DNA of 64,000 nt from Mariniflexile litorale (lineage in GTDB: Bacteria > Bacteroidota > Bacteroidia > Flavobacteriales > Flavobacteriaceae), in the NCBI RefSeq assembly GCF_031128465.2, contig NZ_CP155618.1:4020501-4084500 (forward strand), written 5' to 3'. The translations under genes were made by a program, and so were the position numbers. The notes beneath the pieces are model-generated. The model was not told the DNA's origin. It saw only the letters and a program-made list of their open reading frames with translations, and ran no database searches. Each line of letters starts with the position of its first letter. Position 1 is the stretch's first letter. This document shows positions 1-64,000 of this stretch, piece after piece.

Positions 1-1
1 T

Positions 2-613
2 GATACTTGTAAAGGTGAAGGTGAAGTAACCATTGAAATGCAATTTATGGCAGATGTTCATCTAGAATGCGAAACCTGTAAAGGAAAACGCTTTAAAAAA
101 GAAGTGCTAGAAGTTACATTTGCCAATAAAAACATTGATGATATCTTAAACCTAACCATAGATGATGCTATTACTTTTTTTGAAGGAAATGAGCAAACTA
201 AAATTAAAAACAAATTACAACCTTTACAAGATGTTGGATTGGGTTATGTTACTTTAGGGCAAAGCTCGTCTACACTTTCTGGAGGCGAAGCTCAGCGTAT
301 TAAATTAGCTTCCTTTTTGGGAAAAGGTACAAATAAAGACAAAGCGCTTTTTATTTTTGACGAACCTACAACAGGCTTGCATTTTCATGATATTCAAAAA
401 CTTCTAAAATCTTTTAATGCGCTTATTGAAAAAGGGCATTCTATTATTGTTGTAGAACACAATATAGATCTTATTAAATGCGCCGATTATATTATCGATT
501 TAGGTCCGAATGGTGGTGAAACTGGTGGAAATCTGGTTGCCACAGGAACGCCAGAAGCTATAGTAAAAGTTAAAGCTTCAGAAATTGGTAGTTATTTGGC
601 AGACAAATTATAA
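2..613 (+). CDS. uvrA: Excinuclease ABC subunit UvrA, C-terminal part (5' end outside window)
   Basis: This is the last 203 codons of a UvrA ATPase, the damage-sensing subunit of UvrABC nucleotide excision repair. The open frame enters from the left edge. Visible features are the zinc-finger remnant CETCKGKR, the ABC signature LSGGEAQRIKLA, the Walker B stretch FIFDEPTTGLHF, the switch histidine in VVEHN, and the UvrA-typical tail IDLGPNGGETGG. An insertion-like GKGTNKDK precedes Walker B and departs from the classical UvrA sequence, so this may be a second UvrA paralogue. It converges on menD across a hairpin terminator. Family assignment is very secure; which paralogue it is remains open. 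Confidence 0.95.
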   Translation, partial: DTCKGEGEVTIEMQFMADVHLECETCKGKRFKKEVLEVTFANKNIDDILNLTIDDAITFFEGNEQTKIKNKLQPLQDVGLGYVTLGQSSSTLSGGEAQRIKLASFLGKGTNKDKALFIFDEPTTGLHFHDIQKLLKSFNALIEKGHSIIVVEHNIDLIKCADYIIDLGPNGGETGGNLVATGTPEAIVKVKASEIGSYLADKL

Positions 614-626
614 CATCAGTATTTAT

Positions 627-662
627 AAGGCATAAATGTTAGTTAACTAAGATTTATGCCTT
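627..662. terminator. Bidirectional hairpin between uvrA and menD
   Basis: Perfect 11-bp inverted repeat AAGGCATAAAT / ATTTATGCCTT with a 14-nt loop, lying between the stops of convergent uvrA and menD. AT-rich flanks supply short T-runs on both strands. It is inferred to terminate both genes. Confidence 0.7.
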
Positions 663-669
663 GTAAAAC

Positions 670-2430
670 TTATTTTAAATATTCGAAATACTGTAGAAGT
701 ATTTCATCATTAAGATCTTTGGGTGTAAATATTTCTAATAACTTAGGACGATCGTCTTCAATAAAAAATTCCTTTAAATAATATTCTAAAGGTTTTTCTT
801 TTGAAACACTTTTATAAGTAAGACCATACATTCTGCAAAGGTGTCTTGCATCTAAATTATGAGTCGTTTCAAAATAAGTTTCAAAATTTTTGGTGTTTTT
901 ATGTCCTGGAAGAATTCTAAAAATTCCCCCTCCTCGATTATTTATAACAATAATTCTAAAGTTTTTAGGAATGTAGTTATTCCAAAGTGCATTACTATCG
1001 TATAGAAAACTTAAATCGCCTGTTATTAAAGTTGTAGGTTTATCATTCACCACTGCACATCCTATAGCGGTTGATGTACTACCATCGATACCACTCGTGC
1101 CTCTATTACAAAATACAGTGTTGTTTTTGTTTATATTGAACAACTGTGAATATCGTATGGCCGAACTATTCCCTATTTGTAAAATATGATTATTTGGTAT
1201 GCTTTTAAACAACATATCAAAGACCTTTAAATCGGTAAAAGGAATGGAGTTTAAATACTCATTATGCTTTTCTAAACGCTTGTTTTTTACCGCCGTCCAA
1301 TGTGCGTTGTAATTACTTTTTACATAATGGGTGATTTTGGGTAAAAACACTGAAAAAAACTGATTTGGCGTAACATCTATATGATTACTTAAACAGAAAA
1401 ATGTATCGTTAGCCATTTTTTCATCAACATGCCAATGGTATTTTGGTTGAAATTTACGTAAAAGTGTTTTTATTTTTTTAGAAACAATTAAACCGCCAAA
1501 CGTTAGTAGAATTTCTGGTTGAAGTGCCTTTTTCTCTTCTTCTGTTAAAGGTGCAATAATTTGATCGATAGACGGGAAAAAGCTTTCATGGTATAAATTT
1601 GATGTTGATTCGGTAAACACCATCACGCTATCATCTTCGGCTAATTCATTTAACCATTTTTGCTCAATCTCATTCGGATGATTAACCCCTACAAGTATCA
1701 TTTTCTTTGAAGTCGAATTCCAGTCTTCTAAACACTCATTAAGCACATAATCTTCAATAGTCTTTGTTTTTAATGCTGGCTTTTGGGCTTTGGGATTAAC
1801 TCGTAATTTTTCAACAGTTTCATAAAGCGGTTCATCAAAAGGGATATTAATATGAACAGGACCATTTTTAATTAACGCAAAATTTAATGCTTCATTTATT
1901 TCCTCTTCATTATGTGTTTGAATATCTTTTTGTAATCCTAGAAAACGTTCCAGCTTGCCTTCTAAATTCTTTAACATAGGAAGCTCTTCGTTTTCTGGAA
2001 TATTATTTTCGTCTTTAATATCCAGTTTCAGATTCACAGAATATAAAATATGATTCTCGAAAATGTTTTTTTGGTTAATGGTTTGTCCGTCACCAATCCC
2101 AATTAAATGTTTGGGTCTGTCTGCTGATACCACAACCAATGGAATATCGCTATAATAAGCTTCTGCCACTGCTGGATAATAATTTACTAAAGCACTTCCC
2201 GAAGTACACACCACTGCTGTAGGCACTTTTAATTGCTGTGAAATACCCAAAGCAAAAAAAGCAGCACTACGTTCATCTACAATACTATAACAAGTAAAAT
2301 AGGGATTATTTGTAAATCCAATAGTTAAGGGAGCATTTCTACTGCCTGGAGAAATAACAATATGTTTAATTCCTTTGGCTTTAAAAAGCTCTATAACGGT
2401 TTGTGCAAGAGGGATTTTTGGGTAAATCAT
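670..2430 (-). CDS. menD: 2-succinyl-5-enolpyruvyl-6-hydroxy-3-cyclohexene-1-carboxylate synthase (MenD)
   Basis: ThDP-dependent enzyme of menaquinone synthesis. It adds the succinic semialdehyde unit from 2-oxoglutarate to isochorismate, releasing CO2, to form SEPHCHC. The 586-residue length is normal for MenD. The N-terminal pyrimidine-binding domain holds the ISPGSRNAPL motif (about residues 27-36) and the catalytic glutamate in VDERSAAF (E53). The C-terminal ThDP/Mg site is the GDLSF...NN block (about residues 470-500), followed by the NNRGGGIFRILPG loop typical of MenD. The gene lies 51 bp downstream of the isochorismate synthase that supplies its substrate, on the same strand, so co-transcription is likely. 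Menaquinone is the usual respiratory quinone of Flavobacteriaceae. Confidence 0.96.
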   Translation of the reverse strand: MIYPKIPLAQTVIELFKAKGIKHIVISPGSRNAPLTIGFTNNPYFTCYSIVDERSAAFFALGISQQLKVPTAVVCTSGSALVNYYPAVAEAYYSDIPLVVVSADRPKHLIGIGDGQTINQKNIFENHILYSVNLKLDIKDENNIPENEELPMLKNLEGKLERFLGLQKDIQTHNEEEINEALNFALIKNGPVHINIPFDEPLYETVEKLRVNPKAQKPALKTKTIEDYVLNECLEDWNSTSKKMILVGVNHPNEIEQKWLNELAEDDSVMVFTESTSNLYHESFFPSIDQIIAPLTEEEKKALQPEILLTFGGLIVSKKIKTLLRKFQPKYHWHVDEKMANDTFFCLSNHIDVTPNQFFSVFLPKITHYVKSNYNAHWTAVKNKRLEKHNEYLNSIPFTDLKVFDMLFKSIPNNHILQIGNSSAIRYSQLFNINKNNTVFCNRGTSGIDGSTSTAIGCAVVNDKPTTLITGDLSFLYDSNALWNNYIPKNFRIIVINNRGGGIFRILPGHKNTKNFETYFETTHNLDARHLCRMYGLTYKSVSKEKPLEYYLKEFFIEDDRPKLLEIFTPKDLNDEILLQYFEYLK

Positions 2431-2481
2431 ATAATTGAAATGAATATGTAAAAGTAATAAATAGCACTTAAAATAAGTTAA

Positions 2482-3597
2482 TTACAAAATGTTTTTAATA
2501 ATTAAAGATTTTGATACCGTTTCTTCCCATTCGCTTTCGGGGTTAGAGTTAGTGGTTATACCTCCTCCAACATAAATAAGAGCTGTATTATTTTTGAGTT
2601 GCATACATCTTAAATTAACATACAACTGGGTGCTTTTTTTGGTAATGCTATAGGCTCTATTTTCTATGTTCCGTTTGCCTGAACGCGGTGCTGTTGTAGT
2701 TTCGAAATTTAATTCACCTAAAAAACCAGTATAGAATTCACGGTTGTAATGTTCATTATCTAAAATAAATTGTTTTGCTGCTGCTTTTGGTACTCCACAA
2801 ACAGCTGGTGTGGGGTGTAATTTACCAATGATGTCTTTTAATTTAGATTCTGATTTTAACCGTGCCGAAATCATGGTTTTTAAATGCACCAAGCTTCCTG
2901 CTTTTACAGTTTCAATATCAGAAACATTTATACTTTCGACGGATGATTTCAAACTATCCACAATAAAATCGGTAACGAACTTTTGCTCCTGTATTTCTTT
3001 GTTTTGCCAAACCACATCTAAACTTCCTTTGTAAACTTGTGTACCTGCCAATGCCATAATGGAAAACTGGCAACCTTCTATCTTTATAAGTGTTTCGGGC
3101 GTAGCGCCTAACCACAATCCTACTTTGGGATGGTACCAACAATAAATAAAAGACGACGAGTAACTAGTTAAAAGCCTTTTAAATATGGCAATAGGATTGG
3201 TTTCATCTATTGAAACATGTTCTTGCCTTGATAACACCACCTTTGCCAAGCGATTATCCTTTATAGCTTGCACACCTTTCTTTACCAGATTGATATGCTG
3301 ATGTTTTTCTTCTTCATTAATAGCATTATTTCTTTTTAAAGGGCGATCTATAGGCAGCATCTCAGAACTCAAAGAAATAAACTCAGAGCTCTCAAGAGGT
3401 ATTAAAACGGAGTGCTCTTTGTCGTCAAAAGGTGCGAAAACAAAACCTTTTTCAGTAAAATTGGTTGCAATATGTAACTCATTGGTTTGCTGAAGTAATG
3501 CATTTAATTTACTTTCTCGTGGTTTTCTATAAGCAGCAAACGGTAGTTTATTTTTATAGTGGGTTTCAATACGATCAAAAAAGTCTTCCAAAATCAT
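2482..3597 (-). CDS. menF: Isochorismate synthase (chorismate-binding enzyme)
   Basis: This 371-residue member of the chorismate-utilising family converts chorismate to isochorismate, the first step towards menaquinone. The conserved C-terminal half shows LAGTQVYKGS, a KEIQEQKFVTDFI helix, LHPTPAVCGVPK and a terminal GGGITTNSNPESEWEET with the Mg-binding glutamates. The family also includes EntC-type enzymes for siderophores and MbtI/TrpE relatives. Here the immediate neighbour menD and the thioesterase 3 bp upstream argue for the menaquinone role. No siderophore genes are visible nearby. Start ATG at 3597. Confidence 0.92.
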   Translation of the reverse strand: MILEDFFDRIETHYKNKLPFAAYRKPRESKLNALLQQTNELHIATNFTEKGFVFAPFDDKEHSVLIPLESSEFISLSSEMLPIDRPLKRNNAINEEEKHQHINLVKKGVQAIKDNRLAKVVLSRQEHVSIDETNPIAIFKRLLTSYSSSFIYCWYHPKVGLWLGATPETLIKIEGCQFSIMALAGTQVYKGSLDVVWQNKEIQEQKFVTDFIVDSLKSSVESINVSDIETVKAGSLVHLKTMISARLKSESKLKDIIGKLHPTPAVCGVPKAAAKQFILDNEHYNREFYTGFLGELNFETTTAPRSGKRNIENRAYSITKKSTQLYVNLRCMQLKNNTALIYVGGGITTNSNPESEWEETVSKSLIIKNIL

Positions 3598-3600
3598 TAA

Positions 3601-4026
3601 TTAGTTCTTTTTTGGCAGCGAAATAGTAGTTAATTTACAAACTGATATTAAATTGTTTGCTTCATCGGTTACTTTTATATCCAGTAATTGTGTGGTTTTA
3701 CCTTTATGAATAAACGTAGCCTTAGCATATACAAAGCCTTCTGTTATGCTTTTTAAATGGTTGGCAGTAATTTCTATACCACGCACAAAAAACTTCTCAG
3801 TATCAATAAAAATATGCGATGCGAAACTACCAACACTTTCTGCTAAAGCTGCGGTTGCTCCACCATGTAAAACACCGTCTGGTTGGTGCACTCTAGGGTT
3901 TACAGGCATACGAGCCACTAAAAAATCATCACCATAATCTACAACCTCAATTTGCAAGGTTTCCATTAAAGTATTTTTACATGCTTCATTGGCTTGTGCT
4001 AATACGTTTTCTTTAGTTAATGCCAT
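3601..4026 (-). CDS. PaaI-family hotdog thioesterase, candidate DHNA-CoA thioesterase
   Basis: This 141-residue single hotdog-fold protein has the PaaI/4HBT signature VLHGGATAALAES (about residues 54-66). The HGG plus downstream acidic residue form the usual acyl-CoA thioesterase active site. The start overlaps no other gene, and its stop lies 3 bp before the menF start, so it is the first gene of a thioesterase-menF-menD operon. DHNA-CoA hydrolysis is a known step of menaquinone synthesis carried out by hotdog thioesterases (MenI in other bacteria), so the position suggests that role. This is inference from context: PaaI-type enzymes also act on phenylacetyl-CoA intermediates, and no paa genes are seen here. 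Confidence 0.8.
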   Translation of the reverse strand: MALTKENVLAQANEACKNTLMETLQIEVVDYGDDFLVARMPVNPRVHQPDGVLHGGATAALAESVGSFASHIFIDTEKFFVRGIEITANHLKSITEGFVYAKATFIHKGKTTQLLDIKVTDEANNLISVCKLTTISLPKKN

Positions 4027-4134
4027 AAATATTGTATTTTTATTTGCGCCTGTAAAAGTACAAAATGACTTAGGAATGGTAATATAAATTAACCTTTAAT
4101 TATTCCAATTTCACTCTTTTTATCTATTAAAACT

Positions 4135-4707
4135 ATGAATGCACCAACCCTAGAAAACCACCGAATAAAACTATCTCTGTTAGATTTAAGTAATTACAAA
4201 CAGCTAGCAGACATTTCACAACAACCAAATTTGTTACAATACTCTCCTAGTAAAATTAATACACCCGATGATTTTAAAGTGTATGTACTAGATGCTGTTG
4301 ATGCCTATTACCACAAAACAGCCATTCCATTTATCGTATTTGATAAACAAACAACTCGTTATGCTGGTTGTACGCGTTTCGGACTTATTAATTGGAAAAA
4401 TAAGGTGCTGCATATTGGTTGGACCTGGATTGGCACACAATTCCAAGGAACAGGGCTTAATAAACATATGAAGTTTTTAATGATACAATATGCTTTTGAA
4501 ATCTTAAAGTTTGATAAAATTGAATTTAGAGTTGATGAACGTAATATCCGCTCAAGAAAAGCAGTAGAGAAATTAGGCGCAAAGCTTGAAGGTATATTAC
4601 GAAAAGACACGTTAATGCTTGATGGTTTCAAACGGAGTACATGTTGTTATGGTATTTTAAATGAGGAATGGGATGTAATTAAACAGAAAGTATTTGGCGG
4701 GTTTTAA
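4135..4707 (+). CDS. GNAT N-acetyltransferase, RimJ/RimL-like
   Basis: This 190-residue acetyltransferase is related to RimJ/RimL and spermidine-type enzymes. The acetyl-CoA pocket region GTQFQGTGLNKHMKFLMI (about residues 101-118) is a variant of the Q/RxxGxG/A loop. The later FRVDERNIRSRKAVEKLGAKLEG block is the classic RimL C-terminal half. It acts in the cytosol on an unknown amine or N-terminus. It is monocistronic and divergent from the men operon. The last nine codons, including the stop, form the left arm of a perfect 52-bp palindrome, so the C-terminal sequence KQKVFGGF is shaped by the hairpin. Confidence 0.85.
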   Translation: MNAPTLENHRIKLSLLDLSNYKQLADISQQPNLLQYSPSKINTPDDFKVYVLDAVDAYYHKTAIPFIVFDKQTTRYAGCTRFGLINWKNKVLHIGWTWIGTQFQGTGLNKHMKFLMIQYAFEILKFDKIEFRVDERNIRSRKAVEKLGAKLEGILRKDTLMLDGFKRSTCCYGILNEEWDVIKQKVFGGF

Positions 4708-4731
4708 AACCCGCCAAATACTTTCTGTTTA
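4680..4731. terminator. 52-bp perfect palindrome across the GNAT stop codon
   Basis: Arms 4680-4705 and 4706-4731 are exact reverse complements over 26 bp with no spacer (core GGCGGGTTTTAAAACCCGCC). The GNAT stop codon TAA (4705-4707) sits at the centre. The convergent ridA-like gene ends at 4776, so the structure probably acts as a bidirectional terminator or 3'-end stabiliser. The exact symmetry suggests a recent template-switch inverted duplication. Confidence 0.75.
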
Positions 4732-4775
4732 CATCGTTTATTGGACACTACTATTTTGAAAACCTTAATCAAATA

Positions 4776-5246
4776 CTATTTTACAACGGTAGCTTCTAAT
4801 TCTATTTTTAATGTATCAAAAAGACTTTTTACTTCAATTAAAGTACTTGCCTGTTTTATATTATGTTTAGTTATCCAGTTTTGGAAAACATCAAAACAGC
4901 CAAAAAGTTCATCTGTTGAAATCGTATACACATTCAGACGTACAATGTTTTCGCATTCATATCCTGCTTCGTGTATAACTTTCTCTAGATTTGCTATAGT
5001 TTGAATTAATTGAGACTTCATATCCTCCTTACTAGATATTCCGTATGAATCCGTAGCTGTTTGGCCAGAAACATAAAGTGTTCCTTCTGCTTTTATGACT
5101 TCTACAGCTTGTACATAGCTTCTTTCGTTCTGCCATTTCCAAGGGTTAATGGTTCTTTTTTCCATTGGTTTGCTTTTGTTGTTTTGTGCTAATGCAATCA
5201 TCGTCATTAATAATATGACGCATAAAATTTTTATTTTATTATTCAT
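4776..5246 (-). CDS. Secreted RidA/YjgF-family protein
   Basis: RidA-fold (YjgF/YER057c/UK114) protein of 156 residues. Visible family blocks are LYVSGQTATDSYG and QTIANLEKVIHEAGYECENIVRLNVYT, with a C-terminal QASTLIEVKSL. Classical RidA deaminates reactive enamine/imine intermediates using a conserved arginine; here the corresponding position reads ASTLIEV and the usual Arg is not evident, so catalysis is uncertain. I chose ATG 5246 because it gives a good signal peptide (NNKIKILCVILLMTMIALAQ); the longer frame would need a TTG nine codons earlier. Periplasmic export is unusual for cytosolic RidA but common for Bacteroidota paralogues. Confidence 0.82.
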   Translation of the reverse strand: MNNKIKILCVILLMTMIALAQNNKSKPMEKRTINPWKWQNERSYVQAVEVIKAEGTLYVSGQTATDSYGISSKEDMKSQLIQTIANLEKVIHEAGYECENIVRLNVYTISTDELFGCFDVFQNWITKHNIKQASTLIEVKSLFDTLKIELEATVVK

Positions 5247-5339
5247 TATTTTGAACTTATATTTCAATAACAAATATTTTAAAAATAGTCTTATTTCAAT
5301 GTGACAAACATCACAATTACCATAAAAACAAAAAAAAGA

Positions 5340-5903
5340 TCAAGAGGAAAATCGACTAAGTGTCTCTCGTGAAACACCCAAATAAGAAGCTAAAAGTATT
5401 TTGGGGACGCGTTGGAATAATAATGGATGTTGTTTAAGCAGTTCTTCATACCTGTCCTTAGCATTTGATGTTAGAAACGATAAAATTCTGTTTTGAGAAG
5501 CAATATGACCTGAATTAGATTTCTTAAGAAAGAAACGCTCCATTTTGGTGAAATTAGTGCATAGTTTTTGATAATTTTTAAGACTAATTGAAAACACTGT
5601 TGTGTTTTCAATGCATTGCAAAGACAATTTAGCTTTAGTTCCTGAAAAATAAGCTAAAAAATCACTTTCCCACCAATCCTCCATAGCAAATGAAACAATA
5701 TGCTGATTCCCTTTTTGGTCTTCATAAACTAATTTTAAAAGACCTGTAACAATAAAATAGCAATTCTTTACACTTTCTCCTTTTTGAAAAATAAAATCAT
5801 TTTTTTTATATTCCTCAAACGAAAAATGACTTACAACAAACGAGAACTCATCATCTGTAAGAGGTATTGTTTTTTCAATATGTTTTTTTAATTTTTCTTT
5901 CAT
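5340..5903 (-). CDS. Crp/Fnr-family transcriptional regulator (first)
   Basis: A cyclic-nucleotide-binding-like beta barrel (about residues 20-110, with FIFQKGESVKNCYFIVTGLLKL) is followed by a short C-terminal helix-turn-helix ending LLASYLGVSRETLSRFSS. The protein stops immediately after the recognition helix, a layout common in Bacteroidota Crp/Fnr members. ATG at 5903 is preferred over the TTG three bases upstream. No Fe-S cysteine pattern of Fnr is seen, and the ligand is unknown. It is 93 bp upstream of, and on the same strand as, the RidA gene, which it may control. A second, different family member lies at 7205-7759. Confidence 0.88.
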   Translation of the reverse strand: MKEKLKKHIEKTIPLTDDEFSFVVSHFSFEEYKKNDFIFQKGESVKNCYFIVTGLLKLVYEDQKGNQHIVSFAMEDWWESDFLAYFSGTKAKLSLQCIENTTVFSISLKNYQKLCTNFTKMERFFLKKSNSGHIASQNRILSFLTSNAKDRYEELLKQHPLLFQRVPKILLASYLGVSRETLSRFSS

Positions 5904-6310
5904 CAAATAAGAACTCTGGTTATAAATAATATGCTAAATGATGCCCCCCATATCTTATGGTTATACCCACATTTCAATGCGTTACTATTTTTATTTTAAT
6001 AGGGCTTATAACCATTTAATTTTATGAGCCGTGGCTTGTTTCGTCTAGAACCTCTTCAAAGAAAAATTGACTTTGAAAAATTGTTGGATTTTCCAAGTAG
6101 ATACAGACCAATCCATAAATCCTGTGTTTAAGCAATCTGTGTACAAAGATATTCCCTTTTAATTTAGTATTAAAACTACTATTATTTTTACACAATATCA
6201 GCAATGGGTTGTTTTAACACTCTTTTAAAGGCTATTTCACTACTTTCAAGAAAGTATTCATCATTTTTTTTAAAACCACCAATACTGTTACAGCTGATAT
6301 TTTTTATCAA
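5904..6310. other. Gene-poor interval with possible decayed coding remnants
   Basis: No convincing gene is seen in about 400 bp. On the minus strand two short frames follow one another: about 40 codons at 6185-6310 (containing SSEIAFKRVLKQPIADIV) and about 60 codons at 6022-6204. They could be pieces of one frameshifted gene, but I recognise neither. A small inverted repeat (ATGGTTATA near 5957 and TATAACCAT near 6007) lies next to the first crp/fnr promoter. Confidence 0.35.
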
Positions 6311-7132
6311 TTAATTCTTCTGTTCAAAAAATCGTTTATTCATAATGGTAATTACCTTCTCGATTCCGGCTTTTTTCAACCATTCGTATTCTGTTGTTGA
6401 AAGATTCCCTGCTGTATAGTGTAATTGCTTCTTGTTGTCTGTCGCTGCTTGGTAAACAACATCAGCAATACTTTCAGGTGTGTCTCTTTTGATGCTTGAA
6501 TCTGTCTTTATTGCGGTAATGTATTGATTAAATTTTTCCTGATACTCTGGATGTAAAACCATTTGTGCATTATTCCCAAAATTGGTTTGCATAAAAGCAG
6601 GAACGATTGTTTTGATATGTATACCAAATTCATTTAATTCATAACTCATTCCTTCTGTCCATGTTTCCAATGCCGATTTTGTTGCTGCGTAAACGGCTAT
6701 ATATGGATAGGGAATATTAGCGGTAGAAGAGGTCGCGGTAATAATTGTTCCGCTTTTACGTGCTCTGAAGTAAGGCAGAAACGACTTTGTAACAAGAATG
6801 GTTCCCAAAAAATTGGTATTGATTTGTTGTTCTAATTGTTCGCTAGTAGTTCCTTCAAAAGCGCCCATTAGTCCATAAGCCGCATTGTTGAATAGTACAT
6901 CTATCGGACTTATTTTTTCTGCTTTAGAAGCGGCTTCTGCAATTTGTTTTTTATGGCTAATGTCCAACTTTAATAGATGAATGTTTGGCAACTGTATAAG
7001 TTCTGTTTCTTTTTCGGGTTGTCGCATGGCTGCGATTACAGTCCAACCTTTGGAAGCAAATAATTTAGCTGTTGCTTTTCCTAATCCTGATGAAGCTCCT
7101 GTGATAAAAATTGTTTTGTTCATTTTATTCAT
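6311..7132 (-). CDS. Short-chain dehydrogenase/reductase (classical SDR)
   Basis: NAD(P)-dependent SDR of 273 residues. The Rossmann motif TGASSGLGKA is near residues 11-20, with NNAAYG for the core strand, and the catalytic serine plus YAATK give the Ser-Tyr-Lys active site (SSTANIPYPYIAVYAATKSA). The C-terminal third resembles the group that includes oxidoreductases acting on alcohols or ketones of unknown structure. A second in-frame ATG at 7123 would remove three residues and gives the more typical MNKTIFITG start. Its upstream region carries the same TTTACCA-TT-TGGTAAA palindrome as the next Crp/Fnr gene, which suggests direct control by that regulator. Confidence 0.88.
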   Translation of the reverse strand: MNKMNKTIFITGASSGLGKATAKLFASKGWTVIAAMRQPEKETELIQLPNIHLLKLDISHKKQIAEAASKAEKISPIDVLFNNAAYGLMGAFEGTTSEQLEQQINTNFLGTILVTKSFLPYFRARKSGTIITATSSTANIPYPYIAVYAATKSALETWTEGMSYELNEFGIHIKTIVPAFMQTNFGNNAQMVLHPEYQEKFNQYITAIKTDSSIKRDTPESIADVVYQAATDNKKQLHYTAGNLSTTEYEWLKKAGIEKVITIMNKRFFEQKN

Positions 7133-7179
7133 TTTTTAAAATTGATACTGCAAAAATGCAGTCTTAAAAAATGGGCCTG

Positions 7180-7198
7180 TTTACCATTTGGTAAAAAG
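7180..7198. promoter_or_regulatory. Palindromic operator upstream of SDR (copy 1)
   Basis: TTTACCATTTGGTAAAAAG is a perfect 7-bp inverted repeat with 2-bp spacer (TTTACCA-TT-TGGTAAA at 7180-7195). It lies 48 bp upstream of the SDR start and just past the 3' end of the Crp/Fnr gene. An identical 19-mer is at 7793-7811. It is inferred to be a binding site for the intervening Crp/Fnr protein. Confidence 0.75.
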
Positions 7199-7204
7199 CA
7201 CTTA

Positions 7205-7759
7205 TCAAATGTTTTTTCTTATTCTGCTTAAGGATTGCTGTGTAATCCCTAAATAGGAAGCGATGTATGACAACGGAATACGATTGACAAGTGTTGGGTA
7301 TTTTTCCATAAACTCCAAATACCGTGTCGTAGCATCTTGTGAGATTAAGGGACTTACTCTTTCCAGTTTTTGAACCAGTGATTTGTTGGTAATTTTTTGA
7401 ATAATAGTATCCCAATCAATTATAGTTTCGGAAATTTCTTTCAAATCTTGATTTGAAAATTCAATCAGTTTACAATCTGTAGCGGCTTGGATATATTCTG
7501 TAGAAGGAACATTCTTTAAATTATAAAGCAAATGCTTTTCTTCCATAAATATTTTAGTAATTTCTTCCCCTTTATTATTATAGTAACAGATGCGAAATAT
7601 GCCTTCAACTATAAAACCAACTCGTTTTAGTACTTTTCCTGCTTCTACAAAATAATCGTCTTTTTTAAGATCTGTTTCCTTTGCTTTACTTAAAATTAGA
7701 TCAATTTGTTGTTGGTTTAGATTGCCAAACTGTAGCATGAATTCTATAAATTCTCTCAT
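7205..7759 (-). CDS. Crp/Fnr-family transcriptional regulator (second)
   Basis: This 184-residue protein has an N-terminal cNMP-binding-like barrel (DYFVEAGKVLKRVGFIVEGIFRICYYNNKGEEITK, given here as the region about residues 34-70) and a C-terminal HTH with IPLSYIASYLGITQQSLSRIRKNI truncated right after the recognition helix. The sensor part does not show the arginine/serine phosphate-binding cassette of true CAP, so cAMP binding is not supported. The gene is flanked by two identical palindromes, one in its own promoter and one in the promoter of the downstream SDR. This suggests autoregulation and control of the SDR. Confidence 0.88.
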   Translation of the reverse strand: MREFIEFMLQFGNLNQQQIDLILSKAKETDLKKDDYFVEAGKVLKRVGFIVEGIFRICYYNNKGEEITKIFMEEKHLLYNLKNVPSTEYIQAATDCKLIEFSNQDLKEISETIIDWDTIIQKITNKSLVQKLERVSPLISQDATTRYLEFMEKYPTLVNRIPLSYIASYLGITQQSLSRIRKNI

Positions 7760-7792
7760 AACTACAAATTTAGGAATAGTTGTTTTGTATTA

Positions 7793-7811
7793 TTTACCAT
7801 TTGGTAAAAAG
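7793..7811. promoter_or_regulatory. Palindromic operator upstream of crp/fnr gene (copy 2)
   Basis: Same 19 bases as 7180-7198 (TTTACCATTTGGTAAAAAG), 34 bp upstream of the Crp/Fnr start codon. Two identical palindromes in the only two promoters of this gene pair make an operator very likely. The identity of the binding protein is inferred. Confidence 0.75.
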
Positions 7812-7954
7812 TTTTTTTGAACTGAGAGTCAGCCTATAATTTAATACGGCCTGTATAATAGTAAAGCTACTACTTTAAAAATATAAACGTAATAATAATT
7901 CTAGGAGAGAATACTAGAATGAGCAATAAATCATATATTATTCTTCTTTTGTAA

Positions 7955-8311
7955 TTATATGTTGTTTTTTCCTCTTTCAAGCTCCTTATCTCCCCATTCT
8001 TTAAGATAACTTATAAAAGGAATTAATTCTTTTCCAATTTCAGTTAATGAATACTCAACTTTTGGTGGTACTACGTGATATACTTTTCTATTAACCAAAT
8101 TGTCTGTTTCCAGTTCTCTTAGGGTTTGCGTCAACATTTTAGTTGTAATGTCTGGTAAAGTTCTACCTAATTTACCATAACGTAAAACGGTGAACTCATG
8201 CAAATACCATAAAATTCTTCCTTTATATTTTCCTCCAATACGTTTAAATGCATAATCAACAGCACATGTATGTTCTACTGGGCATTCAAGTTTTTTTTCA
8301 TCTTTTTTCAT
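7955..8311 (-). CDS. HxlR-family winged-helix regulator
   Basis: This 118-residue protein shows the HxlR/DUF24 pattern: an N-terminal CPVEHTC segment, then FKRIGGKYKGRILWYL, the recognition helix region DITTKMLTQTLRELETDNLV, and the wing YSLTEIGKELIPF. HxlR proteins often sense electrophiles or aldehydes through the N-terminal cysteine; C10 (and C16) are in place here. The gene is divergent from an SDR 128 bp away, the standard regulator-oxidoreductase arrangement, so it probably represses that SDR and itself. Confidence 0.92.
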   Translation of the reverse strand: MKKDEKKLECPVEHTCAVDYAFKRIGGKYKGRILWYLHEFTVLRYGKLGRTLPDITTKMLTQTLRELETDNLVNRKVYHVVPPKVEYSLTEIGKELIPFISYLKEWGDKELERGKNNI

Positions 8312-8355
8312 TTTTATTTAATCATAATTACCTGATAATCAAACATACATACTTT

Positions 8356-8384
8356 TTAGTAGGTAAGATACCATTTAGTACATA
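8356..8384. promoter_or_regulatory. Candidate HxlR operator
   Basis: Between divergent hxlR and SDR lie two direct repeats, TTAGTAGGTA (8356-8365) and TTAGTACATA (8375-8384), 19 bp apart, with an inverted repeat GGTA-AGA-TACC (8362-8372) inside. The block abuts the -33 element of the SDR promoter, where a bound repressor would block RNA polymerase. This is inference from position and symmetry. Confidence 0.45.
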
Positions 8385-8385
8385 C

Positions 8386-8416
8386 TTGTGCTAAAGGTAT
8401 ATAAATTCTAGTTTTG
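8386..8416 (+). promoter_or_regulatory. Bacteroidota-type promoter of the SDR gene
   Basis: A -33 TTG (8386-8388) and a -7 box TAGTTTTG (8409-8416, consensus TAnnTTTG) are separated by 20 bp, as expected for the primary sigma factor of Bacteroidota. The predicted transcript start is about 8423, giving a leader of about 17 nt before ATG 8440. Confidence 0.6.
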
Positions 8417-8439
8417 TAACTCATTAAAAAATAATAAAA

Positions 8440-9192
8440 ATGGATTTAAAATTAAATGGAAAAGTAGCAGTAGTTACAGGTTCATCAAAAGGGATAGGAG
8501 CAGGTATTGCTAAAGCATTTGCAAAAGCGGGCGCAAAAGTAGTTGTGAATTACGCATCAAGTAAAGAAGGTGCCGAAAAAGTGGTTAATCAAATTATCAA
8601 AAACGGAGGTTCTGCAATTGCGGTTCATGCTGATGTTACAAAGTCTTCTGATGTAAACAGACTTTTTGAGGAAACAAAAAAAGTTTATGGACAGCTTGAT
8701 ATTTTGGTAAATAATGCTGGTATTTTCTCATTCGAACCATTAGAAGAAATTACAGAAGATAGCTTTCATACACAAATAAACACACATGTTCTGGGTAATA
8801 TATTGTCGACTCAAAAAGCGGTTGCAATGTTTGGTAACGGTGGAGGCAGTATAATTAATATTAGTTCTACGGTAAGTCAAAATCCAGTTGCTGGTTTAAT
8901 TTTATATTCAGCAGCAAAAGCCGCTATTGATAATATGACCAAAACATTAGCGAAGGAATTAGGTCCAAAAAAAATAAGAATAAATACTATTGCACCAGGT
9001 ATGACTGAAACTGAAGGAACACATAGTGGAGGTATAATTGGGAGTGATCTTGAAAAGCAAATGGTTGCTATTACCCCTTTGGGAAGGTTAGGACAACCCG
9101 ATGATATTGCAAAAGTAGCTGTTTTTCTTGCTTCGGATGATTCTAATTGGGTAACAGGTGAAAGAATTACGGTTGCAGGTGGTTTACTTTAA
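8440..9192 (+). CDS. Short-chain dehydrogenase, 3-oxoacyl-ACP-reductase-like (SDR)
   Basis: Classical SDR of 250 residues. The cofactor motif TGSSKGIG is at residues 13-20, NNAG at about residue 90, and the catalytic Ser and YSAAK at about 140-160. A KIRINTIAPGMTETEG segment and the terminal VTGERITVAGGLL are typical of FabG-like oxidoreductases. It is not the housekeeping fabG by context: it sits alone, divergent from an HxlR regulator, and is followed by a terminator. That suggests an inducible aldehyde/ketone or quinone reductase. The substrate cannot be read from sequence. Confidence 0.9.
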   Translation: MDLKLNGKVAVVTGSSKGIGAGIAKAFAKAGAKVVVNYASSKEGAEKVVNQIIKNGGSAIAVHADVTKSSDVNRLFEETKKVYGQLDILVNNAGIFSFEPLEEITEDSFHTQINTHVLGNILSTQKAVAMFGNGGGSIINISSTVSQNPVAGLILYSAAKAAIDNMTKTLAKELGPKKIRINTIAPGMTETEGTHSGGIIGSDLEKQMVAITPLGRLGQPDDIAKVAVFLASDDSNWVTGERITVAGGLL

Positions 9193-9205
9193 ATACTTTA
9201 TTAAA

Positions 9206-9253
9206 TATAAACAAAAAGTGCTACCTGTAAGAGATTAGCATTTTTTGTTTATA
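9206..9253 (+). terminator. Hairpin terminator after SDR
   Basis: 18-bp arms (9206-9223 and 9236-9253) with one G-U pair and a 12-nt loop; the right arm contains a T6 run. It lies 13 bp after the SDR stop. Confidence 0.75.
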
Positions 9254-9374
9254 AATTTCTTGACGTATGACGAACGCTGGTTTTATGAGCCCTAACTATA
9301 ATTTTCATAATAACTAAATACAAATGATTTTATCGTATTCTGTTATTTATTGATGGTCAAACGTTACTTTTAAA

Positions 9375-11036
9375 TTACTTGACTGTTATTAACAAAACCC
9401 AATCAGTATCCGTAGTTGGTGGTGTAAATTGTTTTACTTCATTATCAAGAACTGTAATTTTTGATATTACTTGAGACTCGCCTGTTTTAGCATTAAGCCA
9501 TTTATTATGTGTGTAATTACCTGCTACCAATTGTAATTCAAAAGCATTTCCGTTTGAAGAAAATACTAAGTACTGCTTTCCTTTTTCAGACAAACACCAA
9601 ACTTTTTTATTATCGTGGTTAGAAAGCAAATCATCGGTTGGAACCATGCTTTGAAATGCAACTTCTTTCGTCATGACATCACTTAAAATATCTAATTCCT
9701 TGGTTGAAGCTAAATACGGATTATCTGACTCAAAAAACGGCAAACCTTCTGGTCCGAAAGCCACCAATTCGTCTTCGCCTGCTTGTCCGCACCAATTAAA
9801 CGAAGCTCCAGCAGTCACACATGCCCAAGCCGATTGACGTAAATCGTCTAACGTCGCTTTCGTTCTTTTTTGCCAAAAGCGTCTCCAAAGGGCATTTCCT
9901 TCAATCATATACACCGGTTTACCTGGTACATAACCTGCTAAACAAGCATCGTGATGCGTCCAGGGTTCTTTCCAATAAGGTCTGTCTAAATCTCTCTCTT
10001 CTGAAAATATATAATGGTTTTCTATGGCTGCAAAATTATATTCCTCACGATGGTATTCATTTTTAACGGGGAACTCATCTTCATAAGTTCGCAAATGATC
10101 AAACACATCGTATTTTTTTACTAATTGTGCCCAACCAAGTTCGCTATCTTGTCTATCTCCTGGAACTTCCCAAACAAACCCCCAACCTGCAATGTTTGCA
10201 TACGGAGCTAATCTAGCAACCACATAACGCACATAAAAATCTTTTTCGGTTTCACTTAAACTTGTCCATTTTGGACCATCGTTTTGGCTACCATCAAATC
10301 CAAGAAACATATGCAGTCCAATATTTTTAGTGTTAAGCCAATCTACATGCGTTTCCATCATTTGCCAAACATCCAATCGCATGGTACTTGAAGCTTTTCC
10401 TTCTGTATACAAGGTTAAATCTTGAGTTGTAGGTTCTGGTCCATCATGATAATATTGCTCAAAACAGCATAAAGACAATAACCAATTAACTTGTAAATGA
10501 TTGTAGCCACGATCGATAATTGGTTGGTACACGTTTTCCTTCACCCAATCAAAAGGTTGTGCAATAGAACCATGACCACTTTCATAATACGACTTTAACC
10601 AAACAGGTTCTGTACCGTTATATGCAAACCAACGTGGATTTTCTTTATAAGCTTGCAAGATGCCTTTTCCTGCATTCGCTTCAGTACACTCAAAAGCACC
10701 TTCTCCCCCCTTGGTGTTATCGCTCCAAGTATATTTATAGGTCCATTTACCAATTTCGTTTGGTATAAAACGCATTTTCCAGATGGTGCCAGTTGTTAAA
10801 TCGCCGCCGCCTTTTCCGTCACCATCATAAAATCCAAAAAAACTGGTTGTTTTTCCTGATGGTGAAATAAAAGTAGTATTTAGCTGAACGTCGTTAAACT
10901 TGTTAGCATACGTATTATTATTTTCTAAAGAATGTTCAAATGTTTGATAAAGACCAACTTGACTTAAAGGTTGTGGCTTAGCACAACTTAAAGTTGTAAT
11001 TAAAATAATTAGATAGAGTAATTTCGTGATTTTCAT
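9375..11036 (-). CDS. DUF5060-containing glycoside hydrolase lipoprotein
   Basis: This 553-residue lipoprotein has a signal peptide ending in the lipobox LITTLSC (Cys18). An N-terminal beta-sandwich of DUF5060 type follows (FFGFYDGDGKGG and MRFIPNEIGKWTYKYTW, about residues 25-115). The central part is a TIM-barrel-like catalytic region of the DUF4038/GH5-like superfamily, with GFVWEVPGD and MIEGNALWRR as candidate acid/base and nucleophile regions. A C-terminal sandwich follows. Relatives act on plant or algal polysaccharides. It is 8 bp downstream of the GH43 gene, so the pair is probably co-transcribed and acts at the outer membrane or periplasm. The substrate is not determined. Confidence 0.8.
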   Translation of the reverse strand: MKITKLLYLIILITTLSCAKPQPLSQVGLYQTFEHSLENNNTYANKFNDVQLNTTFISPSGKTTSFFGFYDGDGKGGGDLTTGTIWKMRFIPNEIGKWTYKYTWSDNTKGGEGAFECTEANAGKGILQAYKENPRWFAYNGTEPVWLKSYYESGHGSIAQPFDWVKENVYQPIIDRGYNHLQVNWLLSLCCFEQYYHDGPEPTTQDLTLYTEGKASSTMRLDVWQMMETHVDWLNTKNIGLHMFLGFDGSQNDGPKWTSLSETEKDFYVRYVVARLAPYANIAGWGFVWEVPGDRQDSELGWAQLVKKYDVFDHLRTYEDEFPVKNEYHREEYNFAAIENHYIFSEERDLDRPYWKEPWTHHDACLAGYVPGKPVYMIEGNALWRRFWQKRTKATLDDLRQSAWACVTAGASFNWCGQAGEDELVAFGPEGLPFFESDNPYLASTKELDILSDVMTKEVAFQSMVPTDDLLSNHDNKKVWCLSEKGKQYLVFSSNGNAFELQLVAGNYTHNKWLNAKTGESQVISKITVLDNEVKQFTPPTTDTDWVLLITVK

Positions 11037-11044
11037 TAGTAAAA

Positions 11045-11989
11045 TTATTTAGTTGGTATAACAGGTTGCATAGTGCCGTCTTCATTATAATATAATTTAT
11101 CAAAACAGATGGATCTGCGGTATGGATGCGGACTATCTTTATGTCCCCAACCAAATTTAGGTTCTACATCTGGATTATTTTTATAATATAAATCGGAATT
11201 ATGATAAAACATATACCATTGCCCTTTGTATTCAACAATGGAGTGGTGATTGGTTCCACTATTCATTTTTGGAAGAATAACACCTTTGTAATCAAATGGT
11301 CCAAGCGGATTTTTACTTATGCCATATTTAATTTCACCACTTTCGCCTACATAGGATAAATAGTAGTTGCCTTTGTACTTGTGCATCCAAGCGGCTTCAA
11401 AAAAATCGGCTGTTCCTTCAAGTAAATGCACATTCCCATCATAAGAAATCATATCATCATTTAGCTTAATAGCATTCACAACTAATTGCCCCATATAAAG
11501 GTATGCTTGACCATCATCATCTATAAAAACTGCAGGATCAATAAAATCGCGTGTACAAACAACACCTTCTGTATTTGTGTGAATAAGCGGTTTGTTTAAT
11601 GGGTCTTTAAATGGCCCATAAGGTTTATCGCCAACAGCAACACCTATTTTGCTATGTTCTACAGGATAATAAAAATAGTATTTGCCATTTCGATAGATGC
11701 AATCTGGAGCCCAGGCTTGGTTGTTTGCCCAACTCAAATCATCTAATGAAAAAGCAACACCATGGTCTGTCCAAGTTTTCATATCGGTAGTAGAAAACAC
11801 ATGCCAGTCTTCCATAGTAAACTTTACAGCATTGTCTTTATCATGTGATGGATACACATATAGGGTGTCGTTAAACACTCTTGCCGAGGGGTCGGCAGTA
11901 TACATATGTGTTATGAATGGGTTTTGGGAAAAACTAATATGTGCTAACAAAGCACTAACTATAACTAAAACACCTTTTATTTTATTCAT
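11045..11989 (-). CDS. Secreted glycoside hydrolase family 43
   Basis: Five-bladed beta-propeller GH43 of 314 residues with a signal peptide (KGVLVIVSALLAHISFSQ). The catalytic base aspartate is in TADPSARVF (D33), the pKa-modulating aspartate is in RDFIDPAVFIDDDG, and the general acid glutamate is in FFEAAWMHKYKG. The late GTNHHSIVEYKGQWYMFYH block is characteristic of arabinofuranosidase/xylosidase-type subfamilies. It likely trims arabinose or xylose side chains. It is followed by the DUF5060 enzyme and preceded (69 bp) by an aldo/keto reductase. No SusC/SusD pair is visible in the window, so this is not a full PUL as seen here. Confidence 0.92.
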   Translation of the reverse strand: MNKIKGVLVIVSALLAHISFSQNPFITHMYTADPSARVFNDTLYVYPSHDKDNAVKFTMEDWHVFSTTDMKTWTDHGVAFSLDDLSWANNQAWAPDCIYRNGKYYFYYPVEHSKIGVAVGDKPYGPFKDPLNKPLIHTNTEGVVCTRDFIDPAVFIDDDGQAYLYMGQLVVNAIKLNDDMISYDGNVHLLEGTADFFEAAWMHKYKGNYYLSYVGESGEIKYGISKNPLGPFDYKGVILPKMNSGTNHHSIVEYKGQWYMFYHNSDLYYKNNPDVEPKFGWGHKDSPHPYRRSICFDKLYYNEDGTMQPVIPTK

Positions 11990-12058
11990 ATTTTTTTTGA
12001 CGAAATTGGATAAATATAATAAATATTTTACTTACAATAAATAGAAGTATTTCGGTTT

Positions 12059-13045
12059 TTAATATCCCCCACGTATTTCAATATGGATTAATTCTTTATA
12101 CAAATTAATTAAAGCCGAATGTGTTTCTGAAGACAAAGCATCAATATTTGAAACTGCTGCATTTGAAACTACTTGCCTTGTAGAACTTGCTCCTGGTATA
12201 ATAGCACTAACGGCTTCATGGTCTAAAATCCAGCGTAAAGCCAATTGTACCATGGTCAGGTTATCTGGTAATATATTGTTTTTGATAATTTCAACAAATT
12301 CTAAACCTTTTTCAAAGGGTAGACCTGCAAATGTTTCACCAACATTAAAGGCCTCTCCATTTCTATTATAATTTCTATGATCGTTTTCTGGAAAGCTTGT
12401 GTTACTATCAAATTTCCCTGAAAGCAACCCACTTGCTAAAGGTAAACGCACAATGATCCCAACACCTTTTGCTTGAGCTTGCGGTAATAATTGGGTTACT
12501 AATTTTTGTCTAAAAATATTAAAAATGACTTGTAGTGATAATAAGCCTTCTTGTTCTATGCAAATTAAACCTTCTTCAACCGTTTCAACACTGGCACCAA
12601 AATGTTTAATAAGACCTTCTTGCTGTAATTCGCGAAGCCAATTAAAAATAGCTCCTTCTTTTAAATAATGTGTTGGAATACAATGAAGCTGTAACAAATC
12701 TATGGAATCAACTCCCAAACGTTGTAAAGAGCCTTCAACCGATTTTCGTAATACGTCTTTTGAATATTTATCTGGATATGCATCTCCCGCTCTACCAAAT
12801 TTTGTAGCCACACGTATTGGAACATCACATGTTTTTAAAAATTCACCTATTAAAATTTCACTTTTCCCATCACCATACACATCGGCAGTATCAAAAAACG
12901 TCATGCCATTTTTAACTGCTTCATTTAAAATATTAAAAGCTGTTTCTTTGGAAATGTCTTTGCCCCAATCGGCACCTAATTGCCAACAGCCCAAACCAAC
13001 TTCACTAATATTAAATCCGTTAACTCCTAGTTTTCTGTTTTTCAT
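12059..13045 (-). CDS. Aldo/keto reductase
   Basis: This 328-residue AKR has a (beta/alpha)8 barrel. The catalytic tetrad is visible: D52 and Y57 in FFDTADVYG, Lys in ATKFGR and His in LLQLHC. The NADPH site IIPGASSTRQVVSNAAV is near the C-terminus. Members of this branch reduce sugar aldehydes or inositols among others. The same-strand position ahead of GH43 and the DUF5060 hydrolase suggests a role with sugars released by them, which is inference only. Confidence 0.9.
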   Translation of the reverse strand: MKNRKLGVNGFNISEVGLGCWQLGADWGKDISKETAFNILNEAVKNGMTFFDTADVYGDGKSEILIGEFLKTCDVPIRVATKFGRAGDAYPDKYSKDVLRKSVEGSLQRLGVDSIDLLQLHCIPTHYLKEGAIFNWLRELQQEGLIKHFGASVETVEEGLICIEQEGLLSLQVIFNIFRQKLVTQLLPQAQAKGVGIIVRLPLASGLLSGKFDSNTSFPENDHRNYNRNGEAFNVGETFAGLPFEKGLEFVEIIKNNILPDNLTMVQLALRWILDHEAVSAIIPGASSTRQVVSNAAVSNIDALSSETHSALINLYKELIHIEIRGGY

Positions 13046-13201
13046 TTTATGTACTCTTATTAATTATGAATTGAGTATAATAACATTTACATATGGAAAA
13101 AGACTCACTTCATCGTATAAATATTAAAAAAAACGAATATATAACAATTTTAAAGTTTTAATATATAGTTTTATTTTCTAACCAACCTTAATTTAAGTCT
13201 A

Positions 13202-13561
13202 ATGAAAATTATAACCACTTTTTTAATTGTGTTTTTTATGAGTTCGAGTATGAGTCATGCACAATTTATTTCAAATGATGGTGAATGGCATGTACTTGCT
13301 GGAGCCGTAATATCAGCAACTACCTATGCTATAGTTTATTCTATTACTAAAAACAAAAAGAAAGCATTTTGGTACAGCCTAAGTACCTCTGTTTTAGCTG
13401 GTATCGCTAAAGAAGTTTATGATAGTACCAAACCCTTTAATAACTTTGATCCCGCTGATGTCGCTGCTACATCTGTTGGAGCATTAACAACCAGTGTAAC
13501 TCTTAGTTTATTTGTTGGAAAAAGGAATAGAAAACGAAAAAATATAGCGTTGGTAAATTAA
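13202..13561 (+). CDS. Small exported membrane-associated protein, YfiM/DUF2279-like
   Basis: This 119-residue protein has a signal peptide (TTFLIVFFMSSSMSHAQ). It then shows WHVLAGAVISATTYAIVY, a basic loop KNKKKAFWYS, AGIAKEVYDS and a final hydrophobic stretch before a KRNRKRKN tail. The H...GA...K...YD pattern resembles the YfiM/DUF2279 group of small envelope proteins. Function is unknown. Its stop lies 2 bp from the stop of the convergent nitronate monooxygenase-like gene. Confidence 0.7.
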   Translation: MKIITTFLIVFFMSSSMSHAQFISNDGEWHVLAGAVISATTYAIVYSITKNKKKAFWYSLSTSVLAGIAKEVYDSTKPFNNFDPADVAATSVGALTTSVTLSLFVGKRNRKRKNIALVN

Positions 13562-13563
13562 TA

Positions 13564-14511
13564 TTACTCAATTAAACTTTTTACAATAGTTTTTACAGGC
13601 AAAATCGCGTTTGTATGCTCAATGCTAGGTCCTGCCACCCAAACTGTTTTATAAGTGGCTTTGGTAGCAGCATTTTTGGTAGCATTCATTCCTATTGAAA
13701 AACGAATCATCTTCACCCATTTTTTAAGTTTTTTATGCTTATTTAAAACCGATTCTATCCAAGTAGTCTTCGTGCCTATTTTTTGAACATAAGGTGTGTT
13801 AATAACGGTGCATGGTGTACCCGAAATACGCTCGGTCATTACAATATCGTCTGCTCCATATTCAACACAAGCTTGTTTGTATTCGTCTGTTACGTTAGCT
13901 TCCACCGATGCTATAAATGGACTCCCTACTGAAACGCCATCGGCTCCATAACTTAACATGGCATCCATATCGGCTTTACATCCTACGCCACCAGCCGAAA
14001 TAACTGGAATATTGCAATTAGAAACCAACTCTTTAATAAGATCTTCTGGTGAAAGGTTTCCTCTATGTCCACCAGCTTGATTGTTTACTGCTATAATAGC
14101 ATCGGCTCCTAAAGCCTCCACTTTTTGAGCAAATTTAAGATCAACCACATCGCAAAATACTTTAATACCCACTTGATGTGCTTGTTTAATAGTTTCTTCT
14201 GGACTTCCTAAAGAAGTTATAATAAAATCACAACCTTCCTCACAAAGTACACGTAATTGTTCTTGGTATTTCAAGTTCGACTTGTTGACGATAAGATTAA
14301 AACCAAACGAACCTCCCGTTACTTTCGCTCTTTTCAACTCAAGAGCAGCTGCTTTTAATTCTTCTAAAGTTCGGTAATTAAGTGCTGGAATACAACCTGC
14401 TATTCCTTCTTTCATAGCCACAATTACCATAGAAGTATTTGAAACTAAGAACATAGGTGCCATTATAATGGGATGTTTTATATTTAAAAGTTGAGTGAGT
14501 TTTGTTGACAT
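13564..14511 (-). CDS. Nitronate monooxygenase family FMN enzyme
   Basis: FMN-binding TIM barrel of the 2-nitropropane dioxygenase/nitronate monooxygenase family, 315 residues from ATG 14511. The ten-residue extension to 14541 is less likely because the family starts near STKLTQLLNIKHPIIMAPM. Motifs visible are HPIIMAPMFLVSN, NNQAGGHRGN with the active-site histidine region, and VISAGGVGCKADMDAMLSYGADGVSVGSPF for FMN phosphate binding. Members detoxify propionate-3-nitronate or act as enoyl reductases (FabK-like); the real substrate here is unknown. Confidence 0.88.
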   Translation of the reverse strand: MSTKLTQLLNIKHPIIMAPMFLVSNTSMVIVAMKEGIAGCIPALNYRTLEELKAAALELKRAKVTGGSFGFNLIVNKSNLKYQEQLRVLCEEGCDFIITSLGSPEETIKQAHQVGIKVFCDVVDLKFAQKVEALGADAIIAVNNQAGGHRGNLSPEDLIKELVSNCNIPVISAGGVGCKADMDAMLSYGADGVSVGSPFIASVEANVTDEYKQACVEYGADDIVMTERISGTPCTVINTPYVQKIGTKTTWIESVLNKHKKLKKWVKMIRFSIGMNATKNAATKATYKTVWVAGPSIEHTNAILPVKTIVKSLIE

Positions 14512-14704
14512 GTTGAAAATAGATTTAAACAAATATAACAAATATTATGCATGCATAGTAAATTAATTGTAAAATGGGTGCTTTTAATTTTCAGCAATCA
14601 AACAAGAATTAAATCTAAAGTTATAATAATTATCAATTAGTTTAGCTAAATAAACGTAGAAATTTCATTAAATATAAAATCAAGAAAAAGAACTTTGTGA
14701 ATAA

Positions 14705-14734
14705 AAAAACGCAACCATTTCTGGTTGCGTTTTT
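14705..14734 (-). terminator. dnaK terminator
   Basis: 13-bp perfect arms AAAAACGCAACCA / TGGTTGCGTTTTT with a 4-nt loop, 26 bp beyond the dnaK stop. A long T-run lies on the minus strand. A strong intrinsic terminator. Confidence 0.88.
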
Positions 14735-14759
14735 ATGTATATATAAAATTTAAAAGAAA

Positions 14760-16661
14760 CTATTTTACTTCTTCAAAATCTACATCTTCAACATCACTAG
14801 ATTCTGCTTGTCCGTTTTGATCAGCAGCATCTGGTCCTGGTTGAGCTCCACCTTGTTCAGCTTGAGCTTTGTACATTTCTTCACTAGCAACTTTCCAAGC
14901 TTCGTTTATTTTCTCTAAAGCTGGATCTATAACCGCTAAATCTTTAGTTTCAAAAGCTGTTTTTAACTCTGCAAGCGCTTCTTCAATTGGTTTCTTTTTA
15001 TCATCAGATAATTTATCACCAAATTCAGTTAACTGACTTTCAGTTTGGAAAATCATTGCATCAGCAGCATTTAATTTTTCAGCCGTTTCTTTTGCTTTTG
15101 CATCAGACTCTGCATTTGCTTCTGCATCAGCTCTCATTTTCTTGATTTCTTCTTCAGTTAAACCAGAAGATGCTTCAATACGAATATCTTGTGTTTTCCC
15201 TGTAGCTTTATCACCTGCAGTGACGTGAATAATTCCGTTGGCATCAATATCAAAAGTTACTTCAATTTGAGGTGTTCCTCTTCTTGCTGGTGGAATACCG
15301 TCTAAGTGAAAACGACCAATTGTTTTGTTATCAGGTGCCATGGCTCTTTCTCCTTGTAACACGTGAATTTCTACAGATGGTTGATTATCGGCAGCTGTTG
15401 AGAATACTTGCGATTTCTTAGTAGGAATCGTTGTATTTGCCTCAATAAGCTTCGTCATTACATTACCCATCGTTTCAATACCTAATGATAATGGCGTTAC
15501 GTCTAATAACAATACATCTTTAACATCACCAGATAATACACCTCCTTGAATTCCAGCTCCTAATGATACTACTTCATCAGGATTCACACCTTTACTTGGC
15601 GCTTTTCCAAAGAATTTCTCTACAGCCGATTGAACTGCAGGAATACGCGTAGAACCACCTACTAATATAACTTCGTCAATATCTTTAATTGTTAAACCCG
15701 CTGCTTTTAAAGCAGTTTGACAAGGTGCGATGGTACGTTTTACTAAATCGTCAATTAACTGTTCAAATTTAGAACGTGTTAATGTACGCACTAAGTGTTT
15801 TGGTCCACTAGCTGTTGCTGTAACATAAGGTAAATTGATTTCTGTTTGTGCAGAAGATGATAATTCAATTTTTGCTTTTTCAGCAGCTTCTTTAATACGT
15901 TGTAAAGACATTGGATCTTTTCTTAAATCCAAACCTTCTTCAGCGTTAAATTCATCTGCTAACCAATCAATTATTTTTTGATCAACATCATCTCCACCTA
16001 AGTGTGTATCTCCATCTGTAGATAATACTTCAAATACACCATCTCCTAGTTCAAGGATCGATACATCATGGGTTCCTCCACCGAAGTCAAATACCACAAT
16101 TTTTTGATCTTTTCCTTTTTTATCTAAACCATACGCCAATGCAGCTGCAGTTGGTTCGTTGATTATACGACGTACTTTTAAACCAGCAATTTCTCCAGCT
16201 TCTTTAGTTGCTTGACGTTGTGAATCATTAAAGTAAGCAGGTACAGTAATAACCGCTTCTGTAACAGTAGTACCTAAATAATCTTCAGCTGTTTTCTTCA
16301 TTTTTTGAAGAATCATAGCCGATAATTCTTGAGGAGTGTATAAACGCCCATCAATATCCACACGTGGGGTATCATTATCGCCTTTTACTACCTTATAAGG
16401 TACGCGTTCTGCTTCTTTTTTAGATTCAGAATATTTATTACCCATAAAACGTTTAATTGAATAAACGGTTTTTGTAGGGTTCGTTACTGCTTGTCTTTTT
16501 GCTGGGTCACCAACTTTAATTTCGCCGCCTTCAACAAAAGCAATAACCGATGGCGTTGTTCTTTTACCTTCTGCGTTTGGGATAACAACAGGTTCGTTAC
16601 CCTCCATAACAGAAACGCAAGAGTTGGTTGTTCCTAAATCGATTCCAATAATTTTACTCAT
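14760..16661 (-). CDS. dnaK: Molecular chaperone DnaK (Hsp70)
   Basis: This 633-residue Hsp70 has all landmarks: N-terminal [13 protein letters not shown] phosphate loop, [44 protein letters not shown], the interdomain linker [16 protein letters not shown], the substrate-binding beta domain, a helical lid, and a tail ending [10 protein letters not shown]. It folds nascent and stress-damaged proteins with DnaJ and GrpE; neither gene is adjacent. It is monocistronic, with its own terminator and a 317-bp upstream region. GGGTHD replaces the E. coli GGGTFD, a common Bacteroidota variant. Function is secure. Confidence 0.99.
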
Positions 16662-16793
16662 AATATATTTTTTATTTGTGTTGAATGTTCATTTTTATAT
16701 TCGGTATGTATAAGTCAATGATTATGCCAACACGTTGCAACTGACAAGGTGTCATATTTTAAAGTTTTCAGTCGCAGGTAAAACATCGATCAT

Positions 16794-16906
16794 CCTTTTT
16801 TCCAGGCGCCCCCCTATCGGGTCGGGCTTTCACTACTCGCTCCCTCCTACGTCGGGGAGCTCAAACAAACCGTTCAATCCCTTGCGCAACGGTTCGCAGC
16901 ATTATT
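16794..16906 (+). repeat. Long REP-like element, copy A
   Basis: A GC-rich patch in an AT-rich region. It begins CCCCCTATCGGGTCGGGC, has an imperfect central hairpin (CTCCC...GGGAG), and ends TTCAATCCCTTGCGCA. The same ends recur at 51165-51235 and, more diverged, at 37919-38097, both on the minus strand. The conserved ends with variable palindromic centre match a dispersed repeat I recall from many Flavobacteriia genomes. Confidence 0.7.
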
Positions 16907-16949
16907 ATTTATTAACATAATTTAAGGCTTATACCCAATCAAGTCTTTC

Positions 16950-16957
16950 TATATTTG
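16950..16957 (+). promoter_or_regulatory. Candidate -7 box of sdaA
   Basis: TATATTTG matches TAnnTTTG and lies 21 bp before the sdaA ATG. No clear -33 TTG is seen. Confidence 0.4.
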
Positions 16958-16978
16958 TGTAAAAACACACATTAGCAC

Positions 16979-18403
16979 ATGGAATGTATTTCTGTTTTCG
17001 ATATGTTAAAAATAGGTGTGGGTCCTTCTAGTTCTCACACTTTAGGTCCTTGGCGAGCTGCCGAACGTTGGATAAAAGAACTAAAAGAAGCCAATAAATT
17101 TATTGACGTCGAAAAAATTTCAGTAGACCTCTACGGCTCATTATCTTTAACAGGTAAAGGGCATGCCACAGATTATGCCGTCATGTTGGGTTTAAGCGGT
17201 GCTAATCCTGAAACCATACCTACTGAAAGCATCACATCCGTTATTTCCGAAATTAAAAACACCAAAACCATTCGTTTTAATAATGAAAAAGAAGTACCAT
17301 TTAATCCAGAAACCGATATTGTTTTCAATAGAAAATTTTTACCATTTCATTCTAATGGCATGCAATTTTCCGCTACCATTAAAGGGAAAAAATTAAAAGC
17401 AACCTACTACTCTATTGGTGGTGGGTTCGTCGTTCAAGAAGAACGAAAAATTTCAAAAGCCAATAAAATAATTTTCTATTGTACATTTCCATATCCCGTG
17501 GAAACAGGTGTGGACCTTTTAAAATACTGTACGCAACTTAATAAATCAGTTTCTGAAGTGGTTTTAGAAAACGAAAAATCAATAAGATCCGTAGAAACTA
17601 TCGATTTTCAACTGCAAAGTATTTGGAATACCATGCTAGAGTGTATTTATATTGGTTGCCATACCGAAGGAAATTTACCGGGTGGTTTAAATGTGAGACG
17701 CCGTGCGTTTGACACTTACCAAACCTTAAAAAGCGATTTACCATACAACTCGCCGCAAGAATGGCTTAAAACCATTCGGAAAACAGAAGTCAAATTTAGA
17801 CAAATATTAAAATGGGTAAGCTGTTTTGCATTATCTGTTAACGAGGTCAATGCGTCTTTAGGTCGTGTAGTTACCGCACCCACTAATGGGAGTGCTGGCG
17901 TTATTCCCGCTGTATTAATGTATTATATGGTTATCGAAAACCATGAAGCCAATTTTAAGCATATCAAACAATTTTTATTAGTTGCTGGAGAAATTGGAAG
18001 CATCTTCAAAAAAGGCGCCACCATAAGTGCTGCAATGGGTGGTTGTCAGGCAGAAATAGGTGTGTCTTCAGCCATGGCTGCAGCAGCACTTTGTGAACTT
18101 ATGGGTGGCACACCCGAACAAGTTTTAGTAGCTGCCGAAATTGCTATGGAGCACCATTTAGGTTTAACCTGCGACCCCATTGGTGGCTTGGTTCAAATAC
18201 CCTGTATAGAACGTAATGCCATGGGAGCTATTAAAGCAATTAATGCCGCTGAAATGGCTTTAGACACCGACCCAAAAAACGTAAAAGTACCCTTAGATAA
18301 AGTTGTTGCCACCATGTGGGAAACAGCCAAAGACATGAATACGAAATACAAAGAAACCTCTGAAGGTGGTTTAGCGGTTGGCGTTCATTTATCAGATTGT
18401 TAA
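16979..18403 (+). CDS. sdaA: L-serine ammonia-lyase (L-serine dehydratase), iron-sulfur type
   Basis: This 474-residue single-chain Fe-S L-serine dehydratase converts serine to pyruvate and ammonia. The beta-domain motif [17 protein letters not shown] lies near residues 13-29. The alpha domain has [13 protein letters not shown] and cluster cysteines in [18 protein letters not shown] and QIPCIER. The length and fused beta-alpha order match SdaA/SdaB of E. coli type. It is monocistronic and is followed after 10 bp by an 8-bp tandem repeat. It feeds serine carbon into central metabolism in the cytosol. Confidence 0.97.
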
Positions 18404-18412
18404 TTTTTTTAG

Positions 18413-18500
18413 TTACAACTTTGAAACTTTAAAACTTTGAAACTTTGTAACCATGAAACTTTGAAACTTTGTAACTATGAAACTATGAAACTTTGAAACC
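18413..18500. repeat. 8-bp tandem repeat, 11 units
   Basis: Eleven consecutive octamers read TTACAACT, TTGAAACT, TTAAAACT, TTGAAACT, TTGTAACC, ATGAAACT, TTGAAACT, TTGTAACT, ATGAAACT, ATGAAACT and TTGAAACC, filling 88 bp exactly. They lie between sdaA and panB. A degenerate relative is at 39561-39600. Confidence 0.9.
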
Positions 18501-18550
18501 TAACATATCTACTTAATTTATTACTTTTACATCCTATCAAAAAAAATAAC

Positions 18551-19369
18551 ATGTCTGTAGCTAAAAAAGAATACAAGCGTATCACCGTAAAAACATTGGT
18601 GGATATGAAAGCCCGTGGTGAAAAAATATCCATGCTAACAGCCTACGATTACACAATGGCTAAAATTGTGGATGGTGCGGGTATAGATGTTATTTTAGTA
18701 GGCGATTCGGCAAGTAATGTAATGGCAGGCCATGAAACCACATTGCCTATTACTTTAGATCAAATGATATATCATGCATCTTCGGTAATTCGAGCTATAG
18801 ATCGTGCCTTGGTAGTGGTAGATTTACCTTTTGGAAGTTACCAAAGTGATCCAAAAGAAGCCTTACGTTCTGCTATTAGAATTATGAAAGAAAGCGGTGG
18901 GCATGCTGTAAAATTAGAAGGTGGTAAAGAAATTAAAGAATCTATAAAACGAATTTTGAATGCTGGTATTCCTGTTATGGGACATTTAGGTTTAACACCA
19001 CAGTCTATTTATAAATTCGGCACTTACACCGTTCGTGCTAAAGAAGAACAAGAAGCTGCAGATTTGATTGAGGATGCCAAATTACTTGAACGTATTGGTT
19101 GTTTTGCTATTGTGCTTGAAAAAATACCTGCAAAACTAGCCCAAGAAGTAGCTGAAAGTGTGAGTATCCCTATTATTGGTATTGGTGCTGGAAATGGTGT
19201 TGATGGACAAGTTTTAGTATTACACGACATGTTAGGCATGACACATGAATTTCATCCGCGCTTTTTACGTCGTTATATGAATTTATATGAAGACATGACC
19301 AATGCTATTTCACAATATGTTGAAGATGTAAAAGCAGTGGACTTCCCTAATGATAATGAACAATATTAA
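18551..19369 (+). CDS. panB: 3-methyl-2-oxobutanoate hydroxymethyltransferase (PanB)
   Basis: First committed step of pantothenate/CoA synthesis: it transfers a hydroxymethyl group from methylene-THF to alpha-ketoisovalerate, giving ketopantoate. The 272-residue length fits. Motifs: [27 protein letters not shown] with the Mg-binding aspartate, [25 protein letters not shown], and [24 protein letters not shown]. The 3' end overlaps the start of the RluA-type gene by about 20 bp, so the two are translationally coupled. panC and panD are not in the window. Confidence 0.98.
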
Positions 19370-20111
19370 TAGGCATCAGGCATCAGGCAAAAATAATATT
19401 CGTGAATTAGTGGTTGAAAAAATACTTTCCAATAAAAACAATCTTCAAGTTTTATTTGAAGACAACCATATTATTGTAGTAAACAAACGAGCTGGCGATA
19501 TTGTGCAAGGGGACAAAACCGGTGATAAACCATTAAGTGAGGTTGTTAAAAGTTATATAAAAGACAAATACAAAAAACCTGGAAATGTCTATTTAGGAGT
19601 TGTACATCGTTTAGACCGACCTACCACAGGTCTTGTTATATTTGCAAAGACAAGCAAAGTGCTTCCCCGATTAAATGCTTTATTTGTTTCAAAAGATATT
19701 GATAAAACCTATTGGGCCATTGTAAAAAATGACCCACCGAAAGTTGAAGACACTTTAATTAATTGGCTGAAAAAAAATCCTAAAAACAACAAATCTACTG
19801 CTTACCCAAAAGAAGTAAAAGATAGTAAAAAAGCCATTCTTCATTATAAAATATTAAAGAAATTAGACCTTTATTTTCTACTTGAAATTAATTTAGAAAC
19901 GGGTAGACACCACCAAATACGTTCTCAATTATCAAATATTGGTTGCCCCATAAAAGGCGATTTAAAGTACGGTTTCAATAGAAGCAACAGTGATGCCAGC
20001 ATCCATTTACATGCCAGACACATTACCTTCACGCATCCTGTAAAATTAGAGGTTATAACTATTACTGCTCCTTTACCTAATGATTCTATTTGGAATACTT
20101 GCAACGGTTAA
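19350..20111 (+). CDS. RluA-family pseudouridine synthase
   Basis: RNA pseudouridine synthase of 253 residues. The catalytic aspartate is D89 in [41 protein letters not shown] and [11 protein letters not shown] are the usual C-terminal motifs. No S4 domain is present, as in RluA and TruC types, so the target (23S rRNA or tRNA) is undetermined. ATG 19350 overlaps panB; ATG 19356 is equally good. The first 25 residues include a repeated GGCATCA stretch and are probably not part of the conserved fold, so translation may start later. Confidence 0.92.
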
Positions 20112-20136
20112 TTTCATATCTTTATAAAAAAACATT

Positions 20137-21516
20137 TTGGATAGCATTAGCAACATTGTTTCGTCTCAAAAAACATTTTTTAACTCACAAAAAACAAAAT
20201 CGGTTACAAGCAGATTGGTTTATTTGAACGCTTTAAAAAATGAAATTCTTTCAAAAGAACATGCTATTTATGAAGCATTGTATAAAGACTTTAAAAAATC
20301 AGAGTTTGAAACCTTTATTAGTGAGTTTGGTCTCGTAATATCTCAACTAAATTTGGTGATTAAAAATCTAAACAAATGGGCAAAACCACAACAGGTTAAA
20401 TCCTCTATCTTAACATTCCCTTCAAAAGATTATATCTATAAAGAGCCTTACGGAAACGTGTTGGTTATTTCTCCATGGAATTACCCTTTTTTATTAGCTC
20501 TAGAGCCACTTATTATGGCCGTTGCCGCAGGAAATACAGTAGTTTTAAAACCAAGTGAACTTACCAAACATACCTCGCAAATATTAACCGATATCATTAA
20601 AACCGTTTTTCCTGAAGACTATATTACCTCTGTACAAGGCGATGCACATGTAGCCACAGAATTACTAAGTCAAAAATGGGGTTATATTTTCTTTACAGGA
20701 AGTGTCTCTGTTGGTAAAATAGTAGCTGAAGCAGCAGCCAAACACTTGACCCCTGTTACTTTAGAATTAGGTGGTAAATCGCCCTGTATTATTGATGATA
20801 CCGCCAACTTAAAACTTACAGCAAAACGTTTAGTTTGGGGTAAGTTTTTTAATGCCGGGCAAACATGTATTGCACCCGATTATGTTATAATTAAACGCCA
20901 TATAAAAAAAGAATTTATCGAACTTTTAAAAGAAGAGATAACCCAATTTTATGGAGAAAATCCAAAAGAATCTATAGATTATCCAAGAATTATAAATACT
21001 AAAAACACCCTGTGTTTAGCAAAAATGTTAAAAGACAACCATGTTATTTTTGGAGGAACTATAGATGAAACGGATAACTACGTTGCTCCTACTTTAATTG
21101 ATGAACCAGCATTAGACAGTGAAGTAATGCGTTCTGAAATTTTTGGTCCCATTTTACCCATTCTAACTTATGACACTGAAAAAGATATAGAAAGCATCAT
21201 TACTAATTTTGAAAAACCATTGGCGTTGTATACTTTTTCGAGTAACAAAACTTTTATAAACCATATATTAAATACCTATAGTTTTGGTGGTGGCGTAGTG
21301 AATGACGTTTTAATTCATTTTAGTAACCATAGGCTACCATTTGGAGGCGTTGGTACTAGTGGTATGGGGGTTTATCATGGCAAGCATGGATTTGATACTT
21401 TTTCACATGATAAATCTGTTATAAAGCGAGGGACTTGGCTAGACCCAACTACACGATATGCTCCTTACAAACAAAACTTTGGGTTTATAAAAAAACTATT
21501 TAATTTCTTTTCTTAG
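20137..21516 (+). CDS. Aldehyde dehydrogenase, class 3 type
   Basis: NAD(P)-dependent aldehyde dehydrogenase of 459 residues, the short class 3 (ALDH3-like) form with a hydrophobic C-terminal tail (FGFIKKLFNFF). The catalytic glutamate is in VTLELGGKSPCI and the catalytic cysteine in FFNAGQTCIAPDY. The cofactor region is SPWNYPFLLALEP and VLKPSELTKHTS. The best start is TTG at 20137, because the family begins with a short helix leading to SQKTFF and no ATG is nearby. It oxidises medium or long-chain aldehydes to acids. Its stop overlaps that of the convergent histidine kinase by two bases. Confidence 0.93.
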   Translation: MDSISNIVSSQKTFFNSQKTKSVTSRLVYLNALKNEILSKEHAIYEALYKDFKKSEFETFISEFGLVISQLNLVIKNLNKWAKPQQVKSSILTFPSKDYIYKEPYGNVLVISPWNYPFLLALEPLIMAVAAGNTVVLKPSELTKHTSQILTDIIKTVFPEDYITSVQGDAHVATELLSQKWGYIFFTGSVSVGKIVAEAAAKHLTPVTLELGGKSPCIIDDTANLKLTAKRLVWGKFFNAGQTCIAPDYVIIKRHIKKEFIELLKEEITQFYGENPKESIDYPRIINTKNTLCLAKMLKDNHVIFGGTIDETDNYVAPTLIDEPALDSEVMRSEIFGPILPILTYDTEKDIESIITNFEKPLALYTFSSNKTFINHILNTYSFGGGVVNDVLIHFSNHRLPFGGVGTSGMGVYHGKHGFDTFSHDKSVIKRGTWLDPTTRYAPYKQNFGFIKKLFNFFS

Positions 21517-22316
21517 ATGTCAAAAGGGTAATTAATTACTAATTTAACACCTTTATTTGGTTGTGATGTTAAATCTAGCTTTGCTTTTACAAGTGCCGCT
21601 CTACTTTTCATATTAATTAATCCCGAACCTTTTTCAACGGTATTAATATCAAACCCTTTACCGTCATCTGTTGCAGTAATAATCAGCTGTTTTGGTTGAT
21701 AATCTAAAATAATATTTAAGTTTTTTGCCTCGGAATATTTCACGGAATTTGATAAAAATTCTTGAAGGATTCTAAATATTATAATCTCATGTTTTCTGTT
21801 GATGAACTCAATTTTATCACCTATCATCTTTAGTTCTGCTGACGTGAATTTCATCTTTTTTAATCGATTCAATTCATTAGTTATAGATTTTTCAAAACCT
21901 ATATTTAAAACAACTTCATTGTTTAAGGTTTTAGATAATTGGCGTACTTCTGCTAAACTTTCTTTAAGTGCATCGGAAGTGTCTTTAAATTTATCTTTAA
22001 CATCATCGGCTACTTGCATTTTTAAAATACTTAATTGCATACTTGCAAAAGAGAGTAACTGACCAATATTATCATGTAATTCCCAACCAATATTTTTTAA
22101 AGTTTGCTCCTGTGTTTCAGTCTGTGCTTGAGTAATTTCTGCTTCAAAAGCTTGTTGTTGTTTTACTCTCTCAAGGAGTAATTTGTTTTTACGTTTTAAA
22201 AACACTACAAAAAAAATAATTACTAACGTAGTTACAATAACCAACACGGATATCATGTAAATAAGCAAATACCTCTCGGAAGCGGTACTAGTTAATCGTT
22301 CTGTGGTCTGCACCAT
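21513..22316 (-). CDS. Orphan sensor histidine kinase, NarX/DesK-type (HisKA_3)
   Basis: This 267-residue membrane kinase has one TM helix (about residues 19-40), a short coiled coil and an HisKA_3 phosphoacceptor helix, NIGWELHDNIGQLLSF with H81. The HATPase domain follows, with N box LQEFLSNSVKYSEA, G1 TDDGKGFD and G2 GSGLINMKSRA. No sensor domain is seen, so sensing is probably done by the 7-TM partner encoded just upstream, whose gene overlaps this start by 25 bp. HisKA_3 kinases normally pair with NarL/LuxR-type response regulators; none is adjacent. Confidence 0.9.
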   Translation of the reverse strand: MVQTTERLTSTASERYLLIYMISVLVIVTTLVIIFFVVFLKRKNKLLLERVKQQQAFEAEITQAQTETQEQTLKNIGWELHDNIGQLLSFASMQLSILKMQVADDVKDKFKDTSDALKESLAEVRQLSKTLNNEVVLNIGFEKSITNELNRLKKMKFTSAELKMIGDKIEFINRKHEIIIFRILQEFLSNSVKYSEAKNLNIILDYQPKQLIITATDDGKGFDINTVEKGSGLINMKSRAALVKAKLDLTSQPNKGVKLVINYPFDI

Positions 22317-23014
22317 ATTAAAGCAAATGTAAAAATTGAGTACATGAATATATTAGCAAATAAATAGATTTGCCATCTTAAAAAAATAAAAGTCCAGTCT
22401 CTATTTGAATTTCCTGATTCGTATACGAAATAGACATCATAAAAAACTATTGGTGTAATAATTAACCACCAAATAAAAATTGCTGCACTAATATAAAAAT
22501 TTATAGATTTATAAAATGTTAGAATTCTATCACTTTGTAAGGTTTCTAAAAAGTATAATACCGTACATAAAAAAATGACCAAAGCTCCTAAAATGCTAAT
22601 TACTGTAAAAAACGTGTGAAAAAACCTATTCCAATTAAAAACAATATAAAATATAGAAACAGCTAAAAAAGCATAACTTCCAAACTTAATAATATCTTTA
22701 AAAATTTTGGTTTTTAAAACTTTCACATAATAGAAAGAAAAGAACATAATAGCTCCTATCTTCCAAAACATAGTGGTCCACCAATGATTTGTTTCTATTT
22801 TAGTTCCCATTAAAAAATTCAGAAACCTGTCTTTGCGAACATAAGTTGTGTATCTTCCTATTAACTCACAAAGAGTTAAATAAATCAAAAAATAAATAAA
22901 ATATTTAGCAGTACTATTTTTATATTTCCTAAAAAAAAACACACCAGTTAAGGCTGCAAGCACCTCAACCAAGTGTGTTATTAAAAAATAATTTTTTAAT
23001 AAAAAGTCTTCCAC
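22292..23014 (-). CDS. Seven-TM membrane protein, possible sensor partner of the kinase
   Basis: This 240-residue polytopic protein has about seven hydrophobic helices and few charged loops. Translation starts at GTG 23014, six bases after the previous gene stop region, and the 3' end overlaps the kinase start by 25 bp, so all three genes are one operon. I recognise no named domain. The seven-helix layout and tight coupling to a sensor-less kinase suggest a signal receptor (7TM-DISM-like without the extracellular part), which is inference. A transporter is the alternative. Confidence 0.65.
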   Translation of the reverse strand: MEDFLLKNYFLITHLVEVLAALTGVFFFRKYKNSTAKYFIYFLIYLTLCELIGRYTTYVRKDRFLNFLMGTKIETNHWWTTMFWKIGAIMFFSFYYVKVLKTKIFKDIIKFGSYAFLAVSIFYIVFNWNRFFHTFFTVISILGALVIFLCTVLYFLETLQSDRILTFYKSINFYISAAIFIWWLIITPIVFYDVYFVYESGNSNRDWTFIFLRWQIYLFANIFMYSIFTFALIWCRPQND

Positions 23015-23020
23015 TAGAAA

Positions 23021-23536
23021 TTAATGAGGATACCCATCGTTACCTCCAGTACCTTCATTTAAAGGATCTACAGGGATATTTTCATGTTTATTACCAGCAC
23101 CAAGTAAACTTGGAACATTACTAGCTTCAGATGTTTTTTCATGACCTGTTGGCACAATAAACATGGTATTTCGGTTTCTCTTACTTGGTATTGAACTTTT
23201 ACCATAATTACCTAAATAAATACGAACTCCCGTCATAGTATAACCTACACTATCCGATTGATGTTTTGCATAATACAAATAGTCTTCAACATCTTTTAAA
23301 GTCCACATAACAGAACGCATAGCTTTTCTTGGTCCTTCCACATCAATAAGTGAATCAATCTCAGTATCATTGTTATGAGCCCAATTAGCACTTAGTTTTT
23401 CAGCTTCTAAAATTGTAATGACTCCTGTTGGCCTATCAATTTCAATAGTTTCTTGGTTCACGAAGCGCGGGCAAAAATAATAAGTTAACCCAGCTCCAAT
23501 AATAAATCCCAAAATAATGTACATTAGTTTTTTCAT
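23021..23536 (-). CDS. Membrane-anchored hypothetical protein
   Basis: This 171-residue protein has one N-terminal TM anchor (KKLMYIILGFIIGAGLTYYF) followed by a mostly periplasmic, polar domain. Residues include LEAEKLSANWAH, MRSVMWTLKDVEDYLYYAKHQSD and a flexible C-terminus rich in Gly, Asn and Pro. No known family is recognised. It is the first gene of the operon with the 7-TM protein (6-bp gap) and the histidine kinase, so it may be an accessory or ligand-binding component. Confidence 0.65.
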   Translation of the reverse strand: MKKLMYIILGFIIGAGLTYYFCPRFVNQETIEIDRPTGVITILEAEKLSANWAHNNDTEIDSLIDVEGPRKAMRSVMWTLKDVEDYLYYAKHQSDSVGYTMTGVRIYLGNYGKSSIPSKRNRNTMFIVPTGHEKTSEASNVPSLLGAGNKHENIPVDPLNEGTGGNDGYPH

Positions 23537-23850
23537 GTTTTTAATTTTACGTGATTAATAGCTGCTTAAAAATAGTAAAAATATTTAATGTATGTAAGAT
23601 TAAGTTTTCTGAAATGAAAATTCATCGATAAATTATGTTGCAAACCCACACCTACTGTAAATAACCAATAACCATTAATAGATTCCAACACAAAAAGTTC
23701 TATATTTTAAAAACACTTGTTGGGCTTCTGAAATCCCAAAGAAAATGAACACTTGCATGCAAAAAGAAAAGTAGGGGAGTCAAGTAATCAGCGTACCTCT
23801 ATAAAATACTAGTATTTTATAGAGGTACGCTGATTTATAGAAACTAATCT
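23537..23850. other. Intergenic region with palindrome
   Basis: No gene is seen in 314 bp. The interval carries the promoter region of the kinase operon and the 50-bp palindrome at 23786-23835 near the 3' end of the tail-spike-like gene. Confidence 0.6.
23786..23835. terminator. 50-bp perfect palindrome downstream of the tail-spike-like gene
   Basis: Arms 23786-23810 and 23811-23835 are exact reverse complements over 25 bp with no spacer (core CTATAAAATACTAGTATTTT). It begins 15 bp after the stop of the minus-strand gene and probably ends its transcript. It is similar in size and design to the palindrome at 4680-4731 but has unrelated sequence. Confidence 0.75.
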
Positions 23851-25296
23851 TTATTTTAATAATAACTTTTTAATTTCTTCTAACTCTTTTTCAATGGCTA
23901 GCTGCTTCAACTTTAAAGCTTCGTTTTCCGATTTTAAGACTTTAATTTCTTCGGTTTGTTCTTGAATAGCTTTAACCATTGGAGACATTAAATCATTATA
24001 CCTAACACTTAGCATTCCTTCATCATCTACTGTTATAATGCTACTATTTTTTATGCCGCTATTTTTTAAGGCCTCTCTCAACTCTTGAGCAATAAAGCCA
24101 TATTCGAGTTTATCAGTTTCATTATTATTTCGGTAATAAGACACTGGGCGTAATTTGTTTATGAAATCTAAACCTAAATTAGAATTTTCAATCGTGTTTT
24201 TCAATCTTGCATCTGATGTGACAGACCATGCAACTTGGACTCCTGCGTAAAAAATATATTCGTTACCAATACGCACTTGATTACTTGCAGTAGCCGTTGG
24301 TACTTGAGCCCAAGATCCAATAACTATATTATTATGTCCAGTTGTAGTACTTGAAGCATTGTAGCCGATTGCTATATTTTGTTGCCCTGTTGTATTTGAC
24401 TTAAGTGATAAGTAACCAATTGCCGTATTGTGAGTTCCGGTTGTATTTGCACTAAGTGCCTCAGTTCCTACTGCGGTATTATGAGTTCCAGTTGTATTGA
24501 GTTGAAGCGAGTTTTCACCCATTGCTGTGTTGAACCCCCCTGTTGTATTCCCTTGTAGAGATTGATATCCTATTGCTGTATTGTCAGCTCCAATTGAATT
24601 ATTATGTAGAGAAGATTTTCCTACTGCAGTATTTCTACCCCCTGATGTATTAAGCAATAATGAGTATTCTCCAATAGCAGTATTAAGTATTCCGGTTTCA
24701 TTCGCATTAAGAGAATGGTTTCCTACTGCTGTATTACCACGCCCAACTGTATTAGATGAAAGGGAAGAACCTCCTATAGCAGTATTGCTATAACCCGATG
24801 TGTTAGCTGAAAGAGAAGTGCTCCCTATTGCTGTGTTGCTATATCCAGAAGTATTTGAACTCAAAGTTGAAATACCAAAGGATGTATTTGAATTAGTTAT
24901 CTTACCTGCTAACACGTTATTACGTTTAAAAACCAAATCCTGATTATCTGTAGTGCCAATAAAATTCACTGCTGAGTTGGTACCAGAATTACCTAAAATG
25001 TTCCAAGCATCTTTACTTTCTGTTATTAATCGCAACCATTTTGAACCACCCCAGTAATAATAACCAGGTGTTACATCTAAAACAGTAGCATTGTTATAAA
25101 TTAATAAACTAGTGGTAGGTGATGCTATTGTTGTATTATCTGATGTAGACGATAAACTAATTCTTGGAACTAATACACCTTTGTTTGTGCTAGTAATATC
25201 TAAGACAGAAGAAGCCTTAGGGGTTGTTGTTCCTATACCTACCTGAGCATTAATACCATATGTACATAAAAGTGCGAAAAGTAGTGTTTTTTTCAT
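23851..25296 (-). CDS. Secreted tail-spike-like protein with C-terminal S74 chaperone domain
   Basis: This 481-residue exported protein has a signal peptide (KKTLLFALLCTYGINA). The N-terminal domain is common in Bacteroidota surface proteins (VGIGTTTPKASSVLDITSTN). Ten 17-residue repeats follow (about residues 151-320) with consensus GxxNTAIGxxSLxxNTT; these resemble the trimeric beta-roll of YadA-type heads. A peptidase S74 intramolecular chaperone starts at SDARLKN (361-367), with the LEYGFIAQELREAL block and a C-terminal coiled coil for trimerisation. S74 domains self-cleave at the Ser-Asp after assembly in phage tail spikes. Here a Sec signal and the lack of phage genes point to a host surface trimer. 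There is no type IX secretion tail. Confidence 0.85.
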   Translation of the reverse strand: MKKTLLFALLCTYGINAQVGIGTTTPKASSVLDITSTNKGVLVPRISLSSTSDNTTIASPTTSLLIYNNATVLDVTPGYYYWGGSKWLRLITESKDAWNILGNSGTNSAVNFIGTTDNQDLVFKRNNVLAGKITNSNTSFGISTLSSNTSGYSNTAIGSTSLSANTSGYSNTAIGGSSLSSNTVGRGNTAVGNHSLNANETGILNTAIGEYSLLLNTSGGRNTAVGKSSLHNNSIGADNTAIGYQSLQGNTTGGFNTAMGENSLQLNTTGTHNTAVGTEALSANTTGTHNTAIGYLSLKSNTTGQQNIAIGYNASSTTTGHNNIVIGSWAQVPTATASNQVRIGNEYIFYAGVQVAWSVTSDARLKNTIENSNLGLDFINKLRPVSYYRNNNETDKLEYGFIAQELREALKNSGIKNSSIITVDDEGMLSVRYNDLMSPMVKAIQEQTEEIKVLKSENEALKLKQLAIEKELEEIKKLLLK

Positions 25297-25651
25297 ATAT
25301 AGTGTTTTTTCATTAATAATAGCTCGATAAATATATTAAATTTCGTGTGAAAACACTTCAAAAAGTAAAAAAAACAGATTAAAAACACATTAAACACATA
25401 AATATAGGAAAATTCATGTAAAAAAAACCGATGAAAGGAAAAAAGTGGCAGAAATGACTTTTGATATTATTCCAGAATATAACCAATCCCCTTTTAAATC
25501 ATCTATTTTAGATTCAAAAAACTTAAATTCAATCCATTAAGCTTCGGTAAGTAGTATGATGTATAGCTTTTCACCATATTTATTTAAGATACTTTTCTTA
25601 TTATCATAAAAATCATTATTTAAGTAATGTACAAAAGTATAAGATGCGTTA
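25297..25651. other. Intergenic region, nothing recognised
   Basis: 355 bp of AT-rich sequence between the tail-spike-like gene start and the Lrp/AsnC stop. Both strands carry frequent stops. It presumably holds the tail-spike promoter and the Lrp/AsnC 3' end. Confidence 0.6.
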
Positions 25652-26110
25652 TTATACACTTATTGCCGTTGTGTGTTTCACCTCGTTAATCATAAACATA
25701 CTGTGCGTACTACCAATATGGTTAATACTTGTTAGTTTATTTACCATAAACTCTCTAAAAGCTGCCATGTCTTTTACTAAAACCTTCAATAAATAATCAT
25801 AATCACCACTTATGTGATAGCATTCTAAAACTTCTTCTAAATTAGCCACTTCCTTTTCAAACTTGACTACATAATTTTGAGTATGTTGCGTAAGTTTTAT
25901 GTGGCAAAATGCTACAAATGATTTATTTACCTTTTCCTTTTTAATCAATGCAACATACTTATCAATAATACCTTGTTTTTCAAGTTTTTTTATCCGTTCA
26001 TATACAGCAGTTACTGATAGATTTAAGGTATTAGAAAGTTCTTTATTCGTTTTTTTACTGTCCTGTTGTAATAATGTTATCAGTTTTTTATCAATAAAAT
26101 CAAATTGCAT
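25652..26110 (-). CDS. Lrp/AsnC-family regulator
   Basis: This 152-residue protein has an N-terminal HTH (LITLLQQDSKKTNKELSN, then LSVTAVYERIKKLEKQGII) and a C-terminal RAM domain (ECYHISGDYDYLLKVLVKDM). Such feast/famine regulators bind an amino acid in the RAM dimer interface. It is divergent from a PLP enzyme of methionine/cysteine metabolism 149 bp away, so methionine or a related amino acid is the likely effector and that enzyme the likely target. Confidence 0.95.
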   Translation of the reverse strand: MQFDFIDKKLITLLQQDSKKTNKELSNTLNLSVTAVYERIKKLEKQGIIDKYVALIKKEKVNKSFVAFCHIKLTQHTQNYVVKFEKEVANLEEVLECYHISGDYDYLLKVLVKDMAAFREFMVNKLTSINHIGSTHSMFMINEVKHTTAISV

Positions 26111-26160
26111 AATTGAAAATTTTTCATGAAAATAGGTGCTATCTTCTAATTTATAGTAAA

Positions 26161-26173
26161 TATAACGGTTATA
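26161..26173. promoter_or_regulatory. Candidate Lrp/AsnC operator
   Basis: TATAACGGTTATA is a perfect 6-bp inverted repeat around one central base in the divergent intergenic region. Lrp-type boxes are often short AT-rich palindromes; the assignment is inferred from position. Confidence 0.4.
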
Positions 26174-26259
26174 AGTAATTATATTAGTTTTATTTTCTAT
26201 AAAATAGATTCTACCTTGTTTTTAAAACTAAATTAAATGATTTTTGTTATAAATATAAA

Positions 26260-27468
26260 ATGAAATTCATGGCTTTTAAACCCGCAAATAACATTCAAGA
26301 TTTACAATATTTTGGAGAATTCGGAGGCGTAAATCCTTCCATTTCAGATTCTTCAACCTACACTTTTTTATCAGCAAAAACCATGTTTGATACGTTTGAA
26401 GGTAATGCCGATGGATGTTATTTATACTCACGCCACTCCTCGCCTTCTAATTTATATTTAGGTGAAGCTTTAGCAGCTATGGAAGGTACAGAAACTGCTA
26501 ATGTTTCAGCATCTGGGATGGGGGCGATAACTCCAGCATTACTACAATTATGTGGTGCAGGAGATCATATTGTTTCTAGTAGAACTATATATGGTGGTAC
26601 TTATGCATTCTTAAAAAATTTTACACCACGATTTAATATTAAAACATCTTTTGTAGATATTACAAATTTAGAAATTGTTGAAGCCGCTATTACAAAAAAC
26701 ACGAAGGTATTATATTGTGAATCGGTTAGTAACCCACTTTTAGAAGTTGCAGATATTAAAGGTTTAGCTGCTATAGCAAAAAAACACCAATTAAAATTAA
26801 TAGTTGATAATACGTTTTCCCCACTATCTATATCGCCAGTCAAATTGGGTGCCGATGTAGTGATTCACAGTTTAACAAAATTCATTAACGGTTCTAGTGA
26901 TACTGTGGGAGGTGTGGTTTGTGGTACACAAGAATTTATTAATGATTTACGAAATGTAAATAATGGAGCCTCTATGTTATTAGGCTCTACTATGGATAGT
27001 TTAAGAGCTGCCTCAGTTTTAAAAAATCTGCGTACACTTCATATAAGAATGCAACAACACAGTAAAAACGGATTGTTTTTAGCTGAAAAATTTGAAGCTG
27101 ATGGTTTAAAAACAGTCTATCCTGGACTTAAATCGCATCCTTCACATGAACTATTTAAAAGTATGATGAATACTCAATATGGTTTTGGTGGTATGCTAAC
27201 TATTGATGTAGGTTCTATAGAAAAAGCTAATGAATTGATGGAACTTATGCAAAACCGCAATTTAGGTTATCTTGCTGTTAGTTTAGGTTTTTACAAAACA
27301 CTGTTCAGTGCTCCTGGAACTTCTACATCCTCTGAAATACCTTTAGACGAACAAAAAGCCATGGGTTTAAGTGATGGATTAATTCGTTTTTCTATTGGAT
27401 TAGATGATGATATTGAACGTACTTACAGTATGATGAACGCTTGTATGAAAGAACTTAGTATACTATAA
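26260..27468 (+). CDS. Methionine gamma-lyase / trans-sulfuration family PLP enzyme
   Basis: Cys/Met-metabolism PLP enzyme of 402 residues. The PLP lysine is in VIHSLTKFINGSSDTVGG. The phosphate cup is SASGMGAITPALL, YSRHSSPSNLYL replaces the usual YxRxxNPT, and the cofactor aspartate is in LIVDNTFSPL. The family includes methionine gamma-lyase, cystathionine gamma-lyase and gamma-synthase. The divergent Lrp/AsnC regulator is the pattern seen with methionine gamma-lyase (MdeR-MdeA), so methionine breakdown to 2-oxobutyrate, methanethiol and ammonia is my preferred role. ATG 26269 is an alternative start. Confidence 0.85.
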   Translation: MKFMAFKPANNIQDLQYFGEFGGVNPSISDSSTYTFLSAKTMFDTFEGNADGCYLYSRHSSPSNLYLGEALAAMEGTETANVSASGMGAITPALLQLCGAGDHIVSSRTIYGGTYAFLKNFTPRFNIKTSFVDITNLEIVEAAITKNTKVLYCESVSNPLLEVADIKGLAAIAKKHQLKLIVDNTFSPLSISPVKLGADVVIHSLTKFINGSSDTVGGVVCGTQEFINDLRNVNNGASMLLGSTMDSLRAASVLKNLRTLHIRMQQHSKNGLFLAEKFEADGLKTVYPGLKSHPSHELFKSMMNTQYGFGGMLTIDVGSIEKANELMELMQNRNLGYLAVSLGFYKTLFSAPGTSTSSEIPLDEQKAMGLSDGLIRFSIGLDDDIERTYSMMNACMKELSIL

Positions 27469-27469
27469 A

Positions 27470-28492
27470 TTAAATTCCTTTTAATCTTAACCAAATATCA
27501 ACCATTGCTTTATTAAAATCTTCGGTTTTAGGTTGGAATGGCTTCATGTTTAGTCGTTGATTTTCTTTAAAAAGTAGCATGCTAAATACAGAAGAATTAG
27601 GTTTTTTTTCATCTAATAAAGGATAACGCAAATCGTTATATTGATATTGGTTGTCCCCTATTTTATAAATGCTATAGTATTGATTACTAAACCATGCCAA
27701 ATTTTTAATATCATTAAAATCTTCGGGTTTTAAATCACGTTGTTTTGGCAATTCAACAAAATTTAAAAATTTGTTCTTACTATCTAATAATGAGTAATAT
27801 GACACATAATAAGAGATGTCCGATTCTGCAATACCATACCATAAAATATTATTAAAAATGGATGCTTGCGTACTAAATCGATAAATTTTTAAATTACTTT
27901 CTGTAATTGACTTTCTGAAAATAGTATCAACATATAACTTATTTATAATGGTTAAAATCATATAAACAGAACTCATCCCCAAACCTAACTTCAACCAAAA
28001 TCGTCTTCTATTATTCGTTCTATTAAAAAACATTAAAACGATCATACAAACTAGAAATGGTAATGTATAAAGAGGGTCTACTACTGCTATGTTATTAAAT
28101 GCGACTCTATAATTACTAAATGGTGCAAAAAGCTGTGTTCCGTATGGAGTAAAACAATCTAAAATAGGATGTGTAAATAGCGACCAAAAAAACAACAATA
28201 TCCAACTTTTTAATGTGGTGGTTCCTATTCGTTTTCCCGAATTATATAATTTAAAAACCGCCCAACCTAAAATGAAAGCTGCTAAAATCGAAAATAAAAT
28301 AGAATGCATAAAGCCTCTGTGAAAAAGCATTGCATCAATTTCATGATTGTATATGATATTTCCAATATAAACATCTAAGTCTGGTATAGTACCTCCTATG
28401 CCACCAAACAACAAGGCTTTATTACCTATTTTTTTTCCTAATACAGCTTCACCACAAGCAGCACCAAGAACAATTTGGGTTAATGAATCCAT
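27470..28492 (-). CDS. Membrane-bound metal-dependent hydrolase (YdjM/DUF457 family)
   Basis: This 340-residue integral membrane protein starts at DSLTQIVLGAACGEAVLG (ATG 28492 preferred over 28516). The family histidines are in MLFHRGFMHSILF and in LFTHPILDCFTPYGTQL, with PDLD near residue 44 completing a probable metal site. Several TM helices follow, plus a soluble C-terminal part. LexA-regulated YdjM of E. coli is the named relative; the true reaction is unknown. It is convergent with the PLP enzyme, 1 bp apart. Confidence 0.85.
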   Translation of the reverse strand: MDSLTQIVLGAACGEAVLGKKIGNKALLFGGIGGTIPDLDVYIGNIIYNHEIDAMLFHRGFMHSILFSILAAFILGWAVFKLYNSGKRIGTTTLKSWILLFFWSLFTHPILDCFTPYGTQLFAPFSNYRVAFNNIAVVDPLYTLPFLVCMIVLMFFNRTNNRRRFWLKLGLGMSSVYMILTIINKLYVDTIFRKSITESNLKIYRFSTQASIFNNILWYGIAESDISYYVSYYSLLDSKNKFLNFVELPKQRDLKPEDFNDIKNLAWFSNQYYSIYKIGDNQYQYNDLRYPLLDEKKPNSSVFSMLLFKENQRLNMKPFQPKTEDFNKAMVDIWLRLKGI

Positions 28493-28584
28493 TAATTTTA
28501 TAAATTGAAAAAACAAAAGTACACATTAAATCCATTTGCATAGATTCTTCTAAAATCGTAACATTACAAAACTAATTCTACACA

Positions 28585-30054
28585 ATGCAAGACGACATCA
28601 ATATTTCCAAAATAAAAATTGAAAACCAAAATATTATTGAAAACAATGAGCTTACTATTTGGGAAGCGTTAATTCCAGTTGTTATTTTAATGGGCATGTT
28701 GGCATATAACATCTTTTTTGTAGAAGGTCAACAATGGTTTGGTACCTACACCAACCAAATTATATTGTTACTTGGTGGATTAGTGGCGGCTATTGTTGGT
28801 TTTTTTAATAAAGTTGCTATTAAACGTATGCTTAAAGAGATATGGGAAAACTTAAAAAGTGTTTCCACTCCCATCATGATTTTATTTTTAGTGGGTGCGT
28901 TAGCTGGAACTTGGTTAATAAGCGGCGTTATCCCTGCCATGGTTTATTATGGGCTGCAAGTATTGAATCCATCTATATTTTTACCAGCTTCTGTTATTAT
29001 TTGTGCTGTAATATCCATAGCTACGGGGAGTTCTTGGACTACCTCGGCAACCGTTGGTATTGCATTAATTGGTATTGGAACCGCTTTAGGAATTAATACA
29101 GGTATGATCGCTGGAGCAGTAATTTCAGGTGCTTATTTTGGAGATAAAATGTCTCCACTAAGCGACACAACTAACCTAGCACCTGCCATGGCTGGTACCG
29201 ATTTGTTTACACACATTCGGTACATGACACTTACAACAGTACCTACACTTATTATAACACTTATTTTTTTCAGCATCATTAGTATGAATATTGAAACCTC
29301 AGGAAACGCCGATTTAAGCGACTTACTAACCACTATCTACACAACTTTTACCATAACACCATGGCTATTTATGGTGCCAGTTGTTGTTATCGCATTAATT
29401 CTTTTAAAAACGAAGCCCTTAATTGCCCTAAGTACCGGTGTTTTATTGGCAGCTGTTTTTGCATTTATCTTTCAATCTGACGTTTTAGCAAATTTATCCG
29501 AATCTAAATTTGGAGCAATAACTAGCTCTATATTTACAGAAACACAAATTACTACCGAAAACGAAAAATTAAACGACCTTTTTTCTGCTGGAGGTATGCA
29601 AGGTATGATATGGACCATCTTACTTATAACCTGTGCCATGATTTTTGGGGGTATTATGGATGCCATTGGTGCTTTAGCCCGAGTTACCAAAGAACTATTA
29701 AAGCTTGCTCATACTATTTTCGGACTCTTTGCAAGCACTGTTATTAGCTGTTTAGGGTTAAATGCTATTGCTTCCGATCAGTATTTAGCGATTGTGATTC
29801 CTGGTAAAATGTTTAAACAAGCCTATCAAGATCGTGGATTAGCACCTGAAAACTTAAGTAGAACTTTAGAAGATTCAGGCACCGTTACTTCTGTTTTAAT
29901 TCCTTGGAATACTTGTGGTGCTTACCAAAGTGGCGTATTAGGAGTCGATACACTTCATTACGCCGGTTATGCCATATTTAACTGGTTGAGTCCGTTTATG
30001 ACACTTCTATTTGCTGCCCTTAGTATAAAAATAAAAGAAGTGTCAAAAAAATAA
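28585..30054 (+). CDS. nhaC: Na+/H+ antiporter NhaC family
   Basis: This 489-residue polytopic transporter of the NhaC/ion-transporter superfamily has about 11 to 12 TM helices. Typical motifs are TGSSWTTSATVGIALIGIG, GAYFGDKMSPLSDTTNLAPAM and SVLIPWNTCGAYQSGVLGV. It exchanges Na+ for H+ (some relatives exchange malate/lactate or tyrosine/tyramine, so specificity is inferred). It is monocistronic. Together with nhaD at 34.5 kb it gives two unrelated sodium antiporters in one window, in keeping with a saline habitat. Confidence 0.9.
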   Translation: MQDDINISKIKIENQNIIENNELTIWEALIPVVILMGMLAYNIFFVEGQQWFGTYTNQIILLLGGLVAAIVGFFNKVAIKRMLKEIWENLKSVSTPIMILFLVGALAGTWLISGVIPAMVYYGLQVLNPSIFLPASVIICAVISIATGSSWTTSATVGIALIGIGTALGINTGMIAGAVISGAYFGDKMSPLSDTTNLAPAMAGTDLFTHIRYMTLTTVPTLIITLIFFSIISMNIETSGNADLSDLLTTIYTTFTITPWLFMVPVVVIALILLKTKPLIALSTGVLLAAVFAFIFQSDVLANLSESKFGAITSSIFTETQITTENEKLNDLFSAGGMQGMIWTILLITCAMIFGGIMDAIGALARVTKELLKLAHTIFGLFASTVISCLGLNAIASDQYLAIVIPGKMFKQAYQDRGLAPENLSRTLEDSGTVTSVLIPWNTCGAYQSGVLGVDTLHYAGYAIFNWLSPFMTLLFAALSIKIKEVSKK

Positions 30055-30222
30055 CTTACTATATATATTATATATACCAATTCGTTGTGAAGTTAACAAT
30101 ATATAACAAGCTATTTTATCAATTTAATAAAAATATCCCTTTAATTTAAAATCCATTTCTAATAGCTATTCCTCTATAAGTTTTACTAATTGATAAACTA
30201 TTAAAACTTTAATAAGTAGTAT

Positions 30223-30230
30223 TATGTTTG
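30223..30230 (+). promoter_or_regulatory. Candidate -7 box of peroxiredoxin operon
   Basis: TATGTTTG fits TAnnTTTG and lies 36 bp before the peroxiredoxin ATG (30267). A matching -33 TTG at normal spacing is not evident. Confidence 0.4.
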
Positions 30231-30266
30231 CATCAAAATAAATTATTAATTATTAAAAATTTCAAT

Positions 30267-30911
30267 ATGGCATTTGTAGGAAAAAAATTCCCTAATTTAA
30301 GCGTTAACGCAATGAACGATATGGGCGATACTTTTAAAGTAAACGTTTTTGAAGAAGCAGTTAACAATAAGAAAAAAGTAGTTTTATTTTGGTATCCAAA
30401 AGATTTCACTTTTGTTTGTCCAACAGAATTACACGCATTTCAAGCAGCTTTAAGCGAATTTGAAAAAAGAAACACCTTAGTTATTGGAGCCTCTTGCGAT
30501 ACCGCTGAAGTTCACTTTGCATGGTTAAGCGCAGCTAAAGATAACGGAGGTATTGAAGGCGTAACCTATCCATTATTAGCGGACTCTAATAGAAATTTAG
30601 CATCTACTTTAGGTATCTTAGACATTACAAACGAACAGTATAATGAAGAAACTGGAGTTGTAACCGTTGATGGTGATAATGTAACCTACAGAGCCACTTA
30701 CATTATAGATGAAGAAGGAACTGTACAACACGAAAGTATCAACAACATGCCATTAGGAAGAAATGTGAACGAGTACTTACGTTTAATTGATGCGTTAACA
30801 CACGTTCAAGAAAAAGGTGAAGTATGTCCTGCAAATTGGGAAGAAGGCAAACAAGCAATGCAAGCAAATGCTAAAGGAACAGCTGAATACCTTAAAGCAC
30901 TTTCAAACTAA
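30267..30911 (+). CDS. Typical 2-Cys peroxiredoxin (AhpC/Prx1 type)
   Basis: Thiol peroxidase of 214 residues from ATG 30267; the frame is open 13 codons further up but the family starts at AFVGKKFPNLSV. The peroxidatic cysteine is C51 in DFTFVCPTELHAF and the resolving cysteine C187 in EVCPANW. The GASCDTAEVHFAW and PLLADSNRNLA stretches and the C-terminal YL arm are typical. It reduces H2O2 and organic peroxides. The next gene (6 bp) encodes a thioredoxin, its likely electron donor, and katG is convergent, so this is a peroxide-defence block. Confidence 0.95.
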   Translation: MAFVGKKFPNLSVNAMNDMGDTFKVNVFEEAVNNKKKVVLFWYPKDFTFVCPTELHAFQAALSEFEKRNTLVIGASCDTAEVHFAWLSAAKDNGGIEGVTYPLLADSNRNLASTLGILDITNEQYNEETGVVTVDGDNVTYRATYIIDEEGTVQHESINNMPLGRNVNEYLRLIDALTHVQEKGEVCPANWEEGKQAMQANAKGTAEYLKALSN

Positions 30912-30917
30912 TCTAAG

Positions 30918-31232
30918 ATGGTTAAAGAATTAGAACAAGATAATTTAACAGAATTAATATCCAGTAACGATACCGTAATTGTGCAGTACTCTGCTAGCTG
31001 GTGTGGTAATTGTCGTATTATGAAGCCAAAATTCAAGAAGTTAGCAACAGAAAACGAAAATATAGCCTTTGTTATGGCTGATGCTGAAAAGTTTCCGGAA
31101 TCTAGAAAATTGGCAACAGTAGATAACTTACCTACGTTTGCAACATTTAAAAACGGAACTTTTGTAAATCAGGTTCAAACAAATAAATTCGAAGTTTTAA
31201 AAGAATTAGTTGATGAAGTTACCAGTAATTAA
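30918..31232 (+). CDS. Thioredoxin-family protein with WCGNC motif
   Basis: This 104-residue thioredoxin fold has active site WCGNC (C29, C32), the cis-proline loop NLPTFATFKNG, and the usual beta-alpha order. The Asn in place of Pro in CGPC should shift the redox potential. It lies 6 bp after the peroxiredoxin and overlaps the start of the DUF6952 gene by 20 bp, so the three are translationally linked. It likely recycles the peroxiredoxin in the cytosol. Confidence 0.93.
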   Translation: MVKELEQDNLTELISSNDTVIVQYSASWCGNCRIMKPKFKKLATENENIAFVMADAEKFPESRKLATVDNLPTFATFKNGTFVNQVQTNKFEVLKELVDEVTSN

Positions 31233-31470
31233 GCATTTAACACAGTTTATTGAAGACAATGATGAAGATTTCATCATCGAAACTATTGAAACTTTAGAAG
31301 CATTAACGGAAGTACCATCTTTAAAAGATGAAGAATTAGATGTTATTGGAGAACTTATTTCCAACATGTATGGCGCTGTTGAAGTTAATAAAATGATTAA
31401 AGACGGTACACCTAAAAAAGAAGCTCTAAACAATTTTATGAGTCGCGTTTTAGGTTCTATAGATAAATAA
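31213..31470 (+). CDS. DUF6952-family small protein
   Basis: This 85-residue acidic, mostly helical protein begins KLPVIKHLTQFIEDNDEDF and includes ETLEALTEVPSLKDEELDVIGELISNM. No cysteines, signal or membrane segment. It matches my memory of the flavobacterial DUF6952 family, usually found just after a peroxiredoxin and thioredoxin. ATG 31213 is chosen over the TTG three bases upstream. Overlap with the thioredoxin gene implies stoichiometric production and perhaps physical interaction. Function is unknown. Confidence 0.8.
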   Translation: MKLPVIKHLTQFIEDNDEDFIIETIETLEALTEVPSLKDEELDVIGELISNMYGAVEVNKMIKDGTPKKEALNNFMSRVLGSIDK

Positions 31471-31492
31471 TCTAATTTATTTAAACCTATTT

Positions 31493-31528
31493 AAAAAGCC
31501 ACTTTTCAATTAAGAAAAGTGGCTTTTT
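31493..31528. terminator. Bidirectional terminator between DUF6952 and katG
   Basis: 15-bp perfect arms AAAAAGCCACTTTTC / GAAAAGTGGCTTTTT with a 6-nt loop, 22 bp after the DUF6952 stop and 20 bp before the katG stop. T-runs on both strands. Confidence 0.9.
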
Positions 31529-31547
31529 TATGTTTAAATAAATTTAA

Positions 31548-34553
<3,006 letters not shown>

Positions 34554-35849
34554 ATGTATACTCTTCTAGCTATTGCATTTATAATTGGCTATATTTTTAT
34601 AGCTTTTGAACATCCTCTTAAAATAGATAAAGCCGCATCTGCCATTCTTACGGGGGTTATGTGTTGGGTTATTTTGGTGATAGGACAAGAAACAATCTTT
34701 CCCACTACGCCAGAAGCTCACTTTATTGATGAATCCATTTTGCACCATGTGGGTGAAATATCGCAAATCCTCTTTTTTCTATTAGGAGCCATGACGATTG
34801 TAGAATTGATTGACACCCATGGGGGTTTTGAAATTATTACTTCTAAAATTAAAACAACAAATAGAGTAAAATTACTGTGGATAATTGGTTGTGTTACCTT
34901 TGTTTTATCATCTGTTTTAGACAATTTAACCACTACCATTGTTATGGCCACATTGCTAAAAAAACTCATGAAGGATAAAGAGGATATTTGGTTTTTTGGA
35001 GGTATTGTCGTTATTGCGGCAAATGCAGGTGGTGCTTGGTCTCCTATTGGAGATGTTACTACCATTATGCTTTGGATTGGCGGACAAGTAACCGCTGTGA
35101 ATATTATTAAAGAAGTATTGCTACCAAGTATTATTTGTTTAGCTGTACCACTTGTAGTTTTGTCTTTTATAAAAAAAGGCGTGATTGCAAAAACCACTCA
35201 TTTAGACCATGACAACCACAAACAAATAGCGAGTTCTTTTGAAGCGTCGCTCATACTTTGGTTAGGCGTTACTGGCTTATTATTTGTACCAGTTTTTAAA
35301 ACACTTACACACCTCCCTCCATTTATGGGCATCCTTTTGAGTTTGGGCGTGTTGTGGATTGTAACCGAAATTATTCATAAAAACAAACCCTTAGAACATC
35401 GTCAAAATTTATCGGTAGCACATGTTATTCGAAAAGTAGATACGCCAAGCGTGCTGTTTTTTTTAGGTATTTTATTGGCTGTGGCCAGTTTGCAAACTGG
35501 CGGGCTTTTAACAGAAGTGGCTAATTTATTAAACGACACTTTTGGTAATATTTATATAATTAATATTATAATAGGTTTAATTTCTTCTATTGTTGATAAT
35601 GTTCCATTGGTAGCTGGTGCTATGGGGATGTATCCGTTGTCATTATACCCACAAAACCATGAGTTCTGGGAACTTTTAGCCTATTGTGCAGGTACTGGAG
35701 GAAGTACCTTAATTATTGGTTCGGCAGCAGGAGTTGCTATTATGGGTATTTTAAAAATAGACTTTTTATGGTATTTGAAAAAGATTAGTTGGTTGGCTAT
35801 TATGGGGTATTTAGCAGGGGTTTTAACCTATTATCTTTTGAATATATAG
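34554..35849 (+). CDS. nhaD: Na+/H+ antiporter NhaD
   Basis: This 431-residue polytopic membrane protein of the arsenite/NhaD (IT) superfamily has about 12 TM helices. Motifs include GAMTIVELIDTHGGFEII, SSVLDNLTTTIVM, ANAGGAWSPIGDVTTIMLWIGGQ and IVDNVPLVAGAMGMY; the repeated DN[LV] and PIGD signatures mark the ion sites. It expels Na+ or Li+ in exchange for protons, typically at alkaline pH. It is monocistronic, and its stop lies only 5 bp before the 204-bp REP array. Confidence 0.95.
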   Translation: MYTLLAIAFIIGYIFIAFEHPLKIDKAASAILTGVMCWVILVIGQETIFPTTPEAHFIDESILHHVGEISQILFFLLGAMTIVELIDTHGGFEIITSKIKTTNRVKLLWIIGCVTFVLSSVLDNLTTTIVMATLLKKLMKDKEDIWFFGGIVVIAANAGGAWSPIGDVTTIMLWIGGQVTAVNIIKEVLLPSIICLAVPLVVLSFIKKGVIAKTTHLDHDNHKQIASSFEASLILWLGVTGLLFVPVFKTLTHLPPFMGILLSLGVLWIVTEIIHKNKPLEHRQNLSVAHVIRKVDTPSVLFFLGILLAVASLQTGGLLTEVANLLNDTFGNIYIINIIIGLISSIVDNVPLVAGAMGMYPLSLYPQNHEFWELLAYCAGTGGSTLIIGSAAGVAIMGILKIDFLWYLKKISWLAIMGYLAGVLTYYLLNI

Positions 35850-35854
35850 TTTTC

Positions 35855-36695
35855 GTCATTGCGAGGTGCGAAGCAATCTCTTGAATCAAAACTAAAAGTT
35901 TATGCACTACTCACAATAAACAGATTGCTTCGTCGTGCCTCCTCGCAATGACCGAAAATATTATGTTCTAGTTATGAAAAAACAGGAACTCCTGGCTCTG
36001 ACGAAATACATTTTCTAACCCTCATTGCAAGATGCGAAATAATCTCATAATGCAATACGTCATTGGGAGGCGCGAAGCAATCTCATGAATCAAAACAAAA
36101 AGTTTATACACAACTCACAATAAACAGATTGCTTCGTCGTGCCTCCTCGCAATGACCGAAAATATTATGCTCTAGTTATAAAAAAATAGAAACTCCTGGC
36201 CCTGACGAAATACACTTTCTAACCCTCATTGCAAGATGCGAAATAATCTCATAATGCAATACGTCATTGGGAGGCGCGAAGCAATCTCTTGAATCAAAAC
36301 TAAAAGTTTATACACAACTCATAATAAACAGATTGCTTCGTCGTGCCTCCTCGCAATGACCGAAAATATTATGTTCTAGTTATAAAAAAATAGAAACTCC
36401 TGGCCCTGACGAAATACACTTCCTAACCCTCATTGCAAGATGCGAAATAATCTCATAATGCAATACGTCATTGCGAGGCACGAAGCAATTTCATGAATCA
36501 AAACAAAAAGTTTGTACACTACTCACAATAAACAGATTGCTTCGTCGTGCCTGCAATACGTCATTGCGAGGCACGAAGCAATCTCATGAATCAAAACTAA
36601 AAGTTTATACACAACTCACAATAAACAGATTGCTTCGTCGTGCCTCCTCGCAATGACCGAAAATATTATATTTTAGTATAAAAACAGGAATTTAT
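35855..36695. repeat. Tandem array of 204-bp REP-hairpin units
   Basis: The element recurs at strict 204-bp spacing (AAGCAA at 35871, 36075, 36279 and 36483) and a fifth time 93 bp later (36576) after an internal deletion. Each 98-bp core is a long hairpin: GTCATTGCGAGG...GAAGCAATCT paired with AGATTGCTTCGTCG...CCTCGCAATGAC. The 106-bp spacer contains a diverged half copy (CATTGCAAGATGCGAAATAA). No transposase gene is inside. The small open frame at 36471-36656 is a by-product of the repeat. Confidence 0.93.
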
Positions 36696-36706
36696 CCCCA
36701 TAACGA

Positions 36707-37864
36707 TTACTTCATATACTTTCCCTTCTTACTTCCCTCATACATCACATATTTAACCAAACGTGCTTCCAATTTGGCGTTAAATAAATGTATTTTACGA
36801 GACGGTCGTAGTCCCACATGCTTTAACGCATCTAAGTTTGAGGTAATAAACCAAGCATCGGTACCCGGGTAACTTTGTTTTAGGGTATCTCCTATATTTT
36901 TGTAAAACTCTTCCATATCAATATTTAAACGCTCGCCGTATGGCGGGTTAAATACCATGTGTAATTTTTCGTCGCCACCTTTTTGGGTTTTAAAAAAGTC
37001 TTCATGTTTTACTTCTATAAAATCGTCTAATTGGGCATTTTTAACATTCTCAATGGCTTTAGTTACGGCACTGGGTGCTTTATCGTAGCCTATAATTTTA
37101 TGATGGAAATCGCGGGTTTTACCAAGTAAGGAGGCTTCAATTTTTTCAAAAAGGTCTACATCCCAATCATTCCAACGCTCGAAGGCAAATTCTTTACGCA
37201 TGAGGTTTGGAGGTATATTGCAAGCTATCATAGCCGCTTCAATAAGCATAGTACCACTACCACACATAGGGTCCATGAAATCGGTTTGTCCGTCCCAACC
37301 CGATAACAGAATCAACCCTGCTGCCAAAACTTCGTTTATAGGCGCTATATTGGTTGCTAATTTATAACCACGTTTATGTAAAGAATCTCCCGAAGAATCT
37401 AATGAAATGGTACACTGGTGCCTGTCTACATGTACATTAACTTTTAAGTCAGGAAACTTTAAATCGACATTGGGGCGTTCGCCAGTAGTATCACGAAACT
37501 TATCTACTATGGCATCTTTAGTTTTTTGTGCAATGTATAACGAATTCGTAAACAACTCAGAGTGTATGGTTGCATCTACAGCAATGGTTCCTGAAGGTTT
37601 TACATACTGCTCCCAAGGCATTTGGTAGAGTTTGTTATATAAATCTTGTTCGTTATTTACGGTAAATGAATTAATGGGTTTTAATATTTTTATAGCGGTA
37701 CGTAACGCCAAATTGGCTTTATACATAAAGCCTTTATCACCCGAAAAAGACACACTTCTCACTCCTGTTTTAACGTCTTTTGCTCCTAGTTGTGTGAGTT
37801 CGTTTGCTAGTAATTCTTCAAAACCAAATAAGGTTTTGGCTAACATATTAAAATTTTCTTCCAT
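36707..37864 (-). CDS. THUMP-domain RNA methyltransferase (RlmL/Trm14-like)
   Basis: This 385-residue class I methyltransferase has a ferredoxin-like/THUMP N-terminus (about residues 1-155, with TLFGFEELLANELTQLGA) and a Rossmann C-terminal part. The latter holds FMDPMCGSGTMLIEAAMIA for SAM binding, IIGYDKAPSAV and the N2-guanine catalytic NPPYGERL. It corresponds to the N-terminal RlmL half of E. coli RlmKL, which makes m2G2445 in 23S rRNA, without the RlmK half. The neighbours are unrelated: a REP array beyond its stop and a long REP element upstream. Confidence 0.9.
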   Translation of the reverse strand: MEENFNMLAKTLFGFEELLANELTQLGAKDVKTGVRSVSFSGDKGFMYKANLALRTAIKILKPINSFTVNNEQDLYNKLYQMPWEQYVKPSGTIAVDATIHSELFTNSLYIAQKTKDAIVDKFRDTTGERPNVDLKFPDLKVNVHVDRHQCTISLDSSGDSLHKRGYKLATNIAPINEVLAAGLILLSGWDGQTDFMDPMCGSGTMLIEAAMIACNIPPNLMRKEFAFERWNDWDVDLFEKIEASLLGKTRDFHHKIIGYDKAPSAVTKAIENVKNAQLDDFIEVKHEDFFKTQKGGDEKLHMVFNPPYGERLNIDMEEFYKNIGDTLKQSYPGTDAWFITSNLDALKHVGLRPSRKIHLFNAKLEARLVKYVMYEGSKKGKYMK

Positions 37865-37918
37865 TTTTTATCTCGAATAGATTGCAAAAATAACGTAATT
37901 TTGTGGTTAATTAACCAG

Positions 37919-38097
37919 CATTTGCTGATAATGGGTTAAGGATTGAAACGGCATCCTTTTTCCTCTCTGTCTCTACGAGACCTCTCTCTAAAGGAGAGAA
38001 TGCCATTGCCAAGGTATTTACCTAGCGAAAAAGAGAAGGAAAAAGATATAGTGAAAAGCCTGACCCCCGATTTTTCTTCGGGGGTAACCCCAAAATA
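37919..38097 (-). repeat. Long REP-like element, copy C (extended)
   Basis: Read on the minus strand it has GGGGTCAGGCTTTTCACTA, ATATCTTTTT, a variable centre containing CTCTCC-type small palindromes, then AAAAAGGATGCCG and TTTCAATCCTTAACC. These ends correspond to copies A and B. The 60-codon frame across it is not a gene. The 3' part (CCCCCGA...TCGGGGG) forms a strong hairpin directly upstream of the methyltransferase at 38103. Confidence 0.65.
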
Positions 38098-38102
38098 AAA
38101 AT

Positions 38103-38834
38103 ATGAATAAAGACTCAACTACTTGGTTTACTTCTTGGTTTGACACGCCATTTTACCACATTTTATACAAAGATAGAGATGATACCGAAGCACAACATTT
38201 TATGGATACGCTTACGGATTATTTGAACATTCCGGAAAATGGAAAAATACTGGATTTGGCTTGTGGCCGTGGTAGACATGCAGTGTACTTAAACTCTCTA
38301 GGCTTTGATGTTACAGGTGCCGATTTGAGCGAAAATAGCATTAGCTACGCCAAACAGTTTGAAAATGACACCTTACATTTTGATGTGCACGATATGTGTA
38401 AGCCTTACAACAAACCCTTTGATGCTATTTTTAATTTATTCACTAGTTTTGGGTATTTTGAGAAAGATGCATACAATTTACATACCATAAATGCAATTAA
38501 AACCGATTTAAATGAAACCGGATTTGGCGTTATAGATTTTATGAATAGTGAATTTGTTATAGACAATTTAGTGCCCGAAGAAGTAAAAACGGTTGATGGT
38601 ATAAATTTCAACTTAAAACGTTATGTGAAGGATGGCTATATTGTAAAAAACATTAGCTTTACTGCCGATGGTGAAGATTTCGAGTTTCAAGAACGCGTTA
38701 GGGCTTTTACTTTAGCCGACTTTGAAGCGTTTTTTGAGCAAGCTGGTGTTTTTTTGTTAGATATTTTTGGCGATTATAAATTGCATAAATACAACGCCAA
38801 AACATCCGAGCGTTTAGTGATGATTTTTAAATAA
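38103..38834 (+). CDS. Class I SAM-dependent methyltransferase
   Basis: This 243-residue methyltransferase has motif I KILDLACGRGRHAVYL (about residues 48-63) and GADLS as motif II, followed by FDAIFNLFTSFGYF. The closest type is the small-molecule methyltransferase 11/25 group with unknown substrate. No THUMP, SET or RNA-binding part. It lies just after a repeat hairpin and before a ZIP transporter on the same strand (33 bp), so these two may be co-transcribed. Confidence 0.88.
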   Translation: MNKDSTTWFTSWFDTPFYHILYKDRDDTEAQHFMDTLTDYLNIPENGKILDLACGRGRHAVYLNSLGFDVTGADLSENSISYAKQFENDTLHFDVHDMCKPYNKPFDAIFNLFTSFGYFEKDAYNLHTINAIKTDLNETGFGVIDFMNSEFVIDNLVPEEVKTVDGINFNLKRYVKDGYIVKNISFTADGEDFEFQERVRAFTLADFEAFFEQAGVFLLDIFGDYKLHKYNAKTSERLVMIFK

Positions 38835-38867
38835 TATTAATTTAATTTTAAGCAGGTTTTATTTTAA

Positions 38868-39542
38868 ATGAACAAATTTCTGTTTCCAATTCTGGCTGTT
38901 ATTCTAGGCTTTATTTTAGCGAATGTTACTAAAAATCAAAAATCTTGGAATAACAAGCTACTGCTCTCTTTCAGTGGCTCGTTTTTATTAGCATTAACTC
39001 TTTTTGAATTACTTCCTGAAGTATACGAGCACTTAGACTCCAAACGTTCTGGGCTATTTATTATGTGCGGTATTATGCTCCAAATTGTATTGGAGTTGTT
39101 TTCTAAAGGTGCCGAACATGGGCATGTACACATCCATAAACACGCCACCGTTTTTCCATGGTCGTTGTTTATTAGTTTGTGTATTCATAGTTTTTTAGAA
39201 GGTTTTTCTATTCATGACCACAATGATATGGTTTACGGTATTTTGGTACATAAAATTCCTATTGCAACCTTAATCACCATGTTTTTACTTCAATCTAGTT
39301 ATACTAAAACACAAATAGCCGGCTTTTTATTAGTTTTTGCTTTTATGACGCCTTTAGGCACTTATATAGGCAATACTTGGGAAGCTGTTGCGGCATATTC
39401 ACAAATTATTAATGCTTTTGTTATAGGTATCTTTTTTCATATTTCTACCACCATTTTATTTGAAAGCGGCGAAGGGCATAAATTTAATTTATCTAAATTT
39501 ATATCTATTGTTGTAGGTGTTGGAGTGGCATATTTGATTTGA
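38868..39542 (+). CDS. ZIP-family metal transporter
   Basis: This 224-residue membrane protein has about seven TM helices and a His-rich cytoplasmic loop, EHGHVHIHKH (about residues 83-92), between helices III and IV. HSFLEGFS and VHKIPIATLI are the conserved metal-binding helices of ZIP proteins. It likely imports Zn2+ or another divalent metal. It is 33 bp behind the methyltransferase and followed by the DUF4268 gene. Confidence 0.9.
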   Translation: MNKFLFPILAVILGFILANVTKNQKSWNNKLLLSFSGSFLLALTLFELLPEVYEHLDSKRSGLFIMCGIMLQIVLELFSKGAEHGHVHIHKHATVFPWSLFISLCIHSFLEGFSIHDHNDMVYGILVHKIPIATLITMFLLQSSYTKTQIAGFLLVFAFMTPLGTYIGNTWEAVAAYSQIINAFVIGIFFHISTTILFESGEGHKFNLSKFISIVVGVGVAYLI

Positions 39543-39560
39543 GGCTTTAGACAAAATTAT

Positions 39561-39600
39561 AAACTTTGAAGCCCTAAGCTTTGAAACTTTGAATCTTTTA
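39561..39600. repeat. Degenerate 8-bp repeat
   Basis: Five octamers AAACTTTG, AAGCCCTA, AGCTTTGA, AACTTTGA and ATCTTTTA continue up to the DUF4268 ATG. They use the same GAAACTTT core as the 88-bp repeat at 18413. The preceding GGCTTTAGACAAAATT recurs almost unchanged (AGCTTTAGGCAAAATT) at 40033, after the DUF4268 gene. Confidence 0.55.
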
Positions 39601-39603
39601 AAA

Positions 39604-40032
39604 ATGTTTTCAAAAGAAGAATCTAGATTATTACGTCAAGAATTTTGGACAAGTTTTGGGAAATCGTTTCCTAGAAAATGGATTTTGTACGACACGAAAT
39701 TAAAAGGATTTAGTTTTAAATTTCATTTTGATACAAAAACAGCATTGGTGGCTATTGACTTGGAGGACGATTTAGAATTCCGAATAAAGTATTGGGAAAA
39801 ACTGCTGGCTTTAAAATCAATTCTTTTAGACGATTTTTTACCTGAAGCTATTTTTGAAGAAGCTTATTTTCTTGAAAACGAAAAAGAAATTTCTAGAATT
39901 TACATACCCTTAGAACAAAAAGTCTCTATTCATAACAAAAATACTTGGCGTGATGTTATGGAATTCTTTAATGAAAAGATGAACTTATTTGAAGCTTTTT
40001 TTGAGGAGTATAAAGATGTGATTGAGGGTTGA
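39604..40032 (+). CDS. DUF4268 domain protein
   Basis: This 142-residue cytosolic protein begins FSKEESRLLRQEFWTSFGKSF and includes KLKGFSFKFHFDTKTALVAIDLE. The pattern of aromatic and charged residues fits DUF4268, a domain found alone in Bacteroidota and C-terminally in some restriction-related proteins. ATG 39604 is preferred; the frame extends five codons into the AACTTTGA repeat with a TTG. Function is unknown; nearby genes give no hint. Confidence 0.85.
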   Translation: MFSKEESRLLRQEFWTSFGKSFPRKWILYDTKLKGFSFKFHFDTKTALVAIDLEDDLEFRIKYWEKLLALKSILLDDFLPEAIFEEAYFLENEKEISRIYIPLEQKVSIHNKNTWRDVMEFFNEKMNLFEAFFEEYKDVIEG

Positions 40033-40056
40033 AGCTTTAGGCAAAATTGTTAATTG

Positions 40057-40554
40057 TTAATTTTCAATCGCTTTTACCATTTCATAATCGTCCATTATAA
40101 AGCCATTGCCAATATCTGTAACTATTTCTTTGGTTTTAATAAATCCCATTTTTTTATAAGCAAGAATAGAAGAAGTATTAAACTTATTCACATGCAGTAT
40201 TACTTTTTTCAGTTGGAATGAGTTCGTCAATTCCGTAACATATTGCATCGCTGCTTTTCCTATTTTCTTTCCACGATAATCATTTAACACATACAGTTTA
40301 CTTAGAAATAGAAAATCAATTTCTTTTTTAACCCCTAGATAGCCTACAGGAATATTATTATAAGTGATACAAAAAAACAAAAATCCTTGATTAACTTGAT
40401 CTTCTAATGCCTGCACTGAATTATATTTAATAAGCATATACTCAATTTGTTCTAAACTAATTATTGATATGTAATGCTCAAGCCAAATAATATCAGCCAG
40501 CTTTGAAATACTTTTAAAATCAGTTAAACTTAATGCTGGTTTTATTTTAATCAT
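40057..40554 (-). CDS. GNAT N-acetyltransferase
   Basis: This 165-residue GNAT has LYVLNDYRGKKIGKAAMQYV (about residues 90-109) as the acetyl-CoA loop (R/Q-x-x-G-x-G/A). The following KVILHVNKFNTSSILAYKKMGF motif is the classic beta5-alpha4 block. Similar proteins acetylate small amines or protein N-termini; the substrate is not readable. It is monocistronic, convergent with DUF4268. Confidence 0.88.
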   Translation of the reverse strand: MIKIKPALSLTDFKSISKLADIIWLEHYISIISLEQIEYMLIKYNSVQALEDQVNQGFLFFCITYNNIPVGYLGVKKEIDFLFLSKLYVLNDYRGKKIGKAAMQYVTELTNSFQLKKVILHVNKFNTSSILAYKKMGFIKTKEIVTDIGNGFIMDDYEMVKAIEN

Positions 40555-40631
40555 AAACTATTCCGTAAAAATCAATAATAAAATGAAAAACAATGAGATT
40601 CATGCTTTTGAAGGAATGAAAAAAAGATCAA

Positions 40632-41264
40632 TTAAATAACATAAAAGAATATCATAAAAAAATGAAATACTGCGCCAGCAAGCACAAATAAATGCCAAAT
40701 AACATGATTATAAGGAATTTTCTTTATCGCATAAAATATAATACCAACAGTATACGATAATCCACCAGCAAATAATAGCAATATACCATTACTCTCCATT
40801 TGTATTGAAAGGTTTGTGAAATCGAACACAATAAGCCACCCCATTACTAAATATAACAACGTTGAAAATATTTCGAACCTTCCCGTAAAGAACAGTTTTA
40901 AAATAACGCCAAAAAAAGCGATACCCCATACTATATAAAATAAGGTCCACCCTAAACTTTGGGGTAACGTAATTAATAATATAGGTGTATAAGTTCCCGC
41001 AATAAGAAAGTAAATACTAATGTGATCTACAATGCGGAAGTAATGTTTTTTAACTTCGTCTTTTACAGAATGAAATACCGTTGAAGCGGTAAACAAAGTA
41101 ATAATAGAAATGCCATAAACAATAACACTAAATAAACTCCAATCCGTTTTATAGCTGTTGAAAATAATAAGAGAAACCAATCCTAAAACACCAAAAACAG
41201 CTCCAATGGCATGAGAAATGGCATTTAATAGCTCTTGAAATGGTGTTTGTTTATGAATGGACAA
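40632..41264 (-). CDS. Hemolysin III family protein (PAQR superfamily)
   Basis: This 210-residue seven-TM protein has the PAQR/HlyIII signature: ELLNAISHAIGAVFG, STVFHSVKDE, RIVDHISIYFLIAGTYTP and HVIWHLFVLAGAVFHFF. The conserved His/Asp residues (H in FHS, D in VDH, H in IWH and VFH) form the zinc site of the family. The start is TTG 41264, 3 bp after the DUF4294 stop, so the two are coupled. Despite the name, it is not shown to be a toxin; family members are proposed hydrolases or membrane-homeostasis proteins. Confidence 0.93.
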   Translation of the reverse strand: MSIHKQTPFQELLNAISHAIGAVFGVLGLVSLIIFNSYKTDWSLFSVIVYGISIITLFTASTVFHSVKDEVKKHYFRIVDHISIYFLIAGTYTPILLITLPQSLGWTLFYIVWGIAFFGVILKLFFTGRFEIFSTLLYLVMGWLIVFDFTNLSIQMESNGILLLFAGGLSYTVGIIFYAIKKIPYNHVIWHLFVLAGAVFHFFMIFFYVI

Positions 41265-41267
41265 CTT

Positions 41268-41945
41268 TTATTTTTTCTGCTTATCTAACCAAATTTCAGT
41301 TAATTCGTAAAAATTATATTCTTCTGCTGCTTTTTGTCTAACCAATAATCCATCTTTAAAACTGCGTTGTAATATATCTTCAATAAGATAATCTTCATAT
41401 ACATTTTTAGGGTCGAAAAGTTTTTTTAAGGAAATATCGAACATACTGGCGGTTGTATTGTACCAAAAGGCACGCCAACCACTTCGGAGTTCTTTAACGA
41501 GTCCAAACGTTGTTTTACCCGTTTGCCTATGTATTAACTTTACTAAAATTTGACCTTCGGTACGTGATAATTTTTTCAATTCATCAGAAAACTCGCCTTC
41601 AATATATTTTTGAATCATTTTAGTGTAACGTCGCTTCTCACTTGCTTTTTTCATCGACTCCAACCTTGTACTTAAAGAATCCAACCTTTCAGAAGCTAAT
41701 TTGGCATAGGGATATACTTTAAGTGTTTTCCGGCGTAAGATCAAATACTTAATACGGTCTGCATTACTAGGAAATTTTAAATCGCCAAGTATATAAATAG
41801 GATTTAAATTGACTATAGTTTGAGGTACCGAATCGCCCTCAATAAACATGTATTGATATTCCGAAGCATCCTCATCATCATCTTTAGCTTGGGCAAAGAA
41901 AAAAATAGGACAAACTAAAAATAGATATATTATAAAATTCTTCAT
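41268..41945 (-). CDS. DUF4294 secreted protein
   Basis: This 225-residue protein has a signal peptide (KNFIIYLFLVCPIFFFAQ) when started at ATG 41945; the 12-residue extension to 41981 is unlikely. The mature part is basic and helical (IKYLILRRKTLKVYPYAKLASE) and contains RTEGQILVKLIHRQTGKTTFGLVKELRSGWRAFWYN. This matches DUF4294, a Bacteroidota-restricted family of unknown function. It is probably periplasmic. It forms an operon with the downstream hemolysin III gene. Confidence 0.9.
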   Translation of the reverse strand: MKNFIIYLFLVCPIFFFAQAKDDDEDASEYQYMFIEGDSVPQTIVNLNPIYILGDLKFPSNADRIKYLILRRKTLKVYPYAKLASERLDSLSTRLESMKKASEKRRYTKMIQKYIEGEFSDELKKLSRTEGQILVKLIHRQTGKTTFGLVKELRSGWRAFWYNTTASMFDISLKKLFDPKNVYEDYLIEDILQRSFKDGLLVRQKAAEEYNFYELTEIWLDKQKK

Positions 41946-42151
41946 AAAAACATTGGAGCAATAATCTACCAAATTTAACAAATTACACTATTAAACCATT
42001 TTTTTTACCTATTTATTTTATTGATAAAAAAAATTCAGACGCAACCTAAGACAATTAAAATAATTATTAACTATATAAAACAATAATTATTTTAATTATG
42101 TTAGTTTGTATTTAATATTATTAATTTAGTGCAAAACTTTAATAAAAGACG

Positions 42152-43234
42152 ATGAAGAGCATTTTAAACAAAAAGTCTATGGACTTTTTAGAATCATATT
42201 TAAACAATGCAGCGCCTACAGGATATGAATGGACTGGGCAAAAACTGTGGATGGATTACTTAAAACCTTATGTTGATGAGTTTATTACAGATACCTATGG
42301 TACAGCTGTAGGCATTATAAACCCGAAAGCAAAATATAAAGTTGTTATTGAAGGCCATGCAGATGAAATTTCTTGGTATGTGAATTATATTTCGGATAAC
42401 GGATTGATTTATGTTATTAGAAATGGTGGAAGCGATCACCAAATAGCGCCGAGTAAGGTTGTAAATATTCACACAAAAAATGGCATTGTAAAAGGTGTTT
42501 TTGGTTGGCCAGCCATCCACACAAGAGACAAATCGAATGAAGAAGCTCCTAAACCTGATAATATTTTTATCGATTGCGGTTGTAAAACCAAAGAAGATGT
42601 TGAAACATTAGGTGTACATGTTGGTTGCGTTATCACCTACCCAGATGAATTCCATATTTTAAACGGTGATAAATTTGTATGTCGTGCATTAGATAACCGC
42701 ATGGGTGGTTTTATGATTGCCGAAGTGGCTCGTTTATTAAAAGAAAATAAAAAAACATTGCCTTTCGGACTTTACATTGTTAATGCTGTACAAGAAGAAA
42801 TTGGTTTACGTGGTGCCGAAATGATTACGCAAACCATTAAACCCAATGTGGCTATTGTTACCGATGTTACTCACGATACCACTACACCCATGATTGAAAA
42901 GAAATCACAAGGCGATTTAGAAATGGGTAAAGGCCCAGTAATTGCTTATGCACCCGCGGTACAACAAAAGCTTCGTGATTTAATTACAGATACGGCCGAA
43001 GCTAAAAAAATACCATTTCAACGCAACGCTTTGTCGCGTGCAACAGGTACTGATACCGATGCTTTTGCTTATAGTAATGGCGGTGTTGCTTCTGCTTTAA
43101 TTTCATTACCACTTCGCTACATGCACACCACTGTAGAAATGGTACATAGAGAAGATGTAGAAAACGTTATAAAACTTATTTACGAAAGTTTACTTAATAT
43201 AGAAGAGGGAGAAACCTTTAGTTATTTTAAATAA
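42152..43234 (+). CDS. M42-family metallopeptidase (glutamyl aminopeptidase/endoglucanase-like)
   Basis: This 360-residue dinuclear zinc aminopeptidase has the metal ligands in order: H in VIEGHADEI, D in CRALDNRMGG, the EE pair in NAVQEEIGLRG, D in AIVTDVTHD and H in LRYMHTTVE. A PDZ-like insertion lies between residues 75 and 170. M42 enzymes remove N-terminal residues from short peptides in the cytosol as large tetrahedral assemblies. No signal peptide. It is followed by a REP element and a Nudix gene. Confidence 0.95.
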   Translation: MKSILNKKSMDFLESYLNNAAPTGYEWTGQKLWMDYLKPYVDEFITDTYGTAVGIINPKAKYKVVIEGHADEISWYVNYISDNGLIYVIRNGGSDHQIAPSKVVNIHTKNGIVKGVFGWPAIHTRDKSNEEAPKPDNIFIDCGCKTKEDVETLGVHVGCVITYPDEFHILNGDKFVCRALDNRMGGFMIAEVARLLKENKKTLPFGLYIVNAVQEEIGLRGAEMITQTIKPNVAIVTDVTHDTTTPMIEKKSQGDLEMGKGPVIAYAPAVQQKLRDLITDTAEAKKIPFQRNALSRATGTDTDAFAYSNGGVASALISLPLRYMHTTVEMVHREDVENVIKLIYESLLNIEEGETFSYFK

Positions 43235-43246
43235 TTTTTAATTTAA

Positions 43247-43366
43247 ACGTCATTGCGAAGAGGTACGACGAAGCAATCTGTTGGTTCTTTGTTCCATACT
43301 AAACTTTAGAATAAGTTTCATAAGATTGCTTCGCTCTTTTTCTAGTAAAAAAGCTCGTAATGACGT
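43247..43366. repeat. Solo REP hairpin related to the 204-bp array
   Basis: Ends ACGTCATTGCGAAGAGG and CTCGTAATGACGT with internal ACGAAGCAATCT and AGATTGCTTCG make a 120-bp hairpin. The same GTCATTGCGAG / GAAGCAATCT blocks build the array at 35855-36695. It lies between M42 peptidase and Nudix genes and may end the former transcript. Confidence 0.85.
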
Positions 43367-43379
43367 TTCATAATTCTTT

Positions 43380-43931
43380 ATGGACGAATACATAGACATT
43401 GTAGATAAGCAAGGAAACCCCACAGGAAAATCGGAACTAAAATCAATAGTTCACCAAAAAGGATATTTCCACCATACGTCACATGTTTGGTTTTACACTA
43501 AAAATGGAGAGGTGTTATTATCACAACGTTCAGCAAAAAAAACTATTTGTCCGCTTATGTGGGATGTGTCAGTTGCAGGACATATAGATGCAGGTGAAAC
43601 TCCTAAACAAGCTGCCATTAGAGAAGCTGAGGAAGAAATAGGCCTCATAATTTCAGAAAATAAATTACAATCTATTGGTGTTTTCGAATGTTTTCAAACT
43701 TATGATAATGGTATGGTAGATAATGAATTTCACAACACCTTTATTGCCGAAATTTCAGTCCCGCTTTCAAAATTAACACTCCAAGAAGAAGAGGTTGAAG
43801 CTTTAAAATTTGTTACGCTAGATGCCTTTAAAAAACTAATAAAAAATATTGGGGAAGATAATCACTTTGTGCCTTCTAATAAAGCTTATTACGAGTTGGT
43901 GTGGCAAAATATTATAAAAAAAACAGCTTAA
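43380..43931 (+). CDS. Nudix hydrolase, IPP-isomerase-like
   Basis: This 183-residue Nudix protein has the Nudix box at residues 67-89 (GHIDAGETPKQAAIREAEEE and then IGL), matching GX5EX7REUXEEXGU. The N-terminal HHTSHVWFYTKNGEVLLSQR resembles IPP isomerase and YfcD relatives, but the isomerase catalytic Cys motif is not clear, so a pyrophosphohydrolase of unknown substrate is safer. Start ATG 43380 follows the REP hairpin by 13 bp. It is 9 bp ahead of the PrsW gene, so they are probably co-transcribed. Confidence 0.9.
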   Translation: MDEYIDIVDKQGNPTGKSELKSIVHQKGYFHHTSHVWFYTKNGEVLLSQRSAKKTICPLMWDVSVAGHIDAGETPKQAAIREAEEEIGLIISENKLQSIGVFECFQTYDNGMVDNEFHNTFIAEISVPLSKLTLQEEEVEALKFVTLDAFKKLIKNIGEDNHFVPSNKAYYELVWQNIIKKTA

Positions 43932-43940
43932 TTCAACCAC

Positions 43941-44615
43941 ATGAATCTACTCATTTTTGCCATTGCTCCTATTTTTATTGTTATCTTCTATATCTATTTA
44001 AAAGATAAATATGAGAAAGAGCCTAAACGTTTATTATTATATAATTTTTTATTAGGTGCCATCGTTAGCATTCTTATTACAATCATTATGTACTATGGTT
44101 TTAATATATTCCTCCCTATTACTGATCAAACTAGTGTTTTACAACAATTTATAAAAGCATTTTTTGTAGTTGGTTTTACCGAGGAGTTAAGTAAATACCT
44201 TATAGTTCTTTATTACTCACAAACTCATAACGAATTTGATGAACCTTTTGACGGGATTGTTTACGCTGTTATGGTATCGATGGGTTTTGCTGCAACCGAA
44301 AATATTTTTTATGTGCTAGAAGGCGGAATAACAACAGCTTTTTTAAGAGCATTAACAGCAGTACCTGCACATGCTACTTTTGGAGTATTAATGGGTTACT
44401 TTATGGGGAAGGCTAAATTTTCGAAGAATAAAATTATTCTAAATTTAGCAGGCTTATTACTCGCTATATTATTTCATGGCACCTACGACTTTTTCTTATT
44501 TATAGATTTCATTCCTGGTGTTTGGATAGGAGCCTTTATTTCGCTATTTATTGGTGTTCTATTATCTAGAAAAGCCATAAAAAGTCATCAATTAAACTCT
44601 AATTTTAAAGTTTAA
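43941..44615 (+). CDS. PrsW-family intramembrane metalloprotease
   Basis: This 224-residue membrane protein has about seven TM helices. The family motifs are VGFTEELSKYLIV (the EE motif), FAATENIFY (a second glutamate) and ILFHGTYDFFL (histidine) for a metal site. PrsW of Bacillus cleaves an anti-sigma factor; here an ECF sigma/anti-sigma pair lies about 17 kb away, and any link is speculative. It belongs to the Nudix-PrsW-ThrE gene run. Confidence 0.9.
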   Translation: MNLLIFAIAPIFIVIFYIYLKDKYEKEPKRLLLYNFLLGAIVSILITIIMYYGFNIFLPITDQTSVLQQFIKAFFVVGFTEELSKYLIVLYYSQTHNEFDEPFDGIVYAVMVSMGFAATENIFYVLEGGITTAFLRALTAVPAHATFGVLMGYFMGKAKFSKNKIILNLAGLLLAILFHGTYDFFLFIDFIPGVWIGAFISLFIGVLLSRKAIKSHQLNSNFKV

Positions 44616-44635
44616 TACTTATAAATCTTATAAAA

Positions 44636-45403
44636 ATGGATGTTTCAAAAGAATTAATAAAAGCTACAAACTTACTTTTAGAAATAGCATCACTACTCAT
44701 GGTTTCTGGAGCCAATACAATAAGAGTCAATTTGAGCATCAATAGATTTGCTGCTGGGTTAAATTTTAAAACCTCATGCTTTATAAGTCATAAAAGTATT
44801 ATTATGACATTATATCAAGAAGATTCTACTCTAAGCTGTACAAGAGTAAAAAACATTCCACCACATGCTATCAATTTTTCTATCATTTCAGCCATTAGTA
44901 AAGCCAGTTGGGGTGCCATAAACGAAAACTGGACACTTAAACAAATTTCTAATGAAATTGAAAAAATAAGAACCCAAAAAAGATATTCGAAACTAACCGT
45001 TCTTATAGCTGTAAGTTTTGCCGGTGCTGGTTTTTGCAATATTTTTAAAGGTGATTATTTAAACATGCTTGTGGCATTTATTAGTACATTTATTGGACTA
45101 CTGGTTTTTCAGTTAACCCATAAAGAAAAGTTCAATGTATATATCCGTATATTTTTTAGTTCTTTTATAGCCTCGCTATGTGCAGGAATTGGCATTATTT
45201 ATAATATTGGTGCGAACCCTCAAACAGCTTTAGCTACATCTATTTTATTCTTAGTTCCTGGTGTTGCACTCATTAATTCATTCACCGATTTATTAGATAA
45301 TAATATAATAAATGGTATGGTACGTTTTACAACAGGACTTATGACCGTACTTGCCATTGCGCTAGGTTTATTTATAACCATGCTAATTTTTCAATTAAAC
45401 TGA
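44636..45403 (+). CDS. Threonine/serine exporter ThrE, N-terminal (DUF1212) subunit
   Basis: This 255-residue protein has a cytosolic N-terminal half with the ThrE motif LMVSGANTIRVNLSINRFA, and about five TM helices from residue 118 to the end. The usual ThrE is one chain with an additional five-helix C-terminal domain; here that is the next gene, one base after this stop. The pair probably exports threonine, serine or small peptides. Part of the 43.4-45.9 kb plus-strand run. Confidence 0.9.
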   Translation: MDVSKELIKATNLLLEIASLLMVSGANTIRVNLSINRFAAGLNFKTSCFISHKSIIMTLYQEDSTLSCTRVKNIPPHAINFSIISAISKASWGAINENWTLKQISNEIEKIRTQKRYSKLTVLIAVSFAGAGFCNIFKGDYLNMLVAFISTFIGLLVFQLTHKEKFNVYIRIFFSSFIASLCAGIGIIYNIGANPQTALATSILFLVPGVALINSFTDLLDNNIINGMVRFTTGLMTVLAIALGLFITMLIFQLN

Positions 45404-45404
45404 T

Positions 45405-45896
45405 ATGATGGAAATAATCTTGAAATTATTAGAAGTTGCTGCTTGGTCTGGAGTGGCTGCTATAGGTTTTGGAATACTTTTTAACATTCCAAAAGGAACC
45501 ATTATTACTGTTTTTATTTTAGGGTTTACTGCTGGCTTAATTAAATTTACCCTCTTAAAATTTAATCTAAACATTGTATTGTCCACTTTTATTGCCGTGC
45601 TTTTTGTGGCTGTAGTTAGTATGCCCATTTCTCATAAAATACATCATCCTCCAGTGGTTTTTTGCATTCCACCTGTAATACCTATGATTCCAGGTTACTT
45701 TGCTTATGAAACCGTTTTATCTGTTATGAATTTTATTTTTATAGAAAAAGATATTGTTAAAAGAATAGCTCTTATAGATTCTATTTTTTATAATGGATTT
45801 ACCATGTTTTTTATATTAATTTCAATAACTGCTGGGATTTCGTTACCTATGCTTTTATTGAGAAAAAGTACGGTTAAAAAGATTGATTTAGCATGA
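45405..45896 (+). CDS. Threonine/serine exporter ThrE, C-terminal (ThrE_2) subunit
   Basis: This 163-residue polytopic protein has about five TM helices and contains the ThrE_2 motif VFCIPPVIPMIPGYFAYETV. Its start is one base after the upstream subunit stop (double ATG at 45405/45408), so translation is coupled. Both halves are needed for transport in two-gene ThrE systems. It is followed by a bidirectional terminator. Confidence 0.88.
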   Translation: MMEIILKLLEVAAWSGVAAIGFGILFNIPKGTIITVFILGFTAGLIKFTLLKFNLNIVLSTFIAVLFVAVVSMPISHKIHHPPVVFCIPPVIPMIPGYFAYETVLSVMNFIFIEKDIVKRIALIDSIFYNGFTMFFILISITAGISLPMLLLRKSTVKKIDLA

Positions 45897-45908
45897 AATT
45901 AAATCTAT

Positions 45909-45941
45909 AAAAAAAAGCAAACCAAATGGCTTGCTTTTTTT
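45909..45941. terminator. Bidirectional terminator between thrE-type genes and lpdA
   Basis: Arms AAAAAAGCAA (45911-45920) and TTGCTTTTTT (45931-45940), with additional CC/GG pairing inside and flanking A/T runs. 12 bp after the exporter stop and 32 bp before the lpdA stop. Confidence 0.85.
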
Positions 45942-45972
45942 ATATAGAAATTCTTGTATTAGCAGAAATTTA

Positions 45973-47373
45973 TTAAATGTGTAAAGCTCTATCGTCTGTT
46001 GCCGCTAAAGCAGCTTCTTTAATGGCTTCTGTAAATGTTGGATGTGCATGACTCATGCGCGATACATCTTCAGCCGATGCTCTAAATTCCATAGCAACAA
46101 CAGCTTCTGCAATCATATCTGCTGCACGTGCACCAATCATGTGTACGCCTAAAATTTCATCTGTTTTCTTATCTGCTAAAATTTTAACGAAACCATCCAA
46201 ATCCATACTTGCTCTACTTCTACCTAAAGCACGCATAGGAAAAGAACCTACTTTGTATTCTACTCCAGCATCTTTCAATTGCTCTTCGGTTTGACCTACA
46301 GCAGCAACTTCTGGCCAAGTGTAAACAACACCCGGAATTAAGTTATAATCGATATGTGGTTTTTGTCCAGCTAAGGTTTCAGCAACAAACACGCCTTCTT
46401 CCTCTGCTTTGTGAGCTAACATAGCTCCTTTTACCACATCTCCTATTGCGTAAATGTTTGATGCACTTGTTTGTAAATGATTGTTAACTTCAATTTGGCC
46501 TCTATCAGTTAATTTTACGCCCGCTGCGTCAGCATTCAAGCCATCGGTATACGGACGACGACCAACAGCTACTAAGCAATAATCACCTTTAAACTCAATT
46601 TCTTCTCCTTTTTTATTGTCGGCTTTCACAATGACTTCATCACCTACACGCTCAACCGATTTCACTTTATGAGATATGTTAATACTAAATTTTTGTTTCT
46701 TCAATACTTTATTAAGTTCTTTTGAAAGACCAGAATCCATCGTTGGAATGATACGATCCATAAACTCAACTACAGATACTTCAGCACCTAAACGTTTGTA
46801 AACTTGGCCTAATTCTAAACCAATAACACCACCACCAATAACAATTAGATGTTTTGGTATTTCTTTAAGTTTTAAAGCTTCGGTAGATGTTATGATACGT
46901 TCTTTATCAATATTTATAAAGGGCAGACTTGAAGGTTTACTTCCAGTTGCTATAATCGTGTTTTTAGCTTCAATTTCAATAGTTTCTTCACCAGAAATTG
47001 TAATATGAGTTGCATCTTTAAAGCTTCCTAAACCTTGATAGACATCAATGTTATTCTTCTTCATTAAAAAATCAATACCACCAGTTGTTTGGTCTACCAC
47101 AGCTTGTTTACGGGCAATCATTTTTTCAAGGTTCACTTTAATGTCTCCAGGAATTTCGATACCATGTTCTTCAAAATGCTTGATGGCATCTTCATAATGG
47201 TGAGAAGAGTCTAAAAGTGCTTTACTTGGAATACAACCTACGTTTAAGCAAGTACCGCCAAGAGAATTGTACTTTTCTATAATGGCTGTTTTCATGCCCA
47301 ATTGTGCGCAACGAATGGCTGCCACATAGCCTCCAGGTCCTGAGCCAATAATGGCTACATCGTATGAATTCAT
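45973..47373 (-). CDS. lpdA: Dihydrolipoyl dehydrogenase (E3)
   Basis: FAD-dependent disulfide oxidoreductase of 466 residues shared by pyruvate and 2-oxoglutarate dehydrogenase complexes and the glycine cleavage system. The redox-active disulfide is C42-C47 in GGTCLNVGCIPSKALLD. The FAD motif is AIIGSGPGGYVAA, the NAD motif is VIGGGVIGLELGQVYKRLG, and the active-site pair is H444-E449 in HAHPTFTEAIKEA. Complete and standard length. It is monocistronic, as is common for lpd in this family. Confidence 0.98.
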   Translation of the reverse strand: MNSYDVAIIGSGPGGYVAAIRCAQLGMKTAIIEKYNSLGGTCLNVGCIPSKALLDSSHHYEDAIKHFEEHGIEIPGDIKVNLEKMIARKQAVVDQTTGGIDFLMKKNNIDVYQGLGSFKDATHITISGEETIEIEAKNTIIATGSKPSSLPFINIDKERIITSTEALKLKEIPKHLIVIGGGVIGLELGQVYKRLGAEVSVVEFMDRIIPTMDSGLSKELNKVLKKQKFSINISHKVKSVERVGDEVIVKADNKKGEEIEFKGDYCLVAVGRRPYTDGLNADAAGVKLTDRGQIEVNNHLQTSASNIYAIGDVVKGAMLAHKAEEEGVFVAETLAGQKPHIDYNLIPGVVYTWPEVAAVGQTEEQLKDAGVEYKVGSFPMRALGRSRASMDLDGFVKILADKKTDEILGVHMIGARAADMIAEAVVAMEFRASAEDVSRMSHAHPTFTEAIKEAALAATDDRALHI

Positions 47374-47544
47374 ATTATATTATTGAAGTTCGTTTATAAA
47401 AATTTGAATACAAAAATACAAATGTTTTGCGGTAAGACAATAAAAAAGAAATCTTAAATAACAGTAATTACTATTTATATTACATTCAAAATAATACCCG
47501 TTACAGATGAGAATCTTTTAAACCGACTCATTTTATTTCAACAA

Positions 47545-49125
47545 TTATTTATTCGTTTTTATATCATTAAGTATCCAATCTAACTCAGGATCTTTATGCT
47601 GTTTTCGATCTTCAATAGTAGGAACAATAGCAACATCTGGTATGATGCCATAACCATTTGGAATTTGTTTATAAGGCGCTTCAATTTGCATTAATCCTAT
47701 TCTTATGTTTAATTTAGAGTTTGGCATTTCGTAAATTTTATAAATACCAGCAACACAACCGTTATAAGCGCCACCAGTTTCTTCTCCTACAAAAACAGCT
47801 CTTTTATTAGCTTTCAAATGAGTTGACAGCAACGACGATGCTGAGAAAGAATTCCCATTAGTTATGACATACAATAATCCCTTATAATTTAATTCTTTAG
47901 GTTCTTTTTCTTTTGAAAACCTGAATTTATAATAAATTTTACCATCACTTTTATTTGTTTTCATCAAGTTTTGAGCGATAATAAACGGAGAAAGGACAAC
48001 AGTTGATGCTTTAACTATAAACGGCGTAGTGTTGCTCATTAAAGATTTAAAATAAGGCAAACGGCTGTTTACTTCACTTTCTTCAACTAACTTATAATTC
48101 TTGTTCGTTAAAAAAGAATAGAGATAATCTATTTCTGCGATTCTTCCTCCTCCATTATCACGTAAATCCAAAATAAGATGTTCAGTTTTTAGTGAATCCA
48201 GTTTCTTGAAACTTTCTTTATAAAACTTCTTGTAATTACCATTAGTAAAGCTTCTCATTTTCATGTATGCAACTACACTATCTTTTCCTATGAAATCAAA
48301 ATTTCGAGTATACTCTTTTTTGGCTTCTATAAAACCTCGCTTTCTATTTTCTTTACGCTTCTTTTTGGCTGCCAAACGGTTTTGACGCTTTTCTTCCTTA
48401 CTCATTTTTAGAGGTATTATTGGAGCAATGGAATCGTTGTTTTTGGATTTTTCAGCTTTTAAAATACGTCTAAACGTTTTTGTAAACAGCGAATCTTTTT
48501 GTTTAAACTCAATGTCAAGACTGTCTAAAAAACCTTTGTCTTTGTAATAATACGTAGAAAAATGATTGCCCACGGCCCTGTTGTACAAGGTTTGATTATA
48601 TCCATCAGAAGAAAATAGACTTTTGTATAGTTGAACTAAGTTTGTGGCAGTATCACCTTCAATTTTAAAAACTTCGTTTCCAATAACGGTTGAATCGTTT
48701 CCTTTGGTACCTACTACCCAAAGTTTGTTATCTAGATATTCAAATTCTAAATCATAAAATTCAAATTTTCGTTTCATTAATGCTTTTTTCTCTTTTTTTG
48801 TGAAACGCTTGCTTACCGAACCTACCGATATATGCCCTTGTTTTATTTGAGCCACCACAGGTGCCAATTTTTTATAAAACTCGCGTGATGGTATTGCAAT
48901 TGTTATCGCTTTTTTTAAACTATCGAACTTAAAGTCTAAAATTTCCTTACTAGTATATTCATACAATTTGGGATGGTGTTTTTTTAATTGATTATAAACC
49001 TTATCGACATCACTTCTTAAACTCTCAACAGTGTGTAACTTTGTAATTTGCTCGTTATGTTTTTTAATGTTTCCGCAAGACACGAAAAACATTAAAACAA
49101 CAAGAAACAGGAATTGTTTTTTCAT
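47545..49125 (-). CDS. S41-family peptidase-like lipoprotein
   Basis: This 526-residue lipoprotein has a signal with lipobox FFVSC (Cys17). The C-terminal tail-specific protease (S41) fold has HLILDLRDNGGGRIAEIDYL and the nucleophile region TNGNSFSASSLLSTHL, followed by VFVGEETGGAYNGC. The central part contains a basic, charged helix (about residues 245-265, KMSKEEKRQNRLAAKKKRKE) that interrupts the usual layout, probably a linker insertion. No PDZ domain is obvious. It acts in the periplasm; the target is unknown. It is divergent from smpB. Confidence 0.88.
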   Translation of the reverse strand: MKKQFLFLVVLMFFVSCGNIKKHNEQITKLHTVESLRSDVDKVYNQLKKHHPKLYEYTSKEILDFKFDSLKKAITIAIPSREFYKKLAPVVAQIKQGHISVGSVSKRFTKKEKKALMKRKFEFYDLEFEYLDNKLWVVGTKGNDSTVIGNEVFKIEGDTATNLVQLYKSLFSSDGYNQTLYNRAVGNHFSTYYYKDKGFLDSLDIEFKQKDSLFTKTFRRILKAEKSKNNDSIAPIIPLKMSKEEKRQNRLAAKKKRKENRKRGFIEAKKEYTRNFDFIGKDSVVAYMKMRSFTNGNYKKFYKESFKKLDSLKTEHLILDLRDNGGGRIAEIDYLYSFLTNKNYKLVEESEVNSRLPYFKSLMSNTTPFIVKASTVVLSPFIIAQNLMKTNKSDGKIYYKFRFSKEKEPKELNYKGLLYVITNGNSFSASSLLSTHLKANKRAVFVGEETGGAYNGCVAGIYKIYEMPNSKLNIRIGLMQIEAPYKQIPNGYGIIPDVAIVPTIEDRKQHKDPELDWILNDIKTNK

Positions 49126-49243
49126 ACACTATACTACTATTTTAAGCTCTTGTAAATTACTCGTATTTTAATCAATCCAAAAAGGATTTAAATTTATTTA
49201 ACGTTTCAATAAAAAGGAATGTGAGTCTAAAAATAAATTTATG

Positions 49244-49251
49244 TAGTTTTG
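49244..49251 (+). promoter_or_regulatory. Candidate -7 box of smpB
   Basis: TAGTTTTG matches TAnnTTTG and ends 6 bp before the smpB ATG, which would place the transcript start at or near the start codon. No clear -33 element is visible. Confidence 0.35.
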
Positions 49252-49257
49252 TGGTCG

Positions 49258-49716
49258 ATGCAAAAAAAAATAAACATACAAAACAAAAAAGCACGCTTTC
49301 TATATGAAATTTTAGATAAGTATACCGCTGGTATTGTACTAACGGGTACCGAAATAAAATCGATTAGAAGCAGTAAAGCCTCAATCGCAGAAAGTTTTTG
49401 TGAGTTTAATGAAAAAGGAGAGCTTTTTGTAATTAATGCCACCATTGAAGAATATGCTTTTGGTAATTATTACAACCACCGTCCAAAAGCGGAACGGAAA
49501 TTGCTTCTAAATAAGCGAGAACTTAAAAAATTACATAAAGAAGTTCAAAACTCGGGGCTTACTATTATTCCGCTGCGTTTGTTTATTAATGAAAAAGGTT
49601 ATGCCAAAATGGACATTGCTTTAGCTAAAGGTAAAAAGCTTTTTGATAAACGAGAAACCATAAAAGACCGCGATAGTAAACGCGATTTAGACCGTATAAA
49701 GAAAAACTTTAAATAA
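49258..49716 (+). CDS. smpB: SsrA-binding protein SmpB
   Basis: This 152-residue partner of tmRNA in ribosome rescue (trans-translation) has the core motifs YEILDKYTAGIVLTGTEIKS, KASIAESFCEF and RKLLLNKRELKKL, with a basic C-terminal tail ending DRDSKRDLDRIKKNFK. ATG 49258 is preferred to a TTG three codons upstream. The tmRNA gene is not seen here. Its 5' end lies 132 bp from the divergent S41 peptidase gene. Confidence 0.97.
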   Translation: MQKKINIQNKKARFLYEILDKYTAGIVLTGTEIKSIRSSKASIAESFCEFNEKGELFVINATIEEYAFGNYYNHRPKAERKLLLNKRELKKLHKEVQNSGLTIIPLRLFINEKGYAKMDIALAKGKKLFDKRETIKDRDSKRDLDRIKKNFK

Positions 49717-49754
49717 ATTACTAATATACATATAGGTAACTAATCTGTTTAAAA

Positions 49755-50294
49755 ATGATAAAAAAATTGCTCCTACTGGTTTTAATTTCTTTTGTATCTG
49801 TAAACATACAATCTCAAGAAAAAGGTAAAGATGCGGCCAAAGATTATACGGAGAACGTATTAACTATAGACAGTACTATCAATTCTTTATATGCAGTTAT
49901 TTCGGGTGAAAAGGGCAAAAAAAGAGATTGGACACTTTTTAAATTTTTATTTCACCCAGATGGCAAATTAATTACTTCGGGCAAAAATAATGAAAGAGCA
50001 TTTCAAATACGCTATATGAAACCAGACGATTATGTTAAAAGTTCTGGGAAATGGATAGTAGATAATGGTTTTATTGAAAAAGAAATTCACAGAACAGTTG
50101 ATGCTTTTGGTAACATGGCACATGTGTTTAGCACATTTGAATCGTTTCACAGTAAAACTGATGAGGAACCTTTTATGCGAGGTATTAACAGTATCCAATT
50201 ACTTAACGACGGTAAACGCTGGTGGATAATTAATGTGTTTTGGGATAACGAAAACCGAAGAAACCCAATACCTAGAAATTATTTACCGAAATAA
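49755..50294 (+). CDS. Secreted NTF2-like (SnoaL/DUF4440-type) hypothetical protein
   Basis: This 179-residue protein has a signal peptide (IKKLLLLVLISFVSVNIQS). The mature part looks like a cone-shaped NTF2/SnoaL fold: DSTINSLYAVISGEKGKKRD, LFHPDGKLI, WIVDNGFIEKEIHRTVDAFG and a terminal WWIINVFWDNENRRNP. Such proteins are often small-molecule binders; no catalytic residues can be assigned. It is 38 bp after smpB and could share its transcript. A strong terminator follows. Confidence 0.8.
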   Translation: MIKKLLLLVLISFVSVNIQSQEKGKDAAKDYTENVLTIDSTINSLYAVISGEKGKKRDWTLFKFLFHPDGKLITSGKNNERAFQIRYMKPDDYVKSSGKWIVDNGFIEKEIHRTVDAFGNMAHVFSTFESFHSKTDEEPFMRGINSIQLLNDGKRWWIINVFWDNENRRNPIPRNYLPK

Positions 50295-50321
50295 AAACGT
50301 TAGTTGGTTAGTCGTTTTTTA

Positions 50322-50358
50322 TTAAGTTGTGTGGATTAAACAACTCCACACAACTTAA
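50322..50358. terminator. Bidirectional terminator between NTF2-like gene and pcm
   Basis: Perfect 14-bp arms TTAAGTTGTGTGGA / TCCACACAACTTAA with a 9-nt loop between convergent stops. Its sequence resembles the TTGTTAAGTTG-rich stretch at 54075-54115. Confidence 0.8.
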
Positions 50359-50361
50359 CAA

Positions 50362-51036
50362 TTAATTCTTATCCTCTAACAATGGCACAAAACGGAATTC
50401 ACCAAACTCGTGTTGTTCAAATTCTTTGATATCTTTTCTAATAAAAAGTGTCATAATTTGCACATCATCTCCAACAGGTATTACCAACCTACCACCTATT
50501 TTTAACTGACTTAATAAGGGCTTAGGCACAAAAGGTGCACCAGCCGTTACTATAATACTATCAAAAGGTGCTTGTTCTTTTAGGCCTTTATAACCATCTC
50601 CAAAAATAAGCTTCTTTGCGCGGTATCCTAATTTGGGTAAGAAATGATTCGTTTTTTTAAACAGCTCAAGTTGACGTTCTATACTATATACTTTAGCCCC
50701 TAATTCGCATAAAACAGCTGTTTGGTAACCGCTTCCTGTACCTATTTCTAGAATTTTATCTTCTTTTTTTACTTGCAATAATTCGGTTTGAAAAGCCACG
50801 GTATAAGGTTGCGAAATGGTTTGGTCTGCCGCAATAGGAAATGCTTTATCTTGATAGGCATGATCTAAAAAACCAGAATCCATAAACAAATGCCTAGGTA
50901 TATTACCAATAGCCTTTAAAACGGCTTCATTTTTTATTCCTTTGTTTACTAATACATTAACTAACTGCTGGCGTAATCCTTTATGCTTAAAAGTATCTTT
51001 CAATGTTGGTTTGGTTTGAAGGTTAAAATTACTCAA
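50362..51036 (-). CDS. pcm: Protein-L-isoaspartate(D-aspartate) O-methyltransferase
   Basis: SAM-dependent repair enzyme of 224 residues that methyl-esterifies isoaspartyl residues in damaged proteins. Motifs: KGIKNEAVLKAIGNIPRHLF, TISQPYTVAFQTELL (substrate loop), ILEIGTGSGYQTAVL (SAM), FDSIIVTAGAPFVP and a final FRFVPLL. Start is TTG 51036; an alternative is the TTG 11 codons later, near KDTFKHKGLRQQ, where relatives begin. No ATG is available. It converges on the NTF2-like gene across a terminator. Confidence 0.95.
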   Translation of the reverse strand: MSNFNLQTKPTLKDTFKHKGLRQQLVNVLVNKGIKNEAVLKAIGNIPRHLFMDSGFLDHAYQDKAFPIAADQTISQPYTVAFQTELLQVKKEDKILEIGTGSGYQTAVLCELGAKVYSIERQLELFKKTNHFLPKLGYRAKKLIFGDGYKGLKEQAPFDSIIVTAGAPFVPKPLLSQLKIGGRLVIPVGDDVQIMTLFIRKDIKEFEQHEFGEFRFVPLLEDKN

Positions 51037-51164
51037 ACATTTTAAGCTTAAAAAGTTTAAATAGAAATTAATTTTATGTTGTTTTTAATCTGTTAATTAC
51101 AAATTAAATATGACTACAATTTTCATAAAAGTATTTAAACGTGAGATGAACAAGACTTTTAGCA

Positions 51165-51235
51165 AATAGGCCCGCGTTAGGGGTTGAAGCAAGCTACCAT
51201 GTAGCGCGGAAAACCCGACCCGAAGGGGAACGCAC
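51165..51235 (-). repeat. Long REP-like element, copy B (short form)
   Basis: Read on the minus strand: CCCCTTCGGGTCGGGTTTTC, central hairpin GCTACATGGTAGC, then CTTCAACCCCTAACGCGG. The ends align with copy A at 16794 (CCCCTATCGGGTCGGGC ... TTCAATCCCTTGCGC). It fills most of the 280-bp gap between pcm and the Gfo/Idh/MocA gene. Confidence 0.75.
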
Positions 51236-51293
51236 TAATATTTTTTTAACTAAAATTTCGTGTATAATAGTCAAATTCATGTTCTAAATATCT

Positions 51294-51301
51294 TATTTTT
51301 G
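51294..51301 (+). promoter_or_regulatory. Candidate -7 box of the Gfo/Idh/MocA gene
   Basis: TATTTTTG matches TAnnTTTG, 15 bp before ATG 51317. No clear -33 TTG. Confidence 0.35.
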
Positions 51302-51316
51302 TTGAAAACGTAACAT

Positions 51317-52324
51317 ATGATGCTAAAAGCTGGAGTACTTGGTGCTGGCCACCTTGGAAAAATTCATTTAAGACTTCTTAAACAATCTGATAAATATGAG
51401 CTTGTTGGTTTTTATGATGCCGATGAAAACAACGGCAAAAAAGTAGAAGCTGAATTTGGATATAAATTTTTCAATTCTATTGATGCTCTTATTGATGCTG
51501 TAGATATGGTAGATATTGTAACGCCTACCCTATCGCATTACGATTGTGCCAAAAAAGCTATTGCAAAAGGAAAACATATTTTTATTGAAAAACCTATAAC
51601 AAATACCGTTGAAGAAGCTGAACATATTAGAGAACTTCTTGCTGAAAATAACCTGAGAGGGCAAGTTGGCCATGTAGAACGGTTTAACCCAGCATATTTA
51701 GCGGTGAAAGATGAGATAAAATCACCCATGTTTATAGAATCACACCGCTTAGCGGAATTTAACCCGCGTGGTACCGATGTGCCTGTGGTATTGGATTTAA
51801 TGATTCATGACATTGACATTATTTTAAGTGTTGTAAAATCGAAAGTAAAAAACATTAGCGCTAGTGGTGTGGCAGTAATTAGTAACTCGCCCGATATTGC
51901 GAACGCGCGTATTGAATTTGAAAACGGCTGTGTTGCCAATCTCACTGCTAGTAGAATTTCACTTAAAAAGATGCGTAAAGCACGTTTTTTTCAAAAGGAT
52001 GCCTACATTTCAGTCGATTTTTTAGATAAAAAATGTGAAGTAGTAAAAATGAAAGATGCTCCTGAAAGTCCCGGTGATTTTGATATGGTGCTTCAAAATG
52101 CTGAAGGCGATAAAAAGCAAATTTATTTTGATAATCCACATGTAGCAAATAACAACTCCATTCTCGATGAATTAGAAGCTTTTGCTGATGCTATTAATAC
52201 AAATACATCACCAGTAGTGACGCTTCAGGATGGCACAGAGGCTTTGCGTGTTGCTACGCAGATTATTAATTGTTTTGATCCCATCCTTAATCCTTCCCAA
52301 AAGGAAGGAAACTCTAATGAGTAA
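51317..52324 (+). CDS. Gfo/Idh/MocA-family oxidoreductase
   Basis: NAD(P)-dependent dehydrogenase of 335 residues. The N-terminal Rossmann motif is GVLGAGHLGKIHLRLL, with EKPITNTVEEAEHI near residue 94 (the conserved EKP of the family) and a C-terminal alpha/beta domain with DLMIHDIDI. The family handles sugars, inositols and UDP-amino sugars; the substrate is unknown. The last 15 residues (DPILNPSQKEGNSNE) are encoded by a small hairpin repeat (TCCTTCC / GGAAGGA at 52291-52309) and are likely an extension. ATG 51320 is an alternative start. Confidence 0.9.
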   Translation: MMLKAGVLGAGHLGKIHLRLLKQSDKYELVGFYDADENNGKKVEAEFGYKFFNSIDALIDAVDMVDIVTPTLSHYDCAKKAIAKGKHIFIEKPITNTVEEAEHIRELLAENNLRGQVGHVERFNPAYLAVKDEIKSPMFIESHRLAEFNPRGTDVPVVLDLMIHDIDIILSVVKSKVKNISASGVAVISNSPDIANARIEFENGCVANLTASRISLKKMRKARFFQKDAYISVDFLDKKCEVVKMKDAPESPGDFDMVLQNAEGDKKQIYFDNPHVANNNSILDELEAFADAINTNTSPVVTLQDGTEALRVATQIINCFDPILNPSQKEGNSNE

Positions 52325-52388
52325 AATTTGTAATTAAACTAAATTATAGGAAACTATTTAACATAACAGTTTCTCTCCTTTGGAGAGA
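52291..52388. repeat. Pair of small palindromes between Gfo/Idh/MocA and hbd genes
   Basis: TCCTTCC-CAAAA-GGAAGGA (52291-52309) lies inside the end of the upstream gene, and TCTCTCC-TTT-GGAGAGA (52372-52388) just before the downstream ATG. Similar CTCTCC/GGAGAG sequence occurs inside the REP element at 37970-38000. Confidence 0.55.
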
Positions 52389-52401
52389 TTAAGAGAGGAT
52401 T

Positions 52402-53292
52402 ATGAAAAATATAGCTATTATAGGAGCTGGTACTATGGGAAATGGTATTGCACATACCTTTGCTCAAAGCGGATTTAAGGTCAATCTTATTGATATTAGT
52501 GAAGAATCTCTTAATAAAGGTCTAACAATTATTGCAAAAAATCTAGATAGAATGGTGGCTAAAGAAGCCATTACAGCGAATCAAAAACAAGACACACTTA
52601 AAAATATTAGCACTTTTACAAGTATTTCTGAAGGGGTTAAAAATGCAAATTTAGTAGTTGAAGCCGCGACCGAAAATATCGATTTAAAATTAAATATCTT
52701 CAAACAACTCGATAGTGCTTGCTCTAAAGATTGCATTTTAGCAACCAACACCTCTTCTATTTCAATTACACAAATCGCATCGGTAACTTCAAGACCCGAT
52801 AAAGTCATTGGGATGCATTTTATGAATCCAGTGCCTATTATGCTATTGGTTGAAATAATTCGAGGATACAACACAAGTAACAGTGTTACTAAAACCATTA
52901 TGGATTTATCTAAAACATTAGGTAAAATTCCTGTTCAAGTAAACGATTACCCTGGGTTTGTTGCCAACCGTATTTTAATGCCCATGATTAACGAATCTAT
53001 CGAAACCTTATACCATGGTGTTGCTGGTGTACATGAAATTGATACCGTTATGACATTAGGAATGGCACACCCTATGGGGCCCCTACAATTAGCCGATTTT
53101 ATTGGACTAGATGTTTGTTTATCCATATTGCGGGTAATGTACGATGGTTTTAAAAATCCAAAATATGCGCCATGCCCATTATTGGTAAATATGGTGAATG
53201 CAGGCAAATTAGGTATTAAATCAGGAGAAGGTTTTTACGATTATTCCGAAAGCAAAAAAGCCGATAAAATTTCGAAACAGCTTATAAAATGA
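52402..53292 (+). CDS. 3-hydroxybutyryl-CoA dehydrogenase
   Basis: This 296-residue 3-hydroxyacyl-CoA dehydrogenase (Hbd type, single domain pair) has the NAD motif IAIIGAGTMGNGIAHTFAQSG. The catalytic histidine is in GMHFMNPVPIMLLVE, and the family motif is DYPGFVANRILMPMINE. The dimerisation tail has MAHPMGPLQLADFIGLD and GKLGIKSGEGFYDY. It interconverts 3-hydroxybutyryl-CoA and acetoacetyl-CoA in fatty-acid or amino-acid breakdown. No beta-oxidation partner is adjacent. Confidence 0.95.
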   Translation: MKNIAIIGAGTMGNGIAHTFAQSGFKVNLIDISEESLNKGLTIIAKNLDRMVAKEAITANQKQDTLKNISTFTSISEGVKNANLVVEAATENIDLKLNIFKQLDSACSKDCILATNTSSISITQIASVTSRPDKVIGMHFMNPVPIMLLVEIIRGYNTSNSVTKTIMDLSKTLGKIPVQVNDYPGFVANRILMPMINESIETLYHGVAGVHEIDTVMTLGMAHPMGPLQLADFIGLDVCLSILRVMYDGFKNPKYAPCPLLVNMVNAGKLGIKSGEGFYDYSESKKADKISKQLIK

Positions 53293-53392
53293 TTAATTGC
53301 TTACTAACGCAAAGTATTGCACCTACTAAAATTAAGGAGTTTAGTTGTTAATATTTTTATAATTAAACGACAAAGATCTGAACACATTAGAA

Positions 53393-54061
53393 ATGAACAT
53401 ACAAGAAAACCTTAATTATATAAAGTCTAGGGTACCAAAACATATTACTCTAGTAGCTGTTTCAAAAACCAAACCTGTAACCGATTTAATGGAAGCCTAC
53501 CATGCGGGTCAGCGTATTTTTGGGGAAAACAAAATTCAGGAAATGGCTGAAAAATATGAAATCATGCCAAAAGATATTGAATGGCATATGATAGGACATG
53601 TACAAAGCAATAAAGTAAAATACATGGCATCATTTGTGAGTTTAATTCATGGGGTTGATAATTTTAAACTGCTGGAAGAAATAAATAAACAAGCTAAAAA
53701 ACACGATAGAGTTATTAATTGTTTACTTCAAATTAAAATAGCTTTAGAAGATTCTAAATTTGGAATGACCTTTGTAGAAGCTTCTGAGGTATTAAAATCT
53801 GAAGCGTTTTTACAATTAAAAAACATACAAGTTGTTGGAGTTATGGGAATGGCAACATTTACTGAAAATGAAAATCAAATTAAAAAAGAATTTACTTTAT
53901 TAAAAACCTTTTTTGATAGTTTGAAATCGTATGAATCGATTAACTTTAAACCTGAAACCATTAGTATGGGAATGAGTAGTGATTATGTCTTAGCTATTAG
54001 TTGTGGAAGCACTATGATTCGTGTAGGAAGCAGTATATTTGGTGAACGTAATTACAATTAA
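53393..54061 (+). CDS. YggS/PROSC-family PLP homeostasis protein
   Basis: This 222-residue alanine-racemase-fold protein has the PLP lysine in ITLVAVSKTKPV and other family motifs FGENKIQEMAEKY, WHMIGHVQSNKVKY, GVMGMATF and SMGMSSDY, plus RVGSSIFGERNY. It keeps free PLP levels in balance rather than acting as an enzyme. The downstream nuclease start is 35 bp away on the same strand. Confidence 0.95.
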   Translation: MNIQENLNYIKSRVPKHITLVAVSKTKPVTDLMEAYHAGQRIFGENKIQEMAEKYEIMPKDIEWHMIGHVQSNKVKYMASFVSLIHGVDNFKLLEEINKQAKKHDRVINCLLQIKIALEDSKFGMTFVEASEVLKSEAFLQLKNIQVVGVMGMATFTENENQIKKEFTLLKTFFDSLKSYESINFKPETISMGMSSDYVLAISCGSTMIRVGSSIFGERNYN

Positions 54062-54095
54062 AAAATGTTGAGTCGGTTGTTGTGGAGTTGTTAAG

Positions 54096-55514
54096 TTGAA
54101 ACAACAAAACAGTAAACGCCTTAACAACAAACATCTAAACGAAAAGCAAATTTACGCAATATTAGACATAGAAACCACTGGTGGTAAGTATAATGAAGAA
54201 GGCATAACAGAAATAGCTATCTATAAATTTGATGGCCACCAAGTTGTCGATCAATTTATAAGTCTTGTTAACCCTGAACGTGAGATACAACCGTTTGTAG
54301 TAAATCTTACAGGTATAAATAGCGGTATGTTACGACATGCCCCTAAATTTTATGAGATAGCCAAACGCATTGTTGAAATTACCGAAGATTGCATTCTAGT
54401 AGCTCATAATGCCCAATTCGATTACCGCATTTTGTGTACAGAATTTAGACGCTTAGGTTTTGAGTATATCCGTCCGTCGCTCTGTACTGTAGAACTTGCC
54501 AAAGATTTAATACCAGAGCAACCATCGTACAGTTTAGGGAAGTTAGTACGCTCGCTTGGTATTCCTGTAACCGATAGACACCGTGCTTCGGGAGATGCTC
54601 TAGCTACCGTCAAATTATTTAAAATGCTTTTGGATAAGGATACTACTAAAAGTATCATTCAACAATCCATTCGATTAAATCCAAAACTTCAATTAGAACC
54701 CAGACATCTTGATATTATCGCAGAATTGCCATCAATAACTGGTGTATACTACATTCATAAAGCCGATGGAGGCATCATTTACATTGGAAAAAGTAATAAT
54801 ATTAAAAAACGTATTAATCAACACTTTACAAACACCAATCAAAAATCAAAAAAAATACAAGACCAAGTAACGGCTGTAACTTATGAAACTACTGGCAGTG
54901 AATTGGTGGCACTTTTAAAAGAAAGCGAAGAAATTAAACGTATCAAACCTATTTTTAACAGAGCCTTACGCCGTACAACATTCACCCATGCACTTTATAG
55001 TTTTATTGACGACAATGGATATATCAATTTAAAAATTGATGTGGCCGATGGTCGTAAAAACCCCATAACAACTTTTAGTAACAAACAAAGCGGCAAAAGT
55101 TTCATAACTAAAGTGGTTGAAGATTATAAATTGTGCCAAAAATTAACAGGTTTATACAAAACTAAAACCAGTTGCTTTAACTACGACATTAAAACTTGTG
55201 AAGGCGCTTGCATAGGAAAGGAACCTGCAGAATCTTACAACAAACGCGTTACCGAATTAATCAATAAAAATAGCTACAAAAACAAAAACATGGTAATTAT
55301 TGATAAAGGAAGAGACATTGATGAACGCAGTGCTATTTTAATAGAAAACGGCGTTTTTAAAGGCTTAGGTTTTTTCAATTTAAATTATCAAATAAACAAT
55401 ATTGAGGTTTTAGAATCCATTATTACCCCAATGCAAAACAATAGGGACACCCAACATATTATTCAAAGTTATCTTCGAAGAAACAATAGAGTGAAAATAA
55501 TTTTGTTTGGTTAA
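54096..55514 (+). CDS. DnaQ-like exonuclease / GIY-YIG endonuclease fusion
   Basis: This 472-residue nuclease has an N-terminal DEDDh exonuclease (D24 and E26 in ILDIETTGG, NAQFDYRILC, and H..D in DRHRASGDALATV). A GIY-YIG domain follows (GVYYIHKADGGIIYIGKSNN, about residues 213-232). A UvrC-like cysteine cluster then occurs: C347, C360, C368 and C372 (SCFNYDIKTCEGACIG). Such UvrC/Cho-like fusions suggest a DNA repair or proofreading role. The start is uncertain: TTG 54096 is the first codon of the frame and its N-terminus is translated from a TTGTTAAGTTG-rich stretch. The conserved protein begins at about residue 19. Confidence 0.88.
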   Translation: MKQQNSKRLNNKHLNEKQIYAILDIETTGGKYNEEGITEIAIYKFDGHQVVDQFISLVNPEREIQPFVVNLTGINSGMLRHAPKFYEIAKRIVEITEDCILVAHNAQFDYRILCTEFRRLGFEYIRPSLCTVELAKDLIPEQPSYSLGKLVRSLGIPVTDRHRASGDALATVKLFKMLLDKDTTKSIIQQSIRLNPKLQLEPRHLDIIAELPSITGVYYIHKADGGIIYIGKSNNIKKRINQHFTNTNQKSKKIQDQVTAVTYETTGSELVALLKESEEIKRIKPIFNRALRRTTFTHALYSFIDDNGYINLKIDVADGRKNPITTFSNKQSGKSFITKVVEDYKLCQKLTGLYKTKTSCFNYDIKTCEGACIGKEPAESYNKRVTELINKNSYKNKNMVIIDKGRDIDERSAILIENGVFKGLGFFNLNYQINNIEVLESIITPMQNNRDTQHIIQSYLRRNNRVKIILFG

Positions 55515-55565
55515 TAAACTTTAAGAAATTTAGGACAAAATTTCAGAATAAACGCCAACAAAAGC

Positions 55566-57524
55566 ATGAAAAAAAATCTCACTTTCCTACTTATTCTTTA
55601 TAGTTTATTAAGTTTTTCACAAGAAAACTACAATTCAGAAAGCTATATTGTTACGTTAGATGATATTAAATCTTCAACGTTTGTAAAAGATTCTACGGCC
55701 AATGCTTTGGTTATTTATGAAGATGGCAATAGCTATGTTGATAAAGAAGAATTTAATTTGAGAACTGAAATAAGGCATAAAATAAAAATACTAAAGCGCG
55801 AAGGCTTTGATAATGCTAATGTTGTTATTCACCTCTATAATAGTGACCGCAGCGATGAAAGGGTAAAAAAAATTAATGCGACAACCTACAATTTAGAAAA
55901 CGGTACTGTTGTAAAAACTAATCTAAACGAAAAAGACATTTTTACTGAAAAGTATGATGAAAATCATACACTTGTGAAATTTGCAATACCTAATATCAAA
56001 GAAGGCTCTGTAATAACCTACAGTTATACACTTATTTCTCATTTTATGTTTAACTATAAAAGTTGGGATTTCCAAGGTGCCATTCCAAAATTGTATAGCG
56101 AATACAAAACTAGTATTCCTGCTAACTGGGATTATAGTATCAAGCTCATTGGTGGCCAAAAATTATATAAAAATGATTCTAAATTAGAAAAGAATTGTCT
56201 AGTTGTTTCTAATGGTGGTGCAGCTGATTGCAGTAATTCAATATATGTTATGAAAGATATACCTGCTTTTATAGAAGAAGATTACATGACTACTAAAAGT
56301 AATTATTTAGCACGTATAGAATACGAATTAAAAACTTTTCAAGATTTTCGAGGTGTAAAAAACAATTATGCAAAAACCTGGGAAACCGTTGATAATGAAT
56401 TAAGAAAAGATATAAATATTGGCAGGCAACTTACTAAGTCTGTTGATACTGAAACCTTACTAAGTAACGACATATTAAGTGAAACCGATATTTTAAAAAA
56501 AGCACAAAGCATATATAATTATGTACAACAAAACTATACTTGGAATGATGAATACAGGATATTTCATGAGGTTTCTGTTAAAGACCTTATTAAAAACAAA
56601 TCTGGAAATGTTTCATCAATAAATATTTTACTTCACAATTTATTACAAGATGCAGGGATAGATGTAAAACCCATATTACTATCCACCAGAAACAATGGGT
56701 TTGCAACAAAAATATTTCCTGTTATTTCAGAATTCAACTATTTAATAGTTCAAGCCACTATTAACGACAAAACATATTTATTAGATGCCACCGATAAATA
56801 CATAAGCTTTGGAGATATTCCTTTTAAGTGTTTAAATGGTTATGGCCGTATTTTAGATTTAAAAAAAGGAAGTGATTGGATTGATATTGAGCCTGAGAAA
56901 CCATCTACCATACAATATAAAGTTGAATTAAATTTAGATGAAAAAGAACAAATATCTGGCAATGTATATGGAAAAAACACAGGATATCATGCATTAAACT
57001 CAAGAAAAGCATATTACCCAAATAAAGAGATTTATATAAATAAGAAACAAGATAAAACCCCTAATATTGAAATATCAAATCATCAGGTTTTAAGTGAAGG
57101 GGAAACAAGTTCTGATTTTGTGGAAACTTACAATATTGAATTTGAAAATAACTTAACTGGAGACAACATTTATTTAAACCCTTTTATAATAAAGTTTTTT
57201 AATGGAAATCCTTTTAAACTTCAAGAAAGAACCTACCCTATAGATTTCGGATATAAAGACACCTATTACTATACTTTTAAACTAAATTTTAGTGATGCGT
57301 ATACTATTTTAGAAAAACCAAAAGATATTGCTTTAAATTTACCAGATGGTAAAGGGCAAATAATTTTTTATACCAATTTAATTGGTAATTCTATCAACAT
57401 GATATTTAAAGTGACGTTTAATGAAGCAATTTACGCACCAGAATATTATCCTTATTTAAAAGAATTCTTTAATAAGATAGTAGATATACAAACCAATTCT
57501 ATTATATTATTAAAAAAGAAGTAA
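55566..57524 (+). CDS. Secreted DUF3857 / transglutaminase-like protein
   Basis: This 652-residue exported protein has a signal peptide (KKNLTFLLILYSLLSFSQ). The N-terminal DUF3857 beta domain (about residues 60-260) includes VKFAIPNIKEGSVITYSYTL. A transglutaminase-like core follows (about residues 310-430, SGNVSSINILLHNLLQDAGI and KTYLLDATDKY). The catalytic Cys expected in the SGNxxxINxLL position is replaced by Val/Ser, so the core is probably a non-catalytic binding module. A C-terminal DUF3858-like sandwich completes it. The role in the envelope is unknown. Confidence 0.88.
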   Translation: MKKNLTFLLILYSLLSFSQENYNSESYIVTLDDIKSSTFVKDSTANALVIYEDGNSYVDKEEFNLRTEIRHKIKILKREGFDNANVVIHLYNSDRSDERVKKINATTYNLENGTVVKTNLNEKDIFTEKYDENHTLVKFAIPNIKEGSVITYSYTLISHFMFNYKSWDFQGAIPKLYSEYKTSIPANWDYSIKLIGGQKLYKNDSKLEKNCLVVSNGGAADCSNSIYVMKDIPAFIEEDYMTTKSNYLARIEYELKTFQDFRGVKNNYAKTWETVDNELRKDINIGRQLTKSVDTETLLSNDILSETDILKKAQSIYNYVQQNYTWNDEYRIFHEVSVKDLIKNKSGNVSSINILLHNLLQDAGIDVKPILLSTRNNGFATKIFPVISEFNYLIVQATINDKTYLLDATDKYISFGDIPFKCLNGYGRILDLKKGSDWIDIEPEKPSTIQYKVELNLDEKEQISGNVYGKNTGYHALNSRKAYYPNKEIYINKKQDKTPNIEISNHQVLSEGETSSDFVETYNIEFENNLTGDNIYLNPFIIKFFNGNPFKLQERTYPIDFGYKDTYYYTFKLNFSDAYTILEKPKDIALNLPDGKGQIIFYTNLIGNSINMIFKVTFNEAIYAPEYYPYLKEFFNKIVDIQTNSIILLKKK

Positions 57525-57536
57525 TAAATCTTTCAT

Positions 57537-57544
57537 TACTTTTG
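57537..57544 (+). promoter_or_regulatory. Candidate -7 box of the ion-channel gene
   Basis: TACTTTTG matches TAnnTTTG and ends 5 bp before the ATG 57550, implying an almost leaderless transcript. No -33 TTG is seen at normal spacing. Confidence 0.35.
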
Positions 57545-57549
57545 AAACC

Positions 57550-58383
57550 ATGAGTATGCAACAAAAAACAAACTGGAAACACAAACTTCATGAAGTAATA
57601 TACGGCACGCACACTCCTGCAGGAAAACTTTTTGATATTATTTTATTAATTGCAATTCTTTACAGTATTATTATTGTAATGCTGGAAAGTATACAGTCGT
57701 TTGACAAGAAATATCATGATTTTTTTAATGTATCAGAGTGGATAATAACTATTTTATTTTCAATAGAATATATTTTAAGAATTATATGTGTAAATCAACC
57801 TAAAAAATATATTTTTAGTTTTTACGGAATGGTCGATTTACTTTCAACTTTACCCAAATATATTTCGTTCTTTATTTTAGACACTCAATTTTTATCGGTG
57901 TTTAGAGCTCTACGCCTTTTAAGAGTTTTTAGAATTTTGAAACTCATTAGATTTGTTGGCGAATCAAACAAACTTATAAAAGCATTAAAAAATAGCCGTT
58001 CAAAAATATTTATATTTATCTTTTTTGTATTTATTGTATCTATAATTTTAGGTACTGTTATGTACCTAATTGAAGGTCCTGAAAACGGTTTTAAAAGTAT
58101 CCCACAAAGTATTTATTGGTGTATTGTAACACTTACCACTGTAGGTTTTGGAGATATAACACCACAAACCGCTGTTGGACAAATTCTCGCCACTGTTATT
58201 ATGATCATTGGTTATGGTATCATCGCTGTTCCAACAGGTATCGTTTCAGCGGAATATACTGCTTCTAAAGATTCCACATCGAACTTAACAAACAGTTCTT
58301 GTAAAAATTGTGGTGCCGATATTATTCTTAGTGATGCATCATACTGCAGAAAATGTGGAAATAAATTAAACAGTGATGCCTAA
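57550..58383 (+). CDS. Voltage-sensor-type potassium channel with C-terminal zinc ribbon
   Basis: This 277-residue six-TM ion channel has a voltage-sensor S4 with Arg119, 122, 125 and 128 plus K131 and R134 (FRALRLLRVFRILKLIRF). The pore helix and selectivity filter are TTVGFGD (residues 196-202), as in K+ channels. After the last helix a short zinc ribbon is formed by C251/C254 and C266/C269 (CKNCG...CRKCG). The zinc ribbon replaces the RCK domain used for gating in many bacterial channels. It overlaps the miaA start by 8 bp, so the two are translationally coupled. Confidence 0.93.
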   Translation: MSMQQKTNWKHKLHEVIYGTHTPAGKLFDIILLIAILYSIIIVMLESIQSFDKKYHDFFNVSEWIITILFSIEYILRIICVNQPKKYIFSFYGMVDLLSTLPKYISFFILDTQFLSVFRALRLLRVFRILKLIRFVGESNKLIKALKNSRSKIFIFIFFVFIVSIILGTVMYLIEGPENGFKSIPQSIYWCIVTLTTVGFGDITPQTAVGQILATVIMIIGYGIIAVPTGIVSAEYTASKDSTSNLTNSSCKNCGADIILSDASYCRKCGNKLNSDA

Positions 58384-59287
58384 ATACCTGATTTCTGTAA
58401 TAGGCCCCACAGCCATTGGCAAAACAGCCTTAAGTATTAAACTGGCTAATTATTTTAATACTGAAATTATTTCTGCAGATTCCCGTCAGTTTTTTAGAGA
58501 AATGAGCATAGGCACCGCTGCTCCATCTAAAAAAGAATTAGCAGCAGCAAAACACCATTTTATTCACCACAAATCTATTCAAGATACTTATAGTGTTGGC
58601 GCTTTCGAAAAAGAAGCTCTTAACTGTTTAGAAAGTCTTTTTAAAACTCATAATGTCGTTATTATGGTGGGTGGCTCTGGTTTATATGTTGACGCCGTAA
58701 CCAAAGGTCTAGATGATTTTCCTGAAGTTGATAGCAGTATCAGGCAATCTTTAAACACCCATCTAGAAACTAAAGGACTTCCCTATCTTCAAAATCAACT
58801 TAAGGAGTTAGATCCCGTTACTTATAATACCATTGCTATCGATAATCCCCAACGTGTTATTCGTGCTTTAGAAATTTGTATTGGCACTAACAAACCTTAT
58901 TCTTCATTTTTAAACAATAAAAAAATAAATCGAAATTTTAAAACCATAACCATTGGTTTAAATGCCGAAAGAGAAACTATCTACAACCGCATCAACCAAC
59001 GTGTTGATATCATGATGCAACAAGGTTTGTTAGATGAAGTAAAAAATTTACTTGCTTTTAAGAATTTGAATGCTTTAAACACTGTAGGTTACAAAGAATT
59101 GTTTAATTATTTAGAAGGTGAATGGACACTGGATTTTGCCATTTCTGAAATAAAAAAAAATAGTAGACGTTTTGCCAAACGCCAACTAACTTGGTTTAAA
59201 AAAGGTGAAAAAACTTTGTGGTTTGATTATTCAGCGGATGCGGATGTTATTATTGACACTTGCAAAGTGCAGATAGAAAACATGTAG
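58376..59287 (+). CDS. miaA: tRNA dimethylallyltransferase MiaA
   Basis: Transfers the dimethylallyl group of DMAPP to N6 of A37 in tRNAs reading UNN codons. This 303-residue protein has the P-loop SVIGPTAIGKTALSIKL, substrate motif ISADSRQFFREMSIGTA, GGSGLYVDAVTKGLDD and IDNPQRVIRALEICIGTNKPYS. The C-terminal FAKRQLTWFKKGEKTLWF is characteristic. ATG 58376 overlaps the K+ channel stop by 8 bp. MiaB (methylthiolation) is not in the window. Confidence 0.97.
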   Translation: MPKYLISVIGPTAIGKTALSIKLANYFNTEIISADSRQFFREMSIGTAAPSKKELAAAKHHFIHHKSIQDTYSVGAFEKEALNCLESLFKTHNVVIMVGGSGLYVDAVTKGLDDFPEVDSSIRQSLNTHLETKGLPYLQNQLKELDPVTYNTIAIDNPQRVIRALEICIGTNKPYSSFLNNKKINRNFKTITIGLNAERETIYNRINQRVDIMMQQGLLDEVKNLLAFKNLNALNTVGYKELFNYLEGEWTLDFAISEIKKNSRRFAKRQLTWFKKGEKTLWFDYSADADVIIDTCKVQIENM

Positions 59288-59289
59288 TT

Positions 59290-60771
59290 CTATTGCATAA
59301 TAACATGACTATATTTAGCATTTACAACAATGCTTTTTCCACTACTTAAACTCCCTATAGAAAAAGTTGTAGAGGTATCTTTTGAAGTTTTTTTAGGATG
59401 ACTAAAACGACTCTGATTTCCATTATACTGTAAATTATAGTCTGCTTTAGGAAGTGAAATGGTTGCGTTACTGTTTTGAAGAATAACATTTAAATTAGTA
59501 AACGCATCATCTATTTTTAAAACTTTCAAATCTCCAATATTTCCGTTAATAACAGCACTTCCCAATAAATTCTTTATGGTGATATTTGAGGAATTTGAAT
59601 TTAAAACCAACTGCTTAACGTTACTTAATTTTACATTTTTCGCATAATTAAGATTCAACTTCCCTAAGTTCCAGTAGGTTACATTTATTGGTGAATATGA
59701 AGCATTAATGGAAGTTTTACTTCCATTAATGCTTTGTGCTGTAAACTTGGTGTATGCTAAATCTGCTTTTAAATTATCAATATTAGCAGCAAACTCAATT
59801 TCACCATGCCTTACATTTACTTTCAACTTTGCTCCTTTTGGCATTTTAATTTTAATCGTTTTTTTTACGTTTGTGTTTGATTTTTCACTTACCATTTTTT
59901 CAATTAAAACCCGTCTTTCATCGGCTAGTTTTTCACGTTCGTGCATATGATTTTCTCTTATTTGTGCCTGTTTTTCACGCTCAACGGCTAAACGTTCTTG
60001 TTGATGAGCAATTCTTTCTGTTTGCTGTTCCATACGTTTAGCAAATTCTTCACCCCAAGCCTCCATTTCCTTTCCGTATTTCTCTTCCCACTTACCTTCA
60101 AACTTTTTAGCCCAAGCTTCCATTTCCTTCCCATACTTTTCACCCCATTCTTCTCCAAATTTTTCGCCCCAAGCTTCCATTTTTTTTGCATACTCTTTAC
60201 CAAAACTAGATTCAAATTTTTTGGAGTACTCTTTTAAATACTTCTCACCATCTTTTTGATAAGCTTCATAATTAAATTGCATTTTACTTATTCCTTCCGG
60301 TAAATTTGGTAATTCTGGCATTTCAGGTATTTTGGGTACATCAGGCATTGCTGGTAGTTCAGGCAATTCGGGTAAATCTGCCAATTCAAACTTTAATTCC
60401 TTTAAAACAGCATGTACCGCATCATTATCATGACCCGTAAAATTATGAGACCATACATTAGAATCACCTCCTTTTGTTGAAATAGTAACGATACTTTTTG
60501 AGGCATCAACCGTTATTTTCCAATCTTTCAATGCCTTTTTAAGCGCATCACCACTTAACTTTTCTCCTTCAATATAGGCTTCTATCTCAATTGTGTTTTT
60601 ATTCCAAGTATCAAAAACAATATTTGTATAACTTGTGTTTAAATTAATGGTAACATCTTTATTTACATCAATAGATTGTGTTGTTTTTGTTAGTTTTTGT
60701 TGTGAAAACAAAGAACCTGCAACAAAAAAGCTTAAAACAAAAAGCGTTACTTTTATAATTGATTTGTTCAT
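59290..60771 (-). CDS. DUF4097-like beta-helix protein with Pro-rich and coiled-coil insert
   Basis: This 493-residue exported protein (signal KSIIKVTLFVLSFFVAGSLF) is the third gene of the ECF sigma operon. An N-terminal beta segment is followed by a Pro-rich run (about 132-158, ELPELPELPAMPDVPKIPE). Three 19-residue repeats (191-247, KYGKEMEAWGxKFEEEW-like) lead into a Q/E/R coiled coil to about residue 295. The C-terminal DUF4097/GIN-like beta-helix (about 303-493) has IKIKMPKGAKLKVNVRHGEIEF. Such proteins are often partners of bacterial sigma operons; the insert is unusual. Role unknown. Confidence 0.8.
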   Translation of the reverse strand: MNKSIIKVTLFVLSFFVAGSLFSQQKLTKTTQSIDVNKDVTINLNTSYTNIVFDTWNKNTIEIEAYIEGEKLSGDALKKALKDWKITVDASKSIVTISTKGGDSNVWSHNFTGHDNDAVHAVLKELKFELADLPELPELPAMPDVPKIPEMPELPNLPEGISKMQFNYEAYQKDGEKYLKEYSKKFESSFGKEYAKKMEAWGEKFGEEWGEKYGKEMEAWAKKFEGKWEEKYGKEMEAWGEEFAKRMEQQTERIAHQQERLAVEREKQAQIRENHMHEREKLADERRVLIEKMVSEKSNTNVKKTIKIKMPKGAKLKVNVRHGEIEFAANIDNLKADLAYTKFTAQSINGSKTSINASYSPINVTYWNLGKLNLNYAKNVKLSNVKQLVLNSNSSNITIKNLLGSAVINGNIGDLKVLKIDDAFTNLNVILQNSNATISLPKADYNLQYNGNQSRFSHPKKTSKDTSTTFSIGSLSSGKSIVVNAKYSHVIMQ

Positions 60772-60783
60772 TTTTTGATTTTT

Positions 60784-61356
60784 TTAGATAATTTTAGTCA
60801 CTTCTTCAACTCCTGTTTCAGAAATATTTAATTCTTTTAATTGTGCTCTTAAACGATACAAGAGATTTAACCGAAATTTTAAATTATCAATTAATGCATT
60901 TACTGTTAACTCACTAGGTCCAGATTCTGTTAACTCAACGGATAGGCGTTTGTATTCTTTATCAAGTTCTTCTAGTTGAACAACATAACCATCAAAAAGA
61001 TCTTTAGTTTCTGGCGTGTATTTTATTTTAGATAACTCTAAATTTATACTTGCCAAATAATAATCTTCAACTTTTTTTAATCCAGGTGACACATCACCCA
61101 AGGTTTTAGTTTCCATAGTATTTGGAGTTACATTCTTTGGAAGTGTTACCTCTTGCTTTAGAAACTTAACACCTCCAAAACTTAAACCTAAAAATACCAC
61201 AACACTAGCCGCTATTTTTAACCAATTAAACTTAGATTTACTTTCTATTGGTAATGCCGCATCTAACTTTTTAAGAAACCTGTTTTGGTGCTTTATGGGC
61301 ATTTTCTCCTGCGTTTGTGCATCTTCTTTAAATAATTCTCTAATATCTTGTGCCAT
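60784..61356 (-). CDS. Membrane anti-sigma-like protein
   Basis: This 190-residue protein has a cytosolic N-terminal part (about residues 1-43) and one TM helix (WLKIAASVVVFLGLSFGGVKFL). The periplasmic helical C-terminal region contains YYLASINLELSKIKYTPETK and LRAQLKELN. Its start overlaps the sigma gene stop by 17 bp and it is followed (12 bp) by the DUF4097 gene. This is the layout of an anti-sigma factor controlling the ECF sigma. No zinc-binding anti-sigma motif (HxxxCxxC) is seen, so the mechanism is inferred only. Confidence 0.8.
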   Translation of the reverse strand: MAQDIRELFKEDAQTQEKMPIKHQNRFLKKLDAALPIESKSKFNWLKIAASVVVFLGLSFGGVKFLKQEVTLPKNVTPNTMETKTLGDVSPGLKKVEDYYLASINLELSKIKYTPETKDLFDGYVVQLEELDKEYKRLSVELTESGPSELTVNALIDNLKFRLNLLYRLRAQLKELNISETGVEEVTKII

Positions 61357-61891
61357 TTTTTTTAAGTTTTAGCAGTTCTTGCAATTTTACTTTACCTCTA
61401 GATAATTGTGTTCGCGATGCGACTTCTGAAATATTTAAAATTTCTGAAATTTCTTGATGGTCGTAACCATCAATTAAATAGAGCATTACCACGTATTGAT
61501 ACTTTTCGGGTAAGTTATTAATTGCCTTTTTTACATCGTTTAATGTAATTGTGTCTTCTACCAACCATTTGTCGTCTTCTGTAGTATCAACAACTTTTAG
61601 GTGCACCTCTTCTAATTCAACAAACCGTTGTTTTTTAGATTTTAAAAAATCGATACTTTTATTTACTACAATACGTTTTAACCAAGCCCCAAAAGTTACT
61701 TCTGCTTTATACTGATTAAGTTTAGAAAATGCCTTAATAAAAGCCTCTTGTACTACATCTTCAGCATCATCGGTATCTTTCAAAAATCGTTTGGCAACAC
61801 TATACATACCATCGCAGTACTGGTTGTATAACTGCAATTGTGCCTTCCGATTGTTTTGTTTACATTGTTCTATAATGTCAACCTGAAACAT
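61340..61891 (-). CDS. ECF RNA polymerase sigma factor
   Basis: This 183-residue sigma-70 family protein has only regions 2 and 4. Region 2 shows DTDDAEDVVQEAFIKAFSKL and FGAWLKRIVVNKSIDFLKS. Region 4 is AINNLPEKYQYVVMLYLIDGYDHQEISEILNISEVASRTQLSRGK. The following overlapping membrane protein is its probable anti-sigma. The operon likely responds to envelope stress and, by family precedent, controls its own promoter. Confidence 0.95.
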   Translation of the reverse strand: MFQVDIIEQCKQNNRKAQLQLYNQYCDGMYSVAKRFLKDTDDAEDVVQEAFIKAFSKLNQYKAEVTFGAWLKRIVVNKSIDFLKSKKQRFVELEEVHLKVVDTTEDDKWLVEDTITLNDVKKAINNLPEKYQYVVMLYLIDGYDHQEISEILNISEVASRTQLSRGKVKLQELLKLKKNGTRY

Positions 61892-62056
61892 GCTAATTTA
61901 CTTTTGGTTTTAGTTAGTTCATTTTAAAGACGACAAAAAAAGTGTAGTGTTGCAAAAAAAAATTTTCATGAATAAAACAAAACTAAAGAATTCTACGTTT
62001 GCATTTTAGAAATCATTACTTTTTAAAGTATCTTTATCCCAAATAATTTACGATTT

Positions 62057-62614
62057 ATGAATACCTTTTTGAAACGCATTTTAATACTATTATCTATTTT
62101 TACTATAGGCTTATTTATATACTGCATTTTTGTCGAAAATATTTTCGAACCTCGATTAAGTCCCAAGGACACGGTAAAATTTGAATTGAATGATTTAGAA
62201 CTTAAAGTGTTTTACAACCGTCCTTATAAAAAAGGAAGAGAGGTTTTTGGAGCATTGGTACCTTATAATGAGGTATGGAGAACAGGTGCCAATGAAGCAA
62301 CTACTTTTGAAACCAATCAAAATTTAACTATAAGAGGCATGCAATTACCTGCTGGAAAATATACTTTATGGACTGTTCCAAAAGATAGTATATGGACTGT
62401 TATTTTTAATTCAAAACAATACAAATGGGGTGTTGATAAAGAAATGAAACCTATGTGGGATCCCAACTACGATGTGGTTGATATTGAAGTGCCTGTTAAT
62501 AAATTAAATTCAACAGTAGAACAATTTACCATCGCTTTTGATAATTCTACCGATAGTTTAGCTTTAACCTTGGCTTGGGATGATGTAAAGGTTACCGTTC
62601 CTCTTAAAGAATAA
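62057..62614 (+). CDS. DUF2911 domain membrane-anchored protein
   Basis: This 185-residue protein has an N-terminal TM or signal anchor (KRILILLSIFTIGLFIYCIF). It is followed by a DUF2911 beta domain with FYNRPYKKGREVFGALVPY, VWRTGANEATTFETNQNL, LPAGKYTLWTVPKDSIWTV and FNSKQYKWG. This is a common secreted Bacteroidota domain of unknown function, sometimes near TPR proteins. It is divergent from the sigma operon and followed by an LTA-synthase-like gene, 35 bp on. Confidence 0.92.
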   Translation: MNTFLKRILILLSIFTIGLFIYCIFVENIFEPRLSPKDTVKFELNDLELKVFYNRPYKKGREVFGALVPYNEVWRTGANEATTFETNQNLTIRGMQLPAGKYTLWTVPKDSIWTVIFNSKQYKWGVDKEMKPMWDPNYDVVDIEVPVNKLNSTVEQFTIAFDNSTDSLALTLAWDDVKVTVPLKE

Positions 62615-62649
62615 TTGAAAAATTTTCTTAATTAAACACCCGCAGATAT

Positions 62650-64000
62650 ATGTGGAATAAAATTTTCCCAAAACGTTTTGAATTATTAAAATTATACATC
62701 TTAATATTTATGTCACTCGCATTTATATTAAGATTTTGTTTAACATTTTGGTATTATCCGCAAATAGATGCTTCTGTATTTATTCTAATTAAAACCTTTT
62801 TAATTGGTTTCTGCTTTGATATTGGCACCATATCTTTTTTTGCATTACCCTATGTTTTTTATTTATTAATTATACCTAAAAAATTATACGGTTCTATTTT
62901 CGATCGTGTAGTTACCTATATAGCTTACTCGATTGGACTCCTTATTTTTCTATTTTCCTTTTTTGCTGAGATCACCTTTTGGGAAGAATTTGAACGTCGA
63001 TTTAATTTTATAGCAGTAGATTATTTAATTTACACGTACGAAGTTGTTAAAAATATCAACGAATCTTATCCCATTCCGCTGTTATTAAGTGCTATTTTAA
63101 GTGTGCTTTTTGTACTTATATTCATTACTAAAAAAGCAAACGTATTCAAAAAAACATTTGATAATGATACGGTATTAAAACAAAAATTAATTCCATCCTT
63201 ATTAATTTTTTTTATAGCTAGCATATTTGTTTTATTTATAAAAAATGAAGACGCCGAACAATTCAAGAACAGATACAACAACGAATTAGCAAAAACAGGT
63301 ATTTATTCTTTCTTTGCCGCATTTAAAAGCAACGAATTATCATATACCGAGTTTTATAAAACCATTGATGAGGATAAAGCTTTTTCGAATGTTAAACAAA
63401 AATTAACGGCTCCTAATAGTGAATTTTTACAGCCAAAAGGAAAACAAATTTACAGAACTGTAACACATGCTGATAGCATAAATCCTGCACAAAAACCCAA
63501 TGTTATTTTTATTTGTATTGAAAGTTTAAGTGCTTCTTATCTCAATTCTTTAGGAAGTGAATTAAAAATAACTCCAACACTTGACTCTCTGTCAAATGAA
63601 AGTTTATTTTTCACCAACTTATACGCAACAGGCACACGTACCGTAAGAGGTATGGAAGCCATTACTTTGTCCATTCCTCCAACACCAGGAAGAAGCATCG
63701 TTAAGCGTGATAATAACACCGATTTATTTACCATTGGAGAAGTTTTTAAACAACAAGGTTACGAGCGTAATTTCTTTTATGGAGGCGATGGCTATTTTGA
63801 TAATATGAATACTTATTTTGGTGGCAATGAATTTAACATTATTGACAGAGGAAGAGGCTTTTTATTAGATTCTGATATAAAAACAAAACGGACTAATATT
63901 GATGATGATGAAGTAACTTTTGAAAATGCTTGGGGCGTATGTGATGAAGATATTTACAGTAAAGTTTTAAAAGAAGCTGATGAAGCATACCTAACTGACA
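62650..64000 (+). CDS. LTA-synthase-family sulfatase-like membrane enzyme (3' end outside window)
   Basis: First 450 codons of a gene that continues past the right edge. Starting at ATG 62650 (WNKIFPKRFELLKLYILIFM) there are about five TM helices to about residue 200. The extracellular alkaline phosphatase/sulfatase domain follows: VIFICIESLSASYLNSLGSE with the first metal-binding glutamate, and GTRTVRGMEAITLSIPP with the catalytic threonine of LtaS-type enzymes. In Gram-negative Bacteroidota such enzymes may transfer phosphoglycerol or phosphoethanolamine to envelope glycans; the reaction is inferred. It could form an operon with the DUF2911 gene. Confidence 0.9.
   Translation, partial: MWNKIFPKRFELLKLYILIFMSLAFILRFCLTFWYYPQIDASVFILIKTFLIGFCFDIGTISFFALPYVFYLLIIPKKLYGSIFDRVVTYIAYSIGLLIFLFSFFAEITFWEEFERRFNFIAVDYLIYTYEVVKNINESYPIPLLLSAILSVLFVLIFITKKANVFKKTFDNDTVLKQKLIPSLLIFFIASIFVLFIKNEDAEQFKNRYNNELAKTGIYSFFAAFKSNELSYTEFYKTIDEDKAFSNVKQKLTAPNSEFLQPKGKQIYRTVTHADSINPAQKPNVIFICIESLSASYLNSLGSELKITPTLDSLSNESLFFTNLYATGTRTVRGMEAITLSIPPTPGRSIVKRDNNTDLFTIGEVFKQQGYERNFFYGGDGYFDNMNTYFGGNEFNIIDRGRGFLLDSDIKTKRTNIDDDEVTFENAWGVCDEDIYSKVLKEADEAYLTD

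Follow-up and report, generated by a model that had tools for sequence, protein, structure and literature searches.

Tandem clusters of REPINs, pairs of inverted REP sequences, have been described in Pseudomonas fluorescens SBW25, where near-identical doublets follow each other together with their flanking DNA (Bertels and Rainey 2011, PMC3116915). In that genome 16 such clusters are reported, the largest with four REPINs and a length of more than 700 bp. The array described here is built in the same way, but the SBW25 clusters consist of GTAG-type REPs for which RAYTs are known, whereas the present REPs are CGTC-tagged, have no linked RAYT and occur in the Flavobacteriaceae. The BIMEs of E. 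coli (y-z1 and y-z2 mosaics, BIME-2) share with our array the inverted REPs of unlike length, the frequent tandem arrangement and a conserved stem mismatch, but according to the account consulted (PMC8266576) they have a GTAG tag and REPs of 29–37 nt, and TnpA-REP has been shown to cut them.

With respect to the tag, the array resembles the CGTC-tagged REP superfamily (Di Nocera et al. 2013, PMC3733652), which was reported in Bacteroidetes, with G. forsetii among the CGTC-positive species. The passages of that survey dealing with this class describe an unpaired CGTC tag at the foot of a 20–40-nt hairpin that starts with AT and has a 3-nt tail, a predominance of head-head dimers, a location behind genes and the lack of a transposase. 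The REPs of the present array likewise have the CGTC tag, an AT-starting hairpin, head-head dimers, a position behind a gene and no linked transposase. The superfamily is described with perfect stems of 8–9 bp and loops of 4–5 nt, whereas in the REPs studied here a 5-bp basal stem is followed by a GA/GAA step that does not pair and then by a variable top; the first two stem pairs are A-T and T-A as in the superfamily, and only the five basal pairs are plain. The same survey describes clusters of CGTC REPs as rare, but several arrays per genome are found in the genus Mariniflexile. The dRS3 repeats of Neisseria are also CGTC REPs in large intergenic clusters; as described there, these are mosaics with other repeat families, in contrast to the regular head-to-tail units of REPIN and local flank found here.

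The array is thus a further tandem REPIN cluster, in the CGTC class and in the Flavobacteriaceae. The original prediction held that REP doublets of this kind are usually solo, which is at odds with the published tandem REPIN clusters (PMC3116915) and with the frequently tandem BIMEs (PMC8266576), as far as these accounts go. As tandem clusters of REPINs had been described before, there is nothing unusual in the array as such, and its value is that of a case from the less-studied CGTC class. No description matching the array was found among the papers listed for flavobacterial REPs, Mariniflexile repeats, and CGTC REPs with RAYTs since 2014 (PMC12306157 and PMC6006769 included), and a literature search for the REP letters matched only unrelated papers.

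Layout of the array

The window, a stretch of 64,000 nucleotides from the Mariniflexile litorale genome (contig NZ_CP155618.1, positions 4,020,501 to 4,084,500), contains the array in the gap between two convergent genes. On the left lies an antiporter gene (34554–35849, + strand, 431 aa) for which the name nhaD is taken over from the original prediction, the domain identified here being Pfam CitMHS (PF03600, E 1e-32). On the right lies an rlmL-like methyltransferase gene (36707–37864, − strand, 385 aa) with UPF0020, THUMP and RlmL_1st domains. As predicted, the array begins 5 bp past the nhaD stop (35849), at position 35855; it ends about 50 bp short of the 3' end of rlmL.

The array consists of head-to-tail copies of a REP doublet with flanking sequence. 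The doublets, all on the + strand, start at 35855, 36059, 36263, 36467 and 36560, i.e. at spacings of 204, 204, 204 and 93 bp, and Tandem Repeats Finder reports a period of 204 with 3.4 copies (35854–36552) and a period of 93 with 2 copies (36459–36645), which bears out the predicted tandem array. REPIN 1 (35855–35952) is composed of a 24-nt REP (35855–35878), a 44-bp spacer and an inverted 30-nt REP (35923–35952), and is followed by the unit spacer (35953–36058). This spacer holds a decayed 24-nt REP (36021–36044), with equivalents at 36225–36248 in unit 2 and 36429–36452 in unit 3, in agreement with the diverged half copy noted earlier. REPINs 2 (36059–36156) and 3 (36263–36360) have the same C-to-G change in the stem of the first REP. 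Unit 4 is truncated to 93 bp (36466–36558) and retains its first REP (36467–36490) and the inner spacer, while REPIN 5 (36560–36657) again has a complete 98-bp core. The right flank (36658–36692) aligns with the start of the unit spacer, clearly over about 35 bp and weakly further on.

A loss of 111 bp had been predicted correctly, but for the fifth unit and as a deletion ending inside a hairpin core. It is the fourth unit that is short, and the deletion starts within the core: it runs from a point in the inverted REP through the whole remainder of the unit, spacer included, and the two sides of the junction overlap by 1 bp. Pairwise comparison of units 1 to 3 gives 12, 11 and 5 differences in 204 positions (the last number being units 2 versus 3), about equally spread over core and spacer; at 94–98% identity, the description of the units as close to identical is too strong.

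Elsewhere in the window, a further REP pair of this family, diverged and with a changed second arm, is located at 43249–43364 (+ strand), between the + strand ORFs 42152–43234 and 43380–43931.

Structure of the REPs and composition of the doublets

Each REP consists of GTC (with a C before it in the array) and a 5-bp stem whose halves enclose a variable top. The CGTC tag is unpaired and precedes the hairpin of every intact REP in the array. Stem and doublet counts were taken, without requiring stem pairing for REP detection, from 258 REPs in 40 stretches that were picked from match lists for their REPs rather than at random, and in which REPs of one array are not independent of one another. 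The main stem variants among these 258 REPs are ATTGC/GCAAT (132), ATGGC/GCCAT (38) and ATTAC/GTAAT (37), compared to 17 half-changed forms (7+3+3+4). The 40 stretches contain 82 head-head dimers of at most 100 bp, and of 820 basal stem pairs in each case, 795 are kept within single REPs and 678 between the partners of the dimer.

The 98-bp cores are imperfect palindromes that fold in silico into one long hairpin (−35.9 kcal/mol for unit 1, −35.4 for unit 5), so the predicted hairpin is able to form. The stem covariation, however, is stronger inside REPs than across the doublet, making the small hairpin within each REP the better supported structure. The folding itself counts against this emphasis, as lone REPs fold weakly as RNA: the 24-mer reaches only −3.4 kcal/mol, and the best fold of the 30-mer is not the REP stem.

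All 55 head-head doublets of at most 100 bp in 17 Mariniflexile stretches combine a 24-nt REP with one of 30 or 32 nt. In chosen stretches from other genera this short-plus-long pairing is found in 20 of 27 doublets, the others being 24+24 (six) and 26+30 (one). GTAG dimers of E. coli also combine unlike REPs, as stated in the 2013 survey (PMC3733652). The inner gap, counted with a REP detector demanding some stem pairing, is mostly 41–45 bp (53 of 84 neighbouring inverted pairs less than 150 bp apart), with a second class at 25–26 bp. This clean short-plus-long rule is, together with the missing mobilizing enzyme discussed below, the interesting side of the family.

Distribution in the genome and in relatives

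When up to three mismatches are allowed, the short-REP pattern occurs at 22 places in the 4.52-Mb genome, compared to 0 for the reversed pattern, so these matches are not due to chance. Copies of the whole doublet, with the inner spacer, are scattered over the genome as single units, e.g. with 85% identity over 118 bp at 2768857, with further full-core matches at 3472538, 2404982 and other positions, while no match outside the array enters the 106-bp outer spacer by more than 17 bp. The dispersed unit is the REP doublet with its inner spacer, and the outer spacer of the array is local DNA.

The short REP with at most one mismatch was found in 47 of 397 sampled genomes of the family, representing 39 of 237 genera. 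The two genomes referred to here as M. gromovii and M. fucanivorans match loci of those species without a difference over 4,296 bp, and the genus name Mariniflexile is used in that sense. Within the genus, the number of matches with up to two mismatches ranges from 0 in one relative (G001) to 49 in a draft genome (G004), with 30 in M. fucanivorans. Such a patchy distribution is as expected for a mobile or decaying family. Arrays elsewhere have periods of their own: 154 and 115 bp in M. fucanivorans, 187, 203 and 119 bp in G004, and 152 and 115 bp in genomes G135 and G265, respectively. Upstream of one RAYT gene, belonging to the clade of the G004 RAYT discussed below, the palindromes of that clade likewise form, as judged by eye, a regular head-to-tail row, so that tandem growth together with flanking DNA may be general for flavobacterial REPs. 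In G004, one 119-bp REPIN unit occurs in arrays on four contigs (C26, C34, C14 and C30), several of which reach contig ends; these could be either one long broken array or one dispersed array.

The comparison of the locus with other species is based on one genome per species. The nhaD-rlmL order is the same in G001, where the two genes are about 5 kb apart and a single changed, decayed REP directly follows nhaD; homology with the window ends at the final base of this REP. In M. fucanivorans and M. gromovii, the 3' side of nhaD has another neighbour gene and no tandem repeat. Since G001 has a single decayed REP and no array at this site, the REP was present before the array. The array is younger than the split from G001 and is not shared by G001, M. 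fucanivorans or M. gromovii. The earlier claim of a recent amplification goes further than this, and units that are 2.5–6% apart do not give a finer date.

The REPIN at 2768857–2768974 and its counterpart at the same site in M. fucanivorans (contig C7, 204663–204763) have opposite orientations. The alignment score is 132 inverted versus 85 direct, and for the inner spacer 43 versus 20, the best of 1000 shuffles reaching 27; either an in-place inversion or an independent insertion would account for this. M. gromovii, G001 and G004 are too different around this locus to provide a clean empty site. A Flavo-1 RNA (RF01705, 49.5 bits, above threshold) adjoins this REPIN, at 700–772 of the extracted stretch in which the REPIN occupies 574–672, and positions 700–790 or thereabouts gave dozens of matches when five genomes of the genus were searched.

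Origin and mobilization of the array

We propose, with a probability of roughly 80%, that a dispersed REPIN was amplified in place with its local flank to give the array. A CGTC-tagged REPIN (24-nt REP, 44-bp spacer and inverted 30-nt REP, 98 bp in total) would have settled between nhaD and rlmL, possibly having been dispersed by a single-strand (HUH-type) process. This REPIN and 106 bp of neighbouring DNA, including an older, decayed REP, would then have been duplicated head-to-tail by recombination between copies, presumably through unequal crossing-over or replication slippage. The loss of 111 bp from one unit would have come later. The locus-specific periods, the local origin of the spacer and the resemblance of the right flank to the spacer start all point to such an in-place duplication, and the fixed spacing and local spacer agree with the local amplification that had been considered likely from the sequence. 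Divergence of edge versus interior units was tried as an indicator of unequal crossing-over, but divergence is not regularly highest in the edge units of the five arrays compared, and the two routes are therefore not separated.

That the unit count is an artefact of assembly, through a collapsed or expanded repeat, is highly improbable. Arrays of the family in the draft genome G004 lie at contig ends, which shows that their assembly is difficult, but the genome of the window is a single 4.52-Mb contig, and random collapse or duplication would not yield the private unit differences and the unique internal deletion. The array could also have been retained for a function, as a bidirectional RNA barrier or 3'-end stabilizer, or as an array binding gyrase or another protein, like BIME-2. 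Its position between convergent genes and the fold of the 98-nt RNA (about −36 kcal/mol) fit this idea, as do the surroundings of 20 hand-picked REP loci in the genome, of which five lie in convergent, ten in codirectional and one in divergent gaps, and four inside crudely called ORFs. Against it, neither an Rfam family above the gathering score in the array nor an intrinsic-terminator-like site, a GC-rich stem with a T run behind it, was found in 35700–36800 (0 versus 0.6 expected), the latter giving no support to the earlier proviso that the array might stop transcription. Moreover, no such array follows nhaD in M. fucanivorans and M. gromovii, G001 has only the decayed REP, and the same 3' location bias is reported for REPs in general (PMC3733652). 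Retention for function is quite unlikely on balance; RNA ends may be affected, but any effect on nhaD or rlmL RNA is probably a by-product.

The original prediction attributed the spread of such doublets to RAYT (TnpA-REP) transposases. On this reading, a RAYT encoded in the same or a related genome would move the REPs and build the arrays, following the examples of E. coli and Pseudomonas. The layout of the element is that of a RAYT substrate, with an unpaired 5' tag, a small hairpin with interrupted stem and an inverted partner, and RAYT-like Y1 genes are present in the genome. None of the seven Y1-transposase matches in this genome, however, is flanked by the CGTC motif within 1.5 kb, and no Y1 gene is bracketed by the same REPs (a REPtron). 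Overall, a CGTC REP was found within about 1.5 kb at only one of 46 examined Y1/RAYT loci, that of a 199-aa Y1 protein in G004 encoded amid CGTC REPs. With its REPtron-like setting, this protein was considered as the missing CGTC transposase, but rejected as the likely reading. A search of the 397 family genomes provided, among the matches listed, 30 loci for examination, one being the G004 gene itself; none of the 13 other examined loci of its clade has a CGTC REP, and all 14 have a different, GCGAAGT-type palindrome (2–16 motif matches per locus, compared to 0–2 in 16 loci of other clades, for a motif chosen after looking at six flanks). M. fucanivorans, furthermore, has 30 REP matches and an array, yet no PF01797 match at E 0.001. 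The missing linked RAYT agrees with the 2013 survey (PMC3733652), which states that no transposase is dedicated to CGTC REPs. A RAYT could act in trans from afar, but we consider mobilization by a RAYT improbable. A further, likewise unlikely reading takes CGTC REPINs as minimal transposon ends, in which a short and a long single-strand hairpin always go together and which would be dispersed and amplified in these flavobacteria by an enzyme of a type other than the linked RAYTs. The pair would correspond to the unlike left and right ends of IS200/IS605 elements, and its traces would be the strict combination of a short with a long REP (55 of 55 Mariniflexile doublets) and the inversion of one REPIN in place between two species.

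According to the 2013 survey (PMC3733652), no transposase is known for the CGTC class. The genus is a usable system for studying what moves these REPs: it includes REP-rich and REP-free species, occupied and decayed orthologous sites, the flipped REPIN, and M. fucanivorans as an array-bearing species with no detected Y1 gene.

The RAYT gene of G004 (contig C12, 160335–160931, − strand) has palindromes of its own clade next to the CGTC REPs surrounding it, and a REP-bearing flank is duplicated on either side of the gene, about 1.2 kb apart.
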